A stretch of 64,000 nt of DNA from Bacteroidota bacterium (GTDB lineage Bacteria; Bacteroidota; Ignavibacteria; Ignavibacteriales; Melioribacteraceae): positions 1 to 64,000 of the forward strand of contig JAHJUE010000023.1 of NCBI GenBank assembly GCA_018829205.1, given 5' to 3'. Of the stretch, positions 1-64,000 are shown in pieces. Each line of letters opens with the position of its first letter. Position 1 is the first letter of the stretch. Made by a program: the position numbers and the translations under genes. The notes beneath the pieces were generated by a model. The model was not told where the DNA came from. It was given only the letters and a program-made list of their open reading frames with translations, and did no database searches.

Positions 1-337
1 ATTCTTATTTATACTATTTTCAAAAAAAATATTGATTATATACCTAATTACAATCAAGCTTTAGCCGTTAATATATGATGAATTTTTATTTATAATTTTT
101 TCTATATTTTTATTGACTTTTTACACAGTACCTTTGTGGCATTTGTTCTTCTGCCACAAAGGCACTAAGGCACAAAGAATATTAATGTTTAATCTGTATT
201 TTTTTGATAAAGGTTTTTTATCCGTCTTATTTTGTTACATTGGAAAAATCTACACCTTCAAATAAAAACTAAAATAAAAGATAATTCAATTGGCACACAA
301 TATGATATAAGATGTCCGTTAACAAACGGAGATAATA
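1..337. other. Leading non-coding interval with one hairpin
   Basis: No convincing gene is visible. Frame 1 is open from base 1 to a TGA at 76-78 (25 codons) and could be the tail of a gene outside the window, but it is too short to identify. The clearest structure is the inverted repeat at 131-162, listed separately. The rest is AT-rich sequence leading into the small gene at 338. Confidence 0.4.
131..162. repeat. Perfect 11-bp inverted repeat with phased CACAAAG motif
   Basis: CCTTTGTGGCA (131-141) is followed after 10 bases by its exact reverse complement TGCCACAAAGG (152-162). The right arm continues to about 178 as a loose 9-base tandem in which CACAAAG, CACTAAG and CACAAAG recur. It could be a hairpin terminator for leftward transcripts or a copy of a dispersed palindromic repeat. 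The pairing is plain; the role is not known. Confidence 0.6.
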
Positions 338-556
338 ATGTTTGAAGTGGTTAAAGGAAATGAAGGCGAATATAAAATCCTAAATTCGCGGTTAATTTAT
401 CAGCGTACTCTTGATAGTTACGGTAAGCTCACAAATAAAAATATTGTTCATTTTACCCCGGAAAGTATTGAGAATTCCGAAGACAAAGATATTGTAAAAT
501 TCAGGCTTAACAATTTTTTATTCAGCGAAATTTTATACAGCGTAATTGCAGATTAA
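338..556 (+). CDS. Small hypothetical protein (72 aa)
   Basis: I do not recognise this short reading frame. It encodes an acidic, apparently cytoplasmic protein with no signal peptide, membrane segment or motif I can name. In its favour it starts with ATG behind a good Shine-Dalgarno sequence (ACGGAG about 6 bases upstream). It ends one base from the stop of the convergent barrel gene at 558, leaving no room for a terminator. It is probably a real small gene, but translation alone does not prove it. Confidence 0.5.
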   Translation: MFEVVKGNEGEYKILNSRLIYQRTLDSYGKLTNKNIVHFTPESIENSEDKDIVKFRLNNFLFSEILYSVIAD

Positions 557-557
557 T

Positions 558-1325
558 TTAGTCTGAAATTCTAAAAGATACTCCTCCGCTTATCAACCAG
601 TTTGTATCATTACCGTTTAAGTTTATTCCTGTTGAGGCGTCCAGCTGAAAATTTTCTGAAGCTAGGTATGTAATTCCCGTATCAAATTTATAGATTGGAT
701 CTACTCCTCTAATAATAACTCCGTAAATTTCTGCAAAGGATCCAAACTTTTCATTTAAACCTATCCCGATTGCCGCGGAATAAAGATATGTTGTTTCTTC
801 GATGAAACTATTCCATTGTCCTCCAAAATTTATTCCCGCAGAAATATTTTTTGATAAATCTTTTGAAAGTGAAAATATTATTTCCGGTTCAAATTTTTCG
901 GGCGAGTATGCATTTTCTCCTATTGGTAAATTTAAATGTGCAAGTATGGCAAAATCAATTTCTTTAACAGGGAATAAATATTTTGTCCCAATAAAAAACT
1001 CTCCAAAACCGGAATGATTAAAAATAGGATCGGCGTCTGTTTTGAAATAACCGCCGCCAGTTCTTAACTCAAATGAGCTGCTTAAGCCGTATCGCAATAA
1101 AGTTCCTGCAATTGCATATTCATTAATACTGATATTTTCGTAAATGCTTTCGTGAGTAGTTCTATCGAAAGTAAATCCGGTTTCAACTTGAAGCCAGCCT
1201 TGTGGGACAATGGCCGCAGATTCAGTTTGATCAGGCCTATCGGTAATTAACTCAGGAATATCCTGAGCTAATAAATTTATGTGAAAAACTATAAATACAA
1301 AAATTATTAATAATCCGGTTTTCAT
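558..1325 (-). CDS. Outer-membrane beta-barrel, putative transporter (PF13557-like)
   Basis: A 255-residue protein with an N-terminal signal peptide ending near LLAQ (about residue 21). The mature part is rich in alternating beta-strand patterns and ends in an aromatic-containing strand, as outer-membrane barrels do. The early mature segment ITDRPDQTESAAIVPQGW is typical of the family named 'MetA-pathway of phenol degradation' (PF13557), whose members are putative outer-membrane channels; that name does not fix a substrate. The gene starts two bases after the stop of the FeoB membrane subunit, so it is very likely the last gene of the iron operon. This suggests a role in metal passage across the outer membrane, which is inferred from position only. 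Confidence 0.75.
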   Translation of the reverse strand: MKTGLLIIFVFIVFHINLLAQDIPELITDRPDQTESAAIVPQGWLQVETGFTFDRTTHESIYENISINEYAIAGTLLRYGLSSSFELRTGGGYFKTDADPIFNHSGFGEFFIGTKYLFPVKEIDFAILAHLNLPIGENAYSPEKFEPEIIFSLSKDLSKNISAGINFGGQWNSFIEETTYLYSAAIGIGLNEKFGSFAEIYGVIIRGVDPIYKFDTGITYLASENFQLDASTGINLNGNDTNWLISGGVSFRISD

Positions 1326-1327
1326 TT

Positions 1328-2761
1328 TTATCCAATTATAATTCTATAAACTTGCGCAATAAAGAAACATAAAACAAAACCCATAACAATAGGAAGTAAT
1401 GCTGAAACTATTGTCCATTTCATACTTTTTGTTTCTTTATAAATTGTAAACAAAGTTGTTGAACACGGATTATGCAGAAGACTGAAAATCATTAAGTTAA
1501 TTCCTGTCAATAAAGTCCAACCCCCTGCAGTTAAAATATCTTGTGTAGCTGATGCTGATTCCAATTCAAACATTACCCCTGCGCCCGCGCCAGCTCCTTC
1601 AATTCCGGCAGTCATAACAGTAAGCATTAGTATTGTAGGAATTACAATTTCATTTGCCGGAATCGCAATAATATAAGCAAGCATAATTACACCGTTTAAG
1701 CCGATAAATATTGCAAAAGGATCTGACCAATTGACAAATATTTCCGCAATTGATAATCCCTCAAAGCTTACATTTCCGACGAGCCAAATTACAATACCGG
1801 CAGGTACGGCAAAAACTAAAGCGCGCCAAAGTACAAAAATTGTTCTGTCAATTAATGAAGTATATAACGTCTGCAGTATTCGGGGCGGACGGTAAGGAGG
1901 CAATTCCAAGCTAAATGTTGAAGCCTCCCCTTTTAATACTGTTTTTGATAATCCCCATGAAACAACCAGACTTAAAAATATTCCGAAAACGGCAATACCA
2001 ACTACAGCTCCTGCGGAAACCACGCCCGCAATATGCGCAGGTACGGCTGCACCAATAAATATAGAGGCAATTAAAATTTGAGTCGGCCAGCGTCCGTTGC
2101 ATAAAGCAAAATTATTAGTAATTATCGCAATTAGTCTTTCGCGCGGGGAATCAATAATTCTTGTAGCGATTACTCCTGCCGCATTACAACCGAATCCCAT
2201 GCTCATAGTTAAAGCCTGTTTACCGTGAGCGCCGGCTCTTTTAAATAAATTATCCATGTTAAACGCTACACGCGGAAGATATCCGAAATCCTCAAGCAAC
2301 GTAAACATCGGGAAAAAAATGGCCATCGGCGGAAGCATAACACTTACAACCCACGCCATAGCAAGGTATGCGCCGTCAATCAATACTCCGTCAAGCCACC
2401 AAGCTAATCCAATATATGCCGAAAATTCTTTCAGAAGAGGATGAACATCATCCAGCAGAAGAGATGCAAGCATTGCCGAAGGAACATTAGCTCCTTCAAT
2501 TGTAAGCCAGAATACTACCGCCAGCATTACAAACATTAAAGGCAGACCAAATATCCGGCTTGTAACAATTTTATCTAGTTTCTGTTCCCAGCCGGTATAT
2601 TCCTTTTTCCCTTTTTTTAGCACAGATTTTTTCGCAATTACAGCTGCGTCCGCATAAATTGATTCCATTAATGTATCATGAAAATTCTCTCCAATTTCCC
2701 AACGCATATTATTTGCAGCTGCCAACAAAGATTCTTTTTTATTTATTTCAATTCCGCTCAT
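1328..2761 (-). CDS. feoB: Ferrous iron transporter FeoB, membrane (permease) half
   Basis: A 477-residue polytopic inner-membrane protein corresponding to the C-terminal two thirds of FeoB, the Fe(II) transporter. The first 65 residues are hydrophilic and look like the rest of the helical linker. They are followed by a first Gate region with GFGCNAAG at 189-196, the FeoB_C region, and a second Gate region ending in HNPCSTT at 430-436 with its conserved cysteine. No GTPase motifs are present; these lie in the separate upstream gene, which ends 18 bases before this start. A ribosome-binding sequence (GAGAATAAAA) precedes the ATG, so this is an independently translated subunit rather than a frameshift remnant. 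Full-length FeoB is usually one chain of roughly 700-800 residues; the two halves here add up to 747. Confidence 0.9.
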
Positions 2762-2779
2762 TTTTATTCTCTATTTTTA

Positions 2780-3592
2780 TTAAACAGCTTCCGGCAATTC
2801 CGAAACTGTATTTTGTTTTCTTAAAGTTCCAAGGTCGCCGTTTTTAACGGCGTCTATAATTCTTTGATCGCCTTCTAAAAGTCTTAATGCTATCCAGCGT
2901 GAATTTGGCAGTTCAGGATATAATTCAGAAATTTTAATCGAAAGTTCTTCCACAGATTTATTTAATTTTTTTGAACCTGCAGTAATTCTATGAGGTTTAC
3001 AAACAAATTTTCCGGTAGCTACTTCATTTATCATTTTAAGCAATTCAGGAATACCTTCACCCTGACGGGCTGCAGCAGGTACAACCGGAATGCCTAATTC
3101 TTTTGAAAGCGCACGTACATCAATTTCAATATTATGTCTGCGCGCTTCATCAATTAAATTAAGACAAAGAACCGCGCGATCGGTAATTTCCAAAACCTGC
3201 AGAACTAGATTTAAATTTCTTTCAAGTCTTGATGCGTCAACAACAATTACTGTAACATCGGGTTGACCGAATAATATAAAATCTCTCGCTACTTCTTCAT
3301 CTGTACTTGTTGAAAGCAATGAATAGGTCCCCGGCAGATCAATAATTTTGTATTTTTTATTATCAAATTCGTAACCGCCTTCGGCGCGGGTAACAGTTTT
3401 TCCCGGCCAATTTCCGGTATGCTGACGTAATCCTGTTAATGCGTTAAACACCGTACTTTTGCCTGTATTCGGATTACCTGCAAGCGCGATAACATAATCG
3501 GAGGATTCCATATTAATACCCAGTTTTTTCAAATTGCCCGGATTATGAGCCGGACAAACGGCGCAATTGTGCGCTGAATTTAAATTAGACAT
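2780..3592 (-). CDS. feoB: FeoB, GTP-binding half
   Basis: A 270-residue cytoplasmic G protein matching the N-terminal domain of FeoB. G1 is GNPNTGKST (39-47), G2 lies in the segment [10 protein letters not shown] (58-67), G3 is DLPGTYS (85-91) and G4 is NLID (145-148). The final 60 residues are the start of the helical domain that couples GTP state to the pore. An N-terminal extension carries CAVCPAH (10-16), a CxxC pair that could bind metal or a cluster; this is a guess. The ATG overlaps the stop of the DtxR-FeoA gene as TAATG, so translation is coupled. It must work with the separately encoded permease half just downstream. Confidence 0.92.
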
Positions 3593-4629
3593 TAATTTAA
3601 CTCCTCTTCTTTCACATACTCTTTAACATAAATTAATTCAGATTGGCTTTTTCTTAATGCTACAGTAGCACCTCTGATAAGGTATGCAACCGGATCTCTT
3701 CCGAAACTTTCCATTTCAACCCGAACTTCAGTTCCGGGCACAACACCAAAATCCATTAACCTTCTTCGCTGCTGCCCTCTGCATTTTCTTGATATTCCGG
3801 CAACAATTCCTTTTTCACCGATTTTTAATGAGGATAATCTTTTAAATTCTTCTCTTATTTCTTCGTGCTTTTCAATTTTTTTAACTGTAATATTTGACGC
3901 AAAAACCGGCGCTAAAATACATTCCTCATCATTGGCAATAAATTTTATTCTTTCTTTATTTGATTCGAGCATTCTAATTTGTTTACCTCTGTATAAATTT
4001 TCCGCTACAAGCTGTTTATAAATTTCCCCGGGCTCATCTTCAATATGCGTTATAATTGCAAACTCACCAGGAGTTAATGAATTTAATGGAATCCCAGGAA
4101 CTTCCATTATCTCGCCTGATGCCGAAGGTATTGGATCGCCGTGCGGATCAATCATTGGATTGCTTAGCTGAGCGGCTAGTTCATTAACTTGCAAATCGGT
4201 TAACAGATGTTCTTTATCTTCGGCAATAATATGCCAGTCTTTTTCGTGAACGCTTGTCTCATCTGCCAAATATCTTTCGAACAATCTATGCACCCTAATA
4301 ACTCGTAATGCATAAGAACGGCCGAATGATGATAAAACTACATTATCGGTTCCATGTTCTATTAAATCCATTTTGTGAAGTTTGGCTATAAGGTTAGCGG
4401 CTGCATCTGCCGAGATTGATAGATTTCCCGCTATACTGTTAAGTGAACATGTTAAATTTTTTGATTCGCAATCATAAATATGTTTTAACGCGTCTTCAAC
4501 TAGTATTTTTTTTGAATTTCTTTTCCCGCGTTTTATGAAAGCATATAATCCTTTTTCAGGCCAAAATATCCATACAACAAAAGCAAGGATTAAGAATGAT
4601 AAAAATAATACTAATATTTGGTTGTACAC
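3592..4629 (-). CDS. Membrane-anchored DtxR-type regulator fused to FeoA domain
   Basis: A 345-residue protein with an unusual order of parts. A hydrophobic segment (about 4-23) is followed by a basic stretch, a winged-helix region (about 43-110), a DtxR-like dimerisation and metal-binding helix (RVHRLFERY at 112-120, then an Asp/Glu/His-rich stretch), the DPHGDPIP motif (161-168), a first SH3-like domain (about 175-250) and a second, clearly FeoA-like domain (about 262-340). DtxR proteins are normally soluble repressors, and FeoA is normally a small partner of FeoB. This chain may therefore sense iron at the membrane and act on FeoB directly, with or without binding DNA. The start is GTG behind a GAGGCGG ribosome site; the neighbouring ATG is out of frame. 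The gene sits between the stand-alone regulator and feoB. Confidence 0.82.
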
Positions 4630-4638
4630 ATCCGCCTC

Positions 4639-5301
4639 TTATTTTAAAATTGAAACCGAAACTTTTTCTGCTACTTTTTCACTTAATGAATGATTAGTTC
4701 CATTAACCTGAACAATTATAGAATTATCAAATGAAAGTTTTTCTATAATTTTAATATCCTGATAAAGAAATAGATTTAGTTTTGTCAAATATTCAATCAA
4801 TTCACTGCTTTCATCAGCAACTCTAAAAATTTTATAATTTTTACCAACCGTTGCTTCTAAAAGTGAAACTAAAACCGGCATTTGAGGAATTTCACCTTTT
4901 TCATTTGGAATCGGATGACCATGCGGATCAAATTCCGGGTAATTTAAATGCTTGTCAATTTTATTTATTAATTCTTCAGAAGTATTATGTTCCAGTTTTT
5001 CAGCTTCATCATGCACCTCGCTCCATGACAGTCCCAATACCTTTATTAGAAAAACTTCCCATAAACGGTGTCTGCGTATTATCTGCAGCGCTATTTTTCT
5101 CCCTTTTTCGGTAAGTTCTACACCTTTGTATTTCTCATAATGTAAGTAACCCTGTTTTGCAAGTTTCCTTGCCATCTCGGAGGTAGCCGCGTTTGTTATC
5201 TCAAGTTTCATTGCAACCTGGGATGTGGATACACTTTCTCCATATGTTAAATTCAAACTATAGATTGATTTTAAGTAATTTTCTTTTGAAATAGTCGGCA
5301 T
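4639..5301 (-). CDS. DtxR/MntR-family metal-dependent transcriptional repressor
   Basis: A 220-residue regulator of the DtxR/IdeR/TroR type. It has a winged helix-turn-helix (about 1-70), then a dimerisation and metal-binding domain with the characteristic RRHRLWEVFL and HDEAEKLEH segments, which carry the usual His and Glu ligands. The DPHGHPIP motif follows, then a C-terminal SH3-like domain. Members repress iron or manganese uptake genes when loaded with Fe(II) or Mn(II). It is the first gene of the feo operon, so iron is the more likely effector. Its own promoter contains a palindrome of the DtxR-box kind, suggesting it represses itself and the whole operon. Confidence 0.9.
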   Translation of the reverse strand: MPTISKENYLKSIYSLNLTYGESVSTSQVAMKLEITNAATSEMARKLAKQGYLHYEKYKGVELTEKGRKIALQIIRRHRLWEVFLIKVLGLSWSEVHDEAEKLEHNTSEELINKIDKHLNYPEFDPHGHPIPNEKGEIPQMPVLVSLLEATVGKNYKIFRVADESSELIEYLTKLNLFLYQDIKIIEKLSFDNSIIVQVNGTNHSLSEKVAEKVSVSILK

Positions 5302-5328
5302 TATTAATCTTAAGCTAATTTTGTTTCC

Positions 5329-5357
5329 AAGTTAAGCATGCCTAACATAAAAGTCAA
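5329..5357 (-). promoter_or_regulatory. Candidate promoter of the feo operon
   Basis: Read on the minus strand, TTGACT (5357-5352) and TAACTT (5334-5329) are separated by 17 bases, a standard -35/-10 spacing, and lie about 28 bases upstream of the regulator's ATG. The -10 match is only fair. The palindrome at 5331-5346 covers the -10 element and much of the spacer, an arrangement suited to repression. Confidence 0.4.
5331..5346. promoter_or_regulatory. DtxR-type operator palindrome
   Basis: The 16-base sequence GTTAAGCATGCCTAAC is an inverted repeat with a single mismatched pair. Its core resembles the TTAGG...CCTAA half-sites recognised by DtxR/IdeR-type repressors. It lies 30 bases upstream of the DtxR-family gene and over its putative promoter. 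Binding by the product of 4639-5301 is inferred. Confidence 0.6.
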
Positions 5358-5497
5358 GCATCCTATCAAGAAAAAATACATGATATATTTATATATTATT
5401 TTTTAGTTAATTTGAATTTACAAATCATAATTCATGTATATCACCAAATATTTTTTTAATTTTGTATTTTACTTTTTAATTTTTGAAAGGAGAATTG

Positions 5498-6601
5498 ATG
5501 TCTGTTATTTTGAAAGAAAATGTTATCGATGCATTAAAAAATGTTAATGATCCGGATTTACATAAAGATCTTGTTACATTAAATATGGTGAAAGAAATTA
5601 CTGTTGAAGGGAAAAATATAACAGCAGTAATTGAATTAACGACTCCGGCTTGTCCGCTTAAAGATAAAATTCAATCAGATTGTGTTGCCGCAATAAAGAA
5701 AGAAATTCCTTCGGCAGAAAATATAAATATAAAAATGACCTCGCGTGTGCTTTCGCACAATAATGATAAAAAATCAGCTATTTTGCCCGGTGTTAAAAAT
5801 ACTATTGCTGTTGCCAGCGGTAAAGGCGGTGTCGGGAAAAGTACTGTAGCTGTTAACCTTGCTGTTGCTTTAGCAAAAGACGGCGCAAAGGTGGGACTTA
5901 TTGATGCAGATATTTACGGACCCAGTATTCCAATTATGCTTGGAATTGGGGAAAAACCTAAAATTTTTCAAGATACCGATTCACAAAAAATGATGCCTCT
6001 TGAAAATTTCGGAATTAAATTAATGTCGATTGGATTTTTAATTGACGATAGCCAGCCAATAATTTGGCGCGGACCAATGGCAAGTGGTGCTGTAAAACAA
6101 TTTATGAGTGATGTAAATTGGGGCGAATTGGATTATTTGATATTTGATCTTCCTCCCGGAACCGGGGACATACAGCTTACATTGGTTCAAACAATCCCTT
6201 TAACCGGAGCGGTAATTGTTACAACTCCTCAGCAAGTTTCTTTGATTGATGCACAAAAGGGTTTGCAGATGTTTAATAGGGTAAATGTTCCGGTGTTTGG
6301 TATTGTTGAAAATATGAGCTATTTTATTGCGCCCGATACTGGCAACAGATATGATATATTCGGTAACGGCGGAGGGGAAAAATTAGCATTGGAATTAAAG
6401 GTTCCATTCCTAGGAGGCATTCCTATCGATCCGAGAATTCGTGAAGGCGGAGATAAAGGGAAACCAATTGTTTATGATATCCCGGATTCTGAAAATTCTG
6501 AAAAAATAATGGAAATTGGGCGAAATCTTGCGGCCCAAATAAGTATAAACAATATTAATTCAGCCAATCAAAAAGTAGAAATACTTTTAGGCGATGATTA
6601 A
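5498..6601 (+). CDS. mrp: Mrp/ApbC-family Fe-S cluster carrier ATPase
   Basis: A 367-residue P-loop ATPase of the Mrp/NBP35 group, which carries or inserts iron-sulfur clusters. An N-terminal MIP18/DUF59 domain (about 1-90) precedes the deviant Walker A motif SGKGGVGKST and a Walker B-like DLPPGTGD. Mrp proteins often bind a cluster through CxxC after ENMSYF, but here the segment reads ENMSYFIAPDTGNRYDIFG, without cysteine. I chose the ATG at 5498 because AAAGGAGA ends four bases before it; an in-frame TTG at 5483 lies upstream of that ribosome site. A NifU-like scaffold gene follows 15 bases downstream, which supports a cluster-assembly role. Confidence 0.92.
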   Translation: MSVILKENVIDALKNVNDPDLHKDLVTLNMVKEITVEGKNITAVIELTTPACPLKDKIQSDCVAAIKKEIPSAENINIKMTSRVLSHNNDKKSAILPGVKNTIAVASGKGGVGKSTVAVNLAVALAKDGAKVGLIDADIYGPSIPIMLGIGEKPKIFQDTDSQKMMPLENFGIKLMSIGFLIDDSQPIIWRGPMASGAVKQFMSDVNWGELDYLIFDLPPGTGDIQLTLVQTIPLTGAVIVTTPQQVSLIDAQKGLQMFNRVNVPVFGIVENMSYFIAPDTGNRYDIFGNGGGEKLALELKVPFLGGIPIDPRIREGGDKGKPIVYDIPDSENSEKIMEIGRNLAAQISINNINSANQKVEILLGDD

Positions 6602-6616
6602 AAATCGGAGAAAAAA

Positions 6617-6853
6617 ATGAGCGATACTTTGAATCAGAAAGTGTTGAATGCTCTTGAAACTATTCGTCCGTACTTAAAAGCTGACGGAGGAGATGTTGAA
6701 CTTGTTCAAATTACTCCGGACGGAATAGTTGAAGTAAAATTAACCGGAGCTTGTGTCGGTTGCCCGATGTCTCAAATGACATTGAGAGCCGGTGTGGAAA
6801 GAGCTTTAATTCGTGAGGTTCCGGGAATAAGAAGAGTTGAAGCGGTAAGTTAA
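6617..6853 (+). CDS. NifU-like C-terminal domain Fe-S scaffold
   Basis: A 78-residue protein consisting only of the NifU C-terminal (Nfu) domain. The signature GACVGCPMS holds the CxxC that carries a [4Fe-4S] cluster between two subunits. The whole family fold is present, beginning with the KADGGDVELV strand region. It lacks the IscU-like and central domains of full NifU. It is in one operon with mrp (15-base gap, ribosome site GGAGAAAAA before ATG), so the pair probably hands clusters to apoproteins. Confidence 0.93.
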   Translation: MSDTLNQKVLNALETIRPYLKADGGDVELVQITPDGIVEVKLTGACVGCPMSQMTLRAGVERALIREVPGIRRVEAVS

Positions 6854-6904
6854 AAACTGTATTTATTTAATGTCTCTTAATTATTGATAATAAGGGTTTG
6901 CTAT

Positions 6905-7660
6905 ATGCGTAAAAAAGTTATTGCGGGAAATTGGAAAATGAATAATGATTTATCACAATCGGTAAATCTAATCTCAGAAATTAAAAATGCCGTTGCCGGA
7001 AATGCTGTAAATGCGGAGATAATTGTTTGTCCTCCTTTCATTTCTTTGGAAACAGCCAGCGCCCTGGTAAAAGGAACAAATATTAAACTTGGCGCCCAAA
7101 ATATGTATTTTGAGGAAAACGGAGCTTATACCGGAGAAATTTCAGCTTCAATGCTAAAAAGTGTAGGATGTGATTATGTTATTTTAGGTCATTCCGAACG
7201 AAGAGCAATATTCGGCGAGACTGATGAAATAATCAACAAAAAAAATAAAAAAGCACTTTCGGCAGATCTATTACCAATTTTCTGTGTCGGCGAAACGCTT
7301 GAGCAAAGAGAAAACGATATTACAAAAAAAGTAATTGAGGATCAGGTCAGAAAAGGATTAAGCGGGATTTCCGAAGAAGAGATAAAATCGATAATTATTG
7401 CATATGAACCTGTTTGGGCAATTGGCACCGGGAAAACGGCAACACCTCAGCAAGCCCAGGATGTTCACGAATTTATTAGAAATCTAATAAAAGAGATGTA
7501 TTCTTCGAAAATTGCTGAAAACATTATAATTCAATACGGCGGTAGTGTAAAACCGGATAATGCTGAAACCTTGCTTTCGCAGCCGGATATTGACGGCGCA
7601 TTGGTCGGCGGTGCTTGTTTAAAAGCTGATTCATTTTTTGAAATTATAAAATCTGCTTAA
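6905..7660 (+). CDS. tpiA: Triosephosphate isomerase
   Basis: A 251-residue TIM-barrel enzyme interconverting dihydroxyacetone phosphate and glyceraldehyde 3-phosphate in glycolysis and gluconeogenesis. The catalytic lysine lies in AGNWKMN near the N-terminus, the histidine in GHSERR and the glutamate in AYEPVWAIGTG. The phosphate-binding QYGGSVKPDN and GALVGGACL are intact. I place the start at ATG 6905 because the family begins MRKKVIAGNWKMN; an upstream in-frame TTG adds only seven atypical residues. It is 51 bases downstream of the NifU-like gene and may be co-transcribed. A long imperfect hairpin follows it. Confidence 0.97.
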   Translation: MRKKVIAGNWKMNNDLSQSVNLISEIKNAVAGNAVNAEIIVCPPFISLETASALVKGTNIKLGAQNMYFEENGAYTGEISASMLKSVGCDYVILGHSERRAIFGETDEIINKKNKKALSADLLPIFCVGETLEQRENDITKKVIEDQVRKGLSGISEEEIKSIIIAYEPVWAIGTGKTATPQQAQDVHEFIRNLIKEMYSSKIAENIIIQYGGSVKPDNAETLLSQPDIDGALVGGACLKADSFFEIIKSA

Positions 7661-7677
7661 TTTTTGCTTAACGCCTT

Positions 7678-7744
7678 AGGATACAAGATTCCGGATGCTT
7701 GAATATTTAATTAATAAAGATCAAGTTACCGGCATCTTGTGCCT
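7678..7744. repeat. Long imperfect palindrome downstream of tpiA
   Basis: The left arm 7678-7702 and right arm 7721-7744 are imperfect reverse complements over about 24 bases. Both contain the blocks AGG, ACAAGAT, CCGG and CTTGA (in complement on the right), around an AT-rich 18-base loop. There is no clear T-tract next to the stem, so it looks more like a dispersed palindromic repeat than a simple terminator, though it could stop or stabilise the tpiA transcript. Confidence 0.55.
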
Positions 7745-7874
7745 GTATTTAATCTCCTAACTTGTTGTATTCTATAAATTTGCACAAATTTAAACAGTTA
7801 ATTTTCATTGATTTCCCCTCGTTTATTATGTATATTTAGGGTCTTTATTTTTCCCTAATTATATCTTAGAGTAA

Positions 7875-10445
7875 ATGAAAAAATACTTAATTCTTGCCAT
7901 TTTCGTACTTTTCTTTCTGCAGCTTAATGCTCAGATCAAAATTAAAGAACTTCCGCCTTATGACCTGAAAATGATTGATTCTTCTTTTACCGAGGCAAGC
8001 TCTACCCGTAATTTAATTACATTGCGAAACGATTGGAAAATTTTCAGCCCCGATTCACCGGAAAATAAAACCGATATTTCAATACCTTCCGCATTTGAAG
8101 GCGCTGAAAATATGATTTATGAACGTGAAATCAACTTTACGGACGAACAAATTATAAATAATGTGCTCGAATTGGTCTTTTTGGGAATTAACTATTCGGG
8201 TGAAATCCTTATAAACAACAAGTTAATTTACAAGCATTCTGGCGGTGAACTTCCTTTTAGTATTGAGCTGCCTAAAGATATTCTAAAATTCGGTTCTCCG
8301 AACAAACTTACTATTAATCTGCATTTTAATCTTAATTCGAGAAATACAATTCCTTTCAAATCAGGATTTTTAGCTCCTGAAAATTACGGCGGGATTACAA
8401 GAGATATTTATATAAGACTTATTCCCCTTACAAATATTAAAAAAGTTGATGTATTAAAAACCAATCTTAATAACTTGCCAAAAACTGATATCGAATTCAC
8501 ATGTTCATTTGAGAAATCAAAGAATTTTAAAAAAACTAGCACAGATTCTGATAATTATTCGGTTTCCGCAGTATTGGTTGACAAAAACAATAAACTAATA
8601 TCCTCAAATAAAAATTTAGTAATTAATTTCAACAAAAATCAGCGAGCTAATTTAAATTTTAATTTATCGTTAAACGATACAAAATTATGGTCCCCTATTT
8701 CACCGGATTTTTATAAAATTTATATAAAATTATATAACAATGAAATTCTTATAGATGAAACAATGAAAACATTTTCACTTTATGAGTTTTCAAATTCAGG
8801 CGAAGGAATTTTATTAAATAATCAGCCTTTCAGCATAAGAGGCACAACTTATTTAGGATCTTATAACAGAACCGGAAATTTGGTTTCATATCAGCAAATA
8901 GAAAAAGATTTAACAAAAATAAAAGAAACCGGATTTAATACTGTCCGTTTTTCTAAAATAATTCCTCATCCTTATTCTCTTTTTCTCTGTCAAAAATTAG
9001 GACTTCTTGCATTTATTGAACTTCCGTCAAATTCTATTCCCGAAAGTTTTATTGAAGGTGATAATTTTACAACTCGTGCCGAAAGTTTTTTAAGAGTAAT
9101 GCTGAATGATTATTCCAAATATTCCGCGGTTGCGGCAATAGGTTTAGGCTCTTCGCATATATCTTCTTCTGAAGTACAAATAAATATGCTTAAAAAGCTT
9201 TCATCATTTATAAAAAATAATTACCACTATTTTACATATGCTTCTTTTTTAGGATATCCCAAAACTGAAATTGAAGATTTAGATTTATACGGAATTGAAA
9301 TTTATTCTAAGTCTGCCGAATCCTTAAGAGAAGGGTTAGCAGGATCAATTAACTCCTTAGGTAAAAGCAAAATCTTTTTTAGCGAAATTACTTATCCTTA
9401 TTTTAAAGGAAGCAAAAACGGTTACGATACGCCGAACTCAATTGAAGCGCAGGCAAAATTTCTTAATGATTTAATAGGATTTTCGAAATCATTAGAAATT
9501 AGCGGGTATTTTATCAATTCTCTTTTTGATTATAAAGGCGCATACTCTTCTTTTTACTCCGGTTACAATAATAACAACATTTATAAAATTGGAATATTGG
9601 GAAAAGATAAAGACGAAAATAATATTGCTTATAAAACTTTAAAATATAATCTGGGTGAAGGAGAAAGAGTTACCATACCTATTGGCACTAAAGAAAACGA
9701 CTCACCTTTATTATTTATTCTATTTGCTTTGGGTCTTGCTGTTCTTATGGGCATTATAATGAACTCGAAAAGAAAATTCAGGGAAGATTCCAGCAGAGCA
9801 TTAATGCGTCCGTATAATTTTTATGCCGATATAAGAGATCACCGGGTACTTTCAGGTTTTCATACTTTTTTTCTAATGTTTGTTCTTGCCGGTTCGCACG
9901 CTCTTCTTCAGGTTAATATTTTATATTATCTAAGAACAAACATTCTTTTGGAAAAATTAATTTTATCTGCCGGCAGTTCAATGATTGCAAGTTTGGTTAA
10001 TTACCTTGCCTGGAATCCTACAGAAGCATTTATATATTTATTTATTTTTTCTCTTCTGCTTTTTGTTTTGATAAGTCTTTTAGTAAAAACTGCATCATTG
10101 TTTCTTAAAACCAGGGTAATGTTTTCGAGTATTTATTTTGTCGTTGTTTGGGCATTTCTTCCCTTCGCACTTTTACTGCCTGTTGAATTAATTTTATATA
10201 AAGTCCTGCAAAACGGAATTTTTAATTATTACATATACGGATTTCTTCTTGTATTCAGTTTATGGATATTTCAAAGACTTCTTAAAGGAGTGTTTGTAAT
10301 ATTTGACGTTCCTGCATATAAAGTATATTTGTTTACATTTATGATTGTTGTTCTAGTTTTAGGAACAAAATTAATTTATTTCCAACTCAGCGAATCAACA
10401 ATTGATTACATCATTACCTCAATTAAACAATTTCAATTGATGTAA
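7875..10445 (+). CDS. Membrane-anchored glycoside hydrolase family 2-like protein, probably inactive
   Basis: An 856-residue protein with a signal peptide (about 1-20, ending LNAQ). A long extracytoplasmic part (about 21-610) follows, then roughly six hydrophobic segments (612-632, 660-680, 694-712, 719-741, 749-774, 787-840). The ectodomain follows the family 2 order: a jelly-roll sugar-binding region (about 50-185), an immunoglobulin-like region (about 190-300) and a TIM-barrel-like region starting at GILLNNQPFSIRG (311-323). By eye, the barrel's LGNE acid/base motif is replaced by LGSSH (424-428), while FFSE (501-504) may keep the nucleophile position. The C-terminal membrane part has a Yip1-like feel, but I cannot confirm that. 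It is encoded ten bases before smc. I infer carbohydrate binding or sensing rather than hydrolysis. Confidence 0.6.
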   Translation: MKKYLILAIFVLFFLQLNAQIKIKELPPYDLKMIDSSFTEASSTRNLITLRNDWKIFSPDSPENKTDISIPSAFEGAENMIYEREINFTDEQIINNVLELVFLGINYSGEILINNKLIYKHSGGELPFSIELPKDILKFGSPNKLTINLHFNLNSRNTIPFKSGFLAPENYGGITRDIYIRLIPLTNIKKVDVLKTNLNNLPKTDIEFTCSFEKSKNFKKTSTDSDNYSVSAVLVDKNNKLISSNKNLVINFNKNQRANLNFNLSLNDTKLWSPISPDFYKIYIKLYNNEILIDETMKTFSLYEFSNSGEGILLNNQPFSIRGTTYLGSYNRTGNLVSYQQIEKDLTKIKETGFNTVRFSKIIPHPYSLFLCQKLGLLAFIELPSNSIPESFIEGDNFTTRAESFLRVMLNDYSKYSAVAAIGLGSSHISSSEVQINMLKKLSSFIKNNYHYFTYASFLGYPKTEIEDLDLYGIEIYSKSAESLREGLAGSINSLGKSKIFFSEITYPYFKGSKNGYDTPNSIEAQAKFLNDLIGFSKSLEISGYFINSLFDYKGAYSSFYSGYNNNNIYKIGILGKDKDENNIAYKTLKYNLGEGERVTIPIGTKENDSPLLFILFALGLAVLMGIIMNSKRKFREDSSRALMRPYNFYADIRDHRVLSGFHTFFLMFVLAGSHALLQVNILYYLRTNILLEKLILSAGSSMIASLVNYLAWNPTEAFIYLFIFSLLLFVLISLLVKTASLFLKTRVMFSSIYFVVVWAFLPFALLLPVELILYKVLQNGIFNYYIYGFLLVFSLWIFQRLLKGVFVIFDVPAYKVYLFTFMIVVLVLGTKLIYFQLSESTIDYIITSIKQFQLM

Positions 10446-10454
10446 GGAGAATTT

Positions 10455-13400
10455 TTGCATTTATCAAAATTAGAAATATTCGGCTTCAAGTCGTTTGCAA
10501 ATAAAACCGGGTTGTCATTCTCGAGAGGTATTACAGGCATTGTGGGACCAAACGGATGCGGTAAAACAAATATTGTTGATGCTATCCGCTGGTGTCTTGG
10601 CGAACAGAAAAGCTCTACCTTAAGAAGCGATAAAATGGAGAACGTCATTTTCAACGGGACTAGAAATAAAAAACCGATGGGAATGGCGGAAGTATCAATT
10701 ACGTTTTTAAATGACGACGGCAAACTTCCTTCAGAATATTCTGAAATAACAATTACAAGAAGAATTTTCCGATCCGGCGAAAGCGAATATTTGTTAAACA
10801 AAAATATTTGCCGGCTTAAGGATATAACAAATCTTTTTATGGATACCGGTATGGGCACCAACGCATACTCGGTAATCGAGCTTAAAATGATTGAAACAAT
10901 TTTAAGCAGTAAAGCCGAAGAAAGAAGAAGAATGTTCGAAGAAGCCGCTGGTGTTAATAAATATAAACTCCGCAGAAGACTTGCATTAAAAAAACTTGAC
11001 GAAGTTAAATTGGATTTAACGCGTGTTAACGATATTGTAAGCGAAGTTGAAAAAAATGTTCGATCGCTGGAAAGACAAGCAAAAAAGGCGGATAAATATA
11101 ATCAGGTTCAGTCCGTGCTTCGCGAAAAAGAATTGGATCTTGCCGAAAGAGAATATTCTCTTTACGTAATAAATAAAAATGAAGAAGAAGAAAAAATTAA
11201 GGATTATACTCAAAGAAAAGAACAAGTTGATATTGATATACGCATAATTGAAAATGAACTTATTGTTTACCGAAGTCAAATCAACCAGGTTGACGGCGAA
11301 CTGCGTCAAAAGAGAAATGAAATTTCCTTACATACTGAGAAACTACATACTGCGCAAAGAAATGTTTCAGTATCCGAAGAAAGGCTAAAATCTCTTGAGT
11401 CCAATCTTGAAAGATTTACAAAAGAACTGGAAGAACTGCATTTTCAAATTGAAGCTTCCGAAGACTCAATCTTCGACAATCAAAATAAACTTGATGAAAT
11501 TATTTCCGATATTCAAAAATCCGAATCAGGTATAACAACTAACGATGATACAATACAACAAAGAAGAAACGAAGTTGAAGAAAAAAGAAAATCGCTTAAG
11601 GAATTTAACGACGAAGCCTTAAAGATAGATAAAGAAATTTCATCAAAACAAAATCTTTTGGATAATGATCAGAAATCATTAACAAAAGCAGATGAAAATG
11701 TAAACAGGCTGAATCAGAGAATTCAGAAAATCACAAATGATATTGCCAAGACTGTTGGATACCTTGAAGAATTGTCAAATGAAAAAAATGACGCCGAATC
11801 TAGATTTGAAGAATCTGAGAATATTTACTCCGAGAAATTAAAAGAAAAAGAAAGACTGGAAAAACTTCTGTCGGAATTAAAAAATAAAGAACTTGATGAA
11901 AAAAGTATGCTGAACGCGCTTAAGGATAAAATTGATTTTCTGCAGACTTTAATTACAAACTTGGAAGGCGTATCGAAAGGTTCTAAAGTTTTAATTGAAA
12001 ACTCAGGCTGGACAGAAAAAGAAAAAACTCTTTTTGCAGATGTGGGAAATACAGACGAGAAATACCGTTTCGCACTTGAGGCGGCGCTTAAAACAGTGCT
12101 TAATAATTTGTTAATTGAAAATTTTGAAGAACTTCAAAATGCAACCGCTTATTTAAAAAATAATGACCTGGGTAAAGCTTCATTCTATTTATTAAACGGA
12201 TCGGACAACGGGAACAAATCTTTTCTCGAAAAACTAAACAGCTACAGCATAAAAAGAAAAGCGAAAAAAATTGAAAAAGAAGAATCATTTTTGGAATGGA
12301 CTTTTGCTCTTGTAAAAACAGAAGATAAATGGGAGCCATACTTTAGAAAAGTACTTTCAAATACCGCGGTTGTTAAATCTCTTGAAGCGGCAATCGAACT
12401 AAGTCATAAATATCCCGGTTACAATTTTACAACACTCGAAGGCGATATTGTTCAAAGCAGCGGAATTGTTGAAGCTGGCTCTTCCCCTAAACTTGATGAA
12501 ACCTTGTTCGGAAGAAAACAACTACTTGAAAATCTTAAAAATGATTTTCCCAAGTTTCATGCAAATCTTGAAAAAATAAAAGAAGAAATTTCTTCAACTG
12601 AAGAGCAAATTTCTTCAATCGACTTAAAAACAATATCAGAACAGGGCAAATTAATTCTAAATGATATTACAAACCTGGAAAAACAAATATCCCAATTTGA
12701 GTTTGAAAAGAAAAAAGCTTCAGAGGAAATTGATAAAGCCCAGCAGCAAATTCAGGAATACGCAAAAGAGTCGAACAATCTTAGGGACGAAATAAATAAT
12801 TTTATGTCCCACATTGACAAATTAAAAGAACAAAAGCATAACTTCGATTACAAAATTGTTGATTATGAAGTTGAGCTTAAAAATTTTGAAACGGAATTTA
12901 ATAATCTTGTTGAAACTCACAATCAGAAAAAACTTGAACTTGAAAGACTGCGCGGGCAGCTTCAGAATACAAAAAATATAATTCACCGCGCGGAGGAAAA
13001 TAAATCGAATATTCTTTCAACAATTGAAAAACGCCAAAACGATATTACCGAAACCTCTTCTGAAATAGAATTAATAAAAGAAAGTACTGAAGATACAAGA
13101 CTTGAACTTGACGAGTTGAATTATGAAAAACAAAAACTTGTAGAGCAGGAAAACCAAATTGACGCCAAATTAAAGGCAATAAAAGAAGAAGCCGCAAAAT
13201 TTGAAACTGAGCTTAGTAAATTCAGAAGTGAACGGCAGGAAGTATCCGACTTTATACACGGAGCCGATGTTAAACTAAACGAAATTAAATTCAGATTAGA
13301 AAATTTAATCGAACATATAAAAGAAGAATATTCTACAGATCTTGAGTTTAAAGAATTTGAAGACAAAGATTCATTTGATTTTAAAGAACGGCGTAATGAA

Positions 13401-14045
13401 GTTCACGGTTTAAAAGAACAGATCAAAAATCTTGGCCCAATTAATCTTCTAGCTTATTCCGAATACGAAGAAGAACGCGAAAGAATGGAATTCCTGCAGG
13501 GTCAAAGAAACGATTTAACTAATTCGGAAAAAGATTTAATAAGAACAATTAATGAAATTAATGAAACCGCGCAAAAATTATTCTCGGAAACATTTCAGGA
13601 AATTAAAGCAAACTTCCAGAAAATTTTCAGAACATTGTTTGATCCCGGTGATGAAGCCGATTTAATTATTGAAGAAGGTATTGATCCGCTTGAAGCTAAA
13701 ATTGAAATTATAGCTAAGCCAAAAGGCAAACGCCCAACTTCTATTGAACTTCTTTCAGGGGGAGAAAAAACCTTAACAGCAACGGCATTGCTTTTTGCAA
13801 TTTATCTTGTTAAACCAAGCCCGTTTTGTATCCTTGATGAAGTTGACGCGCCTTTGGATGATGCAAACGTTGACAGGTTTACTAAATTAATTAAAGAATT
13901 CAGTGTACAGACACAGTTTATTATTGTTACACATAATAAACGTACAATGGAATCATCGCAAAATATGTACGGCGTAACAATGCAGGAAGAAGGAATTTCA
14001 AAACTTGCAGGTGTTCATTTTGACGAAGAAGTATCACAAAATTAA
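10455..14045 (+). CDS. smc: Chromosome segregation ATPase SMC
   Basis: A 1196-residue structural-maintenance-of-chromosomes protein that condenses and segregates the nucleoid. It has an N-terminal ATPase half with Walker A GPNGCGKTN (31-39), a long coiled coil, a hinge around residues 500-670, a second coiled coil, and a C-terminal half with signature LSGGEKTL and Walker B FCILDEVDAPLDD. Length is normal for bacterial SMC. The start is TTG at 10455, six bases after AAGGAGA; the resulting N-terminus HLSKLEIFGFKSF is the one expected for the family. ScpA and ScpB are not in the window. Confidence 0.97.
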   Translation: MHLSKLEIFGFKSFANKTGLSFSRGITGIVGPNGCGKTNIVDAIRWCLGEQKSSTLRSDKMENVIFNGTRNKKPMGMAEVSITFLNDDGKLPSEYSEITITRRIFRSGESEYLLNKNICRLKDITNLFMDTGMGTNAYSVIELKMIETILSSKAEERRRMFEEAAGVNKYKLRRRLALKKLDEVKLDLTRVNDIVSEVEKNVRSLERQAKKADKYNQVQSVLREKELDLAEREYSLYVINKNEEEEKIKDYTQRKEQVDIDIRIIENELIVYRSQINQVDGELRQKRNEISLHTEKLHTAQRNVSVSEERLKSLESNLERFTKELEELHFQIEASEDSIFDNQNKLDEIISDIQKSESGITTNDDTIQQRRNEVEEKRKSLKEFNDEALKIDKEISSKQNLLDNDQKSLTKADENVNRLNQRIQKITNDIAKTVGYLEELSNEKNDAESRFEESENIYSEKLKEKERLEKLLSELKNKELDEKSMLNALKDKIDFLQTLITNLEGVSKGSKVLIENSGWTEKEKTLFADVGNTDEKYRFALEAALKTVLNNLLIENFEELQNATAYLKNNDLGKASFYLLNGSDNGNKSFLEKLNSYSIKRKAKKIEKEESFLEWTFALVKTEDKWEPYFRKVLSNTAVVKSLEAAIELSHKYPGYNFTTLEGDIVQSSGIVEAGSSPKLDETLFGRKQLLENLKNDFPKFHANLEKIKEEISSTEEQISSIDLKTISEQGKLILNDITNLEKQISQFEFEKKKASEEIDKAQQQIQEYAKESNNLRDEINNFMSHIDKLKEQKHNFDYKIVDYEVELKNFETEFNNLVETHNQKKLELERLRGQLQNTKNIIHRAEENKSNILSTIEKRQNDITETSSEIELIKESTEDTRLELDELNYEKQKLVEQENQIDAKLKAIKEEAAKFETELSKFRSERQEVSDFIHGADVKLNEIKFRLENLIEHIKEEYSTDLEFKEFEDKDSFDFKERRNEVHGLKEQIKNLGPINLLAYSEYEEERERMEFLQGQRNDLTNSEKDLIRTINEINETAQKLFSETFQEIKANFQKIFRTLFDPGDEADLIIEEGIDPLEAKIEIIAKPKGKRPTSIELLSGGEKTLTATALLFAIYLVKPSPFCILDEVDAPLDDANVDRFTKLIKEFSVQTQFIIVTHNKRTMESSQNMYGVTMQEEGISKLAGVHFDEEVSQN

Positions 14046-14047
14046 TT

Positions 14048-14779
14048 ATGAATTTTAACGAAGAAAAAATATTTAGAGTTTTTGTTGATTTCGACGGGAC
14101 AATTACTAAAACCGATGTCGGCGAAGCAATGTTCGTGAAATTCGGAGATGAGAAAAAAGCAAACGAAATAATTCAGCTCTGGATAAACAAAAAATTGTCT
14201 TCTGTACAAACATGGCATATGCTGTGCGATACTGTTAAAAATTTGGACTTAAGAGAATTTGACGAATTCATTGATTCAATTGAGATTGACCAGTCATTTA
14301 AAAGATTTGTTGATTACTGTAATGCCGGAGATATTTATATTTCAATACTTAGCGACGGTCTCGATTATTATATAAATAGAATTTTGAAACGGGAAGGACT
14401 TGAAACTGTTTCAGCTTATACGAATGAATTAACTTTTGATTTGAACAATAACCTGATTCCTGTTTTTAAATACACCGATGAAGAATGTTTAAATTGTGCG
14501 AACTGCAAGCGCAATCATATTATTAATAACAGCAGCGATAATGATTATACAATTTATATCGGAGACGGCTGGTCGGATACCTGCCCGGCCCAATTTTGTG
14601 ATTTTATATTCGCTAAAAATTCACTGTTAAAATTTTGTGATACAAACAGAATTTCATACTTCCCTTTTAAAAATTTTGATGAAATAATTTTAAGAATCGA
14701 AGAAATGAAAAAAAAGAGAAGATTAAAAAAACGCCATCAGGCAGAATTAAAAAGACGGGAAGTTTATTTACAAGGATAA
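14048..14779 (+). CDS. HAD-superfamily phosphatase, MtnX-like
   Basis: A 243-residue haloacid dehalogenase-type phosphatase. Motif I is FVDFDGTIT (nucleophile Asp and general-acid Asp), motif II is LSDGLDYY and motif III is GDGWSD. The overall pattern fits the HAD-IB subgroup that includes MtnX (methionine salvage phosphatase) and phosphoserine phosphatase-like enzymes. The segment CLNCANC may bind a metal. The C-terminus is a very basic tail rich in KKKRRLKKRH. The gene starts two bases after smc and is followed after three bases by the methyltransferase-like gene. No other methionine salvage gene is near, so the substrate is open. Confidence 0.75.
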   Translation: MNFNEEKIFRVFVDFDGTITKTDVGEAMFVKFGDEKKANEIIQLWINKKLSSVQTWHMLCDTVKNLDLREFDEFIDSIEIDQSFKRFVDYCNAGDIYISILSDGLDYYINRILKREGLETVSAYTNELTFDLNNNLIPVFKYTDEECLNCANCKRNHIINNSSDNDYTIYIGDGWSDTCPAQFCDFIFAKNSLLKFCDTNRISYFPFKNFDEIILRIEEMKKKRRLKKRHQAELKRREVYLQG

Positions 14780-14782
14780 AAA

Positions 14783-15364
14783 ATGAAAAAATTTGCGACA
14801 AAGGTTTTTAAATACAGAAGTTATACTCCTATTCCATTCTTGATTGTAATGGTAATTTTTCAGCAGGCAACTCCGTTATCGCTTATTGCCGGTTTTATTG
14901 TTGCTTTATGCGGGGAACTAATTAGACTTTGGGGCGTTAGTATTGCAGGAAGCGAAACACGCACAACAGGACGAGTGGGCGGAACATATTTAATTGTCAC
15001 CGGACCGTTTGCTTATGTTAAAAATCCATTGTACTTGGGAAATATTCTTTTGTATATGGGAATAGGCATAATGTCATGGGCCCTGTTCCCTTATTTGCAA
15101 ATTGCCGCCTTTCTCTTCTTTTATTTTCAGTATTATATTATAATCGGTGAAGAAGAAGGATTTTTAAGAGAAAAGTTCGGCAAAGAATATGACGAATATT
15201 ATAAAGCTGTTCCAAAATTATTTCCAAGATTTACCCCTTTTAAAAATGAAGGAATTGAACAGCCTCCGTTTAAGTTGCACATGGGTCTGCGTTCGGAAAC
15301 GAGAACTTTACAGGCATTTTCTGCTGTCACAATAATTATCATAATACTTTATTTAATTGGATAG
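14783..15364 (+). CDS. Isoprenylcysteine carboxyl methyltransferase-like membrane protein
   Basis: A 193-residue integral membrane protein of the ICMT/PEMT-like methyltransferase family. It has two N-terminal hydrophobic segments (about 18-50), then the family core GRVGGTYLIVTGPFAYVKNP followed by LYLGN, the stretch that binds S-adenosylmethionine. The EEEGFLREKFGKEYDEY segment that normally follows the last core helices is present, and a final C-terminal hydrophobic helix closes the protein. Bacterial members methylate unknown, probably lipid-like substrates. It sits just upstream of lpxB with a three-base gap, which hints at an envelope role. Confidence 0.8.
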   Translation: MKKFATKVFKYRSYTPIPFLIVMVIFQQATPLSLIAGFIVALCGELIRLWGVSIAGSETRTTGRVGGTYLIVTGPFAYVKNPLYLGNILLYMGIGIMSWALFPYLQIAAFLFFYFQYYIIIGEEEGFLREKFGKEYDEYYKAVPKLFPRFTPFKNEGIEQPPFKLHMGLRSETRTLQAFSAVTIIIIILYLIG

Positions 15365-15366
15365 CA

Positions 15367-16512
15367 GTGAATAAAAATTTAATGATAATAGCGGGTGAAG
15401 CCTCCGGCGATCTGCACGGTGCTTCACTAATAAATGAATTAAAAAGTATTGATGCCGGAATTAATATTTTCGGAATCGGCGGCGATAAAATGATTTCTGC
15501 AGGAATGATCGCTCAGTTTCATATAAATGAAATGGCATTCCTGGGATTTGCCGAAGTGGTAAAACATATTCCGTTTATTAAAAAAGTGCAAAAATCATTA
15601 TTAGAAAAAGTTGCCGAAGAAAAAATAAAAACAGTTGTTCTTATTGATTATCCCGGGTTTAATTTAAGTATCGCAAAAAAATTAAAAAAAACCGGAGTTA
15701 AATTAATCTATTACATATCCCCTCAAATTTGGGCGTGGGGAAAAAAAAGAATTACAAAAATAAAATCGCTCATTGACAAAATGATTGTCGTCTTCCCTTT
15801 TGAGGAAGTGATGTATAATGAAGCGGGAGTAGACGTTTGTTATACCGGTCATCCGCTGCTTGAAAGAATTGCCGAGTATGATTTTTTATCTAAAGCAGAA
15901 CTAATTGATAAATTTAAACTTGATCCCGATAAAGAATTATTGCTGCTTATGCCCGGAAGCAGAAAACAGGAAATTGAAAAAATTTTTCCCGATTGCATAA
16001 AAGCAGCTTCATTAATTTGCGGGAAATTTAATATGCAGACTGTTATTGCCTGTTCCGAAAATATTGAAGAGAACATTTTTGACGAATTTACCGGTGTTTA
16101 TAAATTCACGATTGCAAAAGGCTACACTTATGATTTCTTAAAACATTCTAAATTCGGAATTATTAAATCAGGTACATCTACTTTGGAAACAGCATTATTC
16201 CAGCTTCCTTTTATTGTTGTGTATTCTACAAGTACTATTACTTATTGGATTGGACGAATGCTGATTAAGCTTAAAAATATTGCCCTTGTTAATATTGTAG
16301 CTCAAGAAAATATAATTGATGAATTAATTCAAAAAGATGTTAATCCTCAAAATATTTATAACCATGCTGAACGAATTTTAAACAACGAGAAAATTTATTC
16401 TGACATGAAAATTAAATTAGGGGAAATAAAAAACAAACTGGGCGAACCGGGCGCATCTAAAAAAACCGCCCAAATTGTAATTGATTTTTTGAATGACACT
16501 AAAAGAGATTAA
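15367..16512 (+). CDS. lpxB: Lipid-A-disaccharide synthase
   Basis: A 381-residue GT19 glycosyltransferase that joins UDP-2,3-diacylglucosamine and lipid X into the lipid A disaccharide at the inner membrane. The N-terminal IIAGEASGDLHGA is diagnostic, as are YYISPQIWAWG and the donor-binding PGSRKQEI. The start is GTG at 15367, two bases after the previous stop; an ATG five codons downstream would also keep the domain but has no ribosome site. The next gene overlaps its 3' end by 20 bases. The cluster lpxB, acyltransferase, lpxK points to one lipid A operon. Confidence 0.95.
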   Translation: MNKNLMIIAGEASGDLHGASLINELKSIDAGINIFGIGGDKMISAGMIAQFHINEMAFLGFAEVVKHIPFIKKVQKSLLEKVAEEKIKTVVLIDYPGFNLSIAKKLKKTGVKLIYYISPQIWAWGKKRITKIKSLIDKMIVVFPFEEVMYNEAGVDVCYTGHPLLERIAEYDFLSKAELIDKFKLDPDKELLLLMPGSRKQEIEKIFPDCIKAASLICGKFNMQTVIACSENIEENIFDEFTGVYKFTIAKGYTYDFLKHSKFGIIKSGTSTLETALFQLPFIVVYSTSTITYWIGRMLIKLKNIALVNIVAQENIIDELIQKDVNPQNIYNHAERILNNEKIYSDMKIKLGEIKNKLGEPGASKKTAQIVIDFLNDTKRD

Positions 16513-17152
16513 AAAAATTGTTTTAAGAAATTTCGGCAACATGTTTTTGTTCTTTGCCGTTGATGTTCTTTGTAAATCATTACGCGTTAAAATTGTAAAC
16601 AGCGAGGCGGTCCAAAAATTAATTGCTGAAAAGAAAAATTTTGTCGTTGCTTTCTGGCATGGATCAATGCTGCTTGGATGGTTTCTTCATAGGAATAAAA
16701 ATTTTGCCGCGCTTGTAAGCAAAAGTAAGGACGGGGATTTGCTTTCGAACGTACTTCTAAAGTGGAATTTTAATGTAGCGCGGGGATCCAGTCATATTGG
16801 CGGCAAAGAAGCGCTGGATATTTTATTAAAACAAGCAGCCGAAGGTTATTCAATTGCGATAACTCCGGACGGTCCGACCGGCCCAATTTATAAAATGAAA
16901 GCCGGCGCGGTTATTACGGCTAAAAAATCGGGTATCCCAATTATTTTATTGGGAATTGCCCACAGCAAAAAGAAAAAATTAAAAAGCTGGGACGGATTTG
17001 AAATCCCGGGATTTTTAAGCCGCTCGGTGGCGGTTTACTCCGAGCCCGTTTATATAAATGCCGAATTAAGTTATGATGAAACATCATTAAAAATTGAAGA
17101 GTGCGAATTGTTATTAAATAATTTACAAAAGAAAGCAGAAGATTTGTGTTGA
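16493..17152 (+). CDS. DUF374 lysophospholipid acyltransferase-like protein
   Basis: A 219-residue acyltransferase-like protein. Instead of the classical HX4D box it has FWHGSMLLGW, then the segment ITPDGPTGP that marks the DUF374 (PF04028) family. These proteins are thought to acylate lipid A precursors or related lipids. There is one N-terminal hydrophobic segment (about 8-28) but no export signal, consistent with the cytoplasmic face of the inner membrane. It overlaps lpxB by 20 bases upstream and lpxK downstream, so it is almost certainly translationally coupled and part of lipid A synthesis. The acyl donor and position are not known. Confidence 0.85.
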   Translation: MTLKEIKKIVLRNFGNMFLFFAVDVLCKSLRVKIVNSEAVQKLIAEKKNFVVAFWHGSMLLGWFLHRNKNFAALVSKSKDGDLLSNVLLKWNFNVARGSSHIGGKEALDILLKQAAEGYSIAITPDGPTGPIYKMKAGAVITAKKSGIPIILLGIAHSKKKKLKSWDGFEIPGFLSRSVAVYSEPVYINAELSYDETSLKIEECELLLNNLQKKAEDLC

Positions 17153-18195
17153 ATTTTTTTAGGGTGATTTTATCGCCTTTGTACATTGTATACGGTTTAC
17201 TGATTAAAATCAGGAATTATTTCTTTGATAATGAATATTTCAAATCAATTGGGATAAATGCAAAAGTTATTTCTATTGGTAATATTACTGTGGGCGGATC
17301 GGGTAAAACACCCACCGTAATTTATGTAACAAATATTCTTAAAAATGCAGGAAAGAAAGTTGGCATTTTAAGCCGCGGATATATGCGCAGTTCTAAAGGT
17401 TATTTACTAGTATCCGACGGAAAAGATCTTTTAACAGATGTGCAGAAAAGCGGTGATGAAACCTTTCTTGTTGCCGAAGAATGTAAAGTTCCGGCAGCCG
17501 TTTCCGAAAAAAGAGTTGAAGGAGCCGTAAATTTTTTAAAAGATGTTAACCTAGATACTATTGTTTTGGACGACGCTTACCAGCACCGCTGGATTAAAAG
17601 AGATTTGAACATTTTGATATTCGATCAGCGTTTTATGCAGAAGACCGGGAGTATGGATCAAAATCTTCTACCATTGGGAATTATGCGTGAACCTTTTACT
17701 GCGGTTGACCGTGCTGATATAATAATTGTCAACAGAAAGTTTAATGAGAAAAAAGAAATTCCTTCTAAACTTAGAAAATATTTTGAAGGAAAAAAAATAT
17801 TTACAGGCTATTATGAAACTGCAGGAATTTATGATGTGAAAAATCATCAGCATTATGAACTCAAAGAGTTTCAAGGACAAAAAAGCTTGGTGGTATGCGG
17901 TATTGCAAGACCCTATTCTTTCTTAAAAGTTCTGGAGAATAACGGAATTGATTTTACAAATAAATTGTTGTTTAAAGACCATAAAAGATATTTAAATAAG
18001 GAAGTTGATACAATTAGAAAAAAATTTTACAGTTCTAATTCACATTCTGTTTTAACAACTCAGAAAGATGCGGTGAAATTAACACAGTATTCAAAAGAAC
18101 TTGACGACATTGATATATTTTATTTAAAAATAGATTTAATAATTGAACAAAAGGATGAGTTTAATAATCATCTTTTGGGAATTTTTAAACAATAA
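17146..18195 (+). CDS. lpxK: Tetraacyldisaccharide 4'-kinase
   Basis: A 349-residue membrane-associated kinase that phosphorylates the 4' position of the lipid A disaccharide. After an N-terminal hydrophobic helix (about 5-22) comes the P-loop region ISIGNITVGGSGKTPT, which is diagnostic for LpxK. The conserved LDDAYQHRW follows further on. The start is GTG at 17146 (or TTG one codon later), overlapping the acyltransferase stop by seven bases. It is the last gene of the lipid A block; ppdK follows after 37 bases with its own strong ribosome site. Confidence 0.95.
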   Translation: MLNFFRVILSPLYIVYGLLIKIRNYFFDNEYFKSIGINAKVISIGNITVGGSGKTPTVIYVTNILKNAGKKVGILSRGYMRSSKGYLLVSDGKDLLTDVQKSGDETFLVAEECKVPAAVSEKRVEGAVNFLKDVNLDTIVLDDAYQHRWIKRDLNILIFDQRFMQKTGSMDQNLLPLGIMREPFTAVDRADIIIVNRKFNEKKEIPSKLRKYFEGKKIFTGYYETAGIYDVKNHQHYELKEFQGQKSLVVCGIARPYSFLKVLENNGIDFTNKLLFKDHKRYLNKEVDTIRKKFYSSNSHSVLTTQKDAVKLTQYSKELDDIDIFYLKIDLIIEQKDEFNNHLLGIFKQ

Positions 18196-18232
18196 GAAAT
18201 AGTAATACTAATTAAAATCCGGAGGTAGTTTA

Positions 18233-21001
18233 ATGGCTAAGAAATCGGAAAAGTATGTTTATTTCTTCGGCGGCAATAAGGCTGAAGGGAAATCCGAAAT
18301 GAAAAACTTGTTGGGCGGTAAAGGCGCAAACCTTGCCGAAATGGTAAATATAAGTTTACCTGTTCCTGCAGGATTCACAATTACAACTGAAGTTTGCACT
18401 TATTATTATGCAAACAACAAAAAATATCCAAAAGAACTTAAAGAACAAGTATTAAAATCTCTCGCAAAAGTTGAAGGAATAATGGGAGCCAAATTCGGCG
18501 ACCTTAAAAACCCTTTGCTTGTTTCTGTTCGTTCCGGTTCACGTGCTTCAATGCCCGGCATGATGGACACAATACTTAATTTGGGTCTTAACGACAAAAC
18601 TGTTCAGGCCTTAATTGAAAAAACAAATAATCCTCGCTTTGTTTATGATTCTTACAGAAGATTTGTTCAAATGTACGGTGATGTTGTTTTAGGTTTACAG
18701 CCTAAAGATAAACATGACAGAGATCCCTTTGAAATAATTCTTGACGCAAAGAAAAAAGCAAACAAAATTGAAAAAGATACCGATTTAACGGCCGAACATT
18801 TAAAAGAATTGGTTGCTGAATTTAAAGCTGCAATTAAAAAACAGACCGGCAGCAGTTTCCCCGAAAATCCAATGGATCAATTATGGGGTGCAATCGGCGC
18901 CGTATTCAGTTCTTGGATGAATGAAAGAGCTATTGTTTATAGAAAATTAAACGATATTCCCGCTGATTGGGGAACCGCGGTCAACGTTCAATCAATGGTG
19001 TTCGGAAATATGGGCGAAGATTCAGGCACCGGTGTTGCTTTTACACGCGATCCTTCAACTGGCGCTAACAAATTCTACGGCGAATACTTATTTAATGCTC
19101 AAGGTGAAGACGTAGTTGCGGGTACACGTACTCCGCTTCCGATTGATCATTTAGAAAAAGATGACAAAAAAGCATACAAAGAATTAACAAACATCAGATC
19201 TATTCTGGAAAAACATTATAAAGAAATGATGGATGTTGAATTTACAATTCAGCAGGGAAAATTATGGATGCTTCAGTGCCGTGTTGGTAAAAGAACCGGT
19301 TTTGCCGCGGTTAAAATTGCAGTAGATATGGTAAGAGAAAAACTAATCGATAAAGAAGAAGCTTTATTGAGAATTCAACCCGATCAGTTGAATCAATTAC
19401 TAAGACCTATTTTTGACTTAAAAGAAAAATCAAAAGCTGTTGCAAACGGACAATTATTGGCAAAAGGATTAAACGCCGGTCCGGGAGCTGCATGCGGTAA
19501 AGTTGCATTCACTGCCTCAGATGCCGAAGAAATGGCGGCAAAAGGAAATGAAGTTATTCTTGTTAGAATTGAAACCTCGCCAGAAGATATTAAAGGCATG
19601 AACGCCGCGGTTGGTATTTTAACTGCTAAGGGGGGTATGACCTCTCATGCGGCTCTAGTTGCGCGTCAAATGGGTAAGGTATGCGTTGCCGGATGCGGTT
19701 CATTAGAAATTGACTACAAAGCCGGAAAAATGACCGTTGAAGGTACAAAACATATTATTAAAGAAGGCGATTATATTTCTATCGACGGTACAACCGGAGA
19801 AGTAATTGCGGGACAAATTACAACCAAACCTTCTGAAGTTGTTCAAGTGTTGATCACAAAAGAAATGGACGCTAAAGATTCCGATGTTTATAAAACTTAT
19901 AAAGATTTAATGACATGGGCAGATAACTATAGAACAATGAATGTAAGAACAAATGCAGATCAACCGGATCAATCTGAAAATGCCATATCATTCGGAGCTG
20001 AAGGTATAGGTTTATGCAGAACCGAACATATGTTCTTCGGTGAAAACAGAATTCTTGCCGTCCGCGAAATGATTCTTTCAGAAAATGAAGCAGGAAGAAA
20101 AAAAGCTCTTGCTAAATTACTCCCTCATCAAAGAAAAGATTTTGCCGGAATTTTTGAAGTAATGAAAGGCAAACCTGTTACTATAAGAACATTGGATCCT
20201 CCTCTTCATGAATTCTTGCCTCATTCAGATAAAGAAATTGCGGAAGTCGCAAAAGCTTTAAATATTACTCCTAAAAAAGTAAAAGAAAAAATGGAAGCTT
20301 TAAAGGAATTTAACCCTATGCTTGGTTTCAGAGGATGCCGTTTAGGTATAAGTTATCCTGAAATTACAGAAATGCAGGCTAGAGCAATTTTTGAAGCCGC
20401 TGTTGATACCGCGAAAAAAGGTATTAAAGTATTTCCTGAAATTATGATTCCTTTAGTAAGCCATATAAATGAACTTAAATTGCAGGAACAAATTGTAAGA
20501 AGAGTAGCTGCCGATGTTTTCAAAGAAAAAGGTAAAAAAATAAATTACCTTGTCGGTACAATGATCGAATTGCCGAGAGCTGCTTTAACTGCAGACGAAA
20601 TTGCTACCGTGGCTGAGTTCTTCAGCTTCGGTACTAACGATCTAACTCAAACAACATTCGGATTATCCAGAGACGACGCGGGAACCTTTCTTCCCAAATA
20701 TATCGAGAAAGATATATTACCGAGAGATCCGTTCGAAAGCCTCGATCAATCGGGTGTCGGTCAATTAGTTGAAATGGGAACTCAAAAAGGACGCTCCGTT
20801 AATCCTAACCTAAAAGTTGGAATTTGCGGCGAACACGGTGGTGAACCTGAATCTGTTGAATTCTGTCATAGAACCGGATTAAATTATGTAAGCTGTTCAC
20901 CATTCAGAGTTCCGATAGCCAGACTTGCGGCTGCAAGAGCGGCATTGAGAGATAAAAAAAACAAACCGGCCGCAAAAAAGAAAATAAATAAAAAGAAATA
21001 A
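18233..21001 (+). CDS. ppdK: Pyruvate, phosphate dikinase
   Basis: A 922-residue enzyme interconverting pyruvate, ATP and phosphate with phosphoenolpyruvate, AMP and pyrophosphate. The N-terminal nucleotide-binding domain contains the conserved [16 protein letters not shown]. The central phosphohistidine domain has [15 protein letters not shown] with the catalytic histidine. The C-terminal PEP/pyruvate barrel has GFRGCRLG and [10 protein letters not shown]. Past the normal end the protein carries a lysine-rich tail, [12 protein letters not shown], not usual in the family. Translation starts at ATG behind a strong GGAGG site. A hairpin terminator follows immediately, so ppdK ends a transcription unit. 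Confidence 0.97.
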
Positions 21002-21010
21002 TAATAAACG

Positions 21011-21038
21011 AAGCGGCGGATTTTTTCATCCGCCGCTT
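21011..21038 (+). terminator. Rho-independent terminator after ppdK
   Basis: AAGCGGCGGAT (21011-21021) pairs perfectly with ATCCGCCGCTT (21028-21038) around a six-base loop, giving an 11-bp GC-rich stem, the most stable hairpin seen in the window. The T-tract after it is short (TTTCTT). It begins nine bases after the ppdK stop. Confidence 0.8.
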
Positions 21039-21076
21039 TCTTAAAAATGTAGTATGTATTTAGTATAGGAGCATAA

Positions 21077-22114
21077 ATGAAATTATCAGATTTCAAGTAT
21101 AATTTGCCAAAGACTGCGATTGCAAAATTTCCCGTAACACCGCGCGACGCTTCAAAGCTTATGGTATTGAATAGAAAAACACAGGAAATTGAGCACAAAA
21201 AATTCTCCGCTGTAGTTGATTATATGGAAAAAGGAGATGTGCTTGTAGTCAACGAAACTAAAGTTATGCAGGCTCGACTTTATGGAAAAAAAGAACGTAC
21301 AAATGCTAAAATTGAAGTTTTCGTTTTAAGAGAACTGAATAAAGAAGAAAACATTTGGGACGTTATTGTTGATCCGGCACGTAAAGTAAGAATTGGCAAC
21401 CGAATTTATTTTAACGATAAACTATGGTGCGAAGTAATTGATAATACAACTTCTCGCGGCAGAACTGTTCGTTTTAATGAAGACTCTGGGGACATATACA
21501 GTGCGATAGAAAAAATTGGCTTAACCCCTCTTCCTCCTTATATTAAAAGAGAACCTGTTGCTAAAGATAAAAAAGACTATCAAACTATGTTTGCCGAAAT
21601 TGACGGCTCTGTTGCAGCCCCTACTGCAGCTTTGCATTTTACCCCCGCTCTCGTAAAAAAAATTGAAAAGAAAGGGATTAAAATAGCTAAAGTGATTCTT
21701 CATATAGGACTTGGAACTTTCAGACCGGTTGAAGTAGAAGATTTAACCAAACATAAAATGGATTCTGAATATTTTGAAATCCCGGATGATTCAGCCGAAA
21801 TAATCAACAAAGCGCTTATCGGTAAAAAAAATATATTTTCTGTAGGAACCAGTACAACAAGAGCATTGGAAAGCAGTGTTACAGCCGAAGGATTTGTTAA
21901 ACCGAATTACGGATGGACTGATAAATTTATTTTCCCTGCTTATGACTTTAAAATTACAAAAAAACTTATAACTAATTTTCATCAGCCGGAATCAACATTA
22001 CTTATGCTGTCGGCCGCTTTTGGTGATTATGATTTTGTAATGAAAGCTTATAAAAAAGCTCTTAAAGAAGGATATCGCTTTTTAAGTTACGGCGATGCAA
22101 TGCTGATTATATAA
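21077..22114 (+). CDS. queA: tRNA preQ1(34) S-adenosylmethionine ribosyltransferase-isomerase
   Basis: A 345-residue enzyme that transfers the ribosyl part of S-adenosylmethionine to preQ1 at tRNA position 34, making epoxyqueuosine. Family segments are intact: the start KLSDFKYNLPKTAIA, VLVVNETKVMQARL, LHIGLGTFRPV, the SVGTSTTRALES segment, and NFHQPESTLLMLSAAFG near the end. Length is normal. A ribosome site (AGGAG) precedes the ATG. It follows the ppdK terminator and appears to open a new unit with ispD one base downstream. No other queuosine gene is in the window. Confidence 0.97.
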   Translation: MKLSDFKYNLPKTAIAKFPVTPRDASKLMVLNRKTQEIEHKKFSAVVDYMEKGDVLVVNETKVMQARLYGKKERTNAKIEVFVLRELNKEENIWDVIVDPARKVRIGNRIYFNDKLWCEVIDNTTSRGRTVRFNEDSGDIYSAIEKIGLTPLPPYIKREPVAKDKKDYQTMFAEIDGSVAAPTAALHFTPALVKKIEKKGIKIAKVILHIGLGTFRPVEVEDLTKHKMDSEYFEIPDDSAEIINKALIGKKNIFSVGTSTTRALESSVTAEGFVKPNYGWTDKFIFPAYDFKITKKLITNFHQPESTLLMLSAAFGDYDFVMKAYKKALKEGYRFLSYGDAMLII

Positions 22115-22115
22115 T

Positions 22116-22793
22116 ATGAAAACTTACGCAATCATACCGTCGGGCGGCGATAGTAAAAGATTTGGCGGCGAAATACCAAAACAATATGTAAAAATAAACG
22201 GTAAAGAGATTATTGTTTATACTATTGAGTTATTTCAAAATTGCGAAATGATTGATGAAATTATTATTGCGGCTAAAAAAGAATATTTTGGTCTGCTGTA
22301 TGATTTGAAACAGAAATATAATTTGAATAAAATATCCAACATTATTGAAGGCGGAAAAGAAAGACAGGATTCTGTATATAAAGCCCTGTCTTCCCTAACC
22401 GCGGATACCGAAGATCTTATTGCAGTTCATGATGCTGCGCGTCCGCTTCTTTCAAATAAAATTTTAGCAAAAGCTTTAAATGAAGCAAAAATTTCCGATA
22501 GTATAGTCGTTGCAATTAAAGCAAGAGATACATTAATAAAAGGAAATATGTTTGTGGAGGAATATGTGGATCGTAATAATATTTATTACGCGCAGACTCC
22601 CCAGATTTTTAAATATAAAATCTTGAGCGATTCGATGAATAAAGCTTACAATGAAAATTTTATTGGAACCGATGAGTCAATGATTGTTAAAAAAGCAGGA
22701 TATACTGTAAAAATTATTGAAGGCGATTTAAAAAATTTTAAAATTACAAATTCTTCCGATATAGACTTGTTTAAGTCCATATTATCAAATTAG
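22116..22793 (+). CDS. ispD: 2-C-methyl-D-erythritol 4-phosphate cytidylyltransferase
   Basis: A 225-residue nucleotidyltransferase of the non-mevalonate isoprenoid pathway; it couples CTP to methylerythritol phosphate. The N-terminal nucleotide-binding loop is modified to IIPSGGDSKRFGGEIPKQY but keeps the glycines and basic residues. VHDAARPL and GTDESMIV also fit the family. It starts one base after the queA stop and has no ribosome site of its own, so it relies on coupling. TarI-like enzymes share the fold, but no ribitol or teichoic acid gene is present. Confidence 0.93.
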   Translation: MKTYAIIPSGGDSKRFGGEIPKQYVKINGKEIIVYTIELFQNCEMIDEIIIAAKKEYFGLLYDLKQKYNLNKISNIIEGGKERQDSVYKALSSLTADTEDLIAVHDAARPLLSNKILAKALNEAKISDSIVVAIKARDTLIKGNMFVEEYVDRNNIYYAQTPQIFKYKILSDSMNKAYNENFIGTDESMIVKKAGYTVKIIEGDLKNFKITNSSDIDLFKSILSN

Positions 22794-22867
22794 GATAATG
22801 CGATATTTAATCATTGTTTCTTATTTTTTATTTCTATAAGTTTTTTTATGAAATTTCGGGTTATAAT

Positions 22868-23530
22868 ATGCTAAATCTACTTTTCATCTTATTTTTGTCT
22901 TATTTAGTCGGCTCTATACCTACAAGTATAATAATGAGCAAGCTTGTAAAAAATATAGATATCAGAAATTACGGCAGCGGTAATGCGGGCGGATCAAATG
23001 TGTTTCGTGTACTTGGATGGAAATACGGAGTTTCAGTTATTCTGCTTGACGCATTTAAAGGAGTTATAGCCGTAATCTTTATTTCAAGACTTTATTACGG
23101 AAGTTTTCCGTTTCCAAATGCGACACCGTTTGATGATTTTACTTTAGTTCAATTTATTGCCGGTATTGCAGCAGTAATAGGACATGTTTGGACAATCTTC
23201 GCCGGATTCAAAGGAGGCAAAGGAATTGCAACTGCGTTAGGTTTTTTAATTACTATAATTACAATCGATATGATTGTAGCTTTAGGTGTTTTTATACTTG
23301 TTGTCTCCATCTCTAGATATATTTCACTTGGCAGTATGTTGGCCGCTGTTTCAATTCCATTTATTATGGTTGTTCGAGAGAATATATTCGGAGTAGATAT
23401 TCAGAGTTATCACACAATACTTCCGTTCAGTGTGGCAATTGCGTTTTTTGTAATTTATACGCACCGCGCAAATCTCAGCAGGCTTTTAAACGGAAACGAA
23501 AACAAAATTACTTTTTCGAAAAGTAAATAA
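22868..23530 (+). CDS. plsY: Acyl-phosphate glycerol-3-phosphate acyltransferase
   Basis: A 220-residue inner-membrane enzyme that moves an acyl group from acyl-phosphate to glycerol 3-phosphate, the first step of phospholipid synthesis. Conserved loops are all present: SYLVGSIPTS near the start, RNYGSGNAGGSNVFR, and FKGGKGIATALG. Five or so membrane helices alternate with these loops. I start at ATG 22868 because the family begins just before the SYLVGSIP helix; an upstream in-frame ATG at 22814 adds 18 atypical residues. gpsA, which makes its substrate, follows after nine bases. Confidence 0.95.
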   Translation: MLNLLFILFLSYLVGSIPTSIIMSKLVKNIDIRNYGSGNAGGSNVFRVLGWKYGVSVILLDAFKGVIAVIFISRLYYGSFPFPNATPFDDFTLVQFIAGIAAVIGHVWTIFAGFKGGKGIATALGFLITIITIDMIVALGVFILVVSISRYISLGSMLAAVSIPFIMVVRENIFGVDIQSYHTILPFSVAIAFFVIYTHRANLSRLLNGNENKITFSKSK

Positions 23531-23539
23531 ATATATTAA

Positions 23540-24538
23540 ATGCGTATTTCAGTTTTAGGTGCCGGAGGTTGGGGTACTGCCCTATCAATTATTCTTAATA
23601 GTAACGGTCATAGTGTTACCCTTTGGGAATACAAAAAGTCCTACGCTAAAACTTTAAACAAATCCAGAATAAATAAAAGCTACCTTCCCGGTATTACAAT
23701 CCCCAAAGAAATTACGATAACGCATTCGCTTGACGAAGCCTGTGAAAAGCAGCATATGATTGTGCTCGCAGTTCCCTCGCAGTTTTTAAGAAGCGTTATC
23801 AAACAATTGAAAAAGTATGATTTTAAAGACACAACATTTGTAAGTGTGGCTAAAGGAATTGAAACAGGAACACTTTTTACGGTTTCTCAAATGATTCATG
23901 ATGAGCTGCCGAATGTTGATGAAAATAAAATAGGTGTGTTATCCGGACCAAGTCACGCAGAAGAAGTTGCTAAAAAGGTTCCAACAGCAGTAGTTGCCGC
24001 TTCAAAGGATGAAGAAACATCCAAAGAAATTCAATCCGCATTTATGACTTCATTTTTTAGAGTTTATTCATCAACTGATATTCTTGGAGTAGAACTCGGC
24101 GGCGCGCTCAAAAACGTTATGGCAATTGGAGCCGGAATTATTGACGGAGCTAATTTCGGCGATAATACTAAAGCTGCTATTATGACAAGAGGTATTGCCG
24201 AAATTTCAAGAATCGGAACCGCATTAGGAGCAAAACCGGAAACCTTTGCCGGACTCTCCGGAATGGGAGATCTTATTGTTACATGCATGAGCCGGCATAG
24301 CAGAAACAGGTTTGTAGGTGAACAAATTGGAAAAGGTAAAAAGTTAAAAGACGTTTTAAAATCTATGCAGATGGTTGCAGAAGGAGTTGAAACATGCCGC
24401 TCCGCTTACGAACTTGCGGTAAAAAACCATATAGATGCCCCAATTATTAACGCGGCTTATAATATTTTATATAATGATAAAGACCCTATCAAAGCAACAT
24501 ATGAACTTATGACCCGCGAAATGAAATCTGAACATTAA
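23540..24538 (+). CDS. gpsA: Glycerol-3-phosphate dehydrogenase [NAD(P)+]
   Basis: A 332-residue cytoplasmic enzyme that reduces dihydroxyacetone phosphate to glycerol 3-phosphate for lipid synthesis. The N-terminal dinucleotide-binding loop is VLGAGGWGTALS. SGPSHAEEV, LGGALKNVMAIGAGI with the catalytic lysine, and GLSGMGDLIVTC are all as in the family. Length is typical. It directly follows plsY, pairing production and use of glycerol 3-phosphate. The 185 bases after it contain no gene or clear hairpin. Confidence 0.97.
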   Translation: MRISVLGAGGWGTALSIILNSNGHSVTLWEYKKSYAKTLNKSRINKSYLPGITIPKEITITHSLDEACEKQHMIVLAVPSQFLRSVIKQLKKYDFKDTTFVSVAKGIETGTLFTVSQMIHDELPNVDENKIGVLSGPSHAEEVAKKVPTAVVAASKDEETSKEIQSAFMTSFFRVYSSTDILGVELGGALKNVMAIGAGIIDGANFGDNTKAAIMTRGIAEISRIGTALGAKPETFAGLSGMGDLIVTCMSRHSRNRFVGEQIGKGKKLKDVLKSMQMVAEGVETCRSAYELAVKNHIDAPIINAAYNILYNDKDPIKATYELMTREMKSEH

Positions 24539-24723
24539 AATAAACCAAACATTCCCTCAGCCTTTCTTAATCATTTAAATTATCTTTTATTATATTTTTT
24601 CTTTTGATAAAATTTTCCGGAATTTTTTCTTTATTCTTCTCCTCAATTTTTAATTTAATTGGTGAAGACGGCAACTATTTTCTTTATATTTCTAAAAATT
24701 ATTTTTTAACTACTTTTCTTTAA

Positions 24724-26901
24724 ATGGAAAACAGCCTAAATACATCCGTACAATATATAAAAGCAGTTGGACCAAAGCGTGCGGAGTCATTCTCTCAAAT
24801 TGGAATTAATAACGTACGCGATTTATTATTTTACTTTCCAACTCGTTACCTGGACCGCAGCACACTTATCTCCTCAATTCAAGTTTTAGAATATGTTAGA
24901 AACGGATATGAAGGAGAAGTTACAATTGTAGGAGAAGTAATCTCATCGGAAGTTATCAGATACGGCAAGAAACAATTATTTAAAGTAAAAATGAAAGATA
25001 AATCCGGTGTTTTTGAATGCGTTTGGTTCCAGGGAATTAAATATTTTAAAGACAGTTTCCAAACCGGAGTTTTTTTTGCCGTTTCAGCAAAACCGGTAGT
25101 TACCCGTTACGGACATATCCAATTTGTTCACCCGGATTTTGATAAACTCGCATCAAATGAATCCACAGATTTTTTTAATACTGGAAAAATTATTCCTTTC
25201 TACAGATTACCTAAGGAACTAAAAGCAAAAAACATCGGGGATTTTAGTTTAAGAAAAATTATAAACAACGCTGTAGAAAATTTCGCAGATAATCTTGAAG
25301 AAACTTTACCTTTCGATTTAATTAATAAATACGGTTTACCTGACCTTGTAAAAGCCGTTAAATCAATTCATTTTCCTGACACTATTGAAGAATTAAACGA
25401 GGCTAAAAGGCGTTTTAAATATGAAGAATTATTCTTTATCGAAATTCTTGTCGCTTTAAGGAAATATTTTATAAAAGTAATAATAAACGGTATTCAATTT
25501 AAGATAAAAGCAGAACCAATAAAAAAATTCTTAAATACCCTTCCTTTCGAATTGACCCGGGATCAGTTAAAAGTCCTTAATGAAATTAGAAATGATATGG
25601 AGAAGAAATCTCCGATGAACAGACTTTTACAGGGAGACGTAGGAAGCGGAAAAACTATTGTGGCTTTAATTGCAATGCTGATTGCTGTGGAAAACGGTTT
25701 TCAGGCCGTTATAATGGCGCCTACAGAAATTTTAGCAAACCAGCACTTTATAAATATTTCAAGATTACTTAAAGACTTCAACATTAATATCAGTCTCTTG
25801 CTGGGTGGTCAGCAGAATTCCAAGAAGAAGAACAATCTTAAAGAAATAGAATTAAACAAAGCTGATATAATAATCGGGACACATGCACTTCTGGAAGAAG
25901 GTGTCATATTTAACAGACTGGGCTTGGTAGTAATTGACGAACAGCATAGATTTGGTGTTGCTCAAAGATCAAGATTGATTCGAAAAAGTAATTCGCCCGA
26001 TGTACTAATTATGACCGCTACGCCTATTCCAAGAACTTTATCAATGACTGTTTACGGCGACCTTGATGTATCAATTATAAAAGAAATGCCAAAAGACAGG
26101 AAAACAATAAAAACTGTGCTGAGAAGTGAAAATAAATTAAAGGAAATTTACCAATTTGTTATTGATAAGTCGGATGAAGGATATCAGACATTTATTGTTT
26201 ATCCGCTTGTAGAAGACTCGGAAAAACTTGATCTTAAATCCGCCGTAACTTATTACGATAATTTACGCGAAGGATATTTAAAAAATCTGAATGTCGGACT
26301 TCTTCACGGTAAAATGAAATGGAATGAAAAAGAAGAAATAATGAAACGATTTGCTCAAAAAGAATTTGACGTATTGGTTTCTACCACTGTAATTGAGGTA
26401 GGAATAGATATTCCCGACGCAAATATTATAATTATAAACGAAGCGCAAAGATTCGGACTTTCGCAGCTTCATCAGCTTAGAGGCAGGGTAGGAAGAAGCA
26501 GTCAGCAGGCATATTGCATATTAGTCTCAAATATCGACCCAAAATATGCAGAGAAGCAGTTTGCCTTTAATTTTGATTTCCTGTCTGCTTCACAAATAGA
26601 AAAAAACAAGGCTGCTATAAGACTTAATGCAATGATAAGAATCGAAAGCGGTTTTGAACTTTCCGAAATTGACTTAAAGTTAAGAGGACCCGGCGATATT
26701 CTCGGCACAAAACAAAGCGGATACCCAGATTTTAAATATGCAGACTTAATAAGCGATACAGAATTAATTATTACGGCAAAAGAAGATGCATTTAAAATTA
26801 TAAACGACGACCCGGCTTTAGAAAAAAATGAAAATAAATTAATTAGGGAAAATTTAGCTCACAACTACAAAGAAAACCTAAAGTACTCCAACATAGCATA
26901 A
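24724..26901 (+). CDS. recG: ATP-dependent DNA helicase RecG
   Basis: A 725-residue helicase that reverses stalled replication forks and migrates branched DNA. The N-terminal wedge domain with an OB fold (about 1-240) contains the VKAVGPKRA-like start IKAVGPKRAESF. The motor domains have motif I QGDVGSGKT, motif II VIDEQHRFG, motif III MTATPIPRTL and motif VI QLRGRVGRS. Length is within the usual range for RecG. No Shine-Dalgarno sequence precedes the ATG. The gene is flanked by AT-rich spacers of 185 and 143 bases and may be transcribed alone. Confidence 0.96.
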   Translation: MENSLNTSVQYIKAVGPKRAESFSQIGINNVRDLLFYFPTRYLDRSTLISSIQVLEYVRNGYEGEVTIVGEVISSEVIRYGKKQLFKVKMKDKSGVFECVWFQGIKYFKDSFQTGVFFAVSAKPVVTRYGHIQFVHPDFDKLASNESTDFFNTGKIIPFYRLPKELKAKNIGDFSLRKIINNAVENFADNLEETLPFDLINKYGLPDLVKAVKSIHFPDTIEELNEAKRRFKYEELFFIEILVALRKYFIKVIINGIQFKIKAEPIKKFLNTLPFELTRDQLKVLNEIRNDMEKKSPMNRLLQGDVGSGKTIVALIAMLIAVENGFQAVIMAPTEILANQHFINISRLLKDFNINISLLLGGQQNSKKKNNLKEIELNKADIIIGTHALLEEGVIFNRLGLVVIDEQHRFGVAQRSRLIRKSNSPDVLIMTATPIPRTLSMTVYGDLDVSIIKEMPKDRKTIKTVLRSENKLKEIYQFVIDKSDEGYQTFIVYPLVEDSEKLDLKSAVTYYDNLREGYLKNLNVGLLHGKMKWNEKEEIMKRFAQKEFDVLVSTTVIEVGIDIPDANIIIINEAQRFGLSQLHQLRGRVGRSSQQAYCILVSNIDPKYAEKQFAFNFDFLSASQIEKNKAAIRLNAMIRIESGFELSEIDLKLRGPGDILGTKQSGYPDFKYADLISDTELIITAKEDAFKIINDDPALEKNENKLIRENLAHNYKENLKYSNIA

Positions 26902-26990
26902 ACAAAGGGCGAAACACACTTCTCTGCATTTTTAATATTTTTTTCTCCTAAAAAATTATTTTTTGGTTAGAAAAATATTTTTTAAGCTCA

Positions 26991-27019
26991 TTGTAAATAA
27001 AAATTTATTAATTATATTG
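26991..27019 (+). promoter_or_regulatory. Candidate promoter for the ATP-grasp/KamA cluster
   Basis: TTG at 26991-26993 and TATATTG at 27013-27019 are separated by 19 bases, close to the -33 TTTG / -7 TAnnTTTG arrangement described for Bacteroidota. It lies about 25 bases upstream of the proposed start of the first ATP-grasp gene. In such AT-rich sequence a chance match is possible. Confidence 0.3.
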
Positions 27020-27033
27020 CAATAAATTTTTTA

Positions 27034-27047
27034 ACGGAGTATTCATT
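27034..27047 (+). promoter_or_regulatory. Ribosome binding site and ATT start codon of the first ATP-grasp gene
   Basis: ACGGAG (27034-27039) is followed after five bases by ATT (27045-27047) in frame with the gene. Between the in-frame TAA at 27009-27011 and the internal ATG at 27195 there is no in-frame ATG, GTG or TTG, yet the intervening codons read as the expected N-terminal strand. ATT is therefore the best start candidate. Confidence 0.6.
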
Positions 27048-28121
27048 AATACACCTGCTATAAATAAAAAATTAAAAGTTGCACTAACATACAATGTAAG
27101 GCCCGAAGAAACCTTCGTCAGCGATAACATTTCCATTTATAATAGTTCAGCACAGCAGAAAAAATTTCAAGATACTTATGCTGAGTGGGATACTATGGAA
27201 ACAATAAACGCAGTTAAAACGGCTTTGGAAATTTATCACGATGTTATAATGATTGAAGCTAATGCCGATGCATTTGAAAAACTAAGAAACGCGGATATTG
27301 ATATTGTTTTTAATATTGCAGAAAATGAAAACGGTATAAGCCGTGAAGCACAAATTCCCGCGATAATGGATATGTTGAAAATTCCCTATACCGGCTCGGA
27401 TCCTTTAACGCTGGCAATATGTTTAGATAAATCCAGAACAAAAGAAATTCTCTCCTATTACGGCATTAAAACTCCAAAGTTTCTGCTTATACAATCAATC
27501 GATGATCTTCAAAACTTTTCCATTGATTTTCCGGTTTTTGTTAAACCAGTTGCCGAAGGATCGAGTAAGGGAATTTTTAATTCTTCTTACGTTTCTAATT
27601 TTAACGAACTTGAATACGAATCGAAAAAATATTTAACCGAATATAATCAGCCTTGTCTTGTTGAGGAATATTTACCGGGCAGAGAATTTACCGTTGCAAT
27701 GCTTGGAAACGGAAATGAGGCACAAGTGCTTCCGATAATAGAGTTAAATTTTGAAGACCTCCCAGATAATATGCATCCGATTTATTCATTTGAGGCTAAA
27801 TGGATTCTCGATACTAAAGAAAATCCAATGGACATTTACACATGTCCCGCTAAAATAGATGAAGAACTCAGAACAAAAATTAATGAACTTGCTCATAAGT
27901 CTTATAATATTTTACGCTGCAAAGATTGGAGCCGTCTTGATGTAAGATTAGATAAATACGGTGAACCTAATATAATTGAAATTAATCCTCTCCCCGGAAT
28001 TCTCCCGGATCCGAAGGATAATTCATGTTTTCCAAAAGCGGCAAGATCAGCAGGCATTGAGTATGATGAATTAATTAACAGAGTTCTATATTATGGGGCT
28101 AAGCGGCACAATTTATTATGA
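27045..28121 (+). CDS. D-Ala-D-Ala ligase-like ATP-grasp ligase (first copy)
   Basis: A 358-residue ATP-grasp enzyme, likely joining a carboxylate to an amine with ATP. The N-terminal domain opens KLKVALTYN. The middle has FNIAENENGISREAQ and IPYTGSD, and the ATP-grasp core has VFVKPVAEGSSKGIF, LVEEYLPGREFTVAML and the magnesium-binding IIEINPLPGI. It lacks the N-terminal GGxSxEhE loop of true D-alanine ligases, so the substrate probably differs. The start is taken as ATT 27045. Beginning at the internal ATG (27195) would delete the first beta strand and make it 50 residues shorter than its 362-residue neighbour, which aligns along the whole length. It overlaps the second copy as ATGA. Confidence 0.8.
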   Translation: MNTPAINKKLKVALTYNVRPEETFVSDNISIYNSSAQQKKFQDTYAEWDTMETINAVKTALEIYHDVIMIEANADAFEKLRNADIDIVFNIAENENGISREAQIPAIMDMLKIPYTGSDPLTLAICLDKSRTKEILSYYGIKTPKFLLIQSIDDLQNFSIDFPVFVKPVAEGSSKGIFNSSYVSNFNELEYESKKYLTEYNQPCLVEEYLPGREFTVAMLGNGNEAQVLPIIELNFEDLPDNMHPIYSFEAKWILDTKENPMDIYTCPAKIDEELRTKINELAHKSYNILRCKDWSRLDVRLDKYGEPNIIEINPLPGILPDPKDNSCFPKAARSAGIEYDELINRVLYYGAKRHNLL

Positions 28122-29206
28122 TAAGAAAAGAAAAAGTACTTATTTGTTATAACGAACCTGCAAGTATTTATGAAAACTACTTAGGAAAATCTTCCGAAAA
28201 ACAGGAAGAGAAAATAGATCTTTCCGAGAACGAATTTGTCGCTCAAATCGACAACATAAAAACAGCTTTGGGAAAGAACTTTGAAAATGTAGATGTGCTA
28301 TCAATTGGTAAAAATATTCCTCTTGCCCTCACCAAAATGAAAAAAGCCTCTCCTAATATTATATTTAACTTTGTTGAAGCTATCGACGGAAACGCAAATT
28401 ATGAAAGTTATATCGCCGGTATTTTTGAATTGCTGCAAATTGAATATACAGGCAATAAAGCGCTTACCCTCGGAAATTGCCTTAATAAATCAAGAACCAA
28501 ACAAGTTCTGCAATCATTCGGAATTAAAACACCGAATTATCTACTGGCTTATTTAAATAAAAAAATTGAAGAAAAAAAATTCAAACTGAATTTCCCGGTT
28601 ATATTAAAACTAGGTAAAGAAGACGCTAGTATTGGCATCTCGGAATTTTCCGTGGCATATGATTTTAACTCGATGAATACCCAGCTTAATTTTCTATTTA
28701 AGAATTATAAGCAGGATGTTCTAATTGAAGAATATATTAAGGGAAGAGAAATAAACGCTGCTATACTCGGTAATAGAATATTACCTCTCTCCGAAATTAC
28801 ATTTAAGAATTTGCCCAACAATCTGCCTAAGATTGTTACCTACGAAGCTAAATGGTCTGAAGCCAGTGTTTATTATAAAAATACTGTCCCGGTTTGTCCT
28901 GCAAAACTAGATGAAAAAACAAAAATTAAAATAGAAAGAATGGCGCTTGACGCTTTCTACGCTATGGATTGCAGAGACTATGCCAGAGTTGATTTTAGGC
29001 TTAGCAAAAATAATACACCGTATGTAATTGAAGTTAACCCGAACCCTGATATTTCTAAAGACTCCGGTTTTGTAAGATCGGCTGCGGCAGCCGGCATTAC
29101 TTACGACGAGGTACTTTATAGGCTCGCAGAGTTTGCATTAAAAAGGAATGACAATGATATCCAGACTGCATTCGAAGCACAAGAAGCAGTTGAAAACTCT
29201 TATTGA
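28118..29206 (+). CDS. D-Ala-D-Ala ligase-like ATP-grasp ligase (second copy)
   Basis: A 362-residue ATP-grasp protein homologous to the gene before it and overlapping it by four bases. The order is the same: KVLICYNE at the start, FNFVEAIDGNANYES, IEYTGNKALTLGNCLNKSRT, then the core VILKLGKEDASIGIS, LIEEYIKGREINAAIL and VIEVNPNPDI. The glycine-rich loop differs from copy one (KEDASIGIS against AEGSSKGIF), and the two are far from identical, so this is an old duplication with likely different substrates. Its 3' end overlaps the acetyltransferase gene by 53 bases. A two-step ligation or a heterodimer would both fit. Confidence 0.82.
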   Translation: MIRKEKVLICYNEPASIYENYLGKSSEKQEEKIDLSENEFVAQIDNIKTALGKNFENVDVLSIGKNIPLALTKMKKASPNIIFNFVEAIDGNANYESYIAGIFELLQIEYTGNKALTLGNCLNKSRTKQVLQSFGIKTPNYLLAYLNKKIEEKKFKLNFPVILKLGKEDASIGISEFSVAYDFNSMNTQLNFLFKNYKQDVLIEEYIKGREINAAILGNRILPLSEITFKNLPNNLPKIVTYEAKWSEASVYYKNTVPVCPAKLDEKTKIKIERMALDAFYAMDCRDYARVDFRLSKNNTPYVIEVNPNPDISKDSGFVRSAAAAGITYDEVLYRLAEFALKRNDNDIQTAFEAQEAVENSY

Positions 29207-29627
29207 TGAAATTGATTTATTCAGTGCTGAAGAAAAAATTATTGCATTAGAATTAATTGAAGATTCTTTAAATAAACCTGAAGAAGATTATTATAATATT
29301 TATATTTACGAAGAAAATAATATTGTTTTAGGTTATCATTGTACCGGACATAGAGCATTAACCGACGGAGTTTTTGATTTATACTGGATAGCTGTTAAAC
29401 CGGGAATTCAAAATAAAGGGATTGGTAAAAAACTACTTGAACATGCGGAAAATTTTGCGAAAGAAAATAAAGGCAGACTGATTTTAGCGGAAACATCATC
29501 AAGAGAATGTTATGCGGGAACAAGATCGTTTTATATTAGAAACGGTTATGATACGGTTTCCTTAATTAAAGACTTTTATTCTGTTGGTGATGATTTAGTA
29601 ATGTTTGGCAAATATCTAAATAAATAA
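29154..29627 (+). CDS. GNAT-family N-acetyltransferase
   Basis: A 157-residue acetyltransferase of the GNAT fold. The acetyl-CoA binding motif A is visible as VKPGIQNKGIGKKLLEHA, preceded by the FDLYWIAV strand and followed by ILAETSS and FYIRNGY, the usual motif B region. I choose ATG 29154 because the ribosome site AAGGA lies six bases before it, while the ATG at 29148 touches that site. The start lies inside the preceding ligase gene. It is shorter than AblB, the beta-lysine acetyltransferase. It may acetylate an amine of the cluster's product or an intermediate. Confidence 0.85.
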   Translation: MISRLHSKHKKQLKTLIDEIDLFSAEEKIIALELIEDSLNKPEEDYYNIYIYEENNIVLGYHCTGHRALTDGVFDLYWIAVKPGIQNKGIGKKLLEHAENFAKENKGRLILAETSSRECYAGTRSFYIRNGYDTVSLIKDFYSVGDDLVMFGKYLNK

Positions 29628-29638
29628 AGGAATACTAA

Positions 29639-30832
29639 ATGGAATTATGGCAGCAGATGATTCGTGACAGTATTCATACTGTTGATCAGCTTGTTGAGAA
29701 ATTTAATCTCGATAAAAGCGTTGCTGAACAACTTGATGAATTCTTTCAAGCAAGGATTAATCCTTATTATCTCAGCTTAATTAGATATCCGGGAGACCCA
29801 ATTTGGCTTCAATGCGTACCCGATAGAATTGAGCTTGAAGATATTGAAGGAACGGAAGATCCTTTGCACGAAGATGAAATGAGCCCTGTTCCCAATATAA
29901 CACATAGATATCCCGACAGATGCTTATTTCTTGTAACAAGTCAATGCGGTATGTATTGCCGCTTTTGCACAAGAAAAAGAAAGGTCGGAGATTCAGATAA
30001 AATTTCAATGAAATCTCTTGAATCCGCATTTAACTATATTGAAGAGCATAAAGAAATCCGCGATGTTGTTCTTTCCGGCGGCGATCCGCTTATGCTTACC
30101 GATTACCTGCTTGAAAGAATATTGAGCAGATTGAGAGAAATTCCGCACGTTGAAATAATTAGACTAGGAACAAAAATGCCTTGCGTACTTCCGCAAAGGA
30201 TTACTCCTAAACTTTGTGAGATGATTAAAAAGTATCATCCAATTTATGTTAATACTCATTTTAATCATCCATGGGAAATTACCGAAGAAAGTAAAAAGGC
30301 ATGCTCAATGCTAATCGATGCTGGCTGCCCGGTTAATAATCAAGCTGTTCTTATGAAGGGCGTTAACGATAGTTCCGAAGTTATGAAAGAACTTCTTCTG
30401 AAATTATTAAAAATGCGAGTGCGTCCTTACTACCTATATATGGCTGATGAAACCAAGGGCGCAAGCCATTTCAGAACTTCTGTGGCTAAAGGATTAGAGA
30501 TAATGGATAATCTTCGCGGTCACACAAGCGGACTTGCTATTCCCCACTTTGTAATTGACGCTCCCGGAGGAGGTGGCAAAATTCCGCTGCTACCTAAATA
30601 TGTACTGCATCAGGACGAAGACAAAATTATTCTCAGAAATTATAAGTACGAAAATTTTGTTTATAAAGAATACAAAGGACCCGGATTTCCGAGCATGTCC
30701 GATGAAACGGAAGATATTAGAAAAGTTAATATTGAAATTTCAGATAGGAAAAACGGCAACGGTACCAAACCGAAAAATTTTGATGATGCAGATCTAATTG
30801 AAATTCCGGAGTTTGAAATTAATAATAATTAG
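29639..30832 (+). CDS. kamA: KamA-family radical SAM aminomutase, probably lysine 2,3-aminomutase
   Basis: A 397-residue radical S-adenosylmethionine, PLP-dependent aminomutase. The cluster motif is C103-GMY-C107-RF-C110, and the PLP lysine is K314 in DAPGGGGKIPLLP. Two aspartates, D270 (YMADETKG) and D307 (VIDAPGG), stand 37 residues apart, as do Asp293 and Asp330 of clostridial lysine 2,3-aminomutase, which bind the lysine side-chain amine; in glutamate 2,3-aminomutase these positions differ. I therefore predict L-lysine to beta-lysine. The C-terminal 50 residues are a charged, low-complexity extension. It begins 11 bases after the acetyltransferase behind AAAGGA, and ends the cluster before a strong terminator. 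Confidence 0.88.
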   Translation: MELWQQMIRDSIHTVDQLVEKFNLDKSVAEQLDEFFQARINPYYLSLIRYPGDPIWLQCVPDRIELEDIEGTEDPLHEDEMSPVPNITHRYPDRCLFLVTSQCGMYCRFCTRKRKVGDSDKISMKSLESAFNYIEEHKEIRDVVLSGGDPLMLTDYLLERILSRLREIPHVEIIRLGTKMPCVLPQRITPKLCEMIKKYHPIYVNTHFNHPWEITEESKKACSMLIDAGCPVNNQAVLMKGVNDSSEVMKELLLKLLKMRVRPYYLYMADETKGASHFRTSVAKGLEIMDNLRGHTSGLAIPHFVIDAPGGGGKIPLLPKYVLHQDEDKIILRNYKYENFVYKEYKGPGFPSMSDETEDIRKVNIEISDRKNGNGTKPKNFDDADLIEIPEFEINNN

Positions 30833-30856
30833 TAATTACAACTTATTGAACAAATT

Positions 30857-30888
30857 AAAAAAGGGGGAACAATTTGTTCCCCTTTTTT
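30857..30888. terminator. Bidirectional terminator between convergent genes
   Basis: GGGGAAC (30864-30870) pairs with GTTCCCC (30876-30882) around a five-base loop, and the stem is extended by an A-tract on the left and a T-tract on the right. It has uridine runs in both directions, so it can end both the KamA cluster and the thioredoxin-like gene. Confidence 0.88.
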
Positions 30889-30913
30889 AATACTTAATAA
30901 CTATTTAATAATA

Positions 30914-31399
30914 TTATTCAGCAATTGAAATTAAATCTTCTTCTAATGATTCATCGGGTGTTTCAATAATTCTTCCTATTTCTTTCTCATCCCTATAAAA
31001 AATGAAGGTTGGAACGTATTCAATATTTAATCCTTCTGTTTCATTTTCAATCCCCTGTTTCTTTCTATCAACAAATAATAATTTGATTCTATCATCGGGG
31101 AAATTTAAAGAATCCAATATTTTATAAAAACGCGGGACTTCTCTTCTGCTGTCTCCGCACCAAGTTCCAAGAACAATAGTAACATTTATATCCGCTAATT
31201 TATCAGATACATCATCAATATTTTTGATTTCATAATTGGAATACTCTTCATTAAACCAATTTACGAAACTTGAATCTTCAAATATAGTTCTATTACAGTA
31301 TCCGACGGCCATATTCCGATTAGTTCTTTCATCAATCGTAATTTTATTCTGCGCAGTTATTACGGACGTAAATAAAAACATAAATATTAATATCTTCAT
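30914..31399 (-). CDS. Exported thioredoxin-like protein with WCGDS motif
   Basis: A 161-residue secreted protein. A signal peptide (about 1-17, ending VITAQ) precedes a thioredoxin-like fold. The active-site region reads LGTWCGDSRREVP, so the second cysteine of CxxC is replaced by serine (CGDS), and the cis-proline loop is EYVPTFIF. WCGDS proteins form a recognised thioredoxin-like group; with one active-site cysteine it may act as an isomerase or in mixed disulfides rather than as a reductase. I place the start at 31399 because AAGG sits about seven bases upstream and the signal peptide is then compact. The start is one base after the nadK stop. Confidence 0.8.
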   Translation of the reverse strand: MKILIFMFLFTSVITAQNKITIDERTNRNMAVGYCNRTIFEDSSFVNWFNEEYSNYEIKNIDDVSDKLADINVTIVLGTWCGDSRREVPRFYKILDSLNFPDDRIKLLFVDRKKQGIENETEGLNIEYVPTFIFYRDEKEIGRIIETPDESLEEDLISIAE

Positions 31400-31400
31400 T

Positions 31401-32300
31401 CTATTTGCCTTCATTATGATGAGGTTTATTTCTAACGTCTAAACCCCAAAATAGCTTATTCCTCAATATTTCAAAATAATTTGTCGAATCGGTATGCACC
31501 AATTTTACGCCTTTTGCTTTTTTGCATACCTCAACAATTAATGGAGGTGAGAAACTATAAACTCGGTTGCCGTCGCAATTAACCTGAACGGAAGTATGAT
31601 GAGATTCAACCTCAATTGAAATTTTCTGTTTGCTGGAAAGAACAAGCGGGCGCATTGTTAATGAATGCGGTGAAATAGGGCTAAGAGTTATAACATCGCT
31701 TTTGGGGTTAACAATAGGTCCGCCTGTTGATAATGAATAACCGGTTGAACCCGTCGGAGTCGCGATAATTACACCGTCTGCCGAAAAAGTTGTTACATAT
31801 TCATTATCTACTTTGATAGTCATCTGAATCATCTTCGGCCAGCCGCCTTTATCAATCACAATATCATTTATCGCGAACATTTTTTCTTCACTTTTATAAT
31901 TTGTCCATCCTTCCAGTGCCATTCTTTCTTCAACTTCATAATTGCCAGTCCGCAAATCTTCAATAAATTTATCAAGGCTTTTCATATCGAACTCAGCGAG
32001 AAACCCCAGTTTTCCGAAGTTTAATCCTAACATAGGAATATTAGATTCTCGAGCTTCAAATGCAGTATTCAGCATTGTGCCGTCGCCGCCAATTGATATT
32101 AAAATATCGCATGACTCGCTTAATTCCTTATGTCCCATAAATTCTGAATTATTAATTGATTTATTGAATTTCATTTTAAGTTCTTTTAAAGAATTGCTTA
32201 AGACGTATTCAATATCATTAGCGCTGAGTTTCTGAATAAGTATTGTAACTACATCAAGAATATCTTCTTTAGAAATGTTAGGTATTAATCCAATTTTCAC
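31401..32300 (-). CDS. nadK: NAD kinase
   Basis: A 299-residue cytoplasmic kinase that makes NADP from NAD and ATP or polyphosphate. The diagnostic GGDGTMLNTA lies in the N-terminal domain and the glycine-rich GSTGYSLSTGGPIV in the C-terminal domain, along with the NDIVIDKG segment. Length is normal. It sits directly upstream of the thioredoxin-like gene (one-base gap) and downstream of the sugar transferase gene (25-base gap), so it may be transcribed with the polysaccharide genes. Confidence 0.96.
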   Translation of the reverse strand: MKIGLIPNISKEDILDVVTILIQKLSANDIEYVLSNSLKELKMKFNKSINNSEFMGHKELSESCDILISIGGDGTMLNTAFEARESNIPMLGLNFGKLGFLAEFDMKSLDKFIEDLRTGNYEVEERMALEGWTNYKSEEKMFAINDIVIDKGGWPKMIQMTIKVDNEYVTTFSADGVIIATPTGSTGYSLSTGGPIVNPKSDVITLSPISPHSLTMRPLVLSSKQKISIEVESHHTSVQVNCDGNRVYSFSPPLIVEVCKKAKGVKLVHTDSTNYFEILRNKLFWGLDVRNKPHHNEGK

Positions 32301-32325
32301 TTTTAATCACTTTTTTTATTAAAAA

Positions 32326-33726
32326 TTAGAATCCTCTGTTTTTTCCTGTAAATATCTGTATAACGGTATCAAAAATAATTCTTATATCCAAACCGAAAGT
32401 CCAGTTTTCGATATACCAAATATCATATTTTATTCTTTTCTTTGCACGCAGTTTATTTTCTTCGTAATCGTCCACGTCCCCTCTAAGTCCGTGTATTTGA
32501 GCCCACCCCGTAATTCCCGGTTTAACCCTATGGCGCAGTTTTATTTCTTCAACAAACTCGCTGTACATGTCGTTAAATGGAATTGGGTGAGGTCTTGGAC
32601 CGACGACGGACATATCACCTTTTAAGACGTTCCAAAATTGCAGTATCTCATCAAGATTAGTTTTTCTTAAAACAGATCCGATTTCGGTAATTCTGCTGTC
32701 TCCCTTGGTAACAATTTTATTCGATTTATTATCAAGTGACGATTCCAGTCTCATTGTACGGAACTTATAACATTTAAAATGTTTGTTGCCGGTACCGACT
32801 CTATCCTGCAGAAATAACACAGGCCCTTTAGATGTAAGTTTTATTAAAATTGAAATTACAGGAAACAGCCACCACAAGACAAATACAATCACAAAAAAGG
32901 AAAATACAATATCAAAAACTCTCTTTAACAATCTCCATTGAATTTCATCAAGCGGATTGTTGCGAACGGTAATTATAGGGAAGTCGCCAAAATAATTAAT
33001 TTGAAATTTGCTGGACAGGAATTTAAAGTACTCAGGAATTATGTAGGAGTTAACTGCGTTTTTATCACATATCTTTATTGATTTTTCAATATACTCTGAA
33101 TATATGCTTGGAATTGCGATTACAACATCGTTTATATTATTTGTCTGAATAATTTCTTCAATCTTATCAAAATCTCCCAGAATATTTTCTCCGTTTGAAC
33201 CATCAACCGAAATATATCCGGCAAAACCGAATCCGAATTCGGAGTTGTTTTCAATAAATTCTTTAAAGGACTCGCTTAATTCACCGGTACCTACAATTAG
33301 TATTTTTTTTAATAAACTATGTTTCTTCCTTTGGCTGAAAACCCATTTACGGACGGAATATTCTTTTGATAGTACAAGAAACCATACAAAAGCAGAATTA
33401 AATAAAATGAAATTTCTTGTAAAAAGGTCTTCTTTAACGGAAAAAATAAAAAGTACAGAGAATAATAATTGAACAAAAACAACTTTTGATACTTGAATTA
33501 TCTGCAGACTGAAGGGACGGTAATTTAAGTCTTGATATAATCTAACAGAACGGGAAGTAAAAAACCAGATCAAATTCAGCAACAGCAAAAGTATAAATAT
33601 AAAATTTCTATCAAGTAATATTTGTAATGATTGAGCAAGAACCCCGGCCGCCAAAAAGGAAATATTAATAATAATTAGATCAGAGAATATTCTTAGACTT
33701 TGAATAGATTTTTGATTTATCAACAT
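32326..33726 (-). CDS. Polyprenyl-phosphate sugar-1-phosphate transferase (WcaJ/WbaP type)
   Basis: A 466-residue membrane enzyme that starts a surface polysaccharide by loading a sugar phosphate onto undecaprenyl phosphate. The order is four N-terminal membrane helices (about 12-115), a Rossmann-like cytoplasmic domain (about 135-255), one further helix (about 272-295) and the catalytic bacterial sugar transferase domain. That domain contains KRVFDIVFS, KCYKFRTMR, VVGPRPHPIPFND and RHRVKPGITGWAQ. The enzyme family uses UDP-glucose, UDP-galactose or other UDP-sugars; the sequence alone does not decide. Two glycosyltransferases lie just upstream in the same direction. Confidence 0.93.
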   Translation of the reverse strand: MLINQKSIQSLRIFSDLIIINISFLAAGVLAQSLQILLDRNFIFILLLLLNLIWFFTSRSVRLYQDLNYRPFSLQIIQVSKVVFVQLLFSVLFIFSVKEDLFTRNFILFNSAFVWFLVLSKEYSVRKWVFSQRKKHSLLKKILIVGTGELSESFKEFIENNSEFGFGFAGYISVDGSNGENILGDFDKIEEIIQTNNINDVVIAIPSIYSEYIEKSIKICDKNAVNSYIIPEYFKFLSSKFQINYFGDFPIITVRNNPLDEIQWRLLKRVFDIVFSFFVIVFVLWWLFPVISILIKLTSKGPVLFLQDRVGTGNKHFKCYKFRTMRLESSLDNKSNKIVTKGDSRITEIGSVLRKTNLDEILQFWNVLKGDMSVVGPRPHPIPFNDMYSEFVEEIKLRHRVKPGITGWAQIHGLRGDVDDYEENKLRAKKRIKYDIWYIENWTFGLDIRIIFDTVIQIFTGKNRGF

Positions 33727-33755
33727 AATTGCAACCTGTCAGCCAAATATTAATT

Positions 33756-34871
33756 CTAATTTCTAAATTGCCCGTATTTTGTTTCAACAAATTCTTTGAT
33801 ATTAATTTCGAAATTTTTTCTTGAAAAACTTTCCGCATGTTTAGATATTTCAATTGGATCAAACTTATCTTTATTTTGCTCAAAATTGTTGACGGCATCA
33901 ATAATACTTTTAGTATTCTGTTCATCAAAGAGAATTCCGGTTTTGTTGTGAATAACAGAATCGGAAGCGCCGCCAATTTTATATGCGATTACCGGAGTTC
34001 CGCAAGCCATTAACTCTACGTTTGTTATTCCGAAATCTTCTTCCGCGGCAAATACAAATGCTTTGGCCTTCATCATATATTTTTTTAATTCTGAGAATGA
34101 TTGATGTCCTAATAGTTCGATATTTTTACCGGCCGCTGCTTTAATTTTATTCATGTCAGGTCCGTCTCCAATTACAACTAACTTTTTATCGGGCATTTGC
34201 GCAAAAGCGTTTACAATCAAATCAACTTTTTTATAAGGAACGAACCTTGATACAACAAGGTAATAATCATCTTTGTTGCTTTCAGTTTCAAATTTATCGG
34301 TATCAACCGGCGGAAATATTACTTCCGAATCTTTACCGTAAATTTTTTTTATGCGTTTCGCAACATGATTCGAGTTCGCGATAAAATAATCAACCCTATT
34401 GGAAGTTGTTGAGTCCCACAATCTTATTTTATGAAGCATTCTTTTAGCAATATAACCTTTAAATCCTTTATCCAAATTTGATTCTTTCAAGTACTGGTGG
34501 TATAAATCCCATACATAGCGGATTGGAGTATGGCAGTAACAGATATGGAGCTGATTTACGCTCGTGATTATTCCTTTTGCAAACGAATGGGAGCTTGTTA
34601 ATACTACATCATTCCCGGTTACATCATGCTGCTCAACTGCAAACGGGAATAATGGGAAATAATTTCTGAAATGTTTCTCCATAAAAGGGAATTTTTGAAG
34701 ATAACTGGTTTTAGAATTTTTCCCTTTTAAAATTATTTCTCTATGTTCATCATTTAAGAAATCGAACAAAGCATACACATCAGCATCAGGCCATAGGTTT
34801 GTAAACGACTCAACGCATTTTTCAGAACCCATATAATCTAAAAACCATTCATGCACAATTGCTAATTTCAA
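33756..34871 (-). CDS. GT4-family glycosyltransferase
   Basis: A 371-residue retaining glycosyltransferase of the GT-B fold. The N-terminal acceptor domain begins LAIVHEWFLDYMGSEK and resembles WbaZ-type mannosyltransferases. The C-terminal donor domain has VVSRFVPYKKVDLIV and the EX7E-like EEDFGITNVE followed by CGTPVIAYKIGG. It is likely a cytoplasmic or membrane-associated enzyme adding one sugar to a lipid-linked repeat unit. It is 11 bases downstream of another GT4 gene and 29 bases upstream of the initiating transferase gene. Donor and linkage are not known. Confidence 0.9.
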   Translation of the reverse strand: MKLAIVHEWFLDYMGSEKCVESFTNLWPDADVYALFDFLNDEHREIILKGKNSKTSYLQKFPFMEKHFRNYFPLFPFAVEQHDVTGNDVVLTSSHSFAKGIITSVNQLHICYCHTPIRYVWDLYHQYLKESNLDKGFKGYIAKRMLHKIRLWDSTTSNRVDYFIANSNHVAKRIKKIYGKDSEVIFPPVDTDKFETESNKDDYYLVVSRFVPYKKVDLIVNAFAQMPDKKLVVIGDGPDMNKIKAAAGKNIELLGHQSFSELKKYMMKAKAFVFAAEEDFGITNVELMACGTPVIAYKIGGASDSVIHNKTGILFDEQNTKSIIDAVNNFEQNKDKFDPIEISKHAESFSRKNFEINIKEFVETKYGQFRN

Positions 34872-34882
34872 ACTAAATCCCC

Positions 34883-35998
34883 TTAAGTTCTCTTATTTAT
34901 GACACTATAATATAAATTTTCCGTCTTCTTTACCATAGAATCCAATGTGTAATTCTTCATAATTTGATCGACTGCATTTTTTGAAAAAGCGGAGAATAAA
35001 AAACTATTATTTATGATTTTAATTAAACAATCTGCAGCGTCCTCTGGTTTATTAATATCATAAAGTAAACCGTTCACCGATTCTTTAACTACATCTTTAT
35101 TACCCGCAACGTTTGAAGCTATAACCGGAAGTCCAACCGCCATTGCTTCCAGAACAGCCAAAGGCAGACCTTCCCAGCGTGATGTTGAAAGATAACAATG
35201 TGATTTTAATAAATAGTACTGAGGATTTGTGACCGCACCCCAGAAAACAAAATTATCACGTACCGGACTATTTTCAATTTTACTTTTAAGTTCTTTTTTC
35301 CCTTCCCCTTCGCCTAAAACATTTATTACAAATTCTTTTGTTTTGAGTTTTGATCTCAAACTAAGCGCAATTCCAAACAGCAATCCCGAATTCTTCGCAT
35401 AATCAAAACGGGTAATTGTTATTATGTTAAATTTTTCATTTTGGCTCAAATGAGTATTAATCCTTTTCTCCGTAACCTCAACGCCGTTTTCAATTAATTC
35501 AATTCTATTTGAAACGCTAATTTTGTTTTTAAGCATTAATTCTTTTTCACTTTGAGATACTGCTATAATTTTTGAAGTGACGATTGATAATGCTCTCTCG
35601 AAAATAAGATATAAATTTCTTTTTAAGAATCCGTAACTGCCGATGTGCAGACCGTGAAAAGTATGGATGCAGCTTCTTCCGGATAATACGGAAATTAATC
35701 TTCCGTATACGCCCGCTCCTTTTCCATGTGAATGTATTATTCTTATTTTATTTTTCTTAACTACATAAATAAGTTTTAGGAGTGCAAATAACGATATTTT
35801 CCTGTGAGGTATTTTAGTAATTCTGCTTCGTCCCGCCAGCCTTGAATATTTTTCATAGTAAGGGAAATCATCAGGACAAGCGAAATAATTTTCAAATTCG
35901 TTTGATAGATATTTTGCGAGTTTATATAAGTGTTCCGGTCCGCCGCCAAAATCAGCCCTAACAGTAATGAATAGAATTTTTATTTTTTCCTTATTCAA
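34883..35998 (-). CDS. GT4-family glycosyltransferase
   Basis: A 371-residue GT-B glycosyltransferase. The N-terminal domain holds the FGGGPEHLYKLAKYL loop and HSHGKGAGVYGRL. The donor domain has ITRFDYAKNSGL, the EX7E motif in WEGLPLAVLEAMA and GLPVIASNVAG. It is not closely similar to the neighbouring GT4. The start appears to be TTG at 35998, because an in-frame TAG lies five codons upstream and no ATG or GTG intervenes. About 150 bases of non-coding sequence separate it from the polymerase/ligase gene upstream, so it may have its own promoter. Confidence 0.9.
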   Translation of the reverse strand: MNKEKIKILFITVRADFGGGPEHLYKLAKYLSNEFENYFACPDDFPYYEKYSRLAGRSRITKIPHRKISLFALLKLIYVVKKNKIRIIHSHGKGAGVYGRLISVLSGRSCIHTFHGLHIGSYGFLKRNLYLIFERALSIVTSKIIAVSQSEKELMLKNKISVSNRIELIENGVEVTEKRINTHLSQNEKFNIITITRFDYAKNSGLLFGIALSLRSKLKTKEFVINVLGEGEGKKELKSKIENSPVRDNFVFWGAVTNPQYYLLKSHCYLSTSRWEGLPLAVLEAMAVGLPVIASNVAGNKDVVKESVNGLLYDINKPEDAADCLIKIINNSFLFSAFSKNAVDQIMKNYTLDSMVKKTENLYYSVINKRT

Positions 35999-36149
35999 AA
36001 TTTTAGCAGCCTATTTTTCCGGGTTACAGAATTTTCCGCAAGCAAGTATTTGAGATGCTGCAATGCGGGATTATATGTTTATTATTAAAGCTATTAGAAA
36101 AATTGTAAAATCGAATTACTTTAAAACAATAAATAAATCTAGTAAATAA

Positions 36150-38198
36150 TCAGGCTTTATGTTTTTCTTTATATTGAAAATAAAATGCGAAATTTAATCC
36201 AGTTATAAACCAAATCATAGTAATTATTTCATGATCGCCGAAATTCCATTCCGTTAGTCCGGCTACTAAAAATGACACAAAGCAACCGATTGCGCCTAAA
36301 GAAAATGAAGAAGCAAAAGGTATATTCTTAAGGCTATTAAATATTTTTATATTTTCGATAAATATTTTCAATAGTAGCAGAGCGACAATAATAAAACCGA
36401 AAGCTCCTAATGTTGCGAGTAGATGAACGTAATTATTATGTAAATGACCTTGGATTTCTTTATCATACTTTGATTTGTATTTTATATACAAACCAGCTAA
36501 ATCAATGTCACCCACTCCAAAAATAGGATTATCCTTAAATATTTCCCAGCCGGCAGTCCAAAGTGATATTCTTACAGTATTTGAAGGAAGGTATGGATCG
36601 AATATACTGGCTAATCTACTTCGTTTCACCTTTGTGAGGAATAAATTATTACCCTCATATGAAATTGACTGAGGTATAAAACCAGCTTCAATTTTTGAGA
36701 TTATTTTCAATGAATCGATTATATGTTTATCAATATCGTAAATTGTACCGTTTGCAGTTACGGCAAATAATTTTTGTTCTTCTTGATATAGATTATATAT
36801 TTTTTCATCGCCGGCATATTTAATATCCAAAGTTTTCTGAGAACTAAAATCATACTTTTTAATTCCGCTTTTGTCGGAAAATAATAATTCATTGTTGAAA
36901 AGTTTTATAAAATTCAGGTTACCTTCAATCGGCGGAGAATCAATAATTTCTGCGGGCAAATAGTTATTAAGTTTATAAATTTTTAGTTTTCTGTCCGTTG
37001 TAACAAGAACCATTCTTAATGAATCAATTTCAAGCAGAACGTTATTATTAATCTGAGGGAACCTTGTGCCTTTTTTATCCGCATCGAATACAGTTAATCC
37101 GCTGTCGCTGTCAAGCACATACAAATAATTGTTTCTGATTTTATAATCCCGTGTATATCCGGGCGACAACAATTCCGCATCAGTCTCAAATTGACCGTTT
37201 ATATTTTTATTAAGGAGAATAAACCGTGTATCTATTAAAGCCGCGCAATAAAGACTATCGTTCCATTTCAATAATTTTACAATAGGTTCCGGCAGCTCTA
37301 ACTTGTTAATAATTTTATTCCCGGAAAAAGTTATTAGTCCATTTTCATAATCCGATAAATAATATTTCCCGCCGTTATCCGGTAAAATATCGGAAGCTCT
37401 TCCTTCTGTATCAAAGGAAGAAGATTCGCTATAAATATTTGAATCATAGTTGTATATATAAACACTACTTCCATTTTTTGCCGAAAACACCAAGTAAACC
37501 AATGCAAGTACTACAGGCACCAAGTACAAATATTTTTTTCTAATCAATAATATAAAAACAATTCCGGCGGCTACTCCAAGCCATCCGGTCCGTTTATAAG
37601 TGGCTGCTAACGCCGCAGCCGAAATAATAAATCCCAATAAAATTATAATCTTATTTTTATAACTTCCCTTTTCATTAATTAAAAAAGCGAAGAGAAAAAT
37701 TACAGTAAAACTTAACAATTCCGAAGTTGTGATCGGATACTGAAAAACCGAAGGTCCCGAGCCGGTTATACTGAATAATCCTGTAATAAAGTATTGATAT
37801 GAGTTAAATAAATAAATTGCCGCGCTAATAACGGCAAAACTGATATAAATTTTGAAGAATAATTTCGTTTTTTCTTTTGAATCCGCGGAAGCAATTATAA
37901 TATATACTACAGGGAGCAGTAATACTCTTTTTAATAAATTATTAAATGACTGCGGCAGGTTTTCAGAAAATATAGTAGATAATATTTCGGCTGAAATAAA
38001 AAGAATGAAAAATATTTCCAGTCCATTTTTTTTAAAAGCGTTTTCTTTTAATATGGATGATTTAATAACTATAAAAATCAGCGCCCCGTAGTAACCTAAC
38101 TGGTTTACAAATATGGAATTAGTTAAACTGGCTAAAAATACTACGGTAAAAAATAATATTATGTTATCAATTAATTTGATCGATGATACATTTTTCAA
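36150..38198 (-). CDS. O-antigen ligase/polymerase-family protein with beta-propeller-like insertion
   Basis: A 682-residue inner-membrane protein. Residues 1-240 form about nine or ten membrane helices. Residues 543-682 carry the Wzy_C signature RISLWTAGWEIFKDNPIFGVG split around 543-563, the conserved HLHNNYVHLLATLG (585-598) and three last helices. Members join or ligate lipid-linked glycans on the periplasmic side. Between the two halves, about 241-525, the usual short periplasmic loop is replaced by some 280 residues of short repeated strands such as YLYVLDSDSGLTVFDAD and KLKIYKL, which look like a beta-propeller. The insertion may bind the glycan or an envelope partner. The gene is close to an ABC exporter and the glycosyltransferases. 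Confidence 0.82.
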   Translation of the reverse strand: MKNVSSIKLIDNIILFFTVVFLASLTNSIFVNQLGYYGALIFIVIKSSILKENAFKKNGLEIFFILFISAEILSTIFSENLPQSFNNLLKRVLLLPVVYIIIASADSKEKTKLFFKIYISFAVISAAIYLFNSYQYFITGLFSITGSGPSVFQYPITTSELLSFTVIFLFAFLINEKGSYKNKIIILLGFIISAAALAATYKRTGWLGVAAGIVFILLIRKKYLYLVPVVLALVYLVFSAKNGSSVYIYNYDSNIYSESSSFDTEGRASDILPDNGGKYYLSDYENGLITFSGNKIINKLELPEPIVKLLKWNDSLYCAALIDTRFILLNKNINGQFETDAELLSPGYTRDYKIRNNYLYVLDSDSGLTVFDADKKGTRFPQINNNVLLEIDSLRMVLVTTDRKLKIYKLNNYLPAEIIDSPPIEGNLNFIKLFNNELLFSDKSGIKKYDFSSQKTLDIKYAGDEKIYNLYQEEQKLFAVTANGTIYDIDKHIIDSLKIISKIEAGFIPQSISYEGNNLFLTKVKRSRLASIFDPYLPSNTVRISLWTAGWEIFKDNPIFGVGDIDLAGLYIKYKSKYDKEIQGHLHNNYVHLLATLGAFGFIIVALLLLKIFIENIKIFNSLKNIPFASSFSLGAIGCFVSFLVAGLTEWNFGDHEIITMIWFITGLNFAFYFQYKEKHKA

Positions 38199-38209
38199 AT
38201 TACAATCCG

Positions 38210-40063
38210 TTAATTAAACTGCATTTCGTATAGTTTTTTATAAAGACCATTTTTTTCTTGAATAAGTGTTTGATGATCGCCGTCTTGAATAATACGGCCT
38301 TGATCCATTACAAGAATTCTATTTGCGTTTCTTATTGTGCTTAAACGGTGAGCAATTACAAAGGTAGTTCTTTCTTTCATAAGTCTCTCAATGGCTTCCT
38401 GAACAAGCAACTCCGATTCGTTGTCCAATGCGGAAGTAGCTTCGTCAAAGATCATAATAGGAGGATTTTTCAGCAAGGCTCGTGCAATAGAAATTCTTTG
38501 TCTTTGTCCGCCGGATAGTTTAGTTCCTCTTTCGCCGATTATAGTTTCATATCCGTGAGGCAGTTCAAGAATAAAATCATGAGCATTAGCGGCTTTAGCG
38601 GCTGCGATAATTTTTTCTTCGGGGTAATCTGTAAACCCGTATGCTATATTATTTATTACTGATTCATTAAACAATACTATTTCTTGCGTTACAATTCCCA
38701 TTAATTTTCGGAGATCTTCAATTTTAATTTCTCTGGAATCAATTCCGTCAAATAATATTTGTCCGCCAGTCGGATCATAAAATCTTGGTATTAAATCTAC
38801 GAGAGTAGATTTTCCAGCGCCGCTGCTTCCAACAAGTGCAATTATTTGACCTTTATTTACCTCAAAATTTATATCGTTTAGAATAAGTTCATCCGAATCG
38901 TCATAATGGAAAAATATATTCATGAATGAGATCTTAGAATTAAAGGTATCAATTGAAACGGCATTTTGTATGTTTCTAATTTTAGGTTCTGTTTCCAATA
39001 TTTCAAATATTCTGTCGGCCGCTGCGCTTGATTCCTGAATTTTATTATTAACACTGCTTAATTCTTTTACGGGAGGCATGATGCTGAAAATCGCGAAAAG
39101 AAATCCGAGAAACTCACTTGCTTTTAAAGTGCCTTCCTGTAAAACAAGATGACCGCCGTAATAAATTATTGCAACACCAACAACCACACTTAAAAATTCT
39201 GTAATAGGAGCGGCGGCGTTTCTTATGCGCACCATTTTTAGTACAGTTTTTCTAAGCTTGTTTGTTTGATTTATAAACTTTTTGTTTTCATAATTTTCCA
39301 TGCCGAATGCTTTAACAATTTTGACACCGGAAATAGTCTCATGAAGAATCGTTGTTAAATCGGCCATTTTTTCCTGTAGTATTGTACTTTGTTTTCGGAG
39401 AATTAATCCAATCCATGAAATAAAAAACAATGAGAAAGGCAGAACTGCAAAAGAGAATAATGTAAGTCTCCAGCTTATTGAAAAAGCTATTCCTAAAAAA
39501 ACAATTATTGTTAACGGTTCTCTAACAAGATTAAGAAAAACGGTTGACACACTAGTCTGCACAACATAAACATCATTAACAATTCTTGAAATTAAATTAC
39601 CAGTTTTCTCACCTTTAAAGTAGCTCATAGGAAGTTTATGTAGATGTTTATAGGCTGCATCTCTTAAATCTTTTATAACTCCCTGTTCAACAAAAGCGAG
39701 AAAAAATGCCTGGAAATAAGCGAAGATATTTTTACCCAAAAACGCAATAAAAATCAACAAACAGATTTTTAAAAGAACCTCACTTTGATCGCCTGAAAAA
39801 ATATAATTTTTAATATCTTCTGTAAAAGATGTAATTTGTTCATTTAATTCCGGTGGAATAATAATACTATCATTAGCGTTATCAGATTTTTTTTCGATAG
39901 AAATGCTTTCGGTACCACTATTAAAAAGGGTTTCAAGCAAAGGTATGGTTAAATAAACAGAAGCTCCGTTAAGCAATGCATAAAGAACCGTGCAAATTAT
40001 AGAAACGCCCAAATGTTTCCAATACGGCTTCACATAATTAAGTATCTTATAATATGTTTTCAA
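38210..40063 (-). CDS. MsbA-like ABC exporter
   Basis: A 617-residue half-transporter with its membrane and ATPase domains in one chain. Six membrane helices span about 15-340 with a long periplasmic loop after the first. The nucleotide-binding domain has Walker A GSSGAGKST, signature LSGGQRQRIS, Walker B IMIFDEATSALD and the H-loop VIAHRLST. The family includes MsbA, the lipid A-core flippase, and lipid-linked oligosaccharide flippases. The polysaccharide context makes either plausible. The start is TTG at 40063, directly after the TGA of the lipoprotein gene, so it is probably translationally coupled. Confidence 0.92.
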   Translation of the reverse strand: MKTYYKILNYVKPYWKHLGVSIICTVLYALLNGASVYLTIPLLETLFNSGTESISIEKKSDNANDSIIIPPELNEQITSFTEDIKNYIFSGDQSEVLLKICLLIFIAFLGKNIFAYFQAFFLAFVEQGVIKDLRDAAYKHLHKLPMSYFKGEKTGNLISRIVNDVYVVQTSVSTVFLNLVREPLTIIVFLGIAFSISWRLTLFSFAVLPFSLFFISWIGLILRKQSTILQEKMADLTTILHETISGVKIVKAFGMENYENKKFINQTNKLRKTVLKMVRIRNAAAPITEFLSVVVGVAIIYYGGHLVLQEGTLKASEFLGFLFAIFSIMPPVKELSSVNNKIQESSAAADRIFEILETEPKIRNIQNAVSIDTFNSKISFMNIFFHYDDSDELILNDINFEVNKGQIIALVGSSGAGKSTLVDLIPRFYDPTGGQILFDGIDSREIKIEDLRKLMGIVTQEIVLFNESVINNIAYGFTDYPEEKIIAAAKAANAHDFILELPHGYETIIGERGTKLSGGQRQRISIARALLKNPPIMIFDEATSALDNESELLVQEAIERLMKERTTFVIAHRLSTIRNANRILVMDQGRIIQDGDHQTLIQEKNGLYKKLYEMQFN

Positions 40064-41299
40064 TCAATAACCGATATATTCTGATTTAATATAGTTTAAT
40101 CCGCAGCCTCCGTAAACCGATAATGTATCGAAGGGCATACGCTTTTTATAGTTATAAATAATTATCTGCGAATCATTAAGATTCCAGCTATCAAATATAA
40201 GCAAATCGCCGTGTACAATAAAATTCAGAGCCCCGCTGTTATTAAATTCTTTTATTATCGAAGCCCCATCAGTTTCGATCAGCAATAATTTAGAATCTTC
40301 ATCATTGGCAGGATTCTTAAAACTAATCATTAAATAATCTTCATCCCTGCTCCATTCAATTTTCCCAGGCTCCAATTCCGAGGAAAAAACAAAATCTCTT
40401 TTGTTCTTATCATAATTATTCAGGAAATAAGAAATTGAAGAATCGCTTCCTTCGGCTTTTAAGAAATATTTTCTATTTGGGGAAACAAGCCTAGGAAGAG
40501 GTAAACGCGGCACAGGATATCCGTCATTTAAAATATTATAGATTTTTTCACTCGATTCTATTTTAACGCCTTTCGCATTGTATGTGTTTTTAATCTGTAT
40601 TAAATCTGAAGTATTTGTAGAATCGAGTATATTAAAATAAACATTGTAATACCACGAGGAATCAAATTCAGAGAATACTTGAAGACCTTTTCCTATTTTT
40701 TCAAGTCTTTTTATTGTATTGTCATAAATATTAAATTTATATACGCGTACATCTGTTATATAAGGAAATCCGGCATCACGTCCGTAAGTAAGCGCTGTAT
40801 AAAAATAAGCAGGACTAAAATTCTTTGGATAAGATAAGTTTAATATTTTCCTACCCCATTTGCTCCAGATAATTCGCTTCTTCTTTTTCAGCAGATCATA
40901 TTTAAATAAAGCCGGTCTGTTAAAATCTTCTCCTAGAAACGGGACATAGCGGTATTCATCATAAACTTTTACACTATCGCCATAATAAATTGAATACTCG
41001 CCAATTAGAGAATCGCAGAAGTAATTAAAGGCTTTTTCTCCCGCCGACAGCGAAGAGTTAAAATATCCTATATTTATTGTGTAAAAGTCATCATCGTTAA
41101 TTAGAAATAGCGAATCGGAAATTATATTTTTGAGATGATTTTTTAATGAGTCGGCTTGATAAATATTTAATTCATTACTTATCCTGATCGAATAAGGTTT
41201 TGGTATTACATAATTAATTTTGCTGTTATCCGAACAGGACCAGATAATAATTAAAGCAAGAAGATACAATAAATTTTTTTTAATATTCTTTTTTTTCAC
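40064..41299 (-). CDS. Lipoprotein of unknown function with propeller-like repeats
   Basis: A 411-residue lipoprotein. The start is taken as GTG 41299, which overlaps the protease stop as GTGA; an upstream in-frame ATG would place a long hydrophilic leader before the signal. The signal is basic then hydrophobic and ends IIIWSC, a lipobox, so the cysteine is the lipid anchor. The mature protein has repeated short strand motifs, including PNRKYFLKAE, WSRDEDYLMISF and KLLLIETDG, in the style of TolB/WD40-like propellers. I do not recognise a named family. Position between the M50 protease and the ABC exporter suggests an envelope role. Confidence 0.72.
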   Translation of the reverse strand: MKKKNIKKNLLYLLALIIIWSCSDNSKINYVIPKPYSIRISNELNIYQADSLKNHLKNIISDSLFLINDDDFYTINIGYFNSSLSAGEKAFNYFCDSLIGEYSIYYGDSVKVYDEYRYVPFLGEDFNRPALFKYDLLKKKKRIIWSKWGRKILNLSYPKNFSPAYFYTALTYGRDAGFPYITDVRVYKFNIYDNTIKRLEKIGKGLQVFSEFDSSWYYNVYFNILDSTNTSDLIQIKNTYNAKGVKIESSEKIYNILNDGYPVPRLPLPRLVSPNRKYFLKAEGSDSSISYFLNNYDKNKRDFVFSSELEPGKIEWSRDEDYLMISFKNPANDEDSKLLLIETDGASIIKEFNNSGALNFIVHGDLLIFDSWNLNDSQIIIYNYKKRMPFDTLSVYGGCGLNYIKSEYIGY

Positions 41300-41949
41300 G
41301 CGATGTTCTTTATTAAAAGAAACATTTTTAATATATAATTTACAACGGAGAAAAAATAATCCCATAACGGACTATATATAAATAAAAATAATATGAAAGT
41401 CCCGTAAAAACCCAGACTTAACAGTTTGGCGGTATATTTGTTAGGAAATAAATCATATAATATGTGCGAACCGTCAAGAGGAGGAAAGGGCAATAAATTA
41501 AAAGCGAAAAGAAATATGTTAAAAAACACGCCGAACCATAAAACATTTTTTATTAATTCAAAACCATCCGGAATTAAATTATCAATTAAGGCAAAAAATA
41601 AAAAGAATAATACTGCAAGAACAAAATTTGATATTGGCCCGGCTGCAGAAACCAAAGCATCGTCTTTAAGCGGATCCTTAAAATTATTTCTGTTTACAGG
41701 AACAGGTTTAGCCCATCCGATTAATGCAAATCCCGATGCAAACGCCATAATAGGCATAAGAACACTGCCTACAAGATCAATATGTTTTAACGGGTTTAAT
41801 GTCATACGTCCGAGATCTTTAGCCGTTGAATCTCCTTTTTTATTTGCGGTATATGCATGCGCAAATTCATGGACAGCTAACGACACAAAAAATATAGGTA
41901 GAAAGTATAAAAATGAAATAAGGCGCTCACTAACTTGAATATCAGGCAT
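41296..41949 (-). CDS. Site-2 protease-like M50 family metallopeptidase
   Basis: A 217-residue integral membrane zinc protease. The zinc motif HEFAH is at 27-31 in the first membrane helices, and the third ligand lies in FNLLPFPPLDGSHIL near residue 150. It lacks a PDZ domain, so it belongs with the compact YwhC/sporulation factor IVFB-like group rather than RseP. These enzymes cut substrates within the membrane. The start overlaps xer by eight bases and the end overlaps the lipoprotein gene, so the three are tightly linked. The substrate is unknown. Confidence 0.9.
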   Translation of the reverse strand: MPDIQVSERLISFLYFLPIFFVSLAVHEFAHAYTANKKGDSTAKDLGRMTLNPLKHIDLVGSVLMPIMAFASGFALIGWAKPVPVNRNNFKDPLKDDALVSAAGPISNFVLAVLFFLFFALIDNLIPDGFELIKNVLWFGVFFNIFLFAFNLLPFPPLDGSHILYDLFPNKYTAKLLSLGFYGTFILFLFIYSPLWDYFFSVVNYILKMFLLIKNIA

Positions 41950-42844
41950 CTTCTTTTTCCCTTGGATGAAAATCTCTATAAACTTGTTTTATATACTCTC
42001 TATCAATATGCGTATAAATTTGAGTTGTTGATATATCTGCGTGTCCAAGCATTTCCTGCACTGCACGTAGATCAGCCCCTCCTTCCAGCAAATGAGTTGC
42101 AAAAGAATGGCGGAATGTATGCGGGTGCACTTCTTTTTCTATACCGGCTTCTTTGGTATAATTATCAACAATTTTCCATACGCCCATACGCGATAGTTTT
42201 GTTCCCCGGGAATTGAGAAAAACAAAGTTGCGGCTTTTGGATTTATTCTCTAAATAAATCCTTGATTTCATTAAATATTCCCGGCACCATTTAATTGCGC
42301 TGCTACCAATGGGCACAATTCTTTGTTTTGAACCTTTGCCCAATACTCTTATAACTTCATCGTTAAAAAATAAGTCGCTTATCTTTAAGTTAATTAATTC
42401 CGAAACCCGCAGCCCCGAAGAGTATAAAATTTCCAATACAGCTTTATCTCTCAAACCTAATTTATTGTTAATGTCGGGCAGGTCCAATATTTTATCAATT
42501 TCATTTACAGATAAAACAGCTGGAAGTTTTCTTGAGATTTTAGTTGAAGACAGGTTTTCCGCAGGGTTTTTTTCAACATATTTATTTTTGAACAGATATT
42601 TGAAGAAACCTTTAAGAGAAGATAAATATCTAGCCGTTGTTGAAGAACCAACTCCTTCTTCTTTCTGATTTTGAAAAAACGAAACAATAAGATCTGAATT
42701 AACATTGTTCCAATCTTTAATTTTTTTTTCTTCTATAAATTCCAAAAATTTATTTAAATCTGTTCCATAAGAAGCAACGGAATTATCGGACAGATTTTTT
42801 TCAAGCTTAATTACGCTTAGATATTCTTTTAAGAAGTCTTGCAT
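41942..42844 (-). CDS. xerD: Tyrosine recombinase XerD/XerC type
   Basis: A 300-residue site-specific recombinase that resolves chromosome dimers at dif. The N-terminal SAM-like core-binding domain (about 1-85) is followed by the catalytic domain with R146, K170, H242, R245, H268 and nucleophile Y277 (TTQIYTH). Length and spacing are those of housekeeping Xer proteins. It lies in a run of core genes, with no direct repeats, integrase-type arm domain or cargo nearby, so it is not a mobile-element integrase. The ATG overlaps the HD-protein stop as TAATG. Confidence 0.92.
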   Translation of the reverse strand: MQDFLKEYLSVIKLEKNLSDNSVASYGTDLNKFLEFIEEKKIKDWNNVNSDLIVSFFQNQKEEGVGSSTTARYLSSLKGFFKYLFKNKYVEKNPAENLSSTKISRKLPAVLSVNEIDKILDLPDINNKLGLRDKAVLEILYSSGLRVSELINLKISDLFFNDEVIRVLGKGSKQRIVPIGSSAIKWCREYLMKSRIYLENKSKSRNFVFLNSRGTKLSRMGVWKIVDNYTKEAGIEKEVHPHTFRHSFATHLLEGGADLRAVQEMLGHADISTTQIYTHIDREYIKQVYRDFHPREKEDA

Positions 42845-45045
42845 TATTTATCGGAACTGCCGTTCTCAATTTCATCTTGTTTGGGATATCGAATTCTTTT
42901 ATGATGCTGTACAAGAAGAGTTTTCAAAAATATCTCTTTAATACGTTTTAAATCTCTCAAAGTAATCGGAGAATTATCCAGCTGCCCGTCATTAATTCTA
43001 ATTTTAAAAAGATTATTAATTACATTTTCAATTTTATTAACTTCGGGATCAGTCATTGAGCGCACTGTAGATTCACAAGCATCTGCAAGCATTATCAAAG
43101 CTGTTTCTTTTGAATTTGGTTTAGGACCGGGGTAACGGTAATCTTCAATATTAACATTTTCTTCTCCGTATTTTTCTTTGGCTTTTTCATGGAAATAAGA
43201 AACGCTCATTGTTCCGTGATGCATTGGAATAAAATCTACGATTTCTTTAGGAAGATTATAACTCTTAGCAAGGTCAATTCCTTTCTTTACATGATTAATA
43301 ATTAATTCAGCACTTTTTTCGGGAGTTAGTTCTTCATGCAGGTTTTTATTATCGAGCTGATTTTCAACAAATACCTCGGGTTCAATTGTTTTGCCGATAT
43401 CATGATAGTATGCACCCACACGCGCAAGTATCGGGTTAGCATTTATTTCCGCGGCTGCATTTTCAACCATAGATCCAATTGTCATTGAGTGCGTAAAAGA
43501 ACCGGGGGCGTTTTGAGCCAGCAGTTTTAATAACGGAGTATTAAAATCTGACAATTCAAGTAAGGTTAAATCGGTGGTAATTTTAAATATTCTTTCAAAG
43601 AAAATAATTAACCCGTATGTTAACACAGCGCTGAATAAAGCGTTTACGGCAGCAAACCCCGCTTGAATTAAAAGTTTATCAATCGATTCAAAACTTTCAA
43701 GTCCGAACGCGGCAATGCTAATAACATATCCCAATAAAATAAAAAAGAATGAACGGAAGATTTGATTTCTATTTTTTATATCGCGGACTGTATAAGCTCC
43801 AAGTCCGCCGGCGACTATATTCATAACCGCGAAGACATAATCATTTCCTCTTAAGGCGCCTGCAGTTAAAGCAACGATAATTGTTGCATAAAACCCGACG
43901 CGCGAGTCAAAAATTATGGTTAAGAGCATTGATGCAACCGGCACAAAAACCAACATTTCAACGGGCAGATTAACTTCAATCCGGAAAACTAAAAAGGCAA
44001 TAGAATTTACAAATAGTATAACTATTGCGATTAAAAGTATTTTAAAATTATCATTATATATTTTTTTTCTGAAAAGATAGATATAAATTATAAACAGGGT
44101 TAATATCGCAATAATGTGAAGAAACTTACCTAGGTTTTGTGCAAACCTTCCCCAAAAACCTGTTTCTTCTCCTTTTGCAATTCTATAAGAATCAATTTTA
44201 GATTTTATATCTTTGGTAATCCTGTCATGCTTTGCGACTATTCTTTCATTCTCGTTAACTATTCCCTCATTTCTAGGGATTCGGTCTTCCGCAATTCTTT
44301 TTGCTTCAATTGTCAGCGAGTCATTATAAATATAATCGGGGCGTATAAAATGCCAAACATACTCATTAACCGCGCCGTTTAATTCTTCATTTCTACTAAA
44401 ATAGTTACTTAAATAATTAGCAATAAAATTTTGAGCGGTAATGTTATCATAAAAACGTGAGCTCGGAAATATTCTTTCAATGCGTCCTTCGCGGACAGAG
44501 ATACTATCGCGCGGAATATTGCTGTAGCTAATATTTAGAAGTCCCTGCCTGTATATTCTATTTACAAGCAACAATGAAATATCAAAAACATCTTTCATTT
44601 TTTTGCCTGAAGAAGAAGAAAGAATGTTTTCTCTTTTCCTTAAATTTTTAAAGGTATCAAATGAAGATTGGTTTAAGAATCCAATATTGACCTGCTCGCT
44701 ATTACCCGAAAGTATCGCTTGATCAAGTAAATCTAAAAATCTTCTGTTGTAATTTTTTAACGTGTCATTAACGGCCTGAGGGATTTCATCGTTTTTCTGA
44801 AAAATCATATGAATATTATCTGAAGCCTGTTTCTTCTGCCTTTCATATAATTCAGTATCTTTCAAAATCTCAAATGTTGTTGAAGCAATTAAATCATCCT
44901 GAATCCATATTGTACCGACAGAAACGTCTGATTCTATTGATTCACCTTTAGGAAACATCAGTACAATAAGAATAATAGTTACAAGAACTAAAAGTACTTT
45001 AATTCTGTTACTTGTTTCAAGTCTGTTTTTTTCTTCGGAATCCAT
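42844..45045 (-). CDS. 7TM HD-domain phosphodiesterase, PgpH-like
   Basis: A 733-residue membrane protein. One N-terminal helix (about 15-35) precedes a large extracytoplasmic domain (about 36-310, 7TMR-HDED type). About seven membrane helices follow (about 310-500), then a cytoplasmic HD domain with HSMTIGSMVENAA, YYHDIGK and later HHGTM. This is the PgpH/YqfF arrangement, whose known members hydrolyse cyclic di-AMP, and the catalytic His-Asp residues are intact. It starts one base after the HAD-hydrolase gene stop. No diadenylate cyclase is in the window. Confidence 0.9.
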   Translation of the reverse strand: MDSEEKNRLETSNRIKVLLVLVTIILIVLMFPKGESIESDVSVGTIWIQDDLIASTTFEILKDTELYERQKKQASDNIHMIFQKNDEIPQAVNDTLKNYNRRFLDLLDQAILSGNSEQVNIGFLNQSSFDTFKNLRKRENILSSSSGKKMKDVFDISLLLVNRIYRQGLLNISYSNIPRDSISVREGRIERIFPSSRFYDNITAQNFIANYLSNYFSRNEELNGAVNEYVWHFIRPDYIYNDSLTIEAKRIAEDRIPRNEGIVNENERIVAKHDRITKDIKSKIDSYRIAKGEETGFWGRFAQNLGKFLHIIAILTLFIIYIYLFRKKIYNDNFKILLIAIVILFVNSIAFLVFRIEVNLPVEMLVFVPVASMLLTIIFDSRVGFYATIIVALTAGALRGNDYVFAVMNIVAGGLGAYTVRDIKNRNQIFRSFFFILLGYVISIAAFGLESFESIDKLLIQAGFAAVNALFSAVLTYGLIIFFERIFKITTDLTLLELSDFNTPLLKLLAQNAPGSFTHSMTIGSMVENAAAEINANPILARVGAYYHDIGKTIEPEVFVENQLDNKNLHEELTPEKSAELIINHVKKGIDLAKSYNLPKEIVDFIPMHHGTMSVSYFHEKAKEKYGEENVNIEDYRYPGPKPNSKETALIMLADACESTVRSMTDPEVNKIENVINNLFKIRINDGQLDNSPITLRDLKRIKEIFLKTLLVQHHKRIRYPKQDEIENGSSDK

Positions 45046-45046
45046 A

Positions 45047-45886
45047 TTATTTTTTCGCTTTTAATATCATTTCTAAAAATTCTGCCGTACCGTCTTCATT
45101 GTTGTTTCTTTCGGTAATATAATCAGCCATTCTTTTAATTTCCGGCACAGCATTCTGTATTGCAGCTTTAACCGCTTTTGTTTCAAATAAAGATCTGTCA
45201 TTATACCAGTCACCCATAACAGCAGTTTCAGATTCCTTTATTTTCAAATATCTAATTAGTCTTTTTAATCCTTTGCCCTTGGATGAACCTTGATTCCGGA
45301 TTTCAAGATTATAAATATCATGTGAATGAGCTTTATAATATACGGAATTTAACCCCCAGCAATACGGAAAGCTAAGTTTTTCTTTTACCGCTTTAATGCT
45401 ATTTTTATAATCTCCGGTAATAATAATTTCAAGCGTATTATTTAAATAATTTTCATAAGATTTAACTTCTACAAACGCAGCACCAAATTTATCGGTAATA
45501 CTCGGTATAGCTGAATTATTTTCCGTGTAATATATTGCGTCTGCGTGACATAATGCAATATTCATCGAATTTTGGTCAGCTAACTGAATTGCTTTCCGGA
45601 TATGCTTTTTACTTACACAAGATTCAAATATAATATTATTATCCATTGTTTTAATCATACTGCCGTCAAGTGTAATCAAAGGAACTTTTAATTCGAGAGT
45701 TTCGGCATGATGAACCATTGCGCTGTATAGTCTTCCGGTAGCAATTGAAAAATTGACTCCTTTCATCTGCAATTTTTTAATCAGGGAAATCGAATTAATT
45801 CCAATTTCATTATTTTCATTAAGTAAGGTTCCGTCGAGATCAAATACAACCAGTTTAATTTTTTTTAAGTCTGCTTTTCCAATCAT
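45047..45886 (-). CDS. Cof-type HAD-IIB hydrolase
   Basis: A 279-residue cytoplasmic phosphatase of the Cof/YidA type. Motif I is VVFDLDGTLLNE, motif II ATGRLYSA and motif IV GDWYNDRSLF, with the large C2 cap domain between. These enzymes dephosphorylate sugar phosphates or flavin and PLP compounds with low specificity. I choose ATG 45886 because the family begins about ten residues before DLDGTLL; an upstream in-frame start adds 19 atypical residues. It begins the operon with the HD phosphodiesterase gene. Confidence 0.88.
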   Translation of the reverse strand: MIGKADLKKIKLVVFDLDGTLLNENNEIGINSISLIKKLQMKGVNFSIATGRLYSAMVHHAETLELKVPLITLDGSMIKTMDNNIIFESCVSKKHIRKAIQLADQNSMNIALCHADAIYYTENNSAIPSITDKFGAAFVEVKSYENYLNNTLEIIITGDYKNSIKAVKEKLSFPYCWGLNSVYYKAHSHDIYNLEIRNQGSSKGKGLKRLIRYLKIKESETAVMGDWYNDRSLFETKAVKAAIQNAVPEIKRMADYITERNNNEDGTAEFLEMILKAKK

Positions 45887-46009
45887 TTTTATCCGCGTAA
45901 ATAAACAATAATTATAATTATAAAGTGATAACAGGGTTAACAAAATAAATGAAAATTATTAAAATATTGCAGCAATATTTGTTAGTTGTTTGGTCGGTAC
46001 TAATAAAAT

Positions 46010-47452
46010 TTAACTGGACTTATTTTCTTTTAACGAACTTAATAAAGAACCGACCAAAAGTGTAGTAGCTACACCGATTAATGTAAACCAGGTCCATGCT
46101 ACCAACTGTAAAGATATTACTGTAATCATTATAAAAATTCCGGAGGCAAAACCGGCAAGTGCATCTTCCTGTTTTGCTTTTTTAACAAATAATCCAAGTA
46201 AAAATGTGCCCAACAAACCGCCGTAAGTAAATGAAGCGATACTTAAAGCCAGTTCAACCACTACCCGGGAAGAATTCATAAAAAATATTGCCGATAAGAC
46301 TAATAATACAGCCCACATTAAAGTAAATAGTCTTGATACTTTTAGATCCTTTTTATCATCTGTAGATTTTGAGAATGGTTTATAAAGATCCAGCATTGTA
46401 GAAGAAGAAAGAGAACTGATAGAACCCGCAAGCGTAGACATGGCAGCTGCAAAAAGTCCGGCTATAATAATTCCTGATATTCCAACAGGCAGCTGTTCAA
46501 TTATAAATTTCGGAAAAATTTCATCAGCTTTTAGATTTAATTCGCCGTAATAAGCATAAAGCGCTACGCCAACGATTAAAAAAAGTATAAATTGAAATAT
46601 TACAATAATGCCGCTACCGATTATCGCTTTTTGACTACTCTTTAAATCTTTTGTTGAAAGGAGTCTCTGCACTATTAACTGATCGGTACCATGCGAAGCC
46701 ATTGATAAAAATGCTCCGCCTAATATTCCTCCTATTAAGGTATAAGGCTGAGCAAAAAATCCAGAGATCCCGGAATCAAAACCAAAATTTATAAAATTTA
46801 ATTTATTTGCCGGAATTGCAGCATCAACTACAGATTGCCATCCGTTGGGAAGATAATTATTAATTAACAAATAACCCGCAATTAAAGCGCCGCCTATATA
46901 TATAAACATTTGAATTACATCAACCCATATTACGCCTTTTAATCCTCCTGTTGTAGTATAAAGCAATGTAACAATGGCAATGATAATTATTGCAGTCGGG
47001 TAATTTATATCGAGAAGTAGTTTAAGAGGAATAGCCGTAGCAAAAAGGCGAACACCGTCGGCAGCAGTACGTGTAAATAAAAATACGACTGAAGCAAATG
47101 AGCGAGTTTTTCTTCCGAACCTGTTTTCAAGATATGCGTATGCAGTACTTAATTCGCCTTTATAATATTGAGGAAGAAAAAATACCGCGATAATTATTCT
47201 TCCAATTAAATAACCGATAGTTACTTGAATAAAATTCAAATTTGTTAAATAAGCCAGACCCGGAATTGAAATAAAGGTAAGTGTGCTGGTTTCTGCGGCA
47301 ACAATTGAAAAACATACGGCCCACCAGGGTACAGAGCTTGAACCAAGGAAATAATCTTTTACGGATTTCTGTTTTCCTCCGGCAAAAACACCAAAGACGG
47401 CAACACCTATTAAATATAGGCCAATTATAATAAAGTCGATGCTTTTGTCCAC
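46010..47452 (-). CDS. Sodium:solute symporter (SSS family)
   Basis: A 480-residue transporter with about 13 membrane helices of the LeuT-like SSS family, which includes PutP, PanF and SGLT. The N-terminus opens with FIIIGLYLIGVAVFGVFAGG, and the family hallmarks YFLGSSSVPWW, AAETSTLTFISIPG and LYTTTGGLKGVIWVD are present. ASHGTDQLIVQRLLS and LAGSISSLSSSTMLDLY, near the sodium site, are intact. The substrate cannot be told from the sequence; sugars, sialic acids, amino acids and vitamins all occur in the family. It follows the STAS gene after nine bases. Confidence 0.92.
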   Translation of the reverse strand: MDKSIDFIIIGLYLIGVAVFGVFAGGKQKSVKDYFLGSSSVPWWAVCFSIVAAETSTLTFISIPGLAYLTNLNFIQVTIGYLIGRIIIAVFFLPQYYKGELSTAYAYLENRFGRKTRSFASVVFLFTRTAADGVRLFATAIPLKLLLDINYPTAIIIIAIVTLLYTTTGGLKGVIWVDVIQMFIYIGGALIAGYLLINNYLPNGWQSVVDAAIPANKLNFINFGFDSGISGFFAQPYTLIGGILGGAFLSMASHGTDQLIVQRLLSTKDLKSSQKAIIGSGIIVIFQFILFLIVGVALYAYYGELNLKADEIFPKFIIEQLPVGISGIIIAGLFAAAMSTLAGSISSLSSSTMLDLYKPFSKSTDDKKDLKVSRLFTLMWAVLLVLSAIFFMNSSRVVVELALSIASFTYGGLLGTFLLGLFVKKAKQEDALAGFASGIFIMITVISLQLVAWTWFTLIGVATTLLVGSLLSSLKENKSS

Positions 47453-47461
47453 GAATTATCC

Positions 47462-47821
47462 CTAGAGGTTTTGAAGATCTTGAACTGCTTCTTCAACCGT
47501 ATTAAAGATTGGCAGAATTCTGTCAAGTTGAGAAATTTCAATAAGAGTTCTTACATTTTTCTGAGGAGCGGCAAGTCTTATAAAGCCGCCGTTTGATTGA
47601 AGAATTCTAAAAGCAAGAAGTATAGAACTTAAACCCGAACTATCGCAATATTCAACAACCGAAAGATCGATAACCAGCTTTTTAATTTCTTCAGCTGTAA
47701 TGAGAATAGTAAATTCTCCTTTTACTAAACCGGCAATTTGAGCATCAAATCTTTTTTCGTCCAATTTGAATATTCCAATATCGCCGATTCTTTTCAGTTC
47801 AAAGTTTATGTTATCTTCCAT
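47462..47821 (-). CDS. STAS-domain anti-sigma factor antagonist-like protein
   Basis: A 119-residue single STAS-domain protein like SpoIIAA/RsbV. The conserved phosphorylatable serine lies in VEYCDSSGLSSILLAF, preceded by the KLVIDLSVVEY strand. Such proteins bind serine kinase partners and are controlled by phosphorylation. No cognate kinase, phosphatase or alternative sigma gene is adjacent; the only neighbour within ten bases is the symporter. Bacteroidota-group genomes often carry such orphan STAS proteins, so its partner is probably elsewhere. Confidence 0.9.
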   Translation of the reverse strand: MEDNINFELKRIGDIGIFKLDEKRFDAQIAGLVKGEFTILITAEEIKKLVIDLSVVEYCDSSGLSSILLAFRILQSNGGFIRLAAPQKNVRTLIEISQLDRILPIFNTVEEAVQDLQNL

Positions 47822-47880
47822 TTTACCGCAGATATTAATTATTAAATAATGGTTTAAATTTATTACTTATTATGCTAAGT

Positions 47881-48408
47881 TCAAAACATCTGAAGTGAAT
47901 TTAACAAATTTCTATATGAAATTTCAGAATTTATTTCATCGTTTTGTATTTGAAAATTATAGTAATTATCCGAATTTTCCTTTTGAAATCCGACCCTGAA
48001 CTTAGAATTATAATAATTGGACATTGCACTGCAGAAGAGATTTTCTTCACGATTTAAATCCATAATAATATCAAATGTTTTCTTTTCGCGTTTGTCCAAA
48101 TATTCTTTCATCGGCAGATATAATTTTGATATATCCGTAATCTCGTATGAGATAATTTTATATTTATCTTTTTGAGGAATTGTATTTACCCGAACAGCCT
48201 GGCAAAGTATTGTTACATTTTTATTTTGCGTTTCCAAATATTTAAGAATTTCAAATGTAAAATTAAGATCATGCTCGTTCGAAGGCATTATAATTAAAAA
48301 GCTCAGCGATTCTTTAAAGAAGTTATTAAAATTCACTTCACCGGAACCGCTTGTAAATTTTTTTATTATAAGATATTTCGCGATTCTTTTTTTTATTGAT
48401 TCAAACAT
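47881..48408 (-). CDS. DUF6913-like protein of unknown function
   Basis: A 175-residue protein resembling the short DUF6913 group common in Bacteroidota. After a basic start comes a Rossmann-like strand FLIIMPSNEHDLNFTFE, later FDIIMDLNREENLF and NSKFRVGF. The arrangement recalls half of a GT9 heptosyltransferase-type fold, without a recognisable donor site. I start at ATG 48408, one base after the ligA stop; a TTG five codons upstream overlaps ligA. The function is unknown, and it is probably co-expressed with ligA. Confidence 0.65.
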   Translation of the reverse strand: MFESIKKRIAKYLIIKKFTSGSGEVNFNNFFKESLSFLIIMPSNEHDLNFTFEILKYLETQNKNVTILCQAVRVNTIPQKDKYKIISYEITDISKLYLPMKEYLDKREKKTFDIIMDLNREENLFCSAMSNYYNSKFRVGFQKENSDNYYNFQIQNDEINSEISYRNLLNSLQMF

Positions 48409-48409
48409 T

Positions 48410-51264
<2,855 letters not shown>

Positions 51265-51288
51265 TTTAATCTAGGTTTAATTATTAAA

Positions 51289-52665
51289 TTAATTAATTCT
51301 TTCTATTTTGGCTGCAAATACTCCGTCCATCAAATGTGTATGAGGAAAAGTTTGAATACATCCGTTGGCATCCAATAGATTTTCGTCAAATAGTCCGTTT
51401 GCTTTTATTAATTTAAAATCAAGATTATCATTTAAAAATTGAGAAACTACATCAAAATTTTCTTCATGTTCAATAGTGCACGTGCTATAAACCAAAATCC
51501 CGTTTTTCTTCAAAAGTGAAGCGCCTTTTTTTAATAATCTCAATTGAATTTCAGCAAGTTTTCTTATCTCTCCCAGGTCACGTTTCCATTTGATATCAGG
51601 TTTTTTCGTAAGTGTTCCTAGTCCAGAGCAAGGGGCATCTATTAATACTCTATCAAATTTATTTTCCTCTTCCTCAATATTTAATTCAAAAGCATCAACA
51701 GCTTGCGATTCAACATTTTTTGCGCCCATTCTTTTAAGGTTGGATTCCAAAATCTTAAGTCTGCTTTCAAATTTGTCAACCGCAACAATAGTCCCGGTGT
51801 TTTGCATAATATCAGACAAATAAGAAGTTTTACCCCCGGGAGCCGCGCATAAATCAAGAACCTTCATACCCTGTTTAGGGTCCAATAATCTGCAGGCAAA
51901 ACCGGTACTTTCATCGTTAATACCAAAATATCCTTTTGCAAAATATTCCCAATCCGCAATGTTAGTTAAATTCGTTAGACGAATAAAATCCTTGTTATAA
52001 CTTCCGTCATGAAATTTAAGATCGACTTTTTTAAGAAGAGATTTAAATTCTTCATGATTAGTTTTTAAAGAATTAACACGCAGGGTTAGTCCTGGTTTAT
52101 TATTATTCGCAATTAAAAGTTCTTTAGTAAAATCTTCGCCAAATTGTTTAATCCATCTTTTTACAAGCCATGTTGGATGAGAATAGTATGCGGCAAGATA
52201 CCCTATTAAATCATCTTCGGGTTTAGGATAACGAATTGATTCCTTACTTCTAATAATATTTCTTAAAACAGCGTTTGTTAAATCGGCGGATTTTTGTCCT
52301 TGAATTTTTTTCACAAAATCCACAGCTTCATTAACCGCCGCGTATTCAGGCACCTTATCTAAAAAGAGTATTTGATAAAGTGCAACGCGCATGGCGTTTT
52401 TAACATTTGGAATACATTTGGAGAACTGACCTTTATAGAAACCGGTAAGAATCCAATCAATTCTTCCCAACCATCTAATTACGCCGTGAACAATTTCAAA
52501 AAGCAACGATTTATCCGCTCCGCTAAAGTCGGAATTCTTCAATTCAATTTCGAGCATTTTATCAAGGTACGCATCCGTTCTGTCAATTCTATTAAGGACT
52601 TTAACTGCAACCCCTCTTACACCCTGGTATAGGTTAAGTCCGCTATAATCTTTTACTTCATCCAT
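51289..52665 (-). CDS. rsmB: 16S rRNA (cytosine(967)-C(5))-methyltransferase RsmB
   Basis: A 458-residue methyltransferase that makes m5C967 in 16S rRNA. An N-terminal NusB-like domain (about 10-150, with YQILFLDKVPEYAAVNEAV) precedes the Rossmann catalytic domain, with LDLCAAPGGKTSYLS for S-adenosylmethionine, DAPCSGLGTL and the catalytic cysteine in YSTCTIEHEEN. Both domains and the length match RsmB rather than shorter relatives. A 187-base spacer and a terminator separate it from rpmE upstream. Confidence 0.95.
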   Translation of the reverse strand: MDEVKDYSGLNLYQGVRGVAVKVLNRIDRTDAYLDKMLEIELKNSDFSGADKSLLFEIVHGVIRWLGRIDWILTGFYKGQFSKCIPNVKNAMRVALYQILFLDKVPEYAAVNEAVDFVKKIQGQKSADLTNAVLRNIIRSKESIRYPKPEDDLIGYLAAYYSHPTWLVKRWIKQFGEDFTKELLIANNNKPGLTLRVNSLKTNHEEFKSLLKKVDLKFHDGSYNKDFIRLTNLTNIADWEYFAKGYFGINDESTGFACRLLDPKQGMKVLDLCAAPGGKTSYLSDIMQNTGTIVAVDKFESRLKILESNLKRMGAKNVESQAVDAFELNIEEEENKFDRVLIDAPCSGLGTLTKKPDIKWKRDLGEIRKLAEIQLRLLKKGASLLKKNGILVYSTCTIEHEENFDVVSQFLNDNLDFKLIKANGLFDENLLDANGCIQTFPHTHLMDGVFAAKIERIN

Positions 52666-52800
52666 ATATTCAATATCCGGGAAATTCTGTAATTTATTAT
52701 CAACCGTAAGATAAAAAAAATAAAACTATTTTGATAAAAAGATTGTCGATCATTTATTAAAGGAAAGTAAGCAATAATAATTTATGATTCTTTTTAAAAC

Positions 52801-52837
52801 AAAAAAAGCTGCAATCAGAAATGATTAGCAGCTTTTT
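52801..52837 (-). terminator. Terminator after rpmE
   Basis: GCTGC (52808-52812) and AATCA (52813-52817) pair with TGATT (52822-52826) and GCAGC (52828-52832), with one bulged base and a GAAA-type loop. A run of seven A on the left gives a U-tract for minus-strand transcripts ending rpmE, about 20 bases after its stop. Confidence 0.8.
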
Positions 52838-52852
52838 AAGAATTTAAATTTT

Positions 52853-53107
52853 TTATTGTGCAGATTTTTTAGAGTATTTTTTATTAAATCTTTCAACTCT
52901 GCCTGCAGAATCAAGAATTTTCTGTTTACCTGTAAAAAACGGATGCGATTGGCTAGAAATTTCTAATTTTACCAAAGGATATTCTTTCCCGTCTGTCCAT
53001 ACAATCGTGTCTTTTGTTTCAACAGTAGAACGAGTTAAAAATGAATAGTCAACGGATACATCCTGAAAAACAACAGGTCTATAGTTTGGGTGAATTCCTT
53101 GTTTCAT
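52853..53107 (-). CDS. rpmE: Ribosomal protein bL31, type B
   Basis: An 84-residue ribosomal protein of the large subunit. The sequence [29 protein letters not shown] and VERFNKKY match the type B form, which lacks the four zinc-binding cysteines of type A. Bacteria of the Bacteroidota group normally carry only this form. It has a strong ribosome site (AAGGAAG), a candidate promoter and a hairpin terminator, so it is a single-gene unit. Confidence 0.97.
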
Positions 53108-53137
53108 AACTTCCTTTTCCTCAAAAATTTAGACATA

Positions 53138-53168
53138 GAATATAATAATCGATGTCTTTAAAAACAAA
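53138..53168 (-). promoter_or_regulatory. Candidate promoter of rpmE
   Basis: On the minus strand TTTG (53168-53165) and TATATTC (53144-53138) are 20 bases apart, close to the Bacteroidota -33 TTTG / -7 TAnnTTTG pattern, and lie about 31 bases upstream of the rpmE ATG. The last G of the -7 box is missing. AT-rich sequence makes chance matches common. Confidence 0.35.
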
Positions 53169-53200
53169 TATTTTCCGAAAAACATCTCTTTTTATTTAAT

Positions 53201-53872
53201 TTATTCTGTTTCTTGGGCTTTCTGCAAGGAATCAAGTCTTGCTTTTTCAAGCATAGCCTTTTCCTTATTAAGGTTTTTTCTCACCAAAAAACCGTCAAAA
53301 TCGAAATAGTTCCCATAAGCTGCAAGCTGAGATCTGCTTTGACCCTGCAAACCGTTTTGTCCGACATAATTATCAAGATCAACACCTTGTTCAAACGGAT
53401 ATGGTATTTTCTCCTTTATCACCACATCATTCGGCTGAAAAACAGCTACATATGAATTCTCTGTTTCTTTTGATTTAATTGAAGCAGAAGATTTTTGATT
53501 TGGCGATAAATTATTCTCAGCTATTCCAGATGTAGAATTAATTATCATTGTATCAGGAATATTTGAGATAAGTGCTGTTCTCAGAGGCGGATTTGTTAAA
53601 AGCGGATTATCAAAATCTTCATATTCGGGATTAAAGACAAAGAAAATCAAAACCGCGGAAAAAACCAAGGCAGTAGCGGGAGCGTAAATCCATGCCCATC
53701 CAATCTTGTTTTCTTTAAATTTGGCCGCATTATAATTTCCGTTTTGGATTTTTGTAAGAAGATTAAATTCAAAATTATCGTCGGCCGTAACTTTAGGAAG
53801 ATCTTGAAGCATTTTTGTTAAATCTTTAAAACGTGGGTCTTCATCGTTAAAATTGTAGTTTTTTTCTTCCAT
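53201..53872 (-). CDS. Probable anti-sigma factor or membrane regulator
   Basis: A 223-residue protein with a short acidic cytoplasmic part (about 1-62), one membrane helix (about 63-83, with TALVFSAVLIFFVF) and an outer part of about 140 residues. I do not recognise a family. It begins eight bases after the ECF sigma gene stop, the usual place for a membrane anti-sigma factor. The N-terminal part lacks the HxxxCxxC zinc motif. The start is set at 53872, six bases after AAGGA; the ATG two codons upstream overlaps that site. The far C-terminus is a charged helix. Confidence 0.6.
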   Translation of the reverse strand: MEEKNYNFNDEDPRFKDLTKMLQDLPKVTADDNFEFNLLTKIQNGNYNAAKFKENKIGWAWIYAPATALVFSAVLIFFVFNPEYEDFDNPLLTNPPLRTALISNIPDTMIINSTSGIAENNLSPNQKSSASIKSKETENSYVAVFQPNDVVIKEKIPYPFEQGVDLDNYVGQNGLQGQSRSQLAAYGNYFDFDGFLVRKNLNKEKAMLEKARLDSLQKAQETE

Positions 53873-53880
53873 AAGCATCC

Positions 53881-54462
53881 TTAATTATATATGTCTTTTA
53901 ATAAATGTTGAAGTTGGGTTCTGCCCCTATTAATTCTTGATTTTACAGTGCCGATAGAAAGACCTGTTATTTCGGCTATTTCTTCGTATGACAATCCTTC
54001 TATATCTCTAAGCACCACAACTTCTCTGTAAACGGGTTTAACCTTCATTAATGCCTTTTGAACAATCTCCCCTTTTATTTCACTGTCGGCCGCTCTATCG
54101 GGAGCTACAAATTTTTTATCTTCTATTTGAATTGTTCTATCTTCATCATCATTTGTAAGAGAAAGAATTGTTCTTCTTCTTCTTCTTTTCAGCTCATTTT
54201 TAGCAAGGTTGCCGGCAATTGTATAAATCCATGTAGAAAATTTAGCGAAAGATTTATAAGAGTCCTTATTCAGATAAAATTTAATCATTGTATCCTGAAC
54301 AATATCGGTACATGCGTCTCGGTCGCCGACAAATCTGTAAACAAAATTTGTTAAAGGATCTTTAAACCTTTTCACTAAAATTTCATAAGCTTCAAGAGTA
54401 TTGCTGTCTTGAAATACTTTAATCAGTTCTTCGTCTGTAAGATTATTAAGGTTCTGATTCAA
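53881..54462 (-). CDS. ECF-type RNA polymerase sigma factor
   Basis: A 193-residue sigma-70 family factor of the extracytoplasmic-function group. Region 2 includes ILVKRFKDPLTNFVYRFVGD and DACTDIVQDTMIKFY, followed by FSTWIYTIAGNLAKNELKRR. Region 4 is YEEIAEITGLSIGTVKSRINR. Regions 1 and 3 are absent, as expected. The only possible start is TTG at 54462, because a TAA lies three codons upstream in frame. No Shine-Dalgarno sequence is seen. The membrane protein gene downstream is the likely regulator, and the pair probably responds to envelope conditions. Confidence 0.95.
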   Translation of the reverse strand: MNQNLNNLTDEELIKVFQDSNTLEAYEILVKRFKDPLTNFVYRFVGDRDACTDIVQDTMIKFYLNKDSYKSFAKFSTWIYTIAGNLAKNELKRRRRRTILSLTNDDEDRTIQIEDKKFVAPDRAADSEIKGEIVQKALMKVKPVYREVVVLRDIEGLSYEEIAEITGLSIGTVKSRINRGRTQLQHLLKDIYN

Positions 54463-54546
54463 TGTGTTTTATACTCGGATAATTATAAAAGGTTTCAAAA
54501 ATTTTTAATCAATTTTAGTTATTCATAAAGCTAAAATCAAATTTAT

Positions 54547-55575
54547 TTAAATGTTTTCTTGTGTTGTCATTTCGGTTATAAGAACAGCAATTAAGGTTTT
54601 AGAATCGATTGATGTAGTTTTTAAAGTAATATCCGCATTCAGTAAGGCTCTCGCAGCTTGAAGCAGCCTGGAATCGGCTAAAAAGAATTTAGCTTTTTTA
54701 CAATTTATATAATAATAATAAGATACGTTGGCTTCTTTTGCGGCTTCATTATCCGGGGTTCTTTTTTTCATCAAATCCAAAATTTGAGCTAACGTGGTAA
54801 TAAATTTTGTAAGCATTGAAATTATAAATACAGGTTCTACGCCGCTGTCAATCAAGTTATAAGCTATTTTTAATGATTTTTGTTTATCGCCTTTTCCTAA
54901 CGAGTCCTGCAGGTTAAAAATCGTAAATTCTTTTGTTGAAGAAGTAAGCCGTTCTATAATTTCTTTTGTAATTTCTTTACCTTCGCCAAGAAAATCATAA
55001 AACTTTGTCATCTGCATTTCGAGCAGACCTTTTTCTTCCCCAACTGTATCAACAAGTATTTGTGCATTGTCCAATGAAATAATTAGTTTTTCTTTTTTAG
55101 CCTGTCTTACAATCCAGTGCACCCATTCATCTCCGCGCAATTCTTTAGCTTCGAACAGGTAATTTTTCTTCAGCATTGTTTTGTAAGGTTCTTTAAGAAA
55201 CTCCGTAACTTTTCCGTAATTAGCCAAAACAAGAATTGTAAAATCGGCAGGACCTGCTAAATAGGTTTCAATAGATTTTCTATCGGAAAGTTTTTCAAAA
55301 TTTTTTACAATAATAATTCTTTTCCCTGAACCGAACGGGAAAGAGGATGCGAGATCAACAACCTGGTTAACAGAATAACCTTTTTCACCGTTAATCACTT
55401 CCTTGTCAAAATCTGAAGATATAAATTTGTCCGTTTCTTTCTGTATAGTTTTAATTGTCTGATCAATTGTATATGAGTCATCTCCGAATAAAAAGTAAAC
55501 GGGGAGTAAGGTTTCTTCTTTAAGATACTTCTGAATATCGTGTATTGACGGGATTAATGGTTTTGAATTACTCAT
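54547..55575 (-). CDS. holA: DNA polymerase III subunit delta
   Basis: A 342-residue clamp-loader subunit. The N-terminal domain has LPVYFLFGDDSYTIDQT, the typical HolA start, followed by SFPFGSGKRIIIVKNFEKL and later VHWIVRQAKKE. The C-terminal part has the helical collar region with LNADITLKTT. P-loop residues are absent, as normal for delta. The start is ATG 55575, seven codons inside the reading frame from a TTG; this ATG overlaps the end of the small transporter-partner gene by eight bases. Coupled translation with that gene is likely. Confidence 0.9.
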   Translation of the reverse strand: MSNSKPLIPSIHDIQKYLKEETLLPVYFLFGDDSYTIDQTIKTIQKETDKFISSDFDKEVINGEKGYSVNQVVDLASSFPFGSGKRIIIVKNFEKLSDRKSIETYLAGPADFTILVLANYGKVTEFLKEPYKTMLKKNYLFEAKELRGDEWVHWIVRQAKKEKLIISLDNAQILVDTVGEEKGLLEMQMTKFYDFLGEGKEITKEIIERLTSSTKEFTIFNLQDSLGKGDKQKSLKIAYNLIDSGVEPVFIISMLTKFITTLAQILDLMKKRTPDNEAAKEANVSYYYYINCKKAKFFLADSRLLQAARALLNADITLKTTSIDSKTLIAVLITEMTTQENI

Positions 55576-55684
55576 CCGATTTTTTATTCCGTTCAAATTT
55601 TACTGCGTTATATAAAAAATAAAATAATCCGCCCCAGACAATTCCGGCAACTACAAATAATGTTATAATTCCTTCTAATTTCAT
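55568..55684 (-). CDS. Small membrane protein, MetS-like NSS transporter partner
   Basis: A 38-residue reading frame, too short for most gene finders. It begins MKLEGIITLFVVAGIVWGG, one hydrophobic helix over about residues 5-25, and ends in a basic then acidic tail (FERNKKSDE). The ATG lies two bases after the NSS transporter stop, and its 3' end overlaps the holA start. MetS-type small subunits of about 30-60 residues follow NSS transporters such as MetP in other bacteria, and this matches in size, topology and position. It is probably required for the transporter's activity or stability. The evidence is context and composition, not a family match. Confidence 0.7.
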   Translation of the reverse strand: MKLEGIITLFVVAGIVWGGLFYFLYNAVKFERNKKSDE

Positions 55685-55686
55685 AC

Positions 55687-57147
55687 TTAAATAACTGTTT
55701 TTCTTACAAGTGTTTTATTTATAGTTATAAACAAGGCAAGCACCAATCCCCATTGAAACAAGCAGGTTCCGGCGTTTTCAACATGAAATGGGTTCCACCA
55801 TTCAGGGTCCCATGATGCCGAAGAAACAAGCCACCATGTTAACAATACCACAACTTGAAAAGGGATTAAAAATGCGATTACAAAATTATACCATTTCCCG
55901 ATTTTAATATCACTCCCCTCGGCATTAATAATTTCCGTTCTGAATTTATCAACTCCGTAACGAATTATAGAAAATGAAATAAATGCGCCGCTTAAAATTA
56001 ATCCCACTCCCCACACCCAGTCCTGATTAGTGAAAAAATCCATATTTAACGCCGACGGAATCCCGAATATAAATCCCATTAAGCCAACGACCGCTATGGC
56101 CTTTTTTCTATTAAGTCCGAAATCAATAAATGTTCTTGTTGATAATTCCATCATAGAAATAAGCGAAGACATTGCCGCAAATGACAATGCCAGAAAAAAT
56201 ATTCCGGCGAAAAATGTATTAACCAACAAACTGGATGAGATTTTACTGAACAATAAAGGAAGATATATAAATGTTAATCCTGTATTTGCTGGACCTGATT
56301 GAGAAATCTGCGTCATAGCATCAACCGAACTTAACGCGAATACAGTTGAGAATATTGTTATTCCGGCAATAAGCGATACCGAATTATTTCCAAAACCAAT
56401 AAGCGCGGCATTTAATGAAATGTCTTCATTTTTTTTCATATAAACAGCATAGGTTAAAATTAGTCCCCAGCCTGCCCCTGTATCCCAGGCGTTTTGAGTA
56501 AGTGCGCTTAGCCAAACTTTGTAATCTAATATGTATTCAAGTTTAGGAGTAAAAAAATATTTTATACCTTCAAAAGCATTTGGCAAAGTAACAGCTCTGA
56601 ATAAAAGGATTAACAGTATTATCAATAAGGAAGTAACAAGAAATTTATTTGTTTTTTCAATACCATTTACAACTCCGCGGTAAATAATAAAAGCCCCGAT
56701 AAGCATTGCAATAAAATGGTATAATAGCGGAAATAAACTTTGCGAAAATACATTCCAATATTCAAGATGATCAGTTGTATTAAACAAATTGCCTGAAATC
56801 GCAGAAACAAAATATCTTATACACCATCCGGTAACAACACTGTAATAAAACATAATTGCCGTGGTAACAACCGCAATAAAAGCGCCCATCCATGCGAACT
56901 TATTACCCGCCGTTTTTGCTATTGCGCCTATAGGACCAAATCTTGTCGATTTACCGATCGCGAATTCGGCAATAATTAATGGTATCGACCAAATTAAAAG
57001 AAATATTACCCAGGGAATAAGAAAAGAACCCCCGCCGTTTTGAGCCACAATTCTTGAGAATCGCCATATGTTGCCTGTACCAACGGCAATTCCTAGAGCT
57101 GAAAGTATCAATCCCCAGCGGGATGTAAAAAATTCTTTTTGCTTCAT
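55687..57147 (-). CDS. NSS-family sodium-dependent amino acid transporter
   Basis: A 486-residue LeuT-fold symporter with about 11-12 membrane helices. The first helix carries LGIAVGTGNIWRFSR, the unwound substrate and sodium site, followed by GGGSFLIPWV. NAWDTGAGWGLILTYA and later ALSFAAMSSLISMMEL, near the second sodium site, are intact. Bacterial members import amino acids such as methionine, alanine, tryptophan or leucine. Substrate is not predicted, but the small gene immediately downstream makes a MetP-like methionine/alanine importer the best guess. Confidence 0.92.
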   Translation of the reverse strand: MKQKEFFTSRWGLILSALGIAVGTGNIWRFSRIVAQNGGGSFLIPWVIFLLIWSIPLIIAEFAIGKSTRFGPIGAIAKTAGNKFAWMGAFIAVVTTAIMFYYSVVTGWCIRYFVSAISGNLFNTTDHLEYWNVFSQSLFPLLYHFIAMLIGAFIIYRGVVNGIEKTNKFLVTSLLIILLILLFRAVTLPNAFEGIKYFFTPKLEYILDYKVWLSALTQNAWDTGAGWGLILTYAVYMKKNEDISLNAALIGFGNNSVSLIAGITIFSTVFALSSVDAMTQISQSGPANTGLTFIYLPLLFSKISSSLLVNTFFAGIFFLALSFAAMSSLISMMELSTRTFIDFGLNRKKAIAVVGLMGFIFGIPSALNMDFFTNQDWVWGVGLILSGAFISFSIIRYGVDKFRTEIINAEGSDIKIGKWYNFVIAFLIPFQVVVLLTWWLVSSASWDPEWWNPFHVENAGTCLFQWGLVLALFITINKTLVRKTVI

Positions 57148-57154
57148 TTATTAA

Positions 57155-57793
57155 TTATTTTTTTTCTCTTTTTTCAATTGTTACGCTTTCCATTACAACT
57201 TCATTTAAAGGTTTGTCGTAAGGTTTTGAAGTTTTAACCTTGCCTATACTTTGTAAAACATCCATGCCATTTATAACTTGTCCGAATACTGTATGTTTGC
57301 CGTTTAGCCAGGGAGTTGGAACAAGCGTAATAAAGAATTGGCTTCCGTTAGTATTTGGTCCGGCGTTTGCCATTGATAAAACACCAGGTTTATCGTGCAT
57401 CAGCGAAGGATTAAATTCATCTTTAAATGAACCTCCAAAATAGCTTTCACCTCCCGAACCGGTACCTGTAGGGTCGCCGCCTTGAATCATAAAATTTTCA
57501 ATTATCCTATGGAATGTTATTCCGTCGTAATAATTATCAGTAGCAAGTCCAACAAAGTTTTTTACAGTATTCGGAGTTTGATTCGGGTATAATTCTATTT
57601 CCATTGTACCCATTCCTGTTTTAATTACAGCAACAAGCATTTCGTTTTCATTTAATTTTAATAATTCTTCCAATTTAGCCTCTTTATTATTATTTGATAT
57701 GTTTTTTTCTTCGGGTTGTTTTTTTTCAGTTTCATTATTACTGCATGAAATAATGGTAAGCGTAAACAATAATAATAGTATTTTTTTTAGCAT
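57155..57793 (-). CDS. Cyclophilin-type peptidylprolyl isomerase lipoprotein
   Basis: A 212-residue lipoprotein. The signal ends at the lipobox IISC (about residue 17), then a charged linker of about 40 residues precedes a bacterial cyclophilin domain with [19 protein letters not shown] and [16 protein letters not shown], which hold the catalytic arginine and neighbouring residues, and [18 protein letters not shown]. It catalyses cis-trans isomerisation at proline, presumably assisting folding in the periplasm while tethered to a membrane. Seven bases separate it from the transporter gene downstream. Confidence 0.93.
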
Positions 57794-57856
57794 TTAAGAT
57801 CCTCCTAAAATTTGGGCGATAAAATTTACATCTTATAATAAAAGCTTACTACGAAA

Positions 57857-57906
57857 ATTAAAAACATTCGAATGAATGAATCTTAATTCGTTTATTACAT
57901 TCATTC
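57857..57906 (-). terminator. Weak hairpin downstream of uppP
   Basis: GAATGAATG (57870-57878) pairs with CATTCATTC (57898-57906) across a 19-base loop. On the minus strand the stem is followed by a U-rich tract from 57865 down to 57857. The stem is AT-rich, so it is only a possible terminator after uppP. Confidence 0.3.
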
Positions 57907-57950
57907 AAAAAAAAATAATATATAAATACATAATCAGGGGAATGTAAATC

Positions 57951-58799
57951 TTATGGTAAAATAATATTATTATACAATAGGATTAAAATCAACCCGCCGA
58001 TTATTATCCTGTAAAAAATAAAAACAAAGGTAGTATTTTTTCTTAAAAATCTAAGCAGCATCTCAATTGTTAGATAACCTGTAACTCCTGCAGCGGCTGT
58101 TGCGGCAATCAAATTAATAATTCCGCCGTAATCAATAAATTCAAGCGATTGATAAAATTCAAGCAGCCCGCTTCCCAGTACTGCGGGTACGCTTAAAAGG
58201 AAAGAGTATCTTGCGGCGGTTTCTCTTTTAAATCCGAGAAATAATCCAGCGGTAATGGTAGTTCCCGAACGCGACGAACCAGGTATAAGAGCAAGCGCTT
58301 GCGCAAAACCCACTATTAATGAATCTTTCCAAGTTAGCTCATTTAATTCTTTTTCAAACTTTCCGATTTTTTCTGCTAGTCCTAATATTACTCCAAGTGC
58401 AATAAGACTAGTGGCAATCACATATAAATTTTTTGTAAAAGCACCTTCAATAAAATCTTTAAATCCTAATCCGATTATAACGACCGGAATTGAACCGATA
58501 ATAATATACCAGCCCATTTTGGAATTATTTCCCTGCTCACGGAATTTCTTTTTCTCAATTAAATTTTCTTTAAGAAAGTTTATCAGTATATCCCATAAAT
58601 CATTCCAGAAATAAATTAGAACCGCCAAAAGTGTGCCTAGCTGGACAACAGCAATAAATGATGTCCAATGTTCCGGATTTTTATCAGATATTAATCCCAT
58701 TAATTTTCCGGCAACCGTAAGATGACCGGTACTGCTGATCGGGAGAAATTCCGTAAGACCCTGTATAATACCAAGTAATACAGCTTCAATAATGCTCAA
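57951..58799 (-). CDS. uppP: Undecaprenyl-diphosphatase UppP
   Basis: A 282-residue inner-membrane phosphatase of the BacA type that recycles undecaprenyl diphosphate to the monophosphate lipid carrier for peptidoglycan and surface glycans. The signature motifs GLTEFLPISSTGHL (15-28) and PGSSRSGTTITAGL are complete, with about eight membrane helices. Overexpression of such proteins gives bacitracin resistance, but this looks like the ordinary housekeeping copy. It is nine bases downstream of the barrel gene, which suggests co-transcription with the envelope genes upstream. Confidence 0.96.
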   Translation of the reverse strand: MSIIEAVLLGIIQGLTEFLPISSTGHLTVAGKLMGLISDKNPEHWTSFIAVVQLGTLLAVLIYFWNDLWDILINFLKENLIEKKKFREQGNNSKMGWYIIIGSIPVVIIGLGFKDFIEGAFTKNLYVIATSLIALGVILGLAEKIGKFEKELNELTWKDSLIVGFAQALALIPGSSRSGTTITAGLFLGFKRETAARYSFLLSVPAVLGSGLLEFYQSLEFIDYGGIINLIAATAAAGVTGYLTIEMLLRFLRKNTTFVFIFYRIIIGGLILILLYNNIILP

Positions 58800-58808
58800 A
58801 ATTACCTC

Positions 58809-59456
58809 TTAAAAAATATATGTTACGCCCAGTTTAACTCCGAATGAAAGTGAATTTATATTTACATTTTCCTGTAGAGCGTTATTATAAAGTTTTTTCC
58901 CGTTTGCTTCCGGTTCTCCGGCAATATCATAACGCATATCGGCGGCAATATTGGCGTAAAAATTTCCCCCGAGAAGTGTATTGCCTTGCGCTTTTAGAAG
59001 TAGCCCGAATCCGTTTGAATTATAGGTTGTATGATTTCTTATAAATGGAAGTTTTTCATCAAGTTTAATAAATCGTGGTCCGCCTCCGCCGCCGAATTTA
59101 AAATTATAGCCAAAACCATTTATAACATAATAGGCTATCAAGGACGGTTTAAGATGATCGTAACTTAGCTCATAATTGCCCGATAAATTTTGTATATCGG
59201 TATATGAAAAAAACATCATGTCATATTCCAATGCAAGCTGAAAGGATTCCGAAATTGCATAACTCCCTTCAATATAAAAATCGATTGCCGAATTAAATGT
59301 ACTTAGGTTGTTTCCGTTCTGAGCAAAATTTACGTTAACATAATCTTCAACGGAGGAATTATTAACAAACCCAATACCCATTCCGGCTGTAAGCTCGACT
59401 TGCGCATTTAAATTGGTGCATATAAGTAGTAGAACTAAGAAATACATTTTTTTCAT
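58809..59456 (-). CDS. Outer-membrane beta-barrel protein of unknown function
   Basis: A 215-residue protein with a signal peptide (about 1-18, ending LNAQ) and a mature region of alternating hydrophobic strands. These include ELTAGMGIGFVNNSS at the start and SFGVKLGVTYIF at the C-terminus, whose final phenylalanine is the usual sorting signal for the barrel assembly machinery. The size fits an eight-stranded barrel. No specific family is recognised. Its ATG overlaps the stop of the flippase-like gene as ATGA, and uppP follows after nine bases. Confidence 0.72.
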   Translation of the reverse strand: MKKMYFLVLLLICTNLNAQVELTAGMGIGFVNNSSVEDYVNVNFAQNGNNLSTFNSAIDFYIEGSYAISESFQLALEYDMMFFSYTDIQNLSGNYELSYDHLKPSLIAYYVINGFGYNFKFGGGGGPRFIKLDEKLPFIRNHTTYNSNGFGLLLKAQGNTLLGGNFYANIAADMRYDIAGEPEANGKKLYNNALQENVNINSLSFGVKLGVTYIF

Positions 59457-60526
59457 TTTTCATCCGGATTAAATCTTAGCACACTAAATAATGTTTCTTT
59501 TTTATTTCCTTCGGACACGTGTCTGTTATTAATAAAATATATAAAGAAAACTGTTGATAAAATAAAAACAAAATATGAAATGAAATGAGTAAGAATAGCG
59601 TATGCAGAAGCAATTTCTTCATCGAAGAAAAATAAATTTGTAAGGACTGAAATTACAATAAAATGATAAGAACCGGTTCCTCCGGGAGTAGGAATTACAA
59701 TACCGAATGCGGCGATAGTCATAACGATCCAAGCAGTGCCAAAAGTAACTGTCTGCATTTCATTCATGTTAAGCATGTAAAACCCGACAAAAGAGTTTAA
59801 TCCGTAAACCAGCATAACAACAACAGTTAAAAATATTGTAAGAAAATAGTTTTTGAATCCTTTAATGCTTGCGAATCCGTCAATGAGCATATTAAAAATA
59901 TATGATAATTTATCGGCGGCTTTTCGGGATATTTTGCTTACTAGTTTTAAAGTAATCAGATAAAATTTTTCTTTCTGCCAAACGAGTAAAACAATAAATG
60001 CAATCACAAAAAAAAGAGCAGCGAATCCCAAAAATATTGCGGATTCAAGCCAAGGTACTTCTTTATAAAGATCGCCCGAATAGATAGTTACACTTATTAA
60101 CACCGAGAACCATAAAGCCAGCACATCAAGCACTCTTTCGACAATTACAGTACCGAACATAGACGTACGCGAAAGTTTTTCCCACCTGCCCAAAAACAAT
60201 GCTCTGTAAATTTCACCAAGACGCGGTATAACACAATTAATACCGTATCCGATCATAGTCGCGCCGAAGAGATTAAAAGGTGAAGCATTCGGTTTAATTG
60301 AATGAATCATGTATTTCCACCTGTAGGCTCTTACAACAGGGGCGAGCAAAAATATTACGATAAAAATAATAATCCAGAAAAACGAAGCTTTGGAAACAAG
60401 CTCGAGCGATTTGGATAGTTCAATATTATGAAACGCAAAATAAAGAAAAGCGGCTGATAAAATAATTGACAAGCCGAATCCAGTATATTGTTTTATTTTA
60501 CTTTTTTTTTCATTATCTAAAGTCAA
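59453..60526 (-). CDS. LPG synthase TM-domain / UPF0104 flippase-like membrane protein
   Basis: A 357-residue integral membrane protein with about eight helices, related to the membrane domain of MprF and to AglD (UPF0104). Typical segments are VVRAYRWKYMI, GYGINCVIPRLGEIYRALFL, SMFGTVIVERVLDVLALW and IPTPGGTGSYHFIV. Relatives flip phospholipids or serve in glycosyl transfer to polyprenyl carriers. The soluble lysyltransferase domain of MprF is absent. It overlaps the LolA-like gene by 14 bases and the barrel gene by four. A role in lipid or glycolipid movement is inferred from the family. Confidence 0.85.
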   Translation of the reverse strand: MTLDNEKKSKIKQYTGFGLSIILSAAFLYFAFHNIELSKSLELVSKASFFWIIIFIVIFLLAPVVRAYRWKYMIHSIKPNASPFNLFGATMIGYGINCVIPRLGEIYRALFLGRWEKLSRTSMFGTVIVERVLDVLALWFSVLISVTIYSGDLYKEVPWLESAIFLGFAALFFVIAFIVLLVWQKEKFYLITLKLVSKISRKAADKLSYIFNMLIDGFASIKGFKNYFLTIFLTVVVMLVYGLNSFVGFYMLNMNEMQTVTFGTAWIVMTIAAFGIVIPTPGGTGSYHFIVISVLTNLFFFDEEIASAYAILTHFISYFVFILSTVFFIYFINNRHVSEGNKKETLFSVLRFNPDEK

Positions 60527-61130
60527 TTACTTTACAAGCCTCCGGAGTAATAAATACAAATTCAGCATCGCTTAAATTTTGATTCAATTTAATATTTGAC
60601 AATTCAACAAAATATTCGGATCCGCTTGAATCTAATATTTTAATTTTAGTAAGAATGTAATTTTTATCTATCCATAACGTTGCGGATTCAAATTCCAGAT
60701 TGTTATTTTTTGGCTTAAGACTTACCGCATAAAATTTACTATCCGAATTCTCTTTTAACAAATTTGAAGTGCAAAGTTCCGGGTAATTATTAATTATATC
60801 ATCTAAATTTAGAAAGGACTGGTTTTCATCAATTTTATTAATTACCACCCTATTCAATCTTTTATCGAAATTCCAAATTGATATACCGTCTGAAACCAAC
60901 AAAATATTTTTCAAATCTATTTTGAACTTATTCTTTTTTTTGTAATAGAAAGTTCCCGATAGAGTTAGCTCGCTGTCGTCAAATGATTTGTTTGTCGTTT
61001 GCTTAAATGATGATTTAAAATCTTGGACGGTGTTAAATTTATTCTGCAGATTTTTAATTACCGATAACGAATCCAACGCATAATTATTTATTGCAATAAA
61101 TAGAATTGCAACAATAAAAAATAACTTCAC
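60513..61130 (-). CDS. LolA-like outer-membrane lipoprotein carrier
   Basis: A 205-residue periplasmic protein with a signal peptide (about 1-18). The mature part matches the LolA pattern: LQNKFNTVQDFKSSFKQTT, then LTLSGTFYYKKKNKFKI, SDGISIWNFDKRLNRVVI, and a later LWIDKNYILTKIKI. LolA carries lipoproteins from the inner to the outer membrane in a hydrophobic beta-sheet cavity. Start is GTG at 61130, overlapping the ftsK stop as TAGTG. The ftsK-lolA neighbourhood is common in many Gram-negative bacteria. Confidence 0.88.
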   Translation of the reverse strand: MKLFFIVAILFIAINNYALDSLSVIKNLQNKFNTVQDFKSSFKQTTNKSFDDSELTLSGTFYYKKKNKFKIDLKNILLVSDGISIWNFDKRLNRVVINKIDENQSFLNLDDIINNYPELCTSNLLKENSDSKFYAVSLKPKNNNLEFESATLWIDKNYILTKIKILDSSGSEYFVELSNIKLNQNLSDAEFVFITPEACKVIDFR

Positions 61131-63649
61131 TATAAACCTCTTAGAAGAGTTTCTAATTGTTCTTCAGTTTCAATTATAACTTCGCGGGCTTTGCTTCCTT
61201 CTGAAGGGCCAACTATACCAGCTTCTTCGAGCTGATCAACAATTCTGGCAGCTCTTGAGTAACCAAGTTTTAATCTCCGCTGAAGAAGCGAGACGGATCC
61301 CTGCTGATGCCGTACAATAACCCTAGCGGCGTCTTCAAACATTGGATCGATATCGGCTAAGAAATTTCCTTCGGCTGCTTTTTTCTTTTCGAACATTGAA
61401 GGAAGAAAATAACGTTTTGAATAACCCTGCTGAACATATATAAAATTCGTTATTTTTTCTACTTCTTCGGTTGAAATAAATGCGTTCTGAATACGAATCG
61501 GCTTCGGCATTCCGCCTGGTAAAAAGAGCATATCGCCTCTTCCTAATAATTGCTCGGCGCCGTTCATATCAAGAATTGTCCGCGAGTCAATTTTAGTTGC
61601 AACTTGATAAGCTGCTCTAGCGCTAAAATTAGCTTTAATTGTTCCTGTAATAACATTAACTGAAGGCCGCTGCGTAGCAACTATTAGATGTATTCCTACG
61701 GCACGCGCGAGCTGAGCCAGCCTTGCGATAGGTTCTTCAACTTCTTTTCCAGCTGTAATCATTAAATCCGCAAGTTCATCAATTATAACAACAATATAGG
61801 GCATCTTGTAATGAATCATTTTTTCCGTATCCTGAGGTTTACGTTTAGGATCGGAAATTTTTGTATTGTAGTCAATAATATTTCTTACGCCTGCTTTTGC
61901 AAGTTTATCGTAACGTCTTTCCATTTCATATTCAACAGCCTTAAGAGCAAGCAAAGCGTTAGTAGGACTAGTAATAATTTCTTCATCAAGATCAGGAGAT
62001 ACGGCAAGGTAATGTTTATTTAGCATCTTATAAAAAGAGAGTTCAATTTTTTTCGGATCGATTATCACAAATTTTACTTCGGATGGGTGCTTAGCATAAA
62101 GGAGGCTTGTAATCATCATATTAATACCGACACTTTTTCCCGCGCCGGTAGATCCAGCAATTAACATATGCGGCATTTTTGCAAGGTCGGTAATAAAAAC
62201 ATCACCTGAAATAGTTTTACCGAATGCGAGCGGAAGTTCTGCTTTGGATTCTTTAATTTTCGCTAATACTGTTCTTGCAAAAACCGGAGAAGCTTCGGCG
62301 TTTGGTATTTCCACACCTATCGCGCTTTTACCGGGTATAGGCGCAATAATTCTAATTCCTCTTGCAGCAAGGGCCAGAGCAATATCATGTTCCAAACTTA
62401 CAATACGACTTATCTTAACTCCGGGCGCCGGAACAATCTCATAAAGAGTAACAACCGGTCCGGGAGTTACTGATATATCCTCGATTTTAATATCAAATAA
62501 GGCAAGTTTTTCTTTTAATAATTCGGCGTTTCTTTTTAATTCTTCTTCGGGAATTTCTATTTCTTCCTGAGCTGGTTTATCAAGAAGATCAATTTTAGGG
62601 AAATTATATTTTAGTTTTTCTTCCCATTGATCCGGTAGATGTTTTTCCTGATGATAGTCTATAGGTTCGTCAATATCGGCTGCATTTTTAAGTTTATCTT
62701 TTTTGCCGCTATCTGATTTCGACTCTTCGGTTTTCGGAGGTTCCGGTTCAAGTTCTGCTTCAAGAATTTTCCCAGGTTCATCTTGTTTAATAATTCTGAT
62801 TTTAGTTTCTTTTTCAGGAATAATTTCAGATATAGATTCATTATCAGGGTTTATAAATTCTTCGGGCTGAATTGTTTGTTTAAGGCTGTCCGTTTTTTTC
62901 TTTTTAGAATTTTTTCTTCCGAATATTCCTTCTTTTTCAGCTTCTTCTTCATGTTTAATTATTTGTATTTTTGTGTCCTGGTCTTCTACTTCTTCATCTT
63001 CGGTAAAAGCGCCTCGGAACAGACCTGAAATAAATGAAAGTATTTTACCAATTTTTATATCGAAAACAATAAAGAAGGAAACAAACAAAAGTGTTGATAA
63101 AAATATTATGCTTCCCAGTCCGCCTAACAAACGGCCAACGCCGGCGCCAAAGAATCCGCCGACTTTACCCGATAGTTCGTTTACATCCGTAAGAACACCA
63201 AGTTCAAATCTTAAAACGCCAAAAAATGTTGAAAGGATAACACCGAGAGAAATTAAAAAGTTTGTTATATAGATTACTAATTTATGTTCGGAATTTCTGG
63301 CAATTGAATAACCCCAGATAAACAAAATTACTGGGAATATAATTGCGAAATAACCGATAGTAGAATTAATAAAGAAATCTGAAATATAGGCGCCGAATAT
63401 ACCCAGCCAGTTATGTATACTTTCGGCTCGTTTTAGAAATTCGGAATCAGATGAGAATACTTTAAAGAGATCGGTAAATCCGAACGTTAAATTTGCCTGA
63501 TCAAATCTAGAATAAGAAAGTATACTTAAAAATATCAACAATGAGAATAACGCAAGAAATATTCCTAATAACTTCTTCTTTTTTTCTACCGAAACAATGA
63601 AGTAGTTAGATTCCGCGGATTCTGTTTTTTTTATTTTTCTTTTTGCCAT
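61130..63649 (-). CDS. ftsK: DNA translocase FtsK/SpoIIIE
   Basis: An 839-residue septal DNA pump. Four membrane helices (about 25-205) are followed by an acidic and lysine-rich linker (about 215-360), the motor with an alpha domain, Walker A GSTGAGKSVGIN and Walker B VVIIDELADLMI, and a C-terminal winged-helix gamma domain with SVSLLQRRLKLGYSRAARIV, which reads KOPS-type sequences. The linker is short compared with E. coli. FtsK activates Xer recombination at dif; the xer gene lies about 18 kb away in this window. The start ATG has no clear ribosome site. Confidence 0.97.
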   Translation of the reverse strand: MAKRKIKKTESAESNYFIVSVEKKKKLLGIFLALFSLLIFLSILSYSRFDQANLTFGFTDLFKVFSSDSEFLKRAESIHNWLGIFGAYISDFFINSTIGYFAIIFPVILFIWGYSIARNSEHKLVIYITNFLISLGVILSTFFGVLRFELGVLTDVNELSGKVGGFFGAGVGRLLGGLGSIIFLSTLLFVSFFIVFDIKIGKILSFISGLFRGAFTEDEEVEDQDTKIQIIKHEEEAEKEGIFGRKNSKKKKTDSLKQTIQPEEFINPDNESISEIIPEKETKIRIIKQDEPGKILEAELEPEPPKTEESKSDSGKKDKLKNAADIDEPIDYHQEKHLPDQWEEKLKYNFPKIDLLDKPAQEEIEIPEEELKRNAELLKEKLALFDIKIEDISVTPGPVVTLYEIVPAPGVKISRIVSLEHDIALALAARGIRIIAPIPGKSAIGVEIPNAEASPVFARTVLAKIKESKAELPLAFGKTISGDVFITDLAKMPHMLIAGSTGAGKSVGINMMITSLLYAKHPSEVKFVIIDPKKIELSFYKMLNKHYLAVSPDLDEEIITSPTNALLALKAVEYEMERRYDKLAKAGVRNIIDYNTKISDPKRKPQDTEKMIHYKMPYIVVIIDELADLMITAGKEVEEPIARLAQLARAVGIHLIVATQRPSVNVITGTIKANFSARAAYQVATKIDSRTILDMNGAEQLLGRGDMLFLPGGMPKPIRIQNAFISTEEVEKITNFIYVQQGYSKRYFLPSMFEKKKAAEGNFLADIDPMFEDAARVIVRHQQGSVSLLQRRLKLGYSRAARIVDQLEEAGIVGPSEGSKAREVIIETEEQLETLLRGL

Positions 63650-63812
63650 TAAAACGAATATTAAAATTAATTTATTCTATAAACATGAAATGAAAAATAT
63701 AATCAGCTTTACAAATACAAAAGAACGTTTAATAAATTGAGTGAATAATTAAATTAATAAGTTTTCCAATAAGTCAGTCCTGCTAAAAAAATTAACAAAA
63801 TCAATTTAACAA

Positions 63813-64000
63813 TTACTCCGGTTTAAATTCATTGTCTTCTTCTTTAAATATTTTAATAACACCTGAGTAATAAAATGGAATAACATCCGATACCGAGAAC
63901 TCGGCGCATTCATTTAAATCATCTTCAAATCCGTTGCTTATTAATTTTTGTCCGTGCTCAGATTTTTTCAACATTTCAAATATACTGTCTCCGGAAGAAT
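63813..64000 (-). CDS. comB: 2-phosphosulfolactate phosphatase, C-terminal part (partial)
   Basis: The window edge cuts this minus-strand gene; 62 codons of its 3' end are visible. The translated end includes MLKKSEHGQKLISNGFEDD, followed by LNECAEFSVSDVIPFYY. This agrees with the C-terminal end of ComB, 2-phosphosulfolactate phosphatase, where an S-x-H-G-x-x-L-I-x-x-G-F-E-x-D pattern and an S/Y-D-V/I-x-P segment close the protein. ComB converts phosphosulfolactate to sulfolactate in coenzyme M-type pathways. A 163-base spacer separates it from ftsK. The identification rests on the tail alone. Confidence 0.7.
   Translation of the reverse strand, partial: SSGDSIFEMLKKSEHGQKLISNGFEDDLNECAEFSVSDVIPFYYSGVIKIFKEEDNEFKPE

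Follow-up and report, generated by a model that had tools for sequence, protein, structure and literature searches.

The gene at 36150..38198 on the minus strand of the window (the whole 64,000-nucleotide stretch of DNA that was analysed) encodes a 682-residue protein with a TTG start, a WaaL/Wzy_C-type ligase that carries an inserted domain predicted to be a seven-bladed beta-propeller. Going by its sequence, the gene product is probably a WaaL-type O-antigen ligase, which would join sugar chains to outer-membrane lipid. An initial annotation, made from the sequence of the window, had proposed a propeller-like insertion in an O-antigen ligase at 36624-37478, corresponding to residues 241-525, and the present analysis confirmed it. 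While enzymes of this class are ordinary, the propeller domain is not: close relatives are without it, and no published description of a propeller-bearing O-antigen ligase was found in the open-licence literature searched.

The ligase core

The protein can be divided into three parts, all encoded on the minus strand. One is the first membrane part (residues 1-242; 37473..38198), with nine predicted transmembrane helices and with R203 and W206 at the periplasmic start of helix 8. Another is the insert (residues 243-526; 36621..37472). The last consists of the catalytic periplasmic loop and the final three helices (residues 527-682 and the stop codon; 36150..36620), where R543, GVGD (561-564) and H585-L-H587-N588-x9-G598-x2-G601 are located. 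The Pfam Wzy_C domain is matched at E 3.3e-21 (76.1 bits against a curated cut-off of 31.7), and this match is broken in two: profile positions 2-65 lie at 37458-37634 and positions 75-148 at 36384-36599, with about 284 residues between them.

The insert-bearing proteins are referred to as long forms hereafter. Wzy_C was matched in all 53 aligned long-form sequences, and across 58 long forms H587-N588, G598, G601 and R543 are invariant, while R203 is kept in 55. The combination by which WaaL-type ligases are recognised, H[NSQ]-x9-G-x2-G with a conserved arginine, is present in the large periplasmic loop. As for the motifs named in the initial annotation, NPIFGVG (557-563) and H585-x-H587-N588 are found as described; the R-x3-W is actually R203-x2-W206 (within K-R-T-G-W). 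Its view that the enzyme is apparently a working one is supported by the sequence, the histidines, arginines and glycines being invariant or nearly so.

The model contains 12 helices, nine ahead of the large loop and three after it. The K/R averages are high in the predicted cytoplasmic loops (3.0, 1.4, 2.3, 2.7 and 1.9) and mostly low in the predicted periplasmic loops, the exception (1.7) being the loop that contains R203. This positive-inside pattern places the propeller in the periplasmic loop between helices 9 and 10. The layout of WaaL-type ligases, about 12 transmembrane helices with a large periplasmic loop between the ninth and the tenth, is thus seen in both the model helices and the K/R distribution.

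The sole solved relative of the core that the sequence search found is WaaL of Cupriavidus metallidurans (7tpg; E 2.5e-6), to whose H-N pair H587 is aligned. From this alignment and the known motif, we take H587 to be the WaaL catalytic histidine. A conserved histidine of the large periplasmic loop mediates the ligase activity of WaaL (PMC9938171). The insert-free relative L094, predicted at pLDDT 89, was superimposed on 7tpg at Z 30.2 over 372 residues (rmsd 4.1), and its next structural match was FtsW at Z 15.9. Among the matches listed for the whole long-form model, WaaL is absent, and propellers fill that list. Judged from these models, the ligase core is probably WaaL-like: it has in common with 7tpg the catalytic H-N in the large periplasmic loop and the arginine and, going by the insert-free relative, probably also the core fold. 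The difference is that the 7tpg chain has 413 residues and no globular insert, whereas the ligase here has about 284 extra residues in the form of a propeller.

Wzy_C spans both ligases and polymerases, so that the protein might instead be a Wzy-type polymerase in which the propeller sets chain length. We consider this very unlikely. The H-N-x9-G-x2-G motif and the match to the WaaL fold argue against it, as do the conserved position of the gene on the chromosome, next to an MsbA-like exporter, and the occurrence, on another contig of the same genome, of two other Wzy_C proteins that could polymerise.

Predicted fold of the insert

In the alignment with insert-free relatives, the extra run comprises residues 243-524; it sits at the start of the large periplasmic loop, ahead of R543, GVGD and the catalytic His-Asn motif. 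An AlphaFold2 model of the whole ligase, built on an alignment of 53 sequences (homologues 33-49% identical to the 682-residue ligase), had a mean pLDDT of 90.6 and a pTM of 0.84. In this model, residues 243-525 form 28 beta strands and no helix. A Foldseek search with the long-form model gave 1,301 solved chains with E values no higher than 0.001; the best 50 of them are mostly recognisable propeller proteins or complexes containing such proteins. A second structure aligner gave Z 20-22 over about 260 residues to WD40 propellers (for example, 4v0n: Z 22.4, rmsd 2.8, 254 residues). The structure prediction and the comparison with solved propellers, by which the fold had been proposed to be checked, therefore both support it.

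Read from the strand order, the ring has six complete blades and a seventh to which each end of the insert contributes two strands, 7c and 7d being N-terminal and 7a and 7b C-terminal. The aligned ranges to WD40 proteins start mostly at residues 251-257, which agrees with a split seventh blade. With blades assigned in this way, the four-stranded blades, the closed ring and the solved matches are those of a seven-bladed WD40-like fold. The signature of the LVIVD repeat (PF08309) is below the cut-off in the ligase (16.7 bits against 20.2) and was matched at E 0.1 in 9 of the 53 aligned sequences. What we claim is the fold; we do not assign the insert to any propeller family defined by sequence. 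A search for close sequence kin among the solved propellers gave weak matches only (YncE-like proteins and the designed Scone-E, E 1e-5).

Insert-free relatives and origin of the insert

The insert-free ligases L094-L113 (about 390-410 residues; other Ignavibacteria and allied bins) have the same motifs, a locus with an MsbA-like exporter and, in most cases, an NAD kinase, and they lack the insert. In them the two flanking parts of the core meet exactly at the boundaries of the insert, and many of them are at the same locus; the domain is accordingly an insertion and not a terminal fusion, as had been noted at first.

When a tree was built from the 389 columns of the shared core, with the insert excluded, the 58 long forms fell on one side of one branch (SH-aLRT 89), and the presence of the insert needs 1 change on this tree, compared with a mean of 17.9 for shuffles. 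The tree fits a single gain of the insert. Loss of the insert in the short forms is formally an alternative to a single gain, yet the other Wzy_C proteins listed have no insert.

Several possible sources of the insert were considered and rejected. The neighbouring conserved gene at 40064-41365 gave a profile-profile probability of 0.4% (hhalign, E 0.13). When the same genome was searched for a free-standing donor, a single further place was hit, at E 0.07. In the search of the phylum for a donor or a second ligase family, the other hits look like generic propeller stretches, the best being a partial profile match of E 2.6e-9 in a 1177-residue frame.

Distribution across genomes

An intact full-length long form was found in 44 of 96 relatives; one further copy is broken by stops, and two are split between contigs. 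About half of the sampled relatives do without the long form, and it is therefore not essential to the group. In the scan of named genomes, full-length matches were confined to Ignavibacteria-group, Bacteroidetes/Bacteroidota, Chlorobiota or unclassified bins. Among 294 genomes of the class, they occur in families f1-f3, which belong to the same order, and in f13, which belongs to another order; about 100 other genomes of the class match only beside the insert, on one flank or on both, in frames mostly of 390-560 residues, and have a ligase of roughly 400 residues that lacks it. When 395 genomes of the phylum were searched with the insert profile, strong hits (E 1e-59 or better) were obtained only in frames of ligase length (683-709 residues), and the remaining hits were partial and had E 2.6e-9 or weaker. 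Among the Wzy_C proteins listed for 90 phylum genomes, no other is split by a domain of the size of the insert. The insert-bearing ligase is thus common only within part of one class, Ignavibacteria, and the possibility raised at the outset, that the arrangement is widespread and already described, did not hold for the genomes and open-licence papers searched.

Three minor observations concern other copies and other Wzy_C proteins. One is that the Wzy_C domain of another protein of the phylum (G369:C12:28091-28798) contains roughly 85 additional residues. Another is that the ligase copy in L075 (CP053447.1, 6001-8018) is frameshifted and the copy at G093:C1:3539449-3541484 contains stop codons; the two may come from one genome. 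These broken copies indicate that the ligase gene can be lost. The last is that contig 29 of the same genome as the window encodes two further Wzy_C proteins of ordinary length (L002 and L003), which are candidate O-antigen or exopolysaccharide polymerases.

Conservation and possible role of the propeller

The length of the insert is kept at 279-293 residues across the 53 aligned sequences, and its mean conservation is 0.37, compared with 0.54 and 0.59 for the core. A clear contrast is seen within the propeller. The d-a and b-c loops of blades 7 and 1-3 (residues 264-369; 37092..37409, minus strand) have conservation values of 0.50-0.65, and every other loop has 0.23-0.48. The conserved residues of the insert are T264, G266, D283, G287, P305, D323-R325, S345-G347 and D363-x-D-S-G-L-T369; in the f13 family, which has the most distant long forms, D363 and D365 are replaced by E and G347 by N. 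The conserved half probably faces the active site, because its loops share the face from which both linkers leave; it is, by strand order in the model, most likely turned toward that site.

A conserved face of this kind suggests a conserved partner, which may be a loop of the enzyme itself, the lipid A-core acceptor or an envelope protein. The patch could also represent purely intramolecular packing with no ligand. Alternatively, the propeller might serve only as a structural lid or spacer, giving stability to the catalytic loop without binding anything. In keeping with such a role, it is the face deduced to touch the enzyme that carries the conserved residues, the rest of the insert varies freely, and the conservation of the insert is well below that of the core. 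Nevertheless, the length and the polar DxDSGLT, DTR and SPG loops have been kept over a wide divergence, beyond what a spacer seems to need, and the insert-free relatives do without a propeller; we rate this reading as improbable.

On the basis of the model, we lean slightly toward a WaaL variant in which the propeller lies over the active-site cleft as a wall or docking module and seats the acceptor or the glycan; this seating is favoured on top of intramolecular docking. The following series of steps can be envisaged. Lipid A-core would reach the periplasmic leaflet through an MsbA-like flippase, an undecaprenyl-PP-linked glycan would be assembled by the sugar transferase and the glycosyltransferases encoded nearby, and the ligase would move this glycan onto lipid A-core by the His-dependent WaaL reaction. 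Both linkers would exit the propeller at the place of the blade 7 b-c loop, judging from the strand order, so that the top face would be toward the membrane enzyme. The conserved half of this face (blades 7 and 1-3) would dock on or wall the active-site cleft and most likely help to seat the acceptor (lipid A-core) or the growing glycan end, and the variable half (blades 4-6) would be directed away from the enzyme. Points that weaken this reading are the score of the exporter below the MsbA cut-off, the replaced patch residues in f13 and the lack of a long form in about half of the relatives sampled. A tentative possibility, less probable than not, is direct binding of the donor glycan or of the lipid A-core acceptor by the propeller, which would thereby decide what is ligated. 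The putative binding platform beside the active site that had been proposed initially fits the position of the insert and the one-sidedness of the conserved patch.

Beta-rich domains on the active-site side are found in the protein O-mannosyltransferases, which have a MIR domain, and in the Emb arabinosyltransferases, which have carbohydrate-binding modules. These enzymes belong to other fold families and have other added domains, and they are analogous only in how they may work. A further analogy is PorZ of Porphyromonas gingivalis, a two-propeller surface protein that binds anionic LPS (PMC8545088). Its propellers bind an LPS glycan within the wider group that holds Ignavibacteria, and this precedent makes glycan binding by the ligase propeller plausible by analogy; PorZ is, however, a separate protein with no enzyme part. 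WadA of Brucella is, like the ligase here, an O-antigen ligase with an added domain. In this bifunctional enzyme, however, the addition is a glycosyltransferase at the N-terminus, located in the cytoplasm, and not an insert on the periplasmic side (PMC9938171).

A different partner would be an envelope protein (the Lpt transporter, the MsbA-like exporter or a periplasmic lipoprotein), in which case the propeller would be a docking site coupling ligation to transport and would not bind sugar. Propellers often act as protein-interaction platforms, and WD40 scaffolds and BamB are the best structural matches of the insert. A conserved partner is also suggested by the conserved face, and many loci have a conserved lipoprotein-like gene upstream of the exporter. 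However, no candidate partner gene was seen to match the insert exactly in its occurrence, the lipoprotein-like gene being undetected in the f13 long-form loci, and the conserved face is deduced to join the enzyme and so may not be free for a partner. Such docking appears unlikely to us.

To our knowledge, acceptor recognition by WaaL enzymes is poorly understood. If the propeller does itself bind the acceptor or the glycan and decide what is ligated, the long forms would be a class of O-antigen ligases that have a recognition module of their own in the periplasm, and acceptor choice in WaaL enzymes would become separable and testable. A ligase with a globular domain beside its catalytic loop, together with natural insert-free kin at the same locus, forms a ready comparison pair.

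Gene neighbourhood

All genes described here are on the minus strand. The ligase gene is adjoined by an MsbA-like ABC exporter gene (38210..40063), which scores 550 bits with TIGR02203, below the equivalog cut-off of 602; a PglK-type identity was rejected, the PglK model giving 239 bits as compared with the 550 for MsbA. The order exporter-ligase, followed in most cases by NAD kinase and thioredoxin, is shared by the long forms and the insert-free forms examined. The same genome has LPS genes, with a Kdo transferase at 154 bits and an LptD match just above the cut-off, which favours the O-antigen ligase reading.

This neighbourhood bears on the question of whether the enzyme could be an O-oligosaccharyltransferase, in which the glycan is attached to a protein and the propeller recognises the acceptor protein. 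The Wzy_C family includes such enzymes, and there is a weak similarity to TIGR03097 (putative O-glycosylation ligase; 24.7 bits, far below the cut-off of 188). Since an MsbA-like exporter adjoins both the long and the insert-free ligases and the nearest solved structure is WaaL, we regard this as quite unlikely.

Between the ligase and NAD kinase genes, the window contains a set of three genes (32326-35998): two for family-4 glycosyltransferases (34883..35998 and 33756..34871) and one for an undecaprenyl-phosphate glucose phosphotransferase (32326..33726; TIGR03023 above its cut-off), which presumably starts the lipid-linked glycan. In some relatives a single small gene is found there, and the set possibly reflects a local exchange of glycan genes. 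In L057 and similar long forms, a family-2 glycosyltransferase gene lies at this position; a WaaE-like name for it was rejected, as no NCBIfam model scored above its cut-off and only Glycos_transf_2 was matched. On the other side, the conserved lipoprotein-like gene at 40064-41365 lies upstream of the MsbA-like exporter gene in many long-form loci, and an orthologue of it has a sub-threshold SPOR match (E 0.036).
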